The translations under genes were made by a program, and so were the position numbers. Source: a virus. Taken from it: DNA of 26,568 bases. Shown here piece after piece: positions 1 through 26,568 of this stretch. The stretch spans positions 1 to 26,568 of IMG/VR virus record IMGVR_UViG_3300050821_003829. One strand, given 5' to 3'. Position 1 is the first letter of the stretch, and each line of letters opens with the position of its first letter. The notes under the pieces are model-generated. The model did not search any database. It saw only the letters and a list, made by a program, of their open reading frames with translations, and had not been told where the DNA came from.

Positions 1-222
1 GCAATGTCTCTTACTTTCGTGAATACCAATGTCACCGTTGGATCATCTTCACACCCTACGCTTACTATCCGCCTTGCAAAAGTGAAACTGGAGTCAGTCG
101 CACGCAAGGTTGACGCTAAGGGAATCGTCTCTCAGACGATCAAATTCCAGGCATTCTATTCAGTACCTGATACTGAGATGCTTGATATCACGCTTCGAAA
201 CCTTGTCTCAGCTGTCTACTAA
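1..222 (+). CDS. Tail tube-like protein, C-terminal part (5' end outside window)
   Basis: The frame is open from the first base of the window, so the ATG at 4 need not be the true start and this is probably the 3' end of a longer gene. The visible 72-residue piece alternates polar and hydrophobic residues as a beta-rich protein does, and ends in a strand-like stretch (EMLDITLRNLVSAVY) like the C-terminus of many siphovirus major tail proteins. The position just before a frameshifted tail chaperone gene and the tape measure gene is the standard place for the tail tube gene. The family call rests mostly on that gene order. Confidence 0.5.
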   Translation, partial: AMSLTFVNTNVTVGSSSHPTLTIRLAKVKLESVARKVDAKGIVSQTIKFQAFYSVPDTEMLDITLRNLVSAVY

Positions 223-225
223 TCA

Positions 226-254
226 TTGACAACGAATGACAACGGTAGTATTAT
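226..254 (+). promoter_or_regulatory. Sigma70-type promoter with TGACAACG direct-repeat operator
   Basis: TTGACA (226-231), a 17-base spacer and TATTAT (249-254) form a near-consensus promoter in the gap before the tail chaperone gene. TGACAACG occurs at 227-234 and again at 237-244, exactly 10 bp apart on the same DNA face. The same 20-base block recurs in the promoter at 14831 and in altered form at 8545, so this is probably a shared operator for a phage regulator. Confidence 0.75.
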
Positions 255-278
255 TAAACTAAACCACTTTATAAAATT

Positions 279-611
279 ATGTCAAATAGAGAACTAAAAG
301 AATACGTCACTACTAGCGGAAAAAAGGTATCATTTAAAAGCTACCTTACCGGACGAGAAATGGAGGCAGTAAACCTCGCGCTCGTCGGAGATCGCACAGC
401 GGAAGTCGGAGAAGATGGCGAAAAGCCAAAGCTCCCCCTATCAGCTGGCATGGCATACCATAAGGCAATCCTTACTAACGCTATCGTATCGATAGACGAT
501 GTTGTGGAAAACCCTATGGAGATTGCACTCGATCTTCCAAATGACGAGTATGAGGCTCTTAAAAAGCATATCCTTGAGGAGCTTAAAATAAATTTAGGAA
601 AGACGAAATAG
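279..611 (+). CDS. Tail assembly chaperone (gpG-like), short product
   Basis: This 110-residue, charged and largely helical protein ends at TAG 609-611. It lies directly between the tail tube-like gene and the tape measure gene, where lambda G and its analogues sit. Such chaperones coat the tape measure protein during tail assembly and are not part of the finished virion. Two features support the call: the length and a slippery heptamer just before the stop that joins it to a downstream frame. The start ATG at 279 follows an AT-rich leader (ATAAAATT) with no Shine-Dalgarno sequence. The sequence itself was not matched to a named family, so the assignment rests on position and on the frameshift arrangement. 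Confidence 0.7.
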   Translation: MSNRELKEYVTTSGKKVSFKSYLTGREMEAVNLALVGDRTAEVGEDGEKPKLPLSAGMAYHKAILTNAIVSIDDVVENPMEIALDLPNDEYEALKKHILEELKINLGKTK

Positions 612-805
612 AGTACGGATGGGATACCTATTTCGAGATTGGCTCATCAAGTGAACTGACTCCTGAAATGCTTGCTGCAATCGTCTGCGCCAAAATGGGC
701 TGGACGTGGCAGGAATACCGGGATCAGCCAAAGTGGTTTCCTCTCATCATTCTCCTGATGATTTCGTCAGAGAATAAAGCGATCAATAAAAGAAATCAAA
801 GTTAG
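279..805 (+). CDS. Tail assembly chaperone, -1 frameshift product (gpGT-like)
   Basis: From about 596 the -1 frame is open for 69 codons to TAG 803-805, with a protein-like composition (…EYGWDTYFEIG… and …AAIVCAKMGWTWQEYRDQ…). It has no convincing start codon of its own. Slippage on AAATTTA (590-596) would fuse residues 1-106 of the short product to these 69 residues, giving about 175 residues. In lambda the T part of gpGT binds major tail protein and links it to the tape measure protein. The tryptophan-rich extension is typical of such T domains. The frame relation is seen directly; frameshifting in vivo is inferred. Confidence 0.75.
590..596 (+). other. Programmed -1 ribosomal frameshift slippery site AAATTTA
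   Basis: In the zero frame the bases read A-AAT-TTA, a canonical X-XXY-YYZ heptamer. Slippage by -1 re-pairs both tRNAs as AAA and TTT and continues as AGG-AAA-GAC into the open T-like frame. The zero-frame stop follows 12 bases later. I did not find a strong downstream pseudoknot by eye. Confidence 0.75.
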
Positions 806-808
806 ATT

Positions 809-940
809 ATGAAAACATTTTTGATATTGCTCATCGTCTTTGTTGTGCTGATCCTGCCATGTATTTGGATCGGGCGCACAATGCTTCGAGGTGCAAAATT
901 CGGTAAGGCTTTAGGGAAGCATATCGGATATACTAAATAA
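809..940 (+). CDS. 43-residue single-pass membrane protein
   Basis: The ATG at 809 lies 3 bases after the frameshift product's stop. It encodes a short protein with a hydrophobic N-terminal segment (residues 3-20, FLILLIVFVVLILPCIWI) and a basic tail (about residues 22-43). It fits neatly between the chaperone and the tape measure gene and shares their direction. No family was recognised. A non-coding reading is possible, but the clean membrane segment and tight spacing favour a real gene. Confidence 0.55.
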   Translation: MKTFLILLIVFVVLILPCIWIGRTMLRGAKFGKALGKHIGYTK

Positions 941-958
941 ATAACCTATTAACATATC

Positions 959-3010
959 ATGGAAGACGACAACAGCTTAAATATAACAATTACCGCGGTT
1001 GACGATGCTTCTAGTGTTATTGAGGGACTAGCCGAAACCGTAGACTCACTCAGTGAGGCTATTGCTCCTGCAGCACAGGCAGTGAACGAAGCCTTTGATG
1101 AAATGAGCCAAGGCACGAATACGTTCGGTGATTCTATGACTGCTTTGAGCGAGCTCATGTCCACTGAAAGTGACCTGATTAGCGAAGCAGTACTAGGTAC
1201 TGGCGTATCGTTCAACAGTGCTGCAGAAACGGTCGCTGCATCAGTCTCTCAGATGGAGGACGATGCAAACGGTCTTGCTGAGAACTGGAGCACCGTAGCA
1301 GCCTTGATGACTGGCGACACGACCGATATCGAAGCTGGTCTTACCGAACTTACTGCCACTGCTCAATCAACCTCTGTATTAACAGGGGCTTCTTTGCTTA
1401 TTATGGGACAGGTCTTGAAACAGATAGGATCTTCCCTTACCGGTTTTTACAGCAGTACCATCACTGCAGCCTCATCAGCTGACAGTGCTCAGGCTTCGCT
1501 TGCTCAGACCGTTCAAAATAACATCACGCAGGGTAAGGCTCTTTCCAATTCCGACAGTGATATTGCCCAGCAGAAGCAGTTCGTTATCGATCAGATCAAC
1601 GCGCAAAAGGCTGCACTCGACCAGCTCTCAGTGCCTATCAGTGGCATGAACAAGACCACTGTGCAACTTGGCGCAGCGGAGGAAGTCCAATCTGCAAAGA
1701 TGAAGACTGCCACCGATACTTTAAATACTCTTTATGGCACACTGGATAAATTTAATAATCTACAAAGCTCAGCCAGTGAAAATGCAGCGACTGTTACCGC
1801 ACAATTTGATGCTGCAGCAAAGGCGAATGAGAAACTAGGCTTTAGCTATTCTGATACCCTGCAAGCTCTCGCTATGGGTAATACCGCGCTTGGTGGATCA
1901 ACGGAAGCCCTGCAGGAAAATCAGGTTGCTATGGATCTCGTAGCACTTCATGGCGGTACGCTTGAGACTGCAACCGATGCACTCAATAAGGCATTTGCCG
2001 GAAGTGGCTTTGCACTCTACCAATACGGTATCAGTGTCAAGCAGGGTCTGTCGGGCAATCAGATATTGAAAACCGTCATGGATCAAGTGACTGGTGCAGC
2101 AGCAGCGCAAGCTAAGACTATGGGAGGTTCCCTGAGCATCCTCAGCGCGCAATGGAATGATTTAATGACGACTCTTGGTAATACGCAAGGAGGTGTCTTG
2201 ACCAATCTCGTAAAAACCCTTTCAGACATCATCACTGGTATCGACTCGTGGGTTGAGAAGAATCCTAAGCTCGCGCAGGAGATACTGATTCTTGCAGGTG
2301 CGATAGGTGCAGCAGCAGTCGCAGGTGGCACATTGCTCACATTCTTCGCACTCATTGCAATCGTGTCAGCCTCAGCAGCAACTGCAGCAGCGTTGACATT
2401 TATCCTGATAGGTGTCGCAATCGTCGCAGCAGCGATATTCATCATCGCCAACTGGAATACCGTCAAAACATGGTTCGATGATTTTATAAAATGGATTACT
2501 ACCACCTTTACCGCTGGCTGGGATATCGTCAAAAATGCAGCTACCACTGTCGGTACCGCAATCGTTACAGCCTTTACAACAGTAGAAAGTGTGTTACATG
2601 GCATTTGGGTCGGCATTGAAAACTCAGTCGTCGATGTCATGAATACCATCATCGATGCGATCGATACGGTGATCACCGGAATCAACACATTGATATCTGT
2701 CATGCAGAAGATCCCGGGCGTGAAAAACCTTGTTGGCACCATTCCTTTGATCCCCCACATTACCGCTGTTGATGACGCGATTATTTCCCCCGGTGGAAAT
2801 GTGATCACTACCAACCCGAACGACTTCCTCATTGCCACGCAGAATCCTGCAGGACTTCTTTCAGGCGCGACCGGAGGAGGTGCTACTGGTCAGAATATCT
2901 ATGTAAATGTCACTGGGGACGTGCTCACGACCTCACAGCAGGCTATCAAGCTCGGCAACCAGCTTGCGAAAGAAATCGGTCGTCAGCTTCGTCTCACAGC
3001 GATTAAATAG
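959..3010 (+). CDS. Tail tape measure protein
   Basis: This 683-residue protein sets tail length and helps DNA and the tail tip cross the host envelope. It starts with a helical, Ala/Ser/Thr-rich region with heptad-like spacing (about residues 10-420). A long hydrophobic stretch follows at about residues 437-505, probably two to three membrane-spanning helices, and then W-rich amphipathic segments (NWNTVKTWFDDFIKW) typical of tape measure proteins. The C-terminus is Gly-rich and then polar. It is the largest tail gene in the window and follows the chaperone pair, as expected. The length would suggest a fairly short siphovirus or a podovirus-like tail core, but no contractile sheath gene is visible. 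ATG 959 has no SD. Confidence 0.88.
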   Translation: MEDDNSLNITITAVDDASSVIEGLAETVDSLSEAIAPAAQAVNEAFDEMSQGTNTFGDSMTALSELMSTESDLISEAVLGTGVSFNSAAETVAASVSQMEDDANGLAENWSTVAALMTGDTTDIEAGLTELTATAQSTSVLTGASLLIMGQVLKQIGSSLTGFYSSTITAASSADSAQASLAQTVQNNITQGKALSNSDSDIAQQKQFVIDQINAQKAALDQLSVPISGMNKTTVQLGAAEEVQSAKMKTATDTLNTLYGTLDKFNNLQSSASENAATVTAQFDAAAKANEKLGFSYSDTLQALAMGNTALGGSTEALQENQVAMDLVALHGGTLETATDALNKAFAGSGFALYQYGISVKQGLSGNQILKTVMDQVTGAAAAQAKTMGGSLSILSAQWNDLMTTLGNTQGGVLTNLVKTLSDIITGIDSWVEKNPKLAQEILILAGAIGAAAVAGGTLLTFFALIAIVSASAATAAALTFILIGVAIVAAAIFIIANWNTVKTWFDDFIKWITTTFTAGWDIVKNAATTVGTAIVTAFTTVESVLHGIWVGIENSVVDVMNTIIDAIDTVITGINTLISVMQKIPGVKNLVGTIPLIPHITAVDDAIISPGGNVITTNPNDFLIATQNPAGLLSGATGGGATGQNIYVNVTGDVLTTSQQAIKLGNQLAKEIGRQLRLTAIK

Positions 3011-3013
3011 TCT

Positions 3014-4507
3014 ATGTCTCTACCAACCACTGTATCAATTCAAATAAAAGCTGGCGGAGTAGATGTCAGCTCATCAATCGACTGGACTTCCATCGATATG
3101 ACTTTGGTGCTCACGAAAGAGGTCAGCACTATCAAGTTCAATGTTAATAATCCCGGTGCCACAAAGGTGGGAGGGGGTACGAAATACACCCCTGCTGTCG
3201 GTGATCAAATCGATGTGTACGAAACGACCAACCCCGGAGCTGTGGTAGCGCACCTTTTTGGGGGAACCATCACCGAAGTGGAGACGATATCAAGCTCTCA
3301 ATCATTCCTCATTGCACAGGTCACAGCTACTGACTGGTCATATCAAATGGATGGCAAGCTGGTTGTGCAATCATACGGTGGTGTAGATCCATCAGTGATC
3401 GTACAGAGCATTGTTTCAAGCTATTGTCCTGCAGGTTTCGATGCGGTGACGTATGTGCAGACTGCTGGCTATAACATTCCAAGTATCAAATTCAATTACG
3501 AACAACCGTCAAAATGTATCGAAGCATTGGCAAATCAGATCGGTTGGCAGTGGTATGTCGATGCTGACAAAAAACTGCACTTCTTTCTTGCTGAAAACAA
3601 TACTGCACCGTTCCCTATCGATGATACGACCGGTGGGCTAGAGTGGAACAGTCTCGATGTCGATGTCAATCTGCAGAACATGAAAAACTCGGTCTTTGTG
3701 ATCGGTGGCATTCAGGATAAGATCATCAGCCCATCAAATGCGGTCGATGTGTATCTTGGTAATGGCACGCAGGTTGTGTTCAGTCTGCAATATGCCTATA
3801 CCTCGCAAACCATGACGGTATTGCTCAACGGTGTGGTGCAGAGTATCGGTATCGCCAACCAAGTGACTAATCCGAGTGCCTACCAGGTGCTCTATGACTC
3901 AGGCAACAAGGTTATAACATTCAATACTCCTCCTGGCAGTGGTGCTGTAGTAAAGGTATATGGTACAGCCGAGATTCCTATCATCGGTCATGCACTCGAT
4001 CAAAATGCTATTGCACTCTATGGCGAATTTCAAGACGCTATTTTCGACGCGCAAATCAAATCAACACAGGAAGCGCAGCAGCGTGCTTTGGCTGAAATCC
4101 TGCTCTACGGTCATGCAGTGTACGACGTAAAGTTTTACACTACTACTCCCGGGCTTCGCATTGGTCAGAACATACTTTTTAACAGTGTCAAATATGGCGT
4201 ATCAAACTATCCGCTCGTAGTGAAGCGTATCGAGGGGGTCGGATATACTCCTGGAAAATTACGATATCAGGTCGAGTGTGTGGGATCTGATCAGGTAACA
4301 TTCGTCGATATCATGACCGGCATTCTGCAGCAGGAAAATGCAAACAATACGACTGCTGATAACACCACGCTTGAGGTATTGCTTTCTATTCTTGAATCAT
4401 TTACCGCTGCTGATACGCTTTCTGCTCCGACCAGCCTGCCAACAAGAAATTATACTTACACGAGTGGGTCGCAAATCGGTCACTGGAATTTGTCTACATG
4501 GGATTAA
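3014..4507 (+). CDS. Tail tip/baseplate hub-like protein
   Basis: This 497-residue protein starts 3 bases after the tape measure stop and lies where the distal tail or hub protein is normally encoded. It opens with beta-rich sequence resembling tail hub domains (SIQIKAGGVDVSSSIDW, then an IDVYE…GTITEVE pattern common in siphovirus hub proteins). A region with QPSKCIEALANQIGWQWYVD and KLHFF follows, which in hub proteins is the part that resembles phage gpD/gp27-like folds. A more Thr/Asn-rich C-terminus of about 60 residues may be a flexible attachment point for fibres. The fold call is by pattern and position. A receptor-binding role is possible but not shown. Confidence 0.65.
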   Translation: MSLPTTVSIQIKAGGVDVSSSIDWTSIDMTLVLTKEVSTIKFNVNNPGATKVGGGTKYTPAVGDQIDVYETTNPGAVVAHLFGGTITEVETISSSQSFLIAQVTATDWSYQMDGKLVVQSYGGVDPSVIVQSIVSSYCPAGFDAVTYVQTAGYNIPSIKFNYEQPSKCIEALANQIGWQWYVDADKKLHFFLAENNTAPFPIDDTTGGLEWNSLDVDVNLQNMKNSVFVIGGIQDKIISPSNAVDVYLGNGTQVVFSLQYAYTSQTMTVLLNGVVQSIGIANQVTNPSAYQVLYDSGNKVITFNTPPGSGAVVKVYGTAEIPIIGHALDQNAIALYGEFQDAIFDAQIKSTQEAQQRALAEILLYGHAVYDVKFYTTTPGLRIGQNILFNSVKYGVSNYPLVVKRIEGVGYTPGKLRYQVECVGSDQVTFVDIMTGILQQENANNTTADNTTLEVLLSILESFTAADTLSAPTSLPTRNYTYTSGSQIGHWNLSTWD

Positions 4508-4518
4508 ACTAGTATAAT
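4490..4518 (+). promoter_or_regulatory. Promoter abutting the next start codon
   Basis: TTGTCT (4490-4495), 17 bases and TATAAT (4513-4518) lie over the end of the hub gene. The next gene has ATG codons at 4520 and 4526. Transcription starting 7-8 bases after the -10 box would begin at the ATG at 4526, which suggests a leaderless message. The same spacing is seen at 11388, 19689, 20105 and 21332. Confidence 0.5.
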
Positions 4519-4519
4519 T

Positions 4520-5161
4520 ATGCGTATGAAAACTCTGCTTGAAACACGAGATCCTATGGGCATGAAAGGAATGATATTGCTCCGCGAGCATAAAGCCGGA
4601 ACCGTAGATTTTTTGAAACCTTTCCTTGAGTCCTATAACAAATTAAAGAAATTATCACTCGAAAATGAAGCATACCGTGATAAAAAACACCTCAGTGTAA
4701 TCAGTAGCCTATATCAGTACATTCAAGATACTCTTGATATAACAACAATAGGAAGACTTGAAACACCGAACCTGATAATGACCGCTCCAAACGTGGGGCG
4801 TGATTTGGTCATTCAGCGATTGCTCGGTATCAATACTTATTCGCTCAATATCGCATGGGGTGAAATCGGCACCGGTACAACCACCCCTGCTTTGACTGAT
4901 ACTGCACTTACCACTCCGGTAGCGCGCGCTTCTTTGACTGCAGGAGTGTCAGCGAATGTGGGAAACAACACCGCGCAGATGCAATTCTTTTATCCCGATA
5001 GTGTGTTGACCAATAGTGTGTACGCAGAGTTCGGGTGCTTCGTCGATGGATCAAATACTCTCGGCAGCGGACAATTATTTAATCATTCTCTCTTTGCATC
5101 GACATATACAAAAGCAGCCGGTACGGATATAACAGTTCAGGTGCAAATTAACTTGAGTTAA
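4520..5161 (+). CDS. Putative tail tip/fibre structural protein
   Basis: This is a 213-residue protein. The N-terminal third is charged and helical (to about residue 80) and probably anchors it. The C-terminal part is a beta-rich domain with Gly/Thr-rich turns (IGTGTTTPALTDT, then an EFGCFVDGS…GSGQLFNHSLF…TKAAGTDITVQVQINL pattern). That C-terminal pattern recurs in many small phage tail proteins of unknown structure. ATG 4520 gives the longest frame, but ATG 4526 fits better with the -10 box at 4513-4518 if the message is leaderless. It is cotranscribed with the fibre gene that follows after 5 bases. Confidence 0.6.
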   Translation: MRMKTLLETRDPMGMKGMILLREHKAGTVDFLKPFLESYNKLKKLSLENEAYRDKKHLSVISSLYQYIQDTLDITTIGRLETPNLIMTAPNVGRDLVIQRLLGINTYSLNIAWGEIGTGTTTPALTDTALTTPVARASLTAGVSANVGNNTAQMQFFYPDSVLTNSVYAEFGCFVDGSNTLGSGQLFNHSLFASTYTKAAGTDITVQVQINLS

Positions 5162-5166
5162 AAATT

Positions 5167-5844
5167 ATGGCAATCGTAGCAGGACAACCAATACTAGCAG
5201 CGGATTTGGTAAATAACATTAACTATTACGGTACTGATACCGGTAGCGCAAATGCGTATGCTATTGCACCGACTCCAGCAGTCACCGCCTATGCAGCAGG
5301 GCAGCACTTCGTTTTCAAGGCTGCACACACTAATACAGGAGCATCGACACTTAATGTGTCGTCTCTCGGTACTGTCGCAATTAAAAAAGGAACTGCAGTT
5401 GTTGATGTAGTGGCAGGAGACATTACTGCCGGTGAAATGATAGAGGTAATATACGATGGCACTTATATGCAACTAGTAACGCCTGTGCCTATTGCTTACA
5501 GCAACGGTCTTTCTACTGCTAGTAGCGGAACACAAACTATTGCTCATGGCTTAGGCAAGATTCCAAAGAAAGTAAAATTGACTGGCTCATACTGGGTCAA
5601 TTCATCAGGTCTGCATATGTACCTATCAATCGGTGCGTATGATGGCACTCACCAGACAAATGTATGGGAGGAATGGGACACAAACGTCTCTACAGGTCTA
5701 CCAAGTTATAACCAAGGAACATCAACCTCATATACAATAAACCTCGCTGGTGCTACTGGTGTAGTAACAGTTGATGCAACAAACATCACTATCACATGGA
5801 CTGGCTCTCCAAGCGGTAGTATTTTATGGGAAGCCGAGGGTTAA
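5167..5844 (+). CDS. Tail fibre / receptor-binding-type protein
   Basis: The 225-residue product has two recognisable parts. Residues about 25-105 match a common tail fibre module with the pattern F.FKAAHTNTGASTLNVSSLG followed by GDITAGEMIEVIYDGTYMQL. Residues about 115-225 form a Gly/Trp-rich beta domain beginning TIAHGLGKIPKKVKL, typical of fibre C-terminal head domains that contact the host surface. The family resemblance is from pattern memory, not a search. The gene starts at ATG 5167 after an AAAAATT leader with no SD, and is followed by a near-identical TTAAAATTATGG junction at 5842-5852. Confidence 0.7.
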   Translation: MAIVAGQPILAADLVNNINYYGTDTGSANAYAIAPTPAVTAYAAGQHFVFKAAHTNTGASTLNVSSLGTVAIKKGTAVVDVVAGDITAGEMIEVIYDGTYMQLVTPVPIAYSNGLSTASSGTQTIAHGLGKIPKKVKLTGSYWVNSSGLHMYLSIGAYDGTHQTNVWEEWDTNVSTGLPSYNQGTSTSYTINLAGATGVVTVDATNITITWTGSPSGSILWEAEG

Positions 5845-5848
5845 AATT

Positions 5849-6241
5849 ATGGAAACACAACCACCATCAAATACAAATGATCATGATCTTTTAATCGAGA
5901 TCAAAACAAATCTCAGCAACCTTACTGGTGAGATGAAACTTTTGCGTGACGATACTAAAGATCGTCTTTCAAATGTTGAAAAGAATAAAGTAGAGCGATC
6001 AGATTTTATCGAGTATAAAAATGACAACGATAGAAAAGTTGACTCTAAACTTGACAAGACTGAGTTTATTGAGTATAAAACTTCTACTGATAAAATAATT
6101 GCCGACAAACTTGACACTAAAGACTTTACCCCTATCAAAAATGTACTTGTTCGTATAAACTGGATATTGATCGCAACAGTAGTGATAGCATTACTCGCTC
6201 TGATCACCCATGTAGGACATGGTGGTGTCACTATTGGTTAA
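5849..6241 (+). CDS. XhlA-like coiled-coil membrane protein
   Basis: This is a 130-residue protein with a long charged helical region (residues about 10-95) and one C-terminal membrane segment (about residues 104-122, NWILIATVVIALLALITHV). That layout is typical of XhlA-type lysis accessory proteins of Gram-positive phages and prophages. An imperfect internal repeat (KVERSDFIEYKNDNDRKVD and KTEFIEYKTSTDKIIA) suggests a repeated coiled-coil unit. I chose ATG 5849 because it follows the previous stop by 4 bases; an upstream in-frame start would overlap the fibre gene. The position just before the lysis genes fits a membrane-anchoring role, but it could equally be a tail-associated membrane protein. 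Confidence 0.6.
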   Translation: METQPPSNTNDHDLLIEIKTNLSNLTGEMKLLRDDTKDRLSNVEKNKVERSDFIEYKNDNDRKVDSKLDKTEFIEYKTSTDKIIADKLDTKDFTPIKNVLVRINWILIATVVIALLALITHVGHGGVTIG

Positions 6242-6394
6242 AATTATGATACATATCTTAAATAAATCTACCAGTATCAAATTGACACTGGTGTCAGATT
6301 GAACAGGGGGTAGTGTCAGCCTGACACTGGGGTGGTATCACACAGACACCCTAACTATACTTACTAACTAATCTAATAACTAAAAGTATTTTTT
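6242..6394 (+). promoter_or_regulatory. Palindrome-rich regulatory gap before lysis genes
   Basis: This gap carries TGACAC-TG-GTGTCA (arms perfect, 2-base centre) in about 6281-6294 and GTGTCAG-C-CTGACAC in about 6314-6328, plus a further GACAC downstream. A -10-like TATACT lies at 6356-6361, about 35 bases before the peptidase gene. The repeats read as paired operator half-sites, though CTGGTGTCAG and CTGACACTGG can also pair as an RNA stem with two wobble pairs. An 18-codon reading frame at 6246 follows the same TTAAAATT leader as its neighbours but is too short to call. Confidence 0.55.
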
Positions 6395-7399
6395 ATGGAA
6401 ACACAAAACACAAATCGCGGAGTACTCGTAGCCCCTAGACTCGCTTCTCAGTGGCTTTTCGGTGGCATTAGTCCAATCGTCGTGCCACAGCGCAAAATCG
6501 CTAACTGGGCACCATTTCTGCCCGATTCTGACCCTCAGAGCGACGCATTGATGGATACTATGGCTTGCCTGACCTTTTCAGGTCTGCACTGCATAGAAAC
6601 CCAGGTAAATGCCGATATCGCTGCTGGTCGCTATCCACAGGCAACGCTGGACTATTTCCATAGCGCAGGCTACATGGTAAATGGAAAATTCAAATGCTCT
6701 GCCCGATATTCTGCAAAGATGAACGGTACGAGTATTGATGGCAACTATGCTGCCATGGTTGCTCAGGGATTCGCCACTGATGGCTTGCTTCCCGAAAACG
6801 ATCTGCCTTTCGTGGCAGGCAGCACGTTCGCGCAGTACTACTCAGGTGTCACACCTCAGATGCAGGTAAAGGCAAAGCTGATCTACCAGTACATCACTGT
6901 GCAATACCAGGAACTGACTGAGGCTTCTCAGGTGCCAGCTGCATTGCAGAATGCTCCTATACAGGTCTGCACTCCGGTATGTCCCGGCTGGGATTCAGGA
7001 AGTGTCGTCGGCATGTGCTCAGGATCTCCTCAGCACGCGACCATGATCTACGGAATGGATCCGACAACAAATTCATTGCTCGACTTCGATACTTACAAGC
7101 CATTCGAGCAGAAGCTCGCAAGCAATTACGAACTGATCGAAATGTTTCAGTTTGTCGCACAGCCAGCATTTCCAGTTTTCACTGTGATGAAGATCGGATC
7201 AACCGGCGCGAATGTTGAAGCACTCCAAGTTGAATTGCAGGTACTTGGTTACTTCCCTGCTACACAGACACCGACGCAATACTTCGGTGAGATAACCTTT
7301 ACCGCTGTTGAAGCATTCCAAAAAGCGAACGGTCTTGCGGTGGATGGCGTGTGGGGTATACAATCTCAGAATACTCTTAGTGGATTAAAAAAAAATTAA
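6395..7399 (+). CDS. C1-type cysteine peptidase with peptidoglycan-binding domain
   Basis: This 334-residue protein is probably a lytic peptidase that cuts peptide cross-links in the host wall. The putative catalytic Cys is C58 in MDTMACLTF, and the putative His is H214 in SPQHATMIYG, followed by LLDFDTYKPF. These match the Cys/His/Asn layout of papain-like (C1) peptidases. Residues about 268-334 fit a PG_binding_1 domain (GSTGANVEALQVELQVLGYF … FGEITFTAVEAFQKANGL). It is the first gene of the lysis cassette, 2 bases before a lysozyme. No signal peptide is visible, so it would need the holin to reach the wall, or act from the virion. The gene ends in a run of 9 A before TAA. Confidence 0.8.
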   Translation: METQNTNRGVLVAPRLASQWLFGGISPIVVPQRKIANWAPFLPDSDPQSDALMDTMACLTFSGLHCIETQVNADIAAGRYPQATLDYFHSAGYMVNGKFKCSARYSAKMNGTSIDGNYAAMVAQGFATDGLLPENDLPFVAGSTFAQYYSGVTPQMQVKAKLIYQYITVQYQELTEASQVPAALQNAPIQVCTPVCPGWDSGSVVGMCSGSPQHATMIYGMDPTTNSLLDFDTYKPFEQKLASNYELIEMFQFVAQPAFPVFTVMKIGSTGANVEALQVELQVLGYFPATQTPTQYFGEITFTAVEAFQKANGLAVDGVWGIQSQNTLSGLKKN

Positions 7400-7401
7400 C
7401 C

Positions 7402-7863
7402 ATGCAAAACAATCCGACAGTACAGCAATCAACAATCGACCTCATCAGAGGCTTTGAGAAATTTGTAGGCATTCCCTATCTCGATACAAACAATGTTTGG
7501 ACAATCGGATACGGTGCGACGTATATCAACGGTCAGCCGGTGACGCACGCCACGCCTCCGATCACGCTCGAGGAAGCCGAGGCATTACTTGGTCAGCAGA
7601 TCAAGATGTACGCTGCCGGAGTCTCAAATTCCATCAAGACGCTTATCAACCAGCATGAGTTCGATGCGTGCGTATCGCTATGCTACAATGTTGGTGTCGG
7701 CGGATTCGCAGCTTCTACGGTTGTGAGAGAGATCAATGCACAGGATTTTCCTGCAGCAGCTGATGCGTTCTTACTATGGGACAAAGACCGGTTCGACAAT
7801 GTCGTGCCAGGACTTCTCAATCGCCGAGAGGCAGAGCGCGCTGTCTTTTTACAAATCAATTAA
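7402..7863 (+). CDS. Endolysin, GH24 phage lysozyme (muramidase)
   Basis: This is a 153-residue T4/P22-type lysozyme that cleaves N-acetylmuramic acid-N-acetylglucosamine bonds. The catalytic triad E-x8-D-x5-T is intact as E19 (GFEKF), D28 and T34 (WTIGYG). The later conserved blocks CYNVGVGGF and GLLNRREAE are also present. The length is typical of a single-domain GH24 endolysin. There is no signal peptide, so release through a holin is expected. It starts 2 bases after the peptidase stop and is followed by two membrane proteins, a complete lysis cassette. Confidence 0.95.
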   Translation: MQNNPTVQQSTIDLIRGFEKFVGIPYLDTNNVWTIGYGATYINGQPVTHATPPITLEEAEALLGQQIKMYAAGVSNSIKTLINQHEFDACVSLCYNVGVGGFAASTVVREINAQDFPAAADAFLLWDKDRFDNVVPGLLNRREAERAVFLQIN

Positions 7864-7872
7864 ATTATATTT

Positions 7873-8097
7873 ATGAATATCGATAAAACAAAGTTCCAGG
7901 CAACGCTAGCAGCTATCCTAATCGGTGGCGTAGTATTGCTCGGCATCTACTTCCTTGTTGACACTGTTATCAGTGATCACAATACAGTAGCTCAGATTAC
8001 CACGTTCTTGAACTCACAAATCGCACAGAATCAAAAGGCAGCTACCGCTGCACAACCGCCTGCTCCAGTCGCGCAGGCTCTAGGGTTAAACAAATAA
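7873..8097 (+). CDS. Small single-pass membrane protein (holin or spanin candidate)
   Basis: This 74-residue protein has one membrane segment (about residues 9-31, TLAAILIGGVVLLGIYFLVDTVI) and a 40-residue Ala/Gln/Pro-rich polar tail. It lies between the lysozyme and a second membrane protein. A type III-like holin, an antiholin or an inner-membrane spanin would all fit. No lipobox or recognised family signature is present. Confidence 0.55.
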   Translation: MNIDKTKFQATLAAILIGGVVLLGIYFLVDTVISDHNTVAQITTFLNSQIAQNQKAATAAQPPAPVAQALGLNK

Positions 8098-8101
8098 TTT
8101 T

Positions 8102-8452
8102 ATGGTTACTATCTTACTCGGTGTCATTTCATCAACGCTTGCTGAGATCATCACAGCACTCAATAAGAAACTGCAGAACACAGTCCTCAAGGGTGATGCT
8201 GCGTTTCTTATCGTGTTCGGTGTGTCACTTGTAGGAGCCATCGGCAAGGAGATCCTTGCTCCCGGCTTCGCATGGGTAGATCTTCGTAACCTGCAATTAT
8301 TGAGCTCGACGTTCGCTGAGATATTCAGCGTGAGCCAAGTCTACTTCATCTTCGTGGTGGAGAAGCTGAACCTCGACGTGCAGCCAATACCGCCAGTGGC
8401 AATCCAGCAACCGTCAACAACAGTTGCACAGGATCCTAACGCTGCTGTATAA
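8102..8452 (+). CDS. Putative holin
   Basis: The 116-residue product has up to three hydrophobic segments, at about residues 1-18, 33-52 and 66-88, and a soluble Pro/Gln-rich C-terminal tail. That topology, together with its place at the end of the lysis cassette and just before a strong terminator, suggests a holin forming the membrane lesion that lets the endolysin out. The first segment is weak and interrupted by charged residues. No family match was recognised, and which of the two small membrane proteins is the holin cannot be decided from sequence alone. Confidence 0.55.
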   Translation: MVTILLGVISSTLAEIITALNKKLQNTVLKGDAAFLIVFGVSLVGAIGKEILAPGFAWVDLRNLQLLSSTFAEIFSVSQVYFIFVVEKLNLDVQPIPPVAIQQPSTTVAQDPNAAV

Positions 8453-8477
8453 TAGAAGTCCTGCTCGTATGAGCCTT

Positions 8478-8508
8478 AAAAATCCCCTACCTTTGCAGGG
8501 GATTTTTA
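8478..8508 (+). terminator. Strong intrinsic terminator after the lysis cassette
   Basis: AAAAATCCCCT (8478-8488) and AGGGGATTTTT (8497-8507) form a perfect 11-bp stem with an 8-base loop, flanked by A and T runs. It can end transcription in both directions and separates the late genes from the promoter at 8545. Confidence 0.93.
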
Positions 8509-8518
8509 CGTTGCCGGG

Positions 8519-8573
8519 TTATCCACAGTTTAGACTGGTAACGATTGACAACGAATAGCAACGAGCATATACT
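8519..8573 (+). promoter_or_regulatory. Early promoter with DnaA-box-like site and operator
   Basis: A perfect TTATCCACA (8519-8527) precedes TTGACA (8545-8550), a 17-base spacer and TATACT (8568-8573). The spacer carries the phage operator in the form TGACAACG…TAGCAACG. This promoter would drive the run of small early genes starting at 8604. The motif ACTGGTAACGA just upstream of the -35 recurs inverted in the promoter at 11365. Confidence 0.8.
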
Positions 8574-8603
8574 AATACTGTTACCAATAATTATTACAAA
8601 AAT

Positions 8604-8699
8604 ATGAAATCAACATTTAAAATTTACTTGAACGAGACAGCAAAGTTCGCTGTCATGATGGTCGCATTATTCGGGTTCGTAGCGTACTTGTACAAATAG
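8604..8699 (+). CDS. 31-residue membrane peptide
   Basis: ATG 8604 follows an AT-rich leader 30 bases downstream of the -10 box and is the first frame of the early transcript. The peptide has a polar N-terminus and one hydrophobic segment (KFAVMMVALFGFVAYLY). It ends one base before the next ATG. Its length makes it uncertain, but the spacing to promoter and next gene supports it. Confidence 0.45.
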   Translation: MKSTFKIYLNETAKFAVMMVALFGFVAYLYK

Positions 8700-8700
8700 T

Positions 8701-8916
8701 ATGGAAATAAACAAAGCATTTATCAAAGCACTCGGTTACGAAGATTTCAGGGATTTCTTTATTGACCTCGGGCAATTCTACTATACTGGTGATTTTACTT
8801 ACAATGAGCAGCAGTATAAAAACTTAAAAAAAGGACTGAAAGCATTCGTGGTAAGTGTTTGTGGTGATAACCATGCTAAAGCACAAAAGATTATTATTAA
8901 ATTCAATTTATTTTAA
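8701..8916 (+). CDS. Hypothetical protein, 71 residues
   Basis: This is a small soluble protein rich in Phe, Tyr and Lys (GYEDFRDFFIDLGQFYYTGDF). It starts at ATG 8701, one base after the previous stop, and ends 4 bases before the next gene. No family was recognised. It is probably translated as part of the early operon from the promoter at 8545. Confidence 0.6.
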   Translation: MEINKAFIKALGYEDFRDFFIDLGQFYYTGDFTYNEQQYKNLKKGLKAFVVSVCGDNHAKAQKIIIKFNLF

Positions 8917-8920
8917 TTTT

Positions 8921-9184
8921 ATGGAAACACTTCACATCAATGACATTCCCGGCATGAGCCGAGTAAAAGTCATCAACGCACTCGCACTCTATGTGCCGGA
9001 CAACACTTACAAGCGCGTCGATTTCCTGAAAATGGAAACCGAAGTGCTTAAGGATCTGCTCACCTGCTATCTCAATCCGAGAGCAAAACTGCCTGCAAAA
9101 TCAAAGACGGTCATCATGCGTCTTGCAGAACCGGTGAAGCAAACAAAAAAGGTCGCGGTTAAGAAAGTAACCAAGCGAAAATAG
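8921..9184 (+). CDS. Hypothetical basic protein, 87 residues
   Basis: The N-terminal 55 residues look like a small helical domain (INDIPGMSRVKVINALALYV, then RVDFLKMETEVLKDLL). The C-terminus is strongly basic (KQTKKVAVKKVTKRK), as in DNA- or RNA-associated proteins. I chose ATG 8921 because it follows the previous stop by 4 bases and begins ATGGAAACA like several other genes here. An upstream in-frame ATG would overlap the preceding gene. Confidence 0.65.
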   Translation: METLHINDIPGMSRVKVINALALYVPDNTYKRVDFLKMETEVLKDLLTCYLNPRAKLPAKSKTVIMRLAEPVKQTKKVAVKKVTKRK

Positions 9185-9185
9185 T

Positions 9186-9407
9186 ATGTGGATACCTGAC
9201 ACAAAAAGTGGGATCTTCGGAAGCCTAGAAATGGGCAAGACCGCGCTCGAGGGAGCGGAAGCCGGGATCAACACACTGCTACTGAAAGGCGAGAAGCGAC
9301 TCCGTAAGGAGGACGTGCAACGCGCAAAAAACATCATCAAGCCCCTCGAGAAATATCTTAAATCAATAAAGGTCGGATTAAAGGAATTTGAAGCAATAGC
9401 ATCATGA
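9186..9407 (+). CDS. Hypothetical helical protein, 73 residues
   Basis: This small, charged, mainly helical protein (LRKEDVQRAKNIIKPLEKYLKSIKVGLKEFEAI) has no recognised family. It starts one base after the preceding stop and its stop overlaps the next start by 4 bases (ATGA). Confidence 0.6.
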   Translation: MWIPDTKSGIFGSLEMGKTALEGAEAGINTLLLKGEKRLRKEDVQRAKNIIKPLEKYLKSIKVGLKEFEAIAS

Positions 9408-9577
9408 AAATAAAAGGAAAATTTAAATTCCACCCAATGAGATTGATTGGATCAGTAGCTCTATTTCTTATTGCAGTGCAGTACGCATTCTTTAATGTTT
9501 TTCCTGACAAGTGGTTTATCTTGGTGGTATTTTTCTCAGGAAGTGTTATTGGTATTGTGGAATCGTTTAAAGAGTAA
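9404..9577 (+). CDS. 57-residue two-pass membrane protein
   Basis: ATG 9404 overlaps the preceding stop (ATGA) and the frame ends 2 bases before the next ATG. The peptide has a basic N-terminus and two hydrophobic helices (about residues 14-30 and 37-52). Basic-in hairpin topology suggests an inner membrane protein. It may serve in superinfection exclusion or as a lysis regulator, but nothing specific was recognised. Confidence 0.6.
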   Translation: MKIKGKFKFHPMRLIGSVALFLIAVQYAFFNVFPDKWFILVVFFSGSVIGIVESFKE

Positions 9578-9579
9578 TT

Positions 9580-10269
9580 ATGGACAAAGGCAATTTCAAC
9601 AAAAGAAAAGTGAAATGCCTATTGTGTGGCAAGTACTTCCTGCATGTCATGAGTCACTGCTGGCAGAGCCACCATGTCCTCAGTCGTGATTATAAAAAGC
9701 AATTTGGTCTTGATATACAAAAGAGCCTTACTGCTGATTCTGTCAAAGAGAAGCAGAAAGAAAACGCTCAAAATAATCGTGATCAGATGCTTAAAAATCT
9801 CGCAAAAAATATCAGTGCTAGATTCGTAAAAGGGCACACTCATACATACGAACGCAGTCAGCAAACGATTGAAAAACTATCTCATTTACATGAGACCAGG
9901 AAAAAGGCTTTGAAAAACTGCAAGCGGTGCGGTAAGGAAATCATGGTAGTGAAGTGGCGCAAATACTGTTTTGACTGTATGCCGGAGATAAAAAACGAGC
10001 GACAGAGAACACCGGAATCAAATGAGTATCATCGTCAGTGGTATAAAAATAGAGCAACAGATCCTGCTTTTGTTGCTCACAGAAAAGAGACACATGCTGA
10101 ATGGGTGAAAAATAACAGGGAGAAGCTCAGAGAAAAGACTAGAAACTGGTTGCACTCAAAAAATTGCAAGGTCTGCAACGTTTCAATTACTAGATATAGC
10201 AAAACAGGCATGTGTATTCACTGCTTTAATAAAAGTAATAAAAATAAATTAAATAAGTTATCATCATGA
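9580..10269 (+). CDS. MucR/Ros-type zinc-finger regulator with extra zinc ribbons
   Basis: The 229-residue protein begins with a Ros/MucR-like domain: CLLCGKYF, a HVMSHCWQSHH block and DYKKQFGLDI, the usual order of the C2H2-type finger and its following helix. Two further CxxC pairs follow (CKRCGKE…CFDC near residues 110-132 and CKVCN…CIHC near 203-219), so the C-terminal half is likely to hold zinc-ribbon or HNH-like metal sites. A central HRKETHAEWVKNNREKLREK stretch is basic and helical. Members of the MucR family bind AT-rich promoter DNA. This is a good candidate for the factor that reads the repeated phage operators. A metal-dependent nuclease function is an alternative. Confidence 0.7.
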   Translation: MDKGNFNKRKVKCLLCGKYFLHVMSHCWQSHHVLSRDYKKQFGLDIQKSLTADSVKEKQKENAQNNRDQMLKNLAKNISARFVKGHTHTYERSQQTIEKLSHLHETRKKALKNCKRCGKEIMVVKWRKYCFDCMPEIKNERQRTPESNEYHRQWYKNRATDPAFVAHRKETHAEWVKNNREKLREKTRNWLHSKNCKVCNVSITRYSKTGMCIHCFNKSNKNKLNKLSS

Positions 10270-10568
10270 AAGACCAATTTAAAATCCTATTCCATATCGA
10301 TGAAAAGATACCTGCAGGGCTCGAGGGTAAAACTATCAATGAGGTATTTGATATAGTGCGAGCAAAAAACCACGAGATAATCGAAAGGCTTAAAAAAGAC
10401 CATGGTGCAATCGAAGATCTAAACTACGATGATCAAATGTACCTTAGGATTGCACAGACGTTTCGTGAATTGGCAGCAGGGAACATGACCAATGTAAAAA
10501 TCACTCGATCGTCACCGTATTTTAATCCGCTTAATCCTGATGTTCCTCTGTCAGAGTTACTAAAATGA
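10266..10568 (+). CDS. Hypothetical protein, 100 residues
   Basis: This soluble acidic protein shows a predicted helical core (GKTINEVFDIVRAKNHEIIERLKKDHGAI) and a Pro-rich C-terminus. Its start and stop both overlap neighbours by 4 bases, so it is translationally coupled to the zinc-finger regulator before it and the winged-helix protein after it. No family was recognised. Confidence 0.6.
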   Translation: MKDQFKILFHIDEKIPAGLEGKTINEVFDIVRAKNHEIIERLKKDHGAIEDLNYDDQMYLRIAQTFRELAAGNMTNVKITRSSPYFNPLNPDVPLSELLK

Positions 10569-10849
10569 CCAGCACCAACGTTCCAAATCTTACACAAGAA
10601 GCCCGAGTGCTGAAAGTCTTAATAGAGGCAGACGGTAAGTGGGTCAACAAACAATACTTCATCCGCGAAATGATGCTCACGCAAGCCGGTAGAGCTATCT
10701 ATAATCTTGAAAATAACCCTGAGTGGGTAAAGCAGTATGAGGGCTATAAAATAGATCACAGCTCATTTCGTGATGAGTTCGGATTTAAGTCTTATCGCTT
10801 AATTAAAATTGGAGGAGTGATGTCTTTATTTGATGGGTTAGCAAAATGA
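10565..10849 (+). CDS. Small winged-helix DNA-binding protein
   Basis: The 94-residue protein has the layout of small phage helix-turn-helix proteins: ARVLKVLIEADGKWVNKQYF (helix 1 and turn), LTQAGRAIYNLEN (recognition helix region) and a wing ending in DEFGFKSYRLIK. These are common in early phage operons as repressors or as partners of a recombinase. It is coupled by ATGA overlaps on both sides. Confidence 0.55.
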   Translation: MTSTNVPNLTQEARVLKVLIEADGKWVNKQYFIREMMLTQAGRAIYNLENNPEWVKQYEGYKIDHSSFRDEFGFKSYRLIKIGGVMSLFDGLAK

Positions 10850-11313
10850 ACGGATATTGCTATCACTCTCCATGGTGCGAAGACGATCAGGTCTGCCGAT
10901 GCGAAGCGTACTTTAAGTATGAGGATTTGCAGAAAACACTCGGTGAATTTAAGTATGAAGTGTACGACAATAAATCCGGTGAGGTAGTTGCCTATACTGA
11001 TGTCGAAGCTGTACCTGATCAAAAAATAATCTCGTCAGATTTCATGTTGCCTGATGGCACTCAGCCAAAGCAGGGAGATCCTATGAAAACTGAAAGCGGT
11101 AAGCCTGCTTCATACTGGCATCTCAAACAGCGCAGGAATCCATTGATACCAAGACGGTACCTGCGACCGAAGTGCGAGTGCCCTAAACCCTTTACCTATT
11201 TCGTAGTAAAATGGGTAGATGGGGAAGCGACACCCAAAGCACATAAACAAATCTCAGCCCGTTATATCGATATGCGGAAAATGCAAAAAAAAGAAACGGT
11301 GCCGGGTCATTAA
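10846..11313 (+). CDS. Hypothetical Cys-containing protein, 155 residues
   Basis: The protein has cysteines near both ends (CYHSPWCEDDQVCRCEAYF at the start and KCECPKPF about residue 105-112), suggesting a metal-binding fold. The middle is polar. No family was recognised. The last 95 bases overlap a second open frame that encodes a clear zinc ribbon (11219-11359), and an 8-A run lies inside the overlap. Confidence 0.55.
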   Translation: MNGYCYHSPWCEDDQVCRCEAYFKYEDLQKTLGEFKYEVYDNKSGEVVAYTDVEAVPDQKIISSDFMLPDGTQPKQGDPMKTESGKPASYWHLKQRRNPLIPRRYLRPKCECPKPFTYFVVKWVDGEATPKAHKQISARYIDMRKMQKKETVPGH

Positions 11314-11359
11314 AGACCACCGCGACATCTGTGATTACTGCGCGCAGTTATCCACTTAG
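11219..11359 (+). CDS. Overlapping 46-residue zinc-ribbon protein
   Basis: This frame starts at ATG 11219 within the preceding gene and reads a classic zinc ribbon: CGKC near residues 19-22 and CDYC near 38-41, with a basic KKKKRCRV stretch between. It ends at TAG 11357-11359, inside the DnaA-box-like site. The dense cysteine pattern argues that this frame is translated. It could be an independent overlapping gene, or be joined to the upstream frame by a +1 slip on the A8 run at about 11283-11290. Confidence 0.45.
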   Translation: MGKRHPKHINKSQPVISICGKCKKKKRCRVIKDHRDICDYCAQLST

Positions 11360-11393
11360 CCTTGTTGTTCGTTACCAGTAAATAAAGTATAAT
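11348..11393 (+). promoter_or_regulatory. Promoter for the excisionase-like gene, leaderless geometry
   Basis: TTATCCACT (11348-11356) precedes TTGTTC (11365-11370), a 17-base spacer and a perfect TATAAT (11388-11393). GTTGTTCGTTACCAGT is the inverted relative of the ACTGGTAACGA…CAACG block at 8534. The next ATG is at 11400, 7 bases after the -10 box, so transcription is expected to start at or next to the start codon. Confidence 0.7.
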
Positions 11394-11399
11394 TAACCT

Positions 11400-11651
11400 A
11401 TGGAAGCAAAAGTAGAAAGCACATTAAAACCAAGCCAGTGGTATTCGTTAAAGGATATCGTTCAGTACAGATTGTTTCCCTGGTATAGCTCATTTGAGTA
11501 TGTTCGCAAGGTGGTCAAGAAAGACTATCAGAATCGCAACATCCTCAAAGCGGTGATCACCGGAGAGGGAACCAATCGCAAGTATCAGATCAAAGGCGAA
11601 AACATTATTAAGTTCATCAAATCCGTCGAAAACGGAAAAGTAACCCTTTAA
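11400..11651 (+). CDS. Excisionase/MerR-like helix-turn-helix protein
   Basis: The 83-residue protein reads like a small HTH_17/excisionase-type protein: WYSLKDIVQYRLFPW (helix-turn-helix region), then LKAVITGEGTNRKYQIKGENIIKFIK, the usual wing and closing helix. Such proteins regulate phage promoters or help recombination. No integrase is in the window, so a transcription role is more likely. It has its own promoter and probably a leaderless message. Confidence 0.6.
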   Translation: MEAKVESTLKPSQWYSLKDIVQYRLFPWYSSFEYVRKVVKKDYQNRNILKAVITGEGTNRKYQIKGENIIKFIKSVENGKVTL

Positions 11652-11657
11652 ATTATT

Positions 11658-12014
11658 ATGAGCACTCTATCAGCACTACAATTATACGCACGCGCAGTGG
11701 GCGCAATCGAAGATCATATCGAAGCCAACAAAGCGGTATTCGATGATCACAAAAGGCTCGTCATGGCAGAACTTGATGCCCGAAGCAATCTCGAAGACGA
11801 GGCTGCACTCGAAGCGGAAAGCATCGCAAAGGAACCAGTGCTGGCTGCCGGTTTCCGCGTAGTCGCAATGCCTCAGACTCAAGAGGTATGGGACGAGCAA
11901 AAGGTTCTTGGAGGACTAAATATGTCTCGTGAAGAAGCATTGGCAAAAGGATTGCTTGTGGTCAATCAGCGTCCGCCACGCATTGTTATCAGCAAAATGA
12001 AAGAGGCGGACTAG
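11658..12014 (+). CDS. Hypothetical protein, 118 residues
   Basis: This acidic, helical protein (residues 1-60 are almost entirely helix-forming, with EDEAALEAESIAKE) is followed by a short beta-rich end (RPPRIVISKM). It starts 6 bases after the HTH gene and precedes recT by 33 bases. No family was recognised; a role with RecT is possible from position only. Confidence 0.55.
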   Translation: MSTLSALQLYARAVGAIEDHIEANKAVFDDHKRLVMAELDARSNLEDEAALEAESIAKEPVLAAGFRVVAMPQTQEVWDEQKVLGGLNMSREEALAKGLLVVNQRPPRIVISKMKEAD

Positions 12015-12047
12015 CCTTTTCAGTAACTTATTTTCGGAGTCATCATC

Positions 12048-12956
12048 ATGGAAACCACACACGTTGCTACAACACCAAACACCAAGCCACCGACAAAGCT
12101 CGAGTCCATCTCAAATAAGATGGGCGAAAAGTTTCTGAAAGAGATCACTAATTTCTACAGTGGCAACAGCGAAGAAGCGAAGCGTTTTAAATCGAGCGCG
12201 ATCGAGTATATTCGTCGCAACCCGAAACTCTTGACCTGCGATATCACTTCATTGCTGATGGCATTCGTGCAGATCGCGCAATTCAAGTTCATGCCATCGT
12301 CTGTCTCAGGCGAAGCCTATATCATTCCCTACAACATCAAGGGAGTGATGACTGCCAACTTTCAGCTCGGCTACCAAGGTATCAAGGAATTGCTCTATCG
12401 ATCTCCTCGCATATTGGCAGTGGACTCAAATATCATCTACGAGAATGACTTCTTTGAGCACACTGAGGGATTGAATCCAACACTGATTCACAAGCCGGTG
12501 TTCGGCAAGCCGAAAGGTAAGGCTATCGGTGTCTATACGGTCGCTCAGCTCAAGGGAGGGGCACGCACGTTCAATGTGATGGATGAAGCTCAGGTGATGG
12601 CTATTAAAGCAATGTCAAAGGCTAAAGACGCTTTTGATAGCCCATGGAACGGTGCAAAGGATCCCGAGAAGTGGATGTGGCGCAAGACCTGCCTCATACA
12701 GCACGCTAAAATGCTCCCTAAGACCGCTGAGCTCATTAAAGCTATCGAAGCCGACTATGAGGGCGAGGGAATGGAAAAAAGCCCGCTAGACATCGCAGGA
12801 ATCGCTACAGGCAAATCAGGACACGCTCCAGCTGATGCAGCACCGAAAGAGGTCGAAAATGAAATCAAGGACGATGTTCAAATCGTGCCTGACGAAGAAA
12901 CTCCAGCCTATGAAGATGAAAGCATGATGGAGGGTATAGTTGATGGAGACAAATAA
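12048..12956 (+). CDS. recT: RecT-family single-strand annealing protein
   Basis: The 302-residue protein is a RecT-type recombinase that anneals complementary single strands during phage recombination and genome concatemer formation. Typical blocks are LLTCDITSLLMAFVQIAQFKFMP, GEAYIIPYN, FQLGYQGIKELLYRS, then KGAIGVY-type strand (KAIGVYTVAQLKGG) and the MSKAKDAFDSPW…WMWRKTCLIQHAKMLPKT region. The C-terminal about 60 residues are acidic and disordered, as in other RecT proteins. The start follows GGAG at 12034-12037 with 10-base spacing, one of the few SD-like sites here. The nearby nuclease-FtsK fusion could supply resected ends. Confidence 0.92.
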   Translation: METTHVATTPNTKPPTKLESISNKMGEKFLKEITNFYSGNSEEAKRFKSSAIEYIRRNPKLLTCDITSLLMAFVQIAQFKFMPSSVSGEAYIIPYNIKGVMTANFQLGYQGIKELLYRSPRILAVDSNIIYENDFFEHTEGLNPTLIHKPVFGKPKGKAIGVYTVAQLKGGARTFNVMDEAQVMAIKAMSKAKDAFDSPWNGAKDPEKWMWRKTCLIQHAKMLPKTAELIKAIEADYEGEGMEKSPLDIAGIATGKSGHAPADAAPKEVENEIKDDVQIVPDEETPAYEDESMMEGIVDGDK

Positions 12957-12957
12957 C

Positions 12958-13104
12958 ATGGCTGAAAGACTATTTAAATTCATTGTGTGCTTAGTACTCG
13001 TGCCTTTCATAATGGTAATCTTGGCATTCATTATTCCTTTCGTGATATTACTGCCTTTTTGGGCATTGCTTTATCCCGAAACAATAACTATAGGTAAAAA
13101 ATGA
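12958..13104 (+). CDS. 48-residue membrane protein
   Basis: ATG 12958 is one base after the recT stop and the frame ends one base before the next ATG. About residues 8-40 are continuously hydrophobic, enough for one long or two short membrane helices separated by a Pro. No family was recognised. Confidence 0.55.
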   Translation: MAERLFKFIVCLVLVPFIMVILAFIIPFVILLPFWALLYPETITIGKK

Positions 13105-13105
13105 T

Positions 13106-13408
13106 ATGGCTAAGTTCACTTGCAAACAATGTCTAAGATCGTTTAACACTCAAAAAGGTTTAAACATTCATACCACAAGATTGGGGCATTTTTGGTCTCC
13201 GTCTCATGTTGAAACACCACTGCCAAAACCTGAAATGGAGCATGTAAATTACCGGGACTTAGTAAAGAACACTTACGAAACCTGGGGTCAGGATATGACC
13301 AAAGAAAAAAAGAAACATCCCGAGCGAGATCAGCTCAAGCTCGGTGCATTATTAGAAATAATATACTTACTGCATGAGTTAATAGCAGAAGTTAAACGAC
13401 CAAGGTAA
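13106..13408 (+). CDS. Single C2H2 zinc-finger protein
   Basis: Residues 4-28 form a eukaryote-style C2H2 finger: FTCKQCLRSFNTQKGLNIHTT, with C6, C9, H22 and H28. The rest (about 70 residues) is charged and helical. A single finger of this kind is unusual in phages but fits the group of small zinc proteins in this region. DNA or protein binding is likely. It begins one base after the preceding stop. Confidence 0.65.
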   Translation: MAKFTCKQCLRSFNTQKGLNIHTTRLGHFWSPSHVETPLPKPEMEHVNYRDLVKNTYETWGQDMTKEKKKHPERDQLKLGALLEIIYLLHELIAEVKRPR

Positions 13409-13409
13409 T

Positions 13410-13757
13410 ATGAAATATCTCTATACAATTCTAGCAATAATAGTAGTCGGTCTTGGCTTCTATTTGATGGATCAGAGCATTTATAATCTAGGATATGCAG
13501 ACGGTCAAAAGTATCAAACAAAGCAAGATATCGACGCTTATAACAGCTTGGACGCTATAACAAATTACTGGGTCAACTATTCTCCGAACGCGAAGCATGA
13601 TAAGCAAATATACCAAGAGGGGCACGATTCAGGATTCAGGCTGGGCTTTTCTATGGCTTACCAATGTCAGGGAAATAGTTACTCATACAGTGCAGCTTTT
13701 AACAATCCCAATGGATGTCAAAATTGGGCTACTAAAACAATCAAATTAAAAATATGA
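13410..13757 (+). CDS. Membrane-anchored or exported protein, 115 residues
   Basis: A hydrophobic N-terminal segment (about residues 3-20, YLYTILAIIVVGLGFYLM) lacks a clear signal peptidase site, so it is probably an anchor. The outer part is polar and aromatic, with a two-Cys pair (YQCQ…NGCQ) that could form a disulphide. A moron-like envelope function, such as superinfection exclusion, is possible. Its end overlaps the next start by 4 bases (ATGA). Confidence 0.55.
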   Translation: MKYLYTILAIIVVGLGFYLMDQSIYNLGYADGQKYQTKQDIDAYNSLDAITNYWVNYSPNAKHDKQIYQEGHDSGFRLGFSMAYQCQGNSYSYSAAFNNPNGCQNWATKTIKLKI

Positions 13758-13867
13758 AAAAATTCATCACATGGTTAGGATTAAGAAGTAAGTGTTGCTT
13801 TAAGGGGTTCACCTCTCATGGCTGGACTGGTCGAAGATATTGCAAGGGTTGCGACAAGCGAGTTTAG
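13754..13867 (+). CDS. 37-residue zinc-ribbon peptide
   Basis: ATG 13754 overlaps the previous stop. The peptide has two Cys pairs (KCCFKG and CKGC) with a GWTGRRY turn between them, a minimal zinc-ribbon pattern. It ends one base before the next ATG. An in-frame ATG at 13818 of the following gene would overlap it, so I moved that gene's start to 13869. Confidence 0.45.
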   Translation: MKKFITWLGLRSKCCFKGFTSHGWTGRRYCKGCDKRV

Positions 13868-13868
13868 T

Positions 13869-14147
13869 ATGAACACAAAAACAAAAAGTATTTCGATATT
13901 GATAGTCGGCATTGCTGTGATAGTGATCGTCTCCCTGCTTCTTCACACCAGTAGAAATAATGCCACTACCACTGTAAATGATGTTGGCAGCGGTAACACG
14001 ATCGATGGCTATAAATGCGCTCAGGTGGTCACAGAGGACACAAAGCAGGTAGAGTCACAAGTATTCGATGATCTGAATACAGCTATGCAATGGGCGAGTA
14101 CTAACGTAAAGGTCAATAGTCTGATTATTGGAGTACCCTGCAAATAG
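13869..14147 (+). CDS. Membrane-anchored protein, 92 residues
   Basis: One N-terminal membrane segment (about residues 8-26, ISILIVGIAVIVIVSLLLH) is followed by a soluble domain of about 65 residues with two cysteines (YKCAQ and GVPCK). I chose ATG 13869 because it places the basic MNTKTK just before the membrane segment and avoids overlapping the zinc-ribbon peptide. No family was recognised. Confidence 0.55.
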   Translation: MNTKTKSISILIVGIAVIVIVSLLLHTSRNNATTTVNDVGSGNTIDGYKCAQVVTEDTKQVESQVFDDLNTAMQWASTNVKVNSLIIGVPCK

Positions 14148-14148
14148 C

Positions 14149-14394
14149 ATGGAAACATTGCCTAAAAAAATAATACTTGCTTTCGGTAAAATGGATGCCA
14201 TAAAGACCTGGGTAGATAGGCTGCCACCTTTTCATCCACCTGTTGCAATCATACAGAAACGACACGAGTATCATGATATTCGACGCGATCAGGAAGTGGA
14301 GTGTGTTCACTGTGGATCATGGGATGCTCAAACATATAATCTCTATCTCGAAGCGGTCGCTTATTTTAAGACTATAACAGTACCGAGTGCATAG
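14149..14394 (+). CDS. Hypothetical protein, 81 residues
   Basis: This small protein starts at ATG 14149, one base after the preceding stop, with the ATGGAAACA start common in this genome. It has one CxxC (ECVHCGSWD) near the middle. An upstream in-frame ATG at 14128 would overlap the preceding gene. No family was recognised. Confidence 0.5.
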   Translation: METLPKKIILAFGKMDAIKTWVDRLPPFHPPVAIIQKRHEYHDIRRDQEVECVHCGSWDAQTYNLYLEAVAYFKTITVPSA

Positions 14395-14396
14395 TT

Positions 14397-14813
14397 ATGA
14401 AACGAAGAATCGCAGGAGCTTCACATACCGGATTAGGAGGAGGTGGGAAATCTTTGATTGATACCGATGAGAGTATTAGTGTTGCTGGAAAAATGAAGCT
14501 AAAAATAAATTCATGTTCAAAGGATTGTTACCTCACTTTCTTCAAGGATACCAAAATGGATGATGGCTATGTTGATGCAGGTTTAAGACATGGCGAGGTT
14601 CGTATTGGCATTGAGCCAAGCTATATGTATGAGCGTCTAAAAATGTTCGTGATCAGTGAGAGAAAGGAATTGTCTCGTATAGAAACTGGCTACTCATGGG
14701 GAGGGTGGGGTACTGATATTAGAAGTAGTACTCAGTATTACAAAGATAAGAAAACAAATTGCAAATTCGTTCGTTTCATTGATAAGTGGCACCCTGTACT
14801 TTTTCCGCACTAG
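14397..14813 (+). CDS. Hypothetical protein, 138 residues
   Basis: This soluble, beta-rich protein has an N-terminal Gly-rich stretch (GLGGGGKS) that resembles but does not complete a P-loop, as no Walker B or matching fold follows. Trp/Gly-rich sequence (YSWGGWGTD) lies near the end. It is the last gene before the operator-promoter at 14831. No family was recognised. Confidence 0.5.
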   Translation: MKRRIAGASHTGLGGGGKSLIDTDESISVAGKMKLKINSCSKDCYLTFFKDTKMDDGYVDAGLRHGEVRIGIEPSYMYERLKMFVISERKELSRIETGYSWGGWGTDIRSSTQYYKDKKTNCKFVRFIDKWHPVLFPH

Positions 14814-14858
14814 ATATCCACAGTTATTTATTGACAACGAATGACAACGGAGTAAAAT
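14814..14858 (+). promoter_or_regulatory. Promoter with DnaA-box-like site and direct-repeat operator
   Basis: ATATCCACA (14814-14822) is followed by TTGACA (14831-14836), a 16-base spacer and TAAAAT (14853-14858). The 20-base block TTGACAACGAATGACAACGG is identical to the one at 226. Transcription would start near 14865 and first produce the structured RNA at 14865-15040, then the nuclease-translocase gene. Confidence 0.75.
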
Positions 14859-14864
14859 TAAAAG

Positions 14865-15040
14865 TGAGGTTATTTAATCTCAATTATCAATCGAATAGTG
14901 AGTCGCTAGGTGCTTATGTGGGACGAAATGTAGAGGGAAACCGTGCAGGATTATCCACTGAGCAAACCTCTTGAAAATAGTCGATACTAGTTCGTAGACC
15001 TATAAGTCCCGTTTGCAAACAAAGCATAGGCACCTAAAGG
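14865..15040 (+). ncRNA. Structured 5' leader or small RNA
   Basis: The 210 bases between the promoter and ATG 15069 hold no convincing gene but can fold into a closed multi-branch structure. TAGGTGC (14907-14913) pairs with GCACCTA (15030-15036), TATG (14915-14918) with CATA (15025-15028), and GGGAC (14920-14924) with GTCCC (15006-15010), with AGAGG/CCTCT inside and a GTTTGCAAAC palindrome at 15011-15020. Sequential pairs in register over about 130 bases are unlikely by chance. It may be a cis-regulator of the 741-residue gene or a stable RNA. I could not assign it to a known riboswitch class. Confidence 0.5.
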
Positions 15041-15068
15041 CTCATTATTCAAATTATTATTACAAAAA

Positions 15069-17294
15069 ATGGATTCACAAAAAAATGTGAGTATGCCGAT
15101 CACCCGATTGAGCTACTCTGACCTCACGCAGTTACTGCGAAACCCGATCATCTTTAAATTAAAAAAGATCCTCGGCATTTACGATACTAAGACCGGTATC
15201 AGTGGCATGATAGGACGTGCCGGTCACGAAGCACTTAAATTTTATTACGGAGGGAATAAGGATCTCCCCTGTCCTGCTGACCCAGTCGAAGCGCGCACCG
15301 CTGCGATTGAGCTCGGTATGGACTACCTCGAAAACACGCCTGATAGCAAAATCAAGTTCGGCAAGACTGGCTCACGCGAATCTATGCTGAAAGGATTCAA
15401 CCAGGCAATGCAATTTTATTTCCAAGAGGAGCCGGTGTACGACAACGTGGTCATTGCGGAAGAAAAACTTGAATCAGAAATCAAGACTGACGATGGTGAC
15501 GTTTTACCACTTCCTTGCGTGGCAATACCGGACATAGTTGATAAACACCCTGATGAAAGTCATGATGTATTCGATGTGAAATTTGTCAAAAGTTTTACTG
15601 CTTATGAAGATGATGAGGGTGAGCCGAACGAAGACTGGGTGAAATTTATCCAGGCACAATTCATCAACCATGTCTTGATCGGAGCTCGTGGCATCCACGC
15701 CAAGCGTTGTATCTTTCGAGAGGTAAAGATCACTGCGAATAAGGACGGTGGTGCTCAAATCAGAGACTATGTCGTCGATCTAAACCATATTCCCTATAAG
15801 ATATTTTTCTACAATCTTTTCAAGGATGTCGTTGCATTTATTTCTAACCCTAACGCAATCTATTTGCCGAACCTATCTGATCCATTCGACGGTCAGCAAG
15901 CCGGGCTCATTTATGCCCAGGGTCTTATCAGTGCCGACATGAGCGATGTCGAAGTGATGCACAAGGTCAAAGACGTGGCATTCACTTCTAAGAAATTCCT
16001 CGCAAGCTCCGCTGACCGAGTGGAGAACCAGTACTTACCGGCTGAGGAGAAGATCAAGATCATGCTCCAAAACTTTGGCATTCCTGTGAAAGTCGAGGAA
16101 ACGAAAGTGGGCGCAAGCGTCACGCAGTACCGTTTCAAAGTGAGTGCCGGAGTGCCGATGACACGCTTTGCAAAATTCAAGCCTGACATTGCGCGAGCAA
16201 TCGAAGCGAAAGGCGAAATCAGAATACTCGCACCGATTCCTGGCACATCATTACTCGGCATCGAAGTTGCAAACGAGGTGCGCGAATCAATCAAGCTATC
16301 AAAGAAATACTTCATTGATGGCACGATGAATATCCCTGTAGGCGTAGACGTGCATGGTAATGCCATGAACCTATTGCTCAACAAGATGCCTCACCTGCTG
16401 ATTGCCGGTGCAACTGGCTCAGGCAAGAGCGTGCTGATCCATTCAATCCTCACTGCGCTCACCAAGCAAATGAAGCCGGACGAATTGGATCTCACACTGA
16501 TTGATCCTAAGCGCGTCGAGCTCACTGCCTTTGCAAAGGTGAAGCACCTGCATGGCAAGAAGATTGTCTTTGAGCATGAGGACGCTATCAAAAACCTATT
16601 GGACTTGGTAGATGAAATGGACGAGCGATATAAAATGCTCGAAAAAACAAAGTGTCGTGATATCGAAGAATACAACCAGCAAGTGCTGCGTGATTATTTC
16701 GGACAGCCAGGAGCTATCCACCACATCATGCCTTTCAAAGTGGTAGTCATCGATGAGATGGCAGACTTCATGCTGAAAGGTCGTCTTGAAGAAAAGAAGA
16801 AAGGCATTGCCTATCCTGCCAAAAGCAAGCGATGGCTCATGAAAGAGCTTGAGACTCGTGCAGGCAAGCATGGTCAGCTGTTCGTAAAAGCGGAGCAGGG
16901 TGAGCGTGCCAACGATGACGGTATGATAAAGATCAGCATCGACGGTCTGCGCTTGCTCGATAAGGATGCGCTCATTGATGTCTTGGAACGCCATGACGCA
17001 ATGAATATCCTCAATCGATCAGATGCCAACACTGAGCATTTGATTGTCAGACTGGCTCAGCTCGGACGCGCTGCAGGCATCCACCTGATTGTGGCTACAC
17101 AGTCCCCTAGAGCTGATATCGTCACTGGATTGATCAAGGCTAACTTCCCTACCAAGATCGCGCTCACAACGTCCTCAGTGACCGAGAGCATGATTATTCT
17201 CGGTGAGGCTGGTGCTGAGAAGCTATCCGGTAAAGGGGACATGATTCTCATGTACCCAGGTGGCAAGGAGCGATTACAAGGGTTTATGATTTAA
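15069..17294 (+). CDS. PD-(D/E)XK nuclease fused to FtsK/SpoIIIE-type DNA translocase
   Basis: The 741-residue protein has two enzymes in one chain. Residues about 8-270 look like a RecB/Cas4-type PD-(D/E)XK nuclease: SYSDL at the start, H53 in GRAGHEALKF, D155 in PDIVD, D169-V-K171 in FDVKF, and a QAQFINHVL block like the Q-motif helix. Residues about 325-420 match the FtsK alpha/beta motor entry (LQNFGIPVKV, AAK-type EAKGEIRILAPIPG, GIEVANE). Residues about 425-741 are the RecA-like motor: Walker A GATGSGKS at 447-454, Walker B VVVIDE with D562 and E563, and the ATQSPR and GDMILMYPGG blocks. There is no membrane domain and no gamma domain. It is probably a DNA pump with end-processing activity that may feed RecT. 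Confidence 0.85.
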   Translation: MDSQKNVSMPITRLSYSDLTQLLRNPIIFKLKKILGIYDTKTGISGMIGRAGHEALKFYYGGNKDLPCPADPVEARTAAIELGMDYLENTPDSKIKFGKTGSRESMLKGFNQAMQFYFQEEPVYDNVVIAEEKLESEIKTDDGDVLPLPCVAIPDIVDKHPDESHDVFDVKFVKSFTAYEDDEGEPNEDWVKFIQAQFINHVLIGARGIHAKRCIFREVKITANKDGGAQIRDYVVDLNHIPYKIFFYNLFKDVVAFISNPNAIYLPNLSDPFDGQQAGLIYAQGLISADMSDVEVMHKVKDVAFTSKKFLASSADRVENQYLPAEEKIKIMLQNFGIPVKVEETKVGASVTQYRFKVSAGVPMTRFAKFKPDIARAIEAKGEIRILAPIPGTSLLGIEVANEVRESIKLSKKYFIDGTMNIPVGVDVHGNAMNLLLNKMPHLLIAGATGSGKSVLIHSILTALTKQMKPDELDLTLIDPKRVELTAFAKVKHLHGKKIVFEHEDAIKNLLDLVDEMDERYKMLEKTKCRDIEEYNQQVLRDYFGQPGAIHHIMPFKVVVIDEMADFMLKGRLEEKKKGIAYPAKSKRWLMKELETRAGKHGQLFVKAEQGERANDDGMIKISIDGLRLLDKDALIDVLERHDAMNILNRSDANTEHLIVRLAQLGRAAGIHLIVATQSPRADIVTGLIKANFPTKIALTTSSVTESMIILGEAGAEKLSGKGDMILMYPGGKERLQGFMI

Positions 17295-17298
17295 TTCT

Positions 17299-17499
17299 AT
17301 GATGGAAGACAAAAAATACTCAGGTTTAGTGATTATGAGATCCCTCACGCGCAAGCTCAATGAGGGAGAGTCGAGATTATTCGATAGACGGTGTCCCCGG
17401 TGCAACTTCGAGGGCTTGATATTCCTGTGGAGTGTCAAGGATCGGAAGTATGTCGGAAACGGTCGCTGTGCCAACCCGGAGTGCAAGCATGGAAACTAA
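17299..17499 (+). CDS. Zinc-ribbon protein, 66 residues
   Basis: Two Cys pairs, CPRC (residues 32-35) and CANPEC (57-62), frame a beta-rich centre, the layout of a small zinc ribbon. The start could be ATG 17299 or 17302. It follows the translocase by 4 bases and overlaps the next gene by 11 bases. No function beyond nucleic-acid or protein binding can be suggested. Confidence 0.6.
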   Translation: MMEDKKYSGLVIMRSLTRKLNEGESRLFDRRCPRCNFEGLIFLWSVKDRKYVGNGRCANPECKHGN

Positions 17500-17701
17500 G
17501 CAAAAGAAAATGATCCCGATCAGCAAAGAGCAGGCTGATCAGATTCTCCATGAGAACCTGCACCAAAAGCTCAGGAGCACGCGCGTCATCGCTTGCTACC
17601 GCGGTCAGTGGTTCGATATCCGGGGGCTCTCAAAAACTGACATTATTACCAACGTAAAAAAGGTCTTCGGCTACCTAGTAAATCCCGATGCAATGATGTG
17701 A
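17489..17701 (+). CDS. Hypothetical protein, 70 residues
   Basis: The start ATG 17489 (ATGGAAACT) overlaps the zinc-ribbon gene by 11 bases; an earlier in-frame ATG at 17432 would overlap it more. The protein is basic and soluble (ISKEQADQILHENLHQKLRS, then CYRGQWFDIRGLSKTD). No family was recognised. Confidence 0.5.
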   Translation: METKQKKMIPISKEQADQILHENLHQKLRSTRVIACYRGQWFDIRGLSKTDIITNVKKVFGYLVNPDAMM

Positions 17702-17709
17702 TTACTGTG

Positions 17710-17940
17710 ATGAATCAAAAAAGAAAACTTGGTCGAGTATTAAATACTCAAACGATGATGTGGGAATATGAAAATGGTAGTTATGGCATTCCTAACGAAG
17801 TGATGTTGGAAATAGAATCGCATGTGCTTAGTGGAGAGAAAGGAGGATTTATTATAGGAATGGGCATCAAGTGGAGTTATTTAGAAAAATATAATAATTT
17901 AATAACAACAAAAAATGCCAATAAAAATAATCCACAATAA
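17710..17940 (+). CDS. Hypothetical protein, 76 residues
   Basis: The frame can begin at GTG 17698, overlapping the preceding stop, or at ATG 17710; I prefer the ATG. The product is basic at the start and contains GEKGGFIIGMGIKWSYLEKY. Its last 26 bases overlap the zinc-finger gene at 17915. No family was recognised, and the AT-rich 3' end makes the C-terminus look less constrained. Confidence 0.4.
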   Translation: MNQKRKLGRVLNTQTMMWEYENGSYGIPNEVMLEIESHVLSGEKGGFIIGMGIKWSYLEKYNNLITTKNANKNNPQ

Positions 17941-18097
17941 GATGTGTTACTGTCATACTTGCAAAAGGTATATCCACTCTCTTGGAATAATGAACCATCG
18001 AAAAGCACACCGGGTAAGGCATCAGGACTGCAAAATAACGTTCTCGCATGGAGATACATACTTTTATGAGTTTAGTAAAAAAGAGGAAAATAAATGA
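17915..18097 (+). CDS. C2H2-like zinc-finger protein, 60 residues
   Basis: The N-terminal half has C11, C13 and C16 within CYCHTCKRYIHSLG, followed by NHRKAHR, giving a Cys2-His2 spacing close to a classical finger. The C-terminus is aromatic and charged. It is coupled by ATGA to the Dam-like methyltransferase downstream. A role in targeting or regulating that enzyme is possible from position only. Confidence 0.55.
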   Translation: MPIKIIHNKMCYCHTCKRYIHSLGIMNHRKAHRVRHQDCKITFSHGDTYFYEFSKKEENK

Positions 18098-18510
18098 ACG
18101 ACGTACATTTCAGTAGCAAGACAAACGAGTGGTATACCCCTCAAGCATTCTTCGATAAGTTAAATAAAGAATTTAATTTTGAAATAGATGTTGCTGCCAC
18201 CACTGAGAATGCGAAGTGTAAAAAATTCTATACCGAAGCTGATAATGGGTTGATGCAATCTTGGGACAATATGCGAGTATGGTGCAATCCGCCATACGGT
18301 AGAGGGTTGAAAGAATGGGTCAAAAAAGCAAGCCTAAGTATCGTCGGGGGGGGGGTAATAGTCTTATTGATCCCTGCACGAACTGATACAAGCTACTTCC
18401 ATGATTATATTTATGGAAAAGCTGAAATAAGATTTATCAGAGGTCGTTTAAAGTTTGGTGATAGTAAGAATAGTGCACCGTTCCCATCAATGATAGTGAT
18501 ATTTAGATAG
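18094..18510 (+). CDS. dam: Dam-like phage N6-adenine methyltransferase, in frame (10-G tract)
   Basis: This 138-residue protein belongs to the short phage N6-adenine methyltransferase family, which methylates adenine in DNA, commonly to evade restriction. Visible blocks are the N-terminal EWYTPQAFFDKLNKEFNFEIDVAA type opening, the catalytic NPPY (WCNPPYGRGL) and the LLIPARTDTSYFHDYI region. Length is typical. A run of 10 G at 18346-18355 encodes Gly85-Gly87 in IVGGGVIVLL. With 10 G the frame is intact. Any change not a multiple of 3 would truncate the protein near residue 100 or in a wrong frame. It is coupled by ATGA to the zinc-finger gene upstream. Confidence 0.88.
   Translation: MNDVHFSSKTNEWYTPQAFFDKLNKEFNFEIDVAATTENAKCKKFYTEADNGLMQSWDNMRVWCNPPYGRGLKEWVKKASLSIVGGGVIVLLIPARTDTSYFHDYIYGKAEIRFIRGRLKFGDSKNSAPFPSMIVIFR
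18346..18355 (+). repeat. Poly-G tract (10 G) in the Dam-like gene
   Basis: GTC-G10-TA encodes V-GGG-V in the loop before the LLIPARTDT strand. A homopolymer this long is a known class of slippage site. The matching GTC-G11-TA tract in the MT-A70 gene at 23528 is one base longer. No other G or C run of 8 or more occurs in the window. Confidence 0.85.
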
Positions 18511-18516
18511 TCACCG

Positions 18517-18591
18517 GAGCCACGATGCTGCCAATGGAGAGTGCGTCTCTCGAGGTTCCATTACCTTGTAACGTTGGCAGCATCGTGGCTC
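18517..18591. repeat. Perfect 18-bp inverted repeat after the Dam-like gene
   Basis: GAGCCACGATGCTGCCAA (18517-18534) and TTGGCAGCATCGTGGCTC (18574-18591) are exact reverse complements around a 39-base loop, which itself holds smaller pairings (ATGGA/TCCAT). There is no T run after it, so it is not a normal intrinsic terminator. It could protect mRNA ends, be an RNase III substrate, or be a remnant of a small mobile element. Confidence 0.75.
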
Positions 18592-18600
18592 TGTGGTATC

Positions 18601-18640
18601 ATGAGTATGCGATTGTTTCCGCAATCGTTCGCTCATTTTT
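18601..18640 (+). terminator. Intrinsic terminator
   Basis: ATGAG…GCGATTG and CAATCGT…CTCAT form an interrupted stem with a 6-base loop, directly followed by TTTT. It would end transcripts coming from the methyltransferase operon. Confidence 0.65.
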
Positions 18641-18645
18641 GCTCG

Positions 18646-18677
18646 AAATCCACTGTTATGATGACCAGTGGATTTTT
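18646..18677 (+). terminator. Second intrinsic terminator
   Basis: AAATCCACTG (18646-18655) and CAGTGGATTT (18666-18675) form a perfect 10-bp stem with a 10-base loop, followed by TT. Together with the preceding hairpin it insulates the tmRNA from upstream transcription. Confidence 0.75.
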
Positions 18678-18689
18678 AGCGTATGGGTG

Positions 18690-18695
18690 TATAAT
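18690..18695 (+). promoter_or_regulatory. -10 box of the tmRNA promoter
   Basis: A perfect TATAAT lies 8 bases before the first base of the tmRNA acceptor stem, so transcription would start almost exactly at the mature 5' end. No good -35 hexamer was found at the usual distance; the upstream sequence is part of the terminator stem. Confidence 0.55.
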
Positions 18696-18703
18696 CTAAG
18701 CAA

Positions 18704-19065
18704 GGGATAGATTTAGTTTCGATCCGTTGAACTTTTACAGTATGCGTTGCAGACCACGCCAGTATGTCTTTAAAGCTGGCATCAAACAAATGCAAAAAAT
18801 GCAGTTGTATCGCCGTTCTACACAGTTGCTGATTTTAATCACGCGCTGGTTTAACGACTGTCCGATAGTGAGATACTGCTAGTATCTATCGGGTATGGTT
18901 ACAGCAGTTGGTGGAGGTGTACCCACCCTACCTTTACTGTCAAAGTGAGAGGAGGGAAGCAGTCTGAAAAACCTGCAAAGGCTGCCTGGAGGTTCACTCA
19001 GGATACGCAACGTAGACGTGCTATGAAAGCCATCGGAGACAGGAGTGCAAATCTCCTCTATTCCA
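18704..19065 (+). ncRNA. ssrA: Transfer-messenger RNA (tmRNA)
   Basis: The 362-base RNA rescues stalled ribosomes and adds a degradation tag. The acceptor stem is GGGATAG (18704-18710) with CTATTCC (19058-19064), including the G3-U70 pair that AlaRS recognises, and A73 at 19065; CCA is not encoded. The 5' end GGGATAGATTTAGTTTCGA fits the tmRNA consensus. The T arm is AGGAG-TGCAAAT-CTCCT (19041-19057). The long stem P2 pairs CTTTTACAG (18732-18740) with CTATGAAAG (19021-19029) and GCGTTGC with GCAACGT. An H-type pseudoknot uses AGAC/GTCT and GCCAG/CTGGC (18751-18780), and another uses AACCT/AGGTT and CCTG/CAGG (18970-19002). The tag frame begins at GCA 18792 and encodes AKNAVVSPFYTVADFNHALV, then TAA 18852-18854. 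A resume codon at GCA 18801 is also possible. Confidence 0.9.
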
Positions 19066-19129
19066 CAAGTAAGAAATGATATACAATTAAAGAAAATTCT
19101 TTAAAAAAATAATTGTAAAATCATGTATC

Positions 19130-19498
19130 ATGTCAATCACTATATGTCGTGTCGGATTTTGCAAGGCATGTTTCGACGCAAAACGCCCCTACCGAGGAGC
19201 AGAGTTTGTTGTGTACGGTTCTTTCCGAAAATCATACGACACCCGAAAGGCTATGAGACCAGGAACGATCGGCTATACACCCCACATCTTCGTGAAGCAT
19301 GACCACTCAAAAGGCGATATCTGCACCATATCAAAAGTATGTTGCATGTGTGGCTGTGGCTGCTCGTACCGTTTGTCCGCTGATAACAAAGTGATGCTCC
19401 TGCGTCCTGTCGTTGATAAGTGGGAAATTATTTTTATGCCAATGAGCGATTGGAATGCCCTTGTTGATTTGAAACGTGATAGACAGTATCACCTTTAA
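19130..19498 (+). CDS. Cys-rich hypothetical protein, 122 residues
   Basis: The protein has CRVGFCKAC at the N-terminus and CCMCGCGC near residues 71-78, so it is likely to bind one or two metal ions. The remainder is polar with a C-terminal helix. A weak -10-like TAAAAT lies 8 bases before the ATG, which would fit a leaderless message. No family was recognised. Confidence 0.55.
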   Translation: MSITICRVGFCKACFDAKRPYRGAEFVVYGSFRKSYDTRKAMRPGTIGYTPHIFVKHDHSKGDICTISKVCCMCGCGCSYRLSADNKVMLLRPVVDKWEIIFMPMSDWNALVDLKRDRQYHL

Positions 19499-19508
19499 AC
19501 CCTTTTTT

Positions 19509-19649
19509 ATGAAAACTATTGTCATTCTCGGAGTAATAGTGCTCGCCACTTTTACCATCTTTGTTTGGTTCGTCAGACTTACCAAGCAGCCAAAACAAAA
19601 CCTTAAAGTCGTGCATCGCAAAGAAGATCACGATCCACTGTTCGTGTAG
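19509..19649 (+). CDS. 46-residue membrane peptide
   Basis: ATG 19509 starts a peptide with one N-terminal membrane segment (about residues 3-22) and a basic then acidic tail. It ends at TAG 19647-19649, 6 bases before a terminator. The tidy fit between a gene and a terminator supports it. Confidence 0.5.
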   Translation: MKTIVILGVIVLATFTIFVWFVRLTKQPKQNLKVVHRKEDHDPLFV

Positions 19650-19655
19650 AACATT

Positions 19656-19687
19656 AACCCTCTCTTGCAACGCATCGGAGGGTTTTA
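19656..19687 (+). terminator. Intrinsic terminator
   Basis: AACCCTC (19656-19662) and GAGGGTT (19678-19684) form a 7-bp stem with a 15-base loop followed by TT. It overlaps the -35 of the next promoter. Confidence 0.75.
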
Positions 19688-19694
19688 GTATACT
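19665..19694 (+). promoter_or_regulatory. Promoter with leaderless geometry
   Basis: TTGCAA (19665-19670), an 18-base spacer and TATACT (19689-19694) lie just before ATG 19704. The same TTGCAA-N18 layout is used at 20407. A start 7-10 bases after the -10 would leave almost no 5' leader. Confidence 0.55.
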
Positions 19695-19703
19695 TCCCGG
19701 TAT

Positions 19704-20039
19704 ATGGCAGAAAACGCAAATGACAAGCATGAGGATTCCCTCACCGCGCTGGATCGTGCAGCACTGTTTATCACCAAGATAGTGGGCACCATGTGGTGCG
19801 CGATAGCATTTACCATTCTCGCGCTTATAAGCCTCCCAGAAGCGATTCATGGCGGTGTGGCTACAATGGTCGCGTGGACTGCTCAGACGTTCATACAGCT
19901 CGTCCTGCTCTCAATCATCATGGTTGGGCAGAACCTCGACAGTCGCCATTCAGAGAAACGCGCGGACGCAATGTATGATTTGACTGTAAAAACGGAAGAA
20001 TTGCTGGAAAAGGTAGATCAGATTTTAGAAAGCAAATAA
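19704..20039 (+). CDS. DUF1003-like two-pass membrane protein
   Basis: The 111-residue protein has two membrane helices (about residues 28-47 and 56-76), followed by IIMVGQNLDSRHSEKRADAMYDLTVKTEELLEKVDQIL. That end resembles the SQNRQ…R and coiled-coil end of DUF1003 membrane proteins. The function of that family is not known. In a phage it may act in superinfection exclusion. It lies between a terminator and a short gene-free gap. Confidence 0.6.
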   Translation: MAENANDKHEDSLTALDRAALFITKIVGTMWCAIAFTILALISLPEAIHGGVATMVAWTAQTFIQLVLLSIIMVGQNLDSRHSEKRADAMYDLTVKTEELLEKVDQILESK

Positions 20040-20104
20040 AGGGTTTTTCATATAAAACAAGGATTACTTACCCCGAAAATGTAAGATTTTGTCAACTCAT
20101 GTGT

Positions 20105-20110
20105 CATAAT
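20105..20110 (+). promoter_or_regulatory. Extended -10 box, leaderless geometry
   Basis: TGT-CATAAT reads as an extended -10 and ends 6 bases before ATG 20117. An upstream TTGTCA at 20089 is too close to act as a usual -35. Confidence 0.4.
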
Positions 20111-20116
20111 ATGTAT

Positions 20117-20317
20117 ATGACCAAGAGAATGAATTGGAATATGTTGCATTACAGCCGATGCCCTAAGTGCAGAGGCAAGCTAATCCCTGCGAACGCCGAG
20201 GGAGTGGTTTTGGAATGTCGCAATGCGTATGACGAGAATATCCGTTGTGATTTCGCTATTCGAACCAGCAAACTTGAAAGTATCCGATCGAGCCTGATCT
20301 CGAAAGTGTACGCCTAA
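20117..20317 (+). CDS. Zinc-ribbon protein, 66 residues
   Basis: RCPKCRGKLI and ECRN…RCDFAIRTSKLESI form a topoisomerase-like zinc ribbon with a closing helix, like the repeats in the 24363 gene. I chose ATG 20117 because it follows the extended -10 box at leaderless distance; ATG 20099 adds six residues. It is followed by a terminator, so it is probably a single-gene transcript. Confidence 0.65.
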   Translation: MTKRMNWNMLHYSRCPKCRGKLIPANAEGVVLECRNAYDENIRCDFAIRTSKLESIRSSLISKVYA

Positions 20318-20322
20318 GAATT

Positions 20323-20361
20323 AAAGTGTAGTACGGAATAAATCTGTACTGCACTTTTTTT
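20323..20361 (+). terminator. Strong intrinsic terminator
   Basis: AAAGTGTAGTAC (20323-20334) pairs with GTACTGCACTTT (20346-20357), with one wobble, around an 11-base loop, followed by T residues to 20361. Confidence 0.9.
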
Positions 20362-20377
20362 CATACTCTCCACAGGG

Positions 20378-20436
20378 TTATCCCCAACTGACCTCGTTGC
20401 CATTCCTTGCAACTCGCGCGCCAGTGATAGTATAAT
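20378..20436 (+). promoter_or_regulatory. Promoter of the replication-type gene with inverted operator
   Basis: TTATCCCCA (20378-20386) is followed by TTGCAA (20407-20412), an 18-base spacer and TATAAT (20431-20436). CCTCGTTGCCATTCCTTGCAA is the reverse complement of a relative of the TTGACAACGAATGACAACGG operator, and it contains GTTGC…GCAAC arms. So this promoter carries the operator in the opposite orientation to those at 226, 8545 and 14831. Confidence 0.7.
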
Positions 20437-20483
20437 TACCGCAGTAAAGAACTATTATTATTTTTAGCAAGAGTCATCATCTC

Positions 20484-21095
20484 ATGGAAGAACATTTTGA
20501 AGTGCGAGATCAGCGGAACCAAGACTGGGTATGGACTACCAAGTCGCTTTTGTATCATGCTGATTGCGACGAGAAAATGTACAAGGTGTACTGTGGTCTC
20601 GCAGCGCACGCCAACAATCACACACAGGAATCATTCCCTGCTATCCATACGCTCGTAAAGGAACTGCACATGAGTCGAAGCACCATCATCCGCTCACTGG
20701 CAAAGCTCGAAGCGTTCGAATTTATCGGCGTAGAAAGAAAGACTGGCATTTCCAACGTCTATATCCTCCTTGCAATACCTGACAAATCTCCACCTCGGGG
20801 AAAGGGTCGATCAGGTGCAGGGAAGCCGGAAGAACCGTTTGTGTGGGAAGAATATCTCACCAATATGGCGACCGATAAGATGCGATCAAGAAAAATACTC
20901 GCATTTTACTTCCAAAGAAAAAAGATGAACTTTTCGAGCCACGAGCAAGTCAAGCTCGCCATCGATGAGCAGATCGTCTTTGCCTCAAAGGTTGCAGCAT
21001 TCGAAAAGCCGAAGATCGTATGGGCAATGGACAATCTCGATCGGAGCTTCCCTGCGTGGACATTAAAAACGGTACTCAGAGAGTTAACGCGATGA
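20484..21095 (+). CDS. Winged-helix replication initiator-type protein
   Basis: The N-terminal about 90 residues form a helix-turn-helix_36-type winged helix as in phage replication proteins (lambda O-like or DnaD-like): DEKMYKVYCGLAAHANN, SFPAIHTLVKELHMSRSTIIRSLAKLEAFEFIGVERK. A linker about 40 residues long with Gly/Arg (PPRGKGRSGAGKP) is followed by a helical C-terminal region that may bind a helicase or its loader. No helicase gene is in the window. The leader shares GAGTCATCATC with that of recT. A transcription regulator is an alternative. Confidence 0.65.
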   Translation: MEEHFEVRDQRNQDWVWTTKSLLYHADCDEKMYKVYCGLAAHANNHTQESFPAIHTLVKELHMSRSTIIRSLAKLEAFEFIGVERKTGISNVYILLAIPDKSPPRGKGRSGAGKPEEPFVWEEYLTNMATDKMRSRKILAFYFQRKKMNFSSHEQVKLAIDEQIVFASKVAAFEKPKIVWAMDNLDRSFPAWTLKTVLRELTR

Positions 21096-21331
21096 CGCAA
21101 AAATTTAGGCTGCAGGGCGTGCGAATACGCCATGAGACAAAGCGGACTGGCGCAAAAGTCGATATCATCGAAACAAAGATGGTGGAGAACATCGCACTCT
21201 GCAAGGAATGTAAGCGGAATCCACGAGCCCAAGCATCGAGCCGGTGCAAAGCATGTTCGACAGGGTACAGCGCGAAGCTGCGAACCCTGGGGATATTGCG
21301 ACGAACCGCGCAAAAGCAAGCGCAAAAGTGA
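21092..21331 (+). CDS. Zinc-ribbon protein, 79 residues
   Basis: The basic protein has LCKEC and RCKAC 12 residues apart, a small zinc ribbon, within a Lys/Arg-rich chain. ATG 21092 overlaps the preceding stop by 4 bases, so the two are translationally coupled. This may aid the replication protein, by position only. Confidence 0.55.
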   Translation: MTQKFRLQGVRIRHETKRTGAKVDIIETKMVENIALCKECKRNPRAQASSRCKACSTGYSAKLRTLGILRRTAQKQAQK

Positions 21332-21337
21332 TATACT
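21332..21337 (+). promoter_or_regulatory. Extended -10 box, leaderless geometry
   Basis: TGA-TATACT (the -10 proper at 21332-21337) ends 7 bases before ATG 21345. It is the same TGATATACT used upstream of the terminase genes at 25169. Confidence 0.5.
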
Positions 21338-21344
21338 TAATGCA

Positions 21345-21629
21345 ATGGGATATCAAATTGGACAACCACTTACTCTTATCGCCGGATCATTCGTGATCGG
21401 CACAAGTTATAGGATTCAAACCCTCGGCACCACTGATTTTACGCTCGTTGGCGCATCATCAAATACCGTCGGCATTGACTTCACAGCAACCGGAGTGGGC
21501 GCAGGCAGCGGTACAGTACGACCGACCAAGTCATACGCCCATGTACAAAGCGATCCTACCAACCTCGATACGTTCGAGCCGGGGGATAGTAACAACACGT
21601 CGCTCATTCAAGACGATGTAAAGGATTAA
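21345..21629 (+). CDS. Repeat-motif virion-type protein, 94 residues
   Basis: Residues about 12-60 carry a motif seen in phage structural proteins (FVIGTSYRIQTLGTTDFTLVGAS, then GIDFTATGVGAGSGTV). I chose ATG 21345 because it begins this motif-bearing segment and lies 7 bases after the -10 box. An earlier in-frame start would run over the zinc-ribbon gene. The end is acidic (EPGDSNNTSLIQDDVKD). It could be a decoration protein or a fibre-associated protein. Confidence 0.5.
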   Translation: MGYQIGQPLTLIAGSFVIGTSYRIQTLGTTDFTLVGASSNTVGIDFTATGVGAGSGTVRPTKSYAHVQSDPTNLDTFEPGDSNNTSLIQDDVKD

Positions 21630-21652
21630 CAAAATAATTTAAATTTAACTAT

Positions 21653-22567
21653 ATGGAAGAAAATCTTCAATTTTTGCCTACATTACAAGAAATGTGTACT
21701 CAGGAATATCCAGTGGGCAACTGGGTGATGTTCTACAAGAACACCTGGCTCCGCAAGGTAGTCGCTAACACCATCGACGTGCAAACTGACATGGCATTGA
21801 AAGCGACCGATCCTGAACAGTCTGTGGAATACGGATCTGACGCAATGGGAAATCCTATTGTGATCGCAGTAAAGCACCGCCTCGAGCTCCGCAAGGTAGA
21901 GCTTGGCAAAGCGATCAAGATTCTTGAGGCTATCAAGGCTCTTGATGGCTTGACCGTAGAGGGACTGACCGAAAAGTACTGGTCAGAAGATGCCCTTAAA
22001 ATGGATCCGGCAGTTGCTGCAGAAGCACTGGGTACCAAAGAGCCTGCAACGGTTCAGTACATCGTTATCGCTGATGGCGGTGTCACCCTCAATGGCACAG
22101 AAGATGTGACTCCAAAGGGAACAGCAATCATGCTTGATCCTACCGATCCCGAGACTGCTGCATTATTGGAAGCAGGCACTATCGAGCTTGCGACTGCCGA
22201 TAACACTCAACAGGAACAGGAGCAACAGCAGGAAACTGCGCCTGCTCAGCAACAGTACAAATTCTTAGTTGATTTTGGGACTGAAAAAGCAGGTGACACT
22301 ATCATGCTTCCAACAGCAGGATGGACTCCTGAACAGGTTGCTGAACGAGTAGCTGATGGCTCTATCGCTTTAGTAGTTACTGGTGTAGATACTGCAACTG
22401 CAGATCAGCAACAGCAAGAACAGCAAGATGCTGCTCCAGCTGTTCAAAACTATAATGTCGTAACTGACATCACTGTTGATGGCGTAACACACGCTGCTGG
22501 TACTCAAGTTGAATTGCACGAAGATCAGGTGAAAGAATTACCTGAGGGATCTGTAACGCTCGCATAA
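21653..22567 (+). CDS. Repeat protein with glutamine-rich linkers, 304 residues
   Basis: The N-terminal about 115 residues are a helical domain (ELRKVELGKAIKILEAIKAL and similar). Then come three diverged copies of a small beta module, at about residues 132-182 (VQYIVIADGGVTLNG…IELA), 202-242 (YKFLVDFGTEKAGDTIML…IALVV) and 268-304 (YNVVTDITVDGVTHAAG…SVTLA). The linkers are rich in Gln and Glu (QQEQEQQQETAPAQQQ and DQQQQEQQDAAPA). Such modular chains are typical of display or decoration proteins. Family and role are not recognised. Confidence 0.6.
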   Translation: MEENLQFLPTLQEMCTQEYPVGNWVMFYKNTWLRKVVANTIDVQTDMALKATDPEQSVEYGSDAMGNPIVIAVKHRLELRKVELGKAIKILEAIKALDGLTVEGLTEKYWSEDALKMDPAVAAEALGTKEPATVQYIVIADGGVTLNGTEDVTPKGTAIMLDPTDPETAALLEAGTIELATADNTQQEQEQQQETAPAQQQYKFLVDFGTEKAGDTIMLPTAGWTPEQVAERVADGSIALVVTGVDTATADQQQQEQQDAAPAVQNYNVVTDITVDGVTHAAGTQVELHEDQVKELPEGSVTLA

Positions 22568-22576
22568 TCACATAGT

Positions 22577-22643
22577 GGCATGATGCTTGGGGCTATCCAG
22601 CTTAACTTTCATCGGTGCGATGGGTCGCCCTTTGCATCATGTC
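22577..22643 (+). other. Hairpin-forming intergenic element
   Basis: GGCATGATGC (22577-22586) pairs with GCATCATGTC (22634-22643) over 10 bp with one wobble. Inside, GGGC (22590-22593) pairs with GCCC (22627-22630), and CATC with GATG. There is no T run, so it is not a simple terminator. It may be a leader structure for the gene at 22676. Confidence 0.5.
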
Positions 22644-22675
22644 GCTCAACCATTATTTAACTAATCTTTTCAATC

Positions 22676-22894
22676 ATGAAAAATAAAAAAGTAGCAAAAA
22701 AGAAAGTAAGCAAGCCGACAATGAAGAAATACTTTGGGGTATTCTCAAATCGCGGTATCGCAGTTATCCAGGTGCTCGGTGATCACAAGATGCCGATGAT
22801 ATTCCAAAGCGGTAAGTATGCGAAAGCAGTAGCCGAAACTCGCACCAAGCAGTACAAGCGCAAGCACTTTGCCAAGGAAGTAAAAATCGCCTAG
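22676..22894 (+). CDS. Small basic protein, 72 residues
   Basis: The protein has a highly basic N-terminus (MKNKKVAKKKVSK) and a compact beta-like middle (KYFGVFSNRGIAVIQVLGDHKMPMIFQS), then a basic helix. A nucleic-acid-binding role is likely from charge only. It precedes the next gene by 2 bases. Confidence 0.5.
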   Translation: MKNKKVAKKKVSKPTMKKYFGVFSNRGIAVIQVLGDHKMPMIFQSGKYAKAVAETRTKQYKRKHFAKEVKIA

Positions 22895-22896
22895 TT

Positions 22897-23259
22897 ATGG
22901 AAAACGATCAGGATCCGGTTATGCGAATGTTCCTGATGGCTGGCACCATCAGCGACATACTCAAGGATAAGCTCAAAGGAAACGCCATCGTTGCTGATGA
23001 CGATGCTCGCTGGGCAGTTTCAGAGTGGCTGGCTGGATATCTTGACGCGCAAATCAAGGTTGCGATATCCGAGACAAAAAGGAAAGCAGCGAAGCTGACC
23101 GACGAGGAAAAGGCAGTCATACAAAAAGGCATATTCCTCTATCGATCAGCGATGATGGAGTTCTACAAAGAGAACGCAGCAAAGCTCGGCATTCCTGACA
23201 AGTCAAAGGAAGAAAGCGCAGCCATACATGATCTCGATAAGAAAGTATGGTCATTATGA
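22897..23259 (+). CDS. Hypothetical helical protein, 120 residues
   Basis: The protein is mostly helical and charged (AISETKRKAAKLTDEEKAVI, then FLYRSAMMEFYKENAAKLGI). It is coupled by ATGA to the small membrane protein after it. No family was recognised. Confidence 0.5.
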   Translation: MENDQDPVMRMFLMAGTISDILKDKLKGNAIVADDDARWAVSEWLAGYLDAQIKVAISETKRKAAKLTDEEKAVIQKGIFLYRSAMMEFYKENAAKLGIPDKSKEESAAIHDLDKKVWSL

Positions 23260-23402
23260 TCGTACTGTGCATACTGGCAGAGATCGTGCTCATTGCACTA
23301 AAGATAGCCGGGACAATACACCAGTCCTGGCTATTGGTGCTTTTCCCTGTCTACTTCCCTTTTATTGGAACGGTGTTCATATTAACTTCTCTGAGAAAAT
23401 GA
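23256..23402 (+). CDS. 48-residue membrane protein
   Basis: ATG 23256 overlaps the previous stop and the stop at 23400-23402 overlaps the next ATG (ATGA in both cases). The chain is hydrophobic through about residues 3-44 with a short polar loop (IAGTIHQSW), so it is probably a two-pass membrane protein. No family was recognised. Confidence 0.5.
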   Translation: MIVLCILAEIVLIALKIAGTIHQSWLLVLFPVYFPFIGTVFILTSLRK

Positions 23403-23942
23403 AAAAATACAAAATTATATACGCGGATCCGGCATGGTCATACAAGGACAAGGCACTCGCTGGAAACAGAGGAGCTGGCTGCAAGTACGATGTCATGACG
23501 ATTGCCGACCTCTGTAACTTAAACGTCGGGGGGGGGGGTAGCCGATACTGATTGTGTGCTCTTTATGTGGGTAACAATGCCGAAGCTGAACGAATGCTTT
23601 GAGGTCATAAAAGCCTGGGGATTCGAATACAAAACGGTGGCGTTCACCTGGGTAAAGCTCAACAAGAAATCCGGCACGCCATTCATGGGCATGGGCAGAT
23701 GGACGAGGGCGAATGCCGAAGTCTGCCTGCTTGCCACGCGCGGAAAACCCCACCGCATATCAGCATCGGTGCACTCAGTCGTCATGAGTGCCATAGAACG
23801 CCACAGCAAGAAGCCTGACGAGGTCAGGAAACGCATCGTAGAATTGATGGGCGACATTCCCCGAGTAGAGCTGTTCGCGCGAGAGCGTGCCGATGGCTGG
23901 GACGCATGGGGAAACGAGATAACAAGCGATATCATCTTATGA
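23399..23942 (+). CDS. MT-A70-like adenine methyltransferase, out of frame at an 11-G tract
   Basis: Read with one G fewer, this is a 180-residue MT-A70-type N6-adenine methyltransferase: KIIYADPAW (residues about 4-12, with DPAW in place of the usual DPPW), then CVLFMWVTMPKL, GFEYKTVAFTWVK and WTRANAEVCLLATRG, and an ELFARERADGWDAWGNE end. As given, the N-terminal frame runs through G11 (23528-23538) and stops at TGA 23549-23551 after 50 residues. The second half continues in the +1 frame from the tract to 23942. Ten G (or 13) would restore V-GGG-V-ADTDC. So the gene is OFF in this sequence. It overlaps the previous gene and rusA by ATGA. Confidence 0.85.
23528..23538 (+). repeat. Poly-G tract (11 G) in the MT-A70-like gene
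   Basis: GTC-G11-TA lies in the same codon context as the 10-G tract at 18346. The homologous position in MT-A70 enzymes is a loop between LCNLNV and the ADTDC strand. The tract length decides whether the second half is in frame. Confidence 0.85.
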
Positions 23943-24391
23943 AAACAATCACATTCACCATTCCAGGAAACCAAGACTACCCAAAAGGCAATCCTATTCC
24001 CTACACACGCAGCACGCAGAAAGGGCAGTGGAAGCCAGCAGTCAGAAAATACAACGAATGGAAGCAATACGTCCGCGGATGCTTTCTCGCGCATTGCGTG
24101 GATGAGGGATTGATAAGCAATTCAGAGTTCAGGGATCTCCTCTACATTCACGAGGACGGTAAACCGATTAGGTATTACCAAAAGCAGCGGTGCGAGATGC
24201 ACCTGCAGATTTATTTCAAGGATCATGCACATGCTGACTCTGACAATATCTTCAAAGGCATAGCAGATGCGCTGTTCGAGAATGATAAATATCTCGAGGG
24301 AAGTTTCAAATTTGATTATTCACTAGCAGGAAGTGTCAAGGTGGTGATACACTTTAGTGATAATGAAATGGCAAAACCTCGCAGAATTTAA
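23939..24391 (+). CDS. rusA: RusA-type Holliday junction resolvase
   Basis: The 150-residue protein starts at ATG 23939, overlapping the methyltransferase stop. It has an N-terminal TFTIPGNQ…GNPIPYTRST pattern and the RusA core HADSDNIFKGIADALFENDKYLEG, including the conserved acidic and Lys residues (D, D, N, K, D). RusA cuts four-way DNA junctions, resolving recombination or branched concatemers before packaging. The length is slightly above E. coli RusA (120). It has an insert in the middle. Confidence 0.85.
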   Translation: MKTITFTIPGNQDYPKGNPIPYTRSTQKGQWKPAVRKYNEWKQYVRGCFLAHCVDEGLISNSEFRDLLYIHEDGKPIRYYQKQRCEMHLQIYFKDHAHADSDNIFKGIADALFENDKYLEGSFKFDYSLAGSVKVVIHFSDNEMAKPRRI

Positions 24392-24716
24392 ATGTCCTTG
24401 CTGCAGTGCTCCGCTACTAGAGGAAAAGGGAACGACCATGGTGCGATGCACAATGTGCAAATTTGAAATCGAGCATGAGAGGATGGAAGCCATCAAGAAA
24501 AACCGCTGCAACACGAATCGCAAGATCGTACCGCACTTTTGGCAGAACCTGCACCTGAACAACTGCGTGCTGTGCAACCATCCGCTGACACCAAAGACCA
24601 AGACCGGCACGCTTCTCGCCTGCACCAACAGCCAATGCGACTTCAAGATCGGTCGGGAGCGAGTGGAGGAGATCCTCGCCAACCCGACCCACTCAGCCAA
24701 CAAATATAAGAATTAA
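24363..24716 (+). CDS. Double zinc-ribbon protein, 117 residues
   Basis: Two topoisomerase-type zinc ribbons follow each other: FKCPCCSAPLL…VRCTMCKFEIEHERMEAI and NCVLCNHPLT…LACTNSQCDFKIGRERVEEIL, each with two Cys pairs and a closing helix. ATG 24363 overlaps rusA by 29 bases; GTG 24357 is an alternative. The second ribbon resembles the 20117 gene, so a duplicated module is likely. Confidence 0.65.
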   Translation: MKWQNLAEFKCPCCSAPLLEEKGTTMVRCTMCKFEIEHERMEAIKKNRCNTNRKIVPHFWQNLHLNNCVLCNHPLTPKTKTGTLLACTNSQCDFKIGRERVEEILANPTHSANKYKN

Positions 24717-24731
24717 CAAACAGCAGTCCCC

Positions 24732-24799
24732 CACTCCCCTACCGCAGTATCTACTCATTTTTACCGTAATATCTATACATTCGGTAGGGTAGGGGAGTG
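24732..24799 (+). repeat. 12-bp inverted repeat with inner stem
   Basis: CACTCCCCTACC (24732-24743) is the exact reverse complement of GGTAGGGGAGTG (24788-24799). TACCG (24762-24766) pairs with CGGTA (24782-24786) inside. TATCTA occurs twice in the loop. No T run follows, so it is not a standard terminator. It may be an operator or an RNA processing site between rusA and the terminase operon. Confidence 0.65.
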
Positions 24800-24832
24800 A
24801 TAGAGTCGAGAGGGGAGGGCTTTCAAGCCTAT

Positions 24833-25123
24833 ATGGAAACGAAAAAAGTATATAAACAGGATGGAGGGGTCATGACCATCAAAACCTGCGAAGTCACCGG
24901 CAAGACCGTTTATTCCCGAAACAGGATAAAGATAGCTGTTTCAGTGCGTATGAAGACCACTGGCATGAGGCTCAGGGGATATGAATGTAATCACTGCAGG
25001 GGATGGCATCTGACCAGTTCCCTAGCGCAGAGAGATGTAGTGGAAGCGGAGAAAGCGTACCGGAGGGATGAGAGGAGAATAAGGGAAAGAAAGGCGCGCA
25101 AGTACCATCACGATATAGAATGA
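24833..25123 (+). CDS. Small Cys-containing protein, 96 residues
   Basis: ATG 24833 begins ATGGAAACG like many genes here; an earlier GTG at 24797 overlaps the inverted repeat and is less likely. The centre YECNHCRGWHLTSS is a small CxxC motif common in phage accessory proteins. The last 35 residues are very basic and helical. Together these suggest nucleic-acid binding. Confidence 0.6.
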   Translation: METKKVYKQDGGVMTIKTCEVTGKTVYSRNRIKIAVSVRMKTTGMRLRGYECNHCRGWHLTSSLAQRDVVEAEKAYRRDERRIRERKARKYHHDIE

Positions 25124-25174
25124 TGTCGCATTTAGAAATGTCTCCTGCGACATTGACAAAGATAGTGATATACT
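25123..25174 (+). promoter_or_regulatory. Terminase promoter with inverted repeat
   Basis: ATGTCGCA (25123-25130) and TGCGACAT (25146-25153) are exact reverse complements around a 15-base loop. An extended -10, TGA-TATACT (25169-25174), follows, with no good -35 at 17 bases. The repeat overlaps the -35 area and may be a repressor site for the late terminase genes. Confidence 0.55.
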
Positions 25175-25205
25175 TCTAATCATAAAAGCATTATTTTAAT
25201 TATCA

Positions 25206-26018
25206 ATGTCTCCCATCGTCACAACTAAGCCACCTAATAGGGATTTGAAACACTCAGGCACATTCGATGAGTTCATTCTGTGGTACGCAATGCCAACTGC
25301 TCAAAAGAAAGTAATGCAGATGGAAACCATGGAACAGTTCGCTGATGGTCATGGTATCAACAGGAAGACACTCACCCGGTGGAAAGACAGACCTGAGTTC
25401 AAGCCGAGAGTGCGAGACCTGCGAGACAAATGGGCATTCGAAAAAAGCCAAGAGGTCATTGAAGCAATCTACAAATCTGCAATCAGGGGAAATGATAAGA
25501 GTCAGAAACTATGGATGCAGGTGTTCGAGGGATTCAGCGAACGCACCGAAAACGTTCAGACCACGAGAGTAGAATTAACAGTTAATGACCTACGATTTTT
25601 AATACAAGGCTTCACGCCTGAGGAGCAGGACAAATACTATGGATACATTAGAGAAATCATCGACCGAGCAGCAATCACAGCTTCTGAAATCGAGCGGGGA
25701 GAAATACCTGCAGATCTTCGCTATGTTGAAGCAGGCGCAACCGATAGCGCAGAAGAACCTGAGGGATCTCTATCTGACGAAGCCGATATCGATGCACAAC
25801 ACTTACAAGGCGAACGAGCCGATGAAGTTTCCAGCAGTAATCAAAAGTGCCTATGCAAAAATATGGAGCGGAAAGTATCCGCGTATCATCATCAAAGCTC
25901 CGCGAGGGGGTGGGAAATCGAAACTGCTCGGGACATTCGGCTTCGACGATTGGTATCTCAGACGACGCAAGGTTGTCAACATGGCAGGATCAGCAGTGCA
26001 AGCAACGATAGTCTATAA
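25206..26018 (+). CDS. terS: Terminase small subunit (long frame)
   Basis: The N-terminal part has a helix-turn-helix of the phBC6A51/TerS type (METMEQFADGHGINRKTLTRWKD, about residues 38-60). A helical middle follows (EVIEAIYKSAIRGNDKSQKLWMQVFEGF and LRFLIQGFTPEEQDKYYGYIREII). The TerS binds the packaging site and hands DNA to TerL. The frame runs to 26018 and overlaps terL (ATG 25639) by 380 bases. The segment up to about residue 215 is protein-like. The last 55 residues look less constrained, so the true end or the true TerL start is uncertain. Confidence 0.75.
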   Translation: MSPIVTTKPPNRDLKHSGTFDEFILWYAMPTAQKKVMQMETMEQFADGHGINRKTLTRWKDRPEFKPRVRDLRDKWAFEKSQEVIEAIYKSAIRGNDKSQKLWMQVFEGFSERTENVQTTRVELTVNDLRFLIQGFTPEEQDKYYGYIREIIDRAAITASEIERGEIPADLRYVEAGATDSAEEPEGSLSDEADIDAQHLQGERADEVSSSNQKCLCKNMERKVSAYHHQSSARGWEIETARDIRLRRLVSQTTQGCQHGRISSASNDSL

Positions 26019-26568
26019 CTACTTCAAAGACTATTGCGATATCGATGAGTCAATCCTTGTTGATATCAAGGGAAAGCCTAAGGCTATCATGACGACCGGC
26101 GTTGCTGGCAACTACTTTTCATCAGTGACCGCTTCGAGTAAGCAGGTTCGAGGTAAGCACCCGGATACGTTAATTTCAGACGAGACATGCGAAACCAGCG
26201 ACGAACTGGTTCACTCCGCTTTGCCTATGGTGGACTCATCACAGAAACCCCTAGTAGTCATGGCAAGCACTTTCCATAAGATATTTGGCGTATTCCAGGA
26301 AACATGGGATAACGCGCAACAGCGTGGCTATTTACGCATTCAGTGGGATATCTTTGACGTGACCAAGGAATTTGCATTTGACTACTGGGAGAATGGCAGA
26401 CTGCAGGATGGCACAAAGGTAAGCGATATTGCAGGCATTGAGAAGTTGAAATCATACGCTACTGGTCGCACCGGTGACCCTGAGGGCTGGGTGAACATTG
26501 AGAACATCATCCAGGCATGGCGCGAGAAGCCAACCGAAGACTGGTTTGAGGTCGAGTACATGGGAAGC
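25639..26568 (+). CDS. terL: Terminase large subunit, 5' part (runs off window)
   Basis: This frame starts at ATG 25639 (later ATGs at 25723, 25792 and 25822 are possible) and is open to the window end. It has Walker A as APRGGGKS (K93, S94), the strand before it IIIK, and Walker B PDTLISDET (acidic D and E at the end of the strand), followed by the MVDSSQKPLVVMAST coupling-motif region. It is the ATPase motor of DNA packaging. The C-terminal nuclease domain is beyond the window. The adjoining TerS confirms the call. Confidence 0.85.
   Translation, partial: MDTLEKSSTEQQSQLLKSSGEKYLQIFAMLKQAQPIAQKNLRDLYLTKPISMHNTYKANEPMKFPAVIKSAYAKIWSGKYPRIIIKAPRGGGKSKLLGTFGFDDWYLRRRKVVNMAGSAVQATIVYNYFKDYCDIDESILVDIKGKPKAIMTTGVAGNYFSSVTASSKQVRGKHPDTLISDETCETSDELVHSALPMVDSSQKPLVVMASTFHKIFGVFQETWDNAQQRGYLRIQWDIFDVTKEFAFDYWENGRLQDGTKVSDIAGIEKLKSYATGRTGDPEGWVNIENIIQAWREKPTEDWFEVEYMGS

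Follow-up and report, generated by a model that had tools for sequence, protein, structure and literature searches.

The locus considered here raises the question of why a phage should carry long guanine tracts in the coding sequences of two of its adenine methyltransferases, one of which is in frame and the other broken. The window (the whole 26,568-nucleotide stretch of IMG/VR record IMGVR_UViG_3300050821_003829 that was analyzed) encodes on its plus strand a 138-residue Dam-type DNA N6-adenine methyltransferase (18094..18510; PF05869, PHROG 111), which reads in frame (ON) across a tract of 10 G coding for Gly-Gly-Gly (18346..18355) upstream of the conserved PARTDT motif, a recurrent tract site in relatives. 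Further along the same strand lies an MT-A70 methyltransferase that is out of frame across a tract of 11 G (23528..23538): the first half, starting at 23399 and bearing the IIYADPAW motif (23399..23551), is cut to about 50 residues (OFF) as its frame reaches a stop at 23551 just past the tract, while the second half is intact in the next frame (23538..23942; PF05063, PHROG 359). The original prediction, made from sequence alone, had placed both tracts at these positions, with the Dam gene intact and the MT-A70 gene broken by one frame, had noted that they are the window's only G/C runs of at least 8, and had considered GGG to be atypical among its Gly codons; all of these claims held.

The tracts are not a by-product of composition. 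Overlapping 8-mer G/C matches number 7 in the window against an expectation of 0.23, a count reached in none of 100 dinucleotide shuffles. GGG accounts for only 31/394 (7.9%) of the Gly codons outside the tract, and among 2000 synonymous-codon shuffles a single run of G>=8 emerged in 83 and two such runs in merely 2. Neither chance nor synonymous codon choice can account for both tracts. With runs of 10 and 11 G in coding sequence and a repeat unit that is not a multiple of three, both have the type of repeat expected of slippage-type contingency loci.

The family assignments of the two genes are secure. The Dam protein matches PF05869 with an E-value of 2.2e-29 (102.8 bits against a curated cut-off of 28.1; profile positions 8-144 of 169) and displays the CNPPYG motif, both as expected of a member of this family. 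The MT-A70 gene had to be judged on its two halves as it is frameshifted: the second half recovers PF05063 over 23556-23942 (E 1e-18; 68.3 bits against a cut-off of 23.9) and the first half contributes YADPAW, a variant of the DPPW-like motif seen in 19 of the 80 motif hits among relatives. As DPAW is common among relatives, inactivation of the enzyme through this motif was rejected. We infer, without activity data, that the truncated product, with half of its domain missing after the tract, is probably inactive. At the position of the MT-A70 tract the relatives have a V-K/D-D-I loop devoid of Gly, indicating that the tract replaced a non-Gly loop. Searches of the window with Rfam and for tRNAs gave no matches, and no restriction partner was recognized among the proteins scanned.

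The two tracts share the context GTC-Gn-TA (encoding V-GGG-V), to which the original prediction had drawn attention. While real in the window, this context is not shared by the closest relatives with tracts, namely a Dam with AAC-G8-TTG (L312) and an MT-A70 with CCAGT-G8-TAGC (L403), and is probably coincidental. A copied cassette underlying it was set aside on the same grounds.

To place the Dam tract in its evolutionary setting, we considered 80 Dam relatives gathered by peptide patterns that exclude the tract. These show 21 tracts of G>=8 in 33 kb of Dam sequence as against 9 in flanks totaling 1,025 kb, i.e. a density about 70 times higher inside the gene. The tracts occupy two positions, one immediately before CNPPYG (window residues 57-61) and the other before PARTDT (residues 84-86), the latter being the window's own site. 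Gly-Gly pairs with both codons GGG amount to 23/73 in Dam as against 10/923 in the other ORFs of the same loci; hence, the tracts are not due to Gly content alone. Many close Dam relatives, e.g. those of the Parabacteroides phages PM682P3 and PM708P4, lack the tract, and its presence requires at least 16 changes on the Dam tree, which is weakly resolved (L008, labelled as tract-bearing, has only 7 G).

A census of reading frames was then compiled by scanning, without regard to frame, for G runs that precede the CNPPYG or PARTDT motif, which yielded 222 non-redundant Dam segments from viral contigs; the frame calls were verified by translation on examples only. Of these, 206 were classifiable (139 ON, 67 OFF) and 16 remained unclear. 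The ON/OFF ratio changes with tract length, being 66/19 for 8 G, 56/25 for 9 G, 9/17 for 10 G and 4/6 for 11 G, and for tracts of 10 or more stands at 17 ON to 23 OFF (23/40), near the two-thirds expected for random length. The 8-G tracts, which are mostly ON, may conceivably slip too seldom to count in one infection. Lengths span 8 to 13, the OFF genes show both frame offsets, and beyond the tract they read through without interruption as far as the natural end in 40/40 and 25/27 cases, making them unlike decayed pseudogenes. The same pattern in bacterial genomes, mainly Clostridia and Bacteroidota and including isolates, recovered 18 ON and 23 OFF among Dam-homologous loci. Among 299 genomes related to Sporofaciens, the tract pattern was present in the centre genome alone and a Dam above cut-off in 5; a further one of these Dams (G291) is a split gene with a 9-G run at the split. 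Few bacterial genomes, therefore, have a Dam with a tract.

Evidence for change in tract length also comes from pairs of near-identical genomes in which the tract is the only site of insertion or deletion. An MT-A70 pair (L131/L132) differs by 10 versus 9 G as the only indel in 16,579 aligned bp, with 2 mismatches; two Dam pairs (L169/L203 and L321/L378) each differ by 8 versus 9 G as the only indel in 2,263 and 1,893 aligned bp respectively, with no mismatches; and a more divergent Dam pair (L189/L238) differs by 9 versus 10 G as the only indel in 4,282 aligned bp, with 129 mismatches. In another pair (L026/L366), the tract differs by two G and a second homopolymer by one C, and there is also a three-base gap. 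Some of these pairs could be separate assemblies of one sample, in which case the difference would be within-sample or assembly-derived. Named examples include the Faecalibacterium phage FP_Lagaffe (MG711461), whose Dam breaks at a run of 7 G and has only its last 97 residues annotated, Phage nd12 (OR777946), whose Dam has 9 G and is OFF whereas that of L026, with 8 G in an almost identical context, is ON, and prophages with OFF Dams in Sporofaciens musculi (L441) and in a Clostridiales genome titled complete (L412). Thus, the further property of a contingency locus, that tract length differs between near-identical genomes and thereby shifts the frame, is established for relatives but not for the window itself. 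The comparison of sister genomes that the original prediction had called for revealed relatives varying in tract length; however, the collections searched yielded no near-identical sister of the window phage, and switching of the window's own two tracts, each a single observation, is accordingly inferred from relatives. One candidate sister, L403, was rejected: its MT-A70 is 75% identical with 8 G in frame, but this is the sole common gene among those compared; the examined parts of L403 yielded no Dam, and its record holds one tract.

The terminase large subunit (25639..26568, plus strand, cut by the window end) served as the lineage marker for finding sister phages with tract-bearing methyltransferases. 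It has 11 relatives at 61-72% identity, several of which measure 37-43 kb, suggesting that the window record is probably a fragment. Nine of the 11 carry G>=8 tracts in methyltransferases: the gene concerned is a ParB-N4/N6 fusion with 8-10 G directly before TDPPY, to which L466, L468, L471 and L473 add a tract in a C5 gene (12 G and OFF in L473), and both contig ends of L471 fall inside two such methyltransferase tracts. The C5 genes of this lineage have their tracts at differing positions. Thus, the paired tract-bearing methyltransferases claimed for the window do recur in its lineage, albeit with other enzyme families, and the recurrence of two slippable methyltransferases per phage with different enzymes argues for selection on the arrangement rather than for one inherited gene.

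Beyond this lineage, tract-bearing MT-A70 genes are rarer than the Dams, with 10 stretches in viral contigs and, counting the window, 4 ON and 7 OFF. Tracts before the DPPY motif of N4/N6 methyltransferases occur in at least 120 stretches (the limit of the scan), 69 of them ON and 22 OFF. In the tract-bearing loci, 46 non-Dam ORFs also possess tracts, among which Pfam identifies 16 C5 methylases, 3 MT-A70, 2 N4/N6 and 2 Mom. By gene, tracts are present in 14/32 C5, 2/4 Mom and 1/30 N4/N6 genes of the tract-bearing loci as against 17/2173 other ORFs, an odds ratio of about 41 for non-Dam modification genes versus the rest (Fisher p 4e-18). This test is uncorrected for relatedness, and the query seeds themselves derive from tract-bearing genes. 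The tracts, their effect on frame, their length variation between near-identical genomes, their recurrence and their concentration in DNA-modification genes are directly seen in the sequences.

Of the competing explanations, the one with most in its favor is neutral decay, whereby the Gly-rich loops of dispensable methyltransferases drift to GGG runs and the frameshifted copies are plain pseudogenes without selected switching. The methyltransferases are indeed accessory genes, relatives frequently have Gly at the Dam tract sites (columns 59 and 86), and tracts were gained or lost repeatedly, in those 16 or more changes on a weakly resolved tree. Against this, GGG at Gly-Gly pairs far exceeds background, the MT-A70 tract took the place of a loop without Gly, the OFF genes have no other disablement, identical or near-identical sisters hold both ON and OFF states, tracts are rare in other ORFs, and the C5 genes of a single lineage bear them at differing positions. 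We hence regard neutral decay as unlikely.

Two other explanations fare worse. If ribosomes underwent programmed frameshifting on the G run, or transcription slipped there, a full-length enzyme would be made even from OFF genes and the tract would set dosage rather than act as a genetic switch. Ribosomes and RNA polymerase can indeed slip on single-base runs; poly-A/T slippage is discussed in PMC3711429, and it cannot be ruled out that OFF alleles yield product at a reduced level. However, programmed sites hold one conserved offset at a slippery site, a pattern not seen in the tract-bearing Dams, most of which are in frame with the rest showing both offsets, and tract length ranges from 8 to 13 and differs between near-identical sisters. 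Alternatively, the frameshifts could be only apparent, resulting from homopolymer sequencing or assembly error: a metagenome consensus can be wrong at G runs, the L471 contig ends inside two tracts, and L131 and L132 are possibly two assemblies of one sample. Yet the tracts themselves and the GGG bias are not errors, OFF alleles also occur in bacterial isolate genomes (L412 and L441, one titled complete) and in the GenBank phages FP_Lagaffe and nd12, and OFF alleles make up roughly a third of the total, with few other indels separating the sisters. Both explanations therefore appear very improbable.

Hence, the favored interpretation, which we hold to be likely, is that the poly-G tracts are contingency loci switching orphan phage methyltransferases, as a form of methylation bet-hedging against restriction. 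G runs are known to slip in replication, and the switching of bacterial methyltransferases by tracts of this kind is established (PMC13076061, PMC12003011). By analogy, slipped-strand mispairing during replication would lengthen or shorten a tract by one G or a few, thereby toggling the methyltransferase between full-length (ON) and truncated (OFF) forms. The window record would capture one such state, with Dam ON at 10 G and MT-A70 OFF at 11 G, and independent slipping of the two tracts could generate up to four methylation patterns in a phage population. Most plausibly, the hedge would be between restriction enzymes acting on unmodified DNA, favoring ON, and modification-dependent defenses (or a cost of modification), favoring OFF. 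Phase-variable phage methylation, as originally predicted, is thus supported by relatives, given their length polymorphism, the occurrence of both frames at the same site, the sisters differing by indels only in the tract and the concentration in DNA-modification genes. The predicted four methylation states against host restriction, along with in-population slippage, loss of methylation upon switching OFF and selection by restriction, remain inferred as there are neither reads nor methylation data. A bolder reading, which we consider somewhat more likely than not, is that many phage lineages hold a distributed set of poly-G phase-variable genes (Dam, MT-A70, N4/N6, C5 and Mom-family), often two or more per genome, with tracts at a few recurrent hot positions near catalytic motifs, together providing combinatorial, pre-generated modification states against restriction.

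Methyltransferases turned ON and OFF by repeats are well known from bacteria, and their recurrence in phages raises the possibility that the phage side of the restriction arms race hedges by the same mutational trick. If so, this would help explain some phage methyltransferases annotated as truncated or split, as well as possible methylome differences between near-identical phages, and could allow phages to pass restriction barriers without gaining new genes. The existence of cultured examples (FP_Lagaffe, Phage nd12 and the prophages of Clostridia isolates) makes the idea directly testable. In the open-access literature searched, which excludes most subscription papers and preprints, we found no earlier description of phage-encoded modification genes with slippage tracts. 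Phase-variable methyltransferases in bacteria are already known, and their phage-encoded counterparts may be the new element, though priority is uncertain.

Several known systems offer points of comparison. Phage methyltransferases and Mom with anti-restriction roles, e.g. the lactococcal 936 Dam and Mu Mom, belong to the same enzyme families and have the same presumed protective function; to our knowledge, no slippage tracts have been described in them. The Parabacteroides Dam genes examined likewise have no tract, unlike the window Dam. Bacteroides prophages exchange methyltransferases of different classes (PMC10333322), with diversity there arising from gene exchange, and a term search of that paper found no mention of homopolymer switching. 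The poly-G contingency loci of Campylobacter (PMC6321876, PMC8355987) similarly feature hypermutable G/C homopolymers within genes, length polymorphism and ON/OFF states, but these are bacterial rather than phage genes, many of them for surface structures. The bacterial phase-variable methyltransferases or phasevarions, such as the type III mod and the Hpy type II/III systems (PMC13076061, PMC12003011), share simple repeats (including poly-G) in a methyltransferase gene with frameshift-dependent ON/OFF states. However, those are chromosomal restriction-modification genes, whereas the tracts here belong to orphan genes of phages or prophages (Dam, MT-A70, N4/N6, C5 and Mom-family), which probably serve to protect phage DNA. 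The window genes, being a phage Dam and an MT-A70, are not type III mod phasevarions, and we infer, without having observed switching, that the system acts like a phase-variable methyltransferase outside that family. Finally, phages are known to phase-vary by DNA inversion (the Mu gin and P1 cin tail fiber systems) or through diversity-generating retroelements. These too represent reversible phage-encoded variation for bet-hedging, but they target tail fibers by means of a dedicated enzyme, in contrast to the homopolymer slippage on DNA-modification genes proposed here.

Methyltransferase genes with tracts of eight or more G, the proposed slippage switch of modification genes, are seen in several phages related to the window via the terminase large subunit. 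Four of these relatives (L466, L468, L469 and L473) encode a fusion of ParB_N to an N6_N4 methyltransferase, with a tract of 8-9 G immediately 5' of TDPPY, and C5 methyltransferase tracts, differing in position from gene to gene, occur in L466, L468, L471 and L473. Contig L471 starts within its N4/N6 tract (positions 1-10) and ends within a C5 tract (the final 8 bases of the record, L475); the assembler might thus have broken at each tract, conceivably owing to a mixture of tract lengths within the sample. Three contigs alike elsewhere (L111-L113) have C runs of 10, 9 and 9, a further homopolymer of variable length, seemingly outside any long gene.

In Faecalibacterium phage FP_Lagaffe (MG711461), the Dam annotated with 97 aa covers only the latter half of its gene, which is broken in two at a run of 7 G. 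Four bacterial genomes each have two tract-bearing Dam genes: QXWR01 (L408/L445), QXXE01 (L416/L435), JAETSR01 (L419/L457) and CANSAE01 (L452/L453). Since the paired genes sit on separate contigs, each lysogen may harbor two prophages.

Directly 3' of the window's Dam gene lies a perfect inverted repeat (18517-18591; 18-nt arms, 39-nt spacer) with no match in Rfam; another, CACTCCCCTACC, is intergenic (24732-24799; perfect 12-nt arms, 44-nt spacer). An unusual fusion in one protein (15069-17294) combines a weakly matched PD-(D/E)XK nuclease with FtsK alpha and FtsK/SpoIIIE domains; its relatives are found in the compared stretches L467 and L468.

Near Dam, G tracts also occur in PAPS-reductase-like genes of three compared stretches (L008:4028-5059, L019:7607-8545 and L380:3647-4540), which could function in a different DNA modification. 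Tracts of at least eight G also lie in two genes for proteins of the Mom family (L330:7346-8062 and L379:640-1416), Mom being a phage Mu enzyme for DNA modification.
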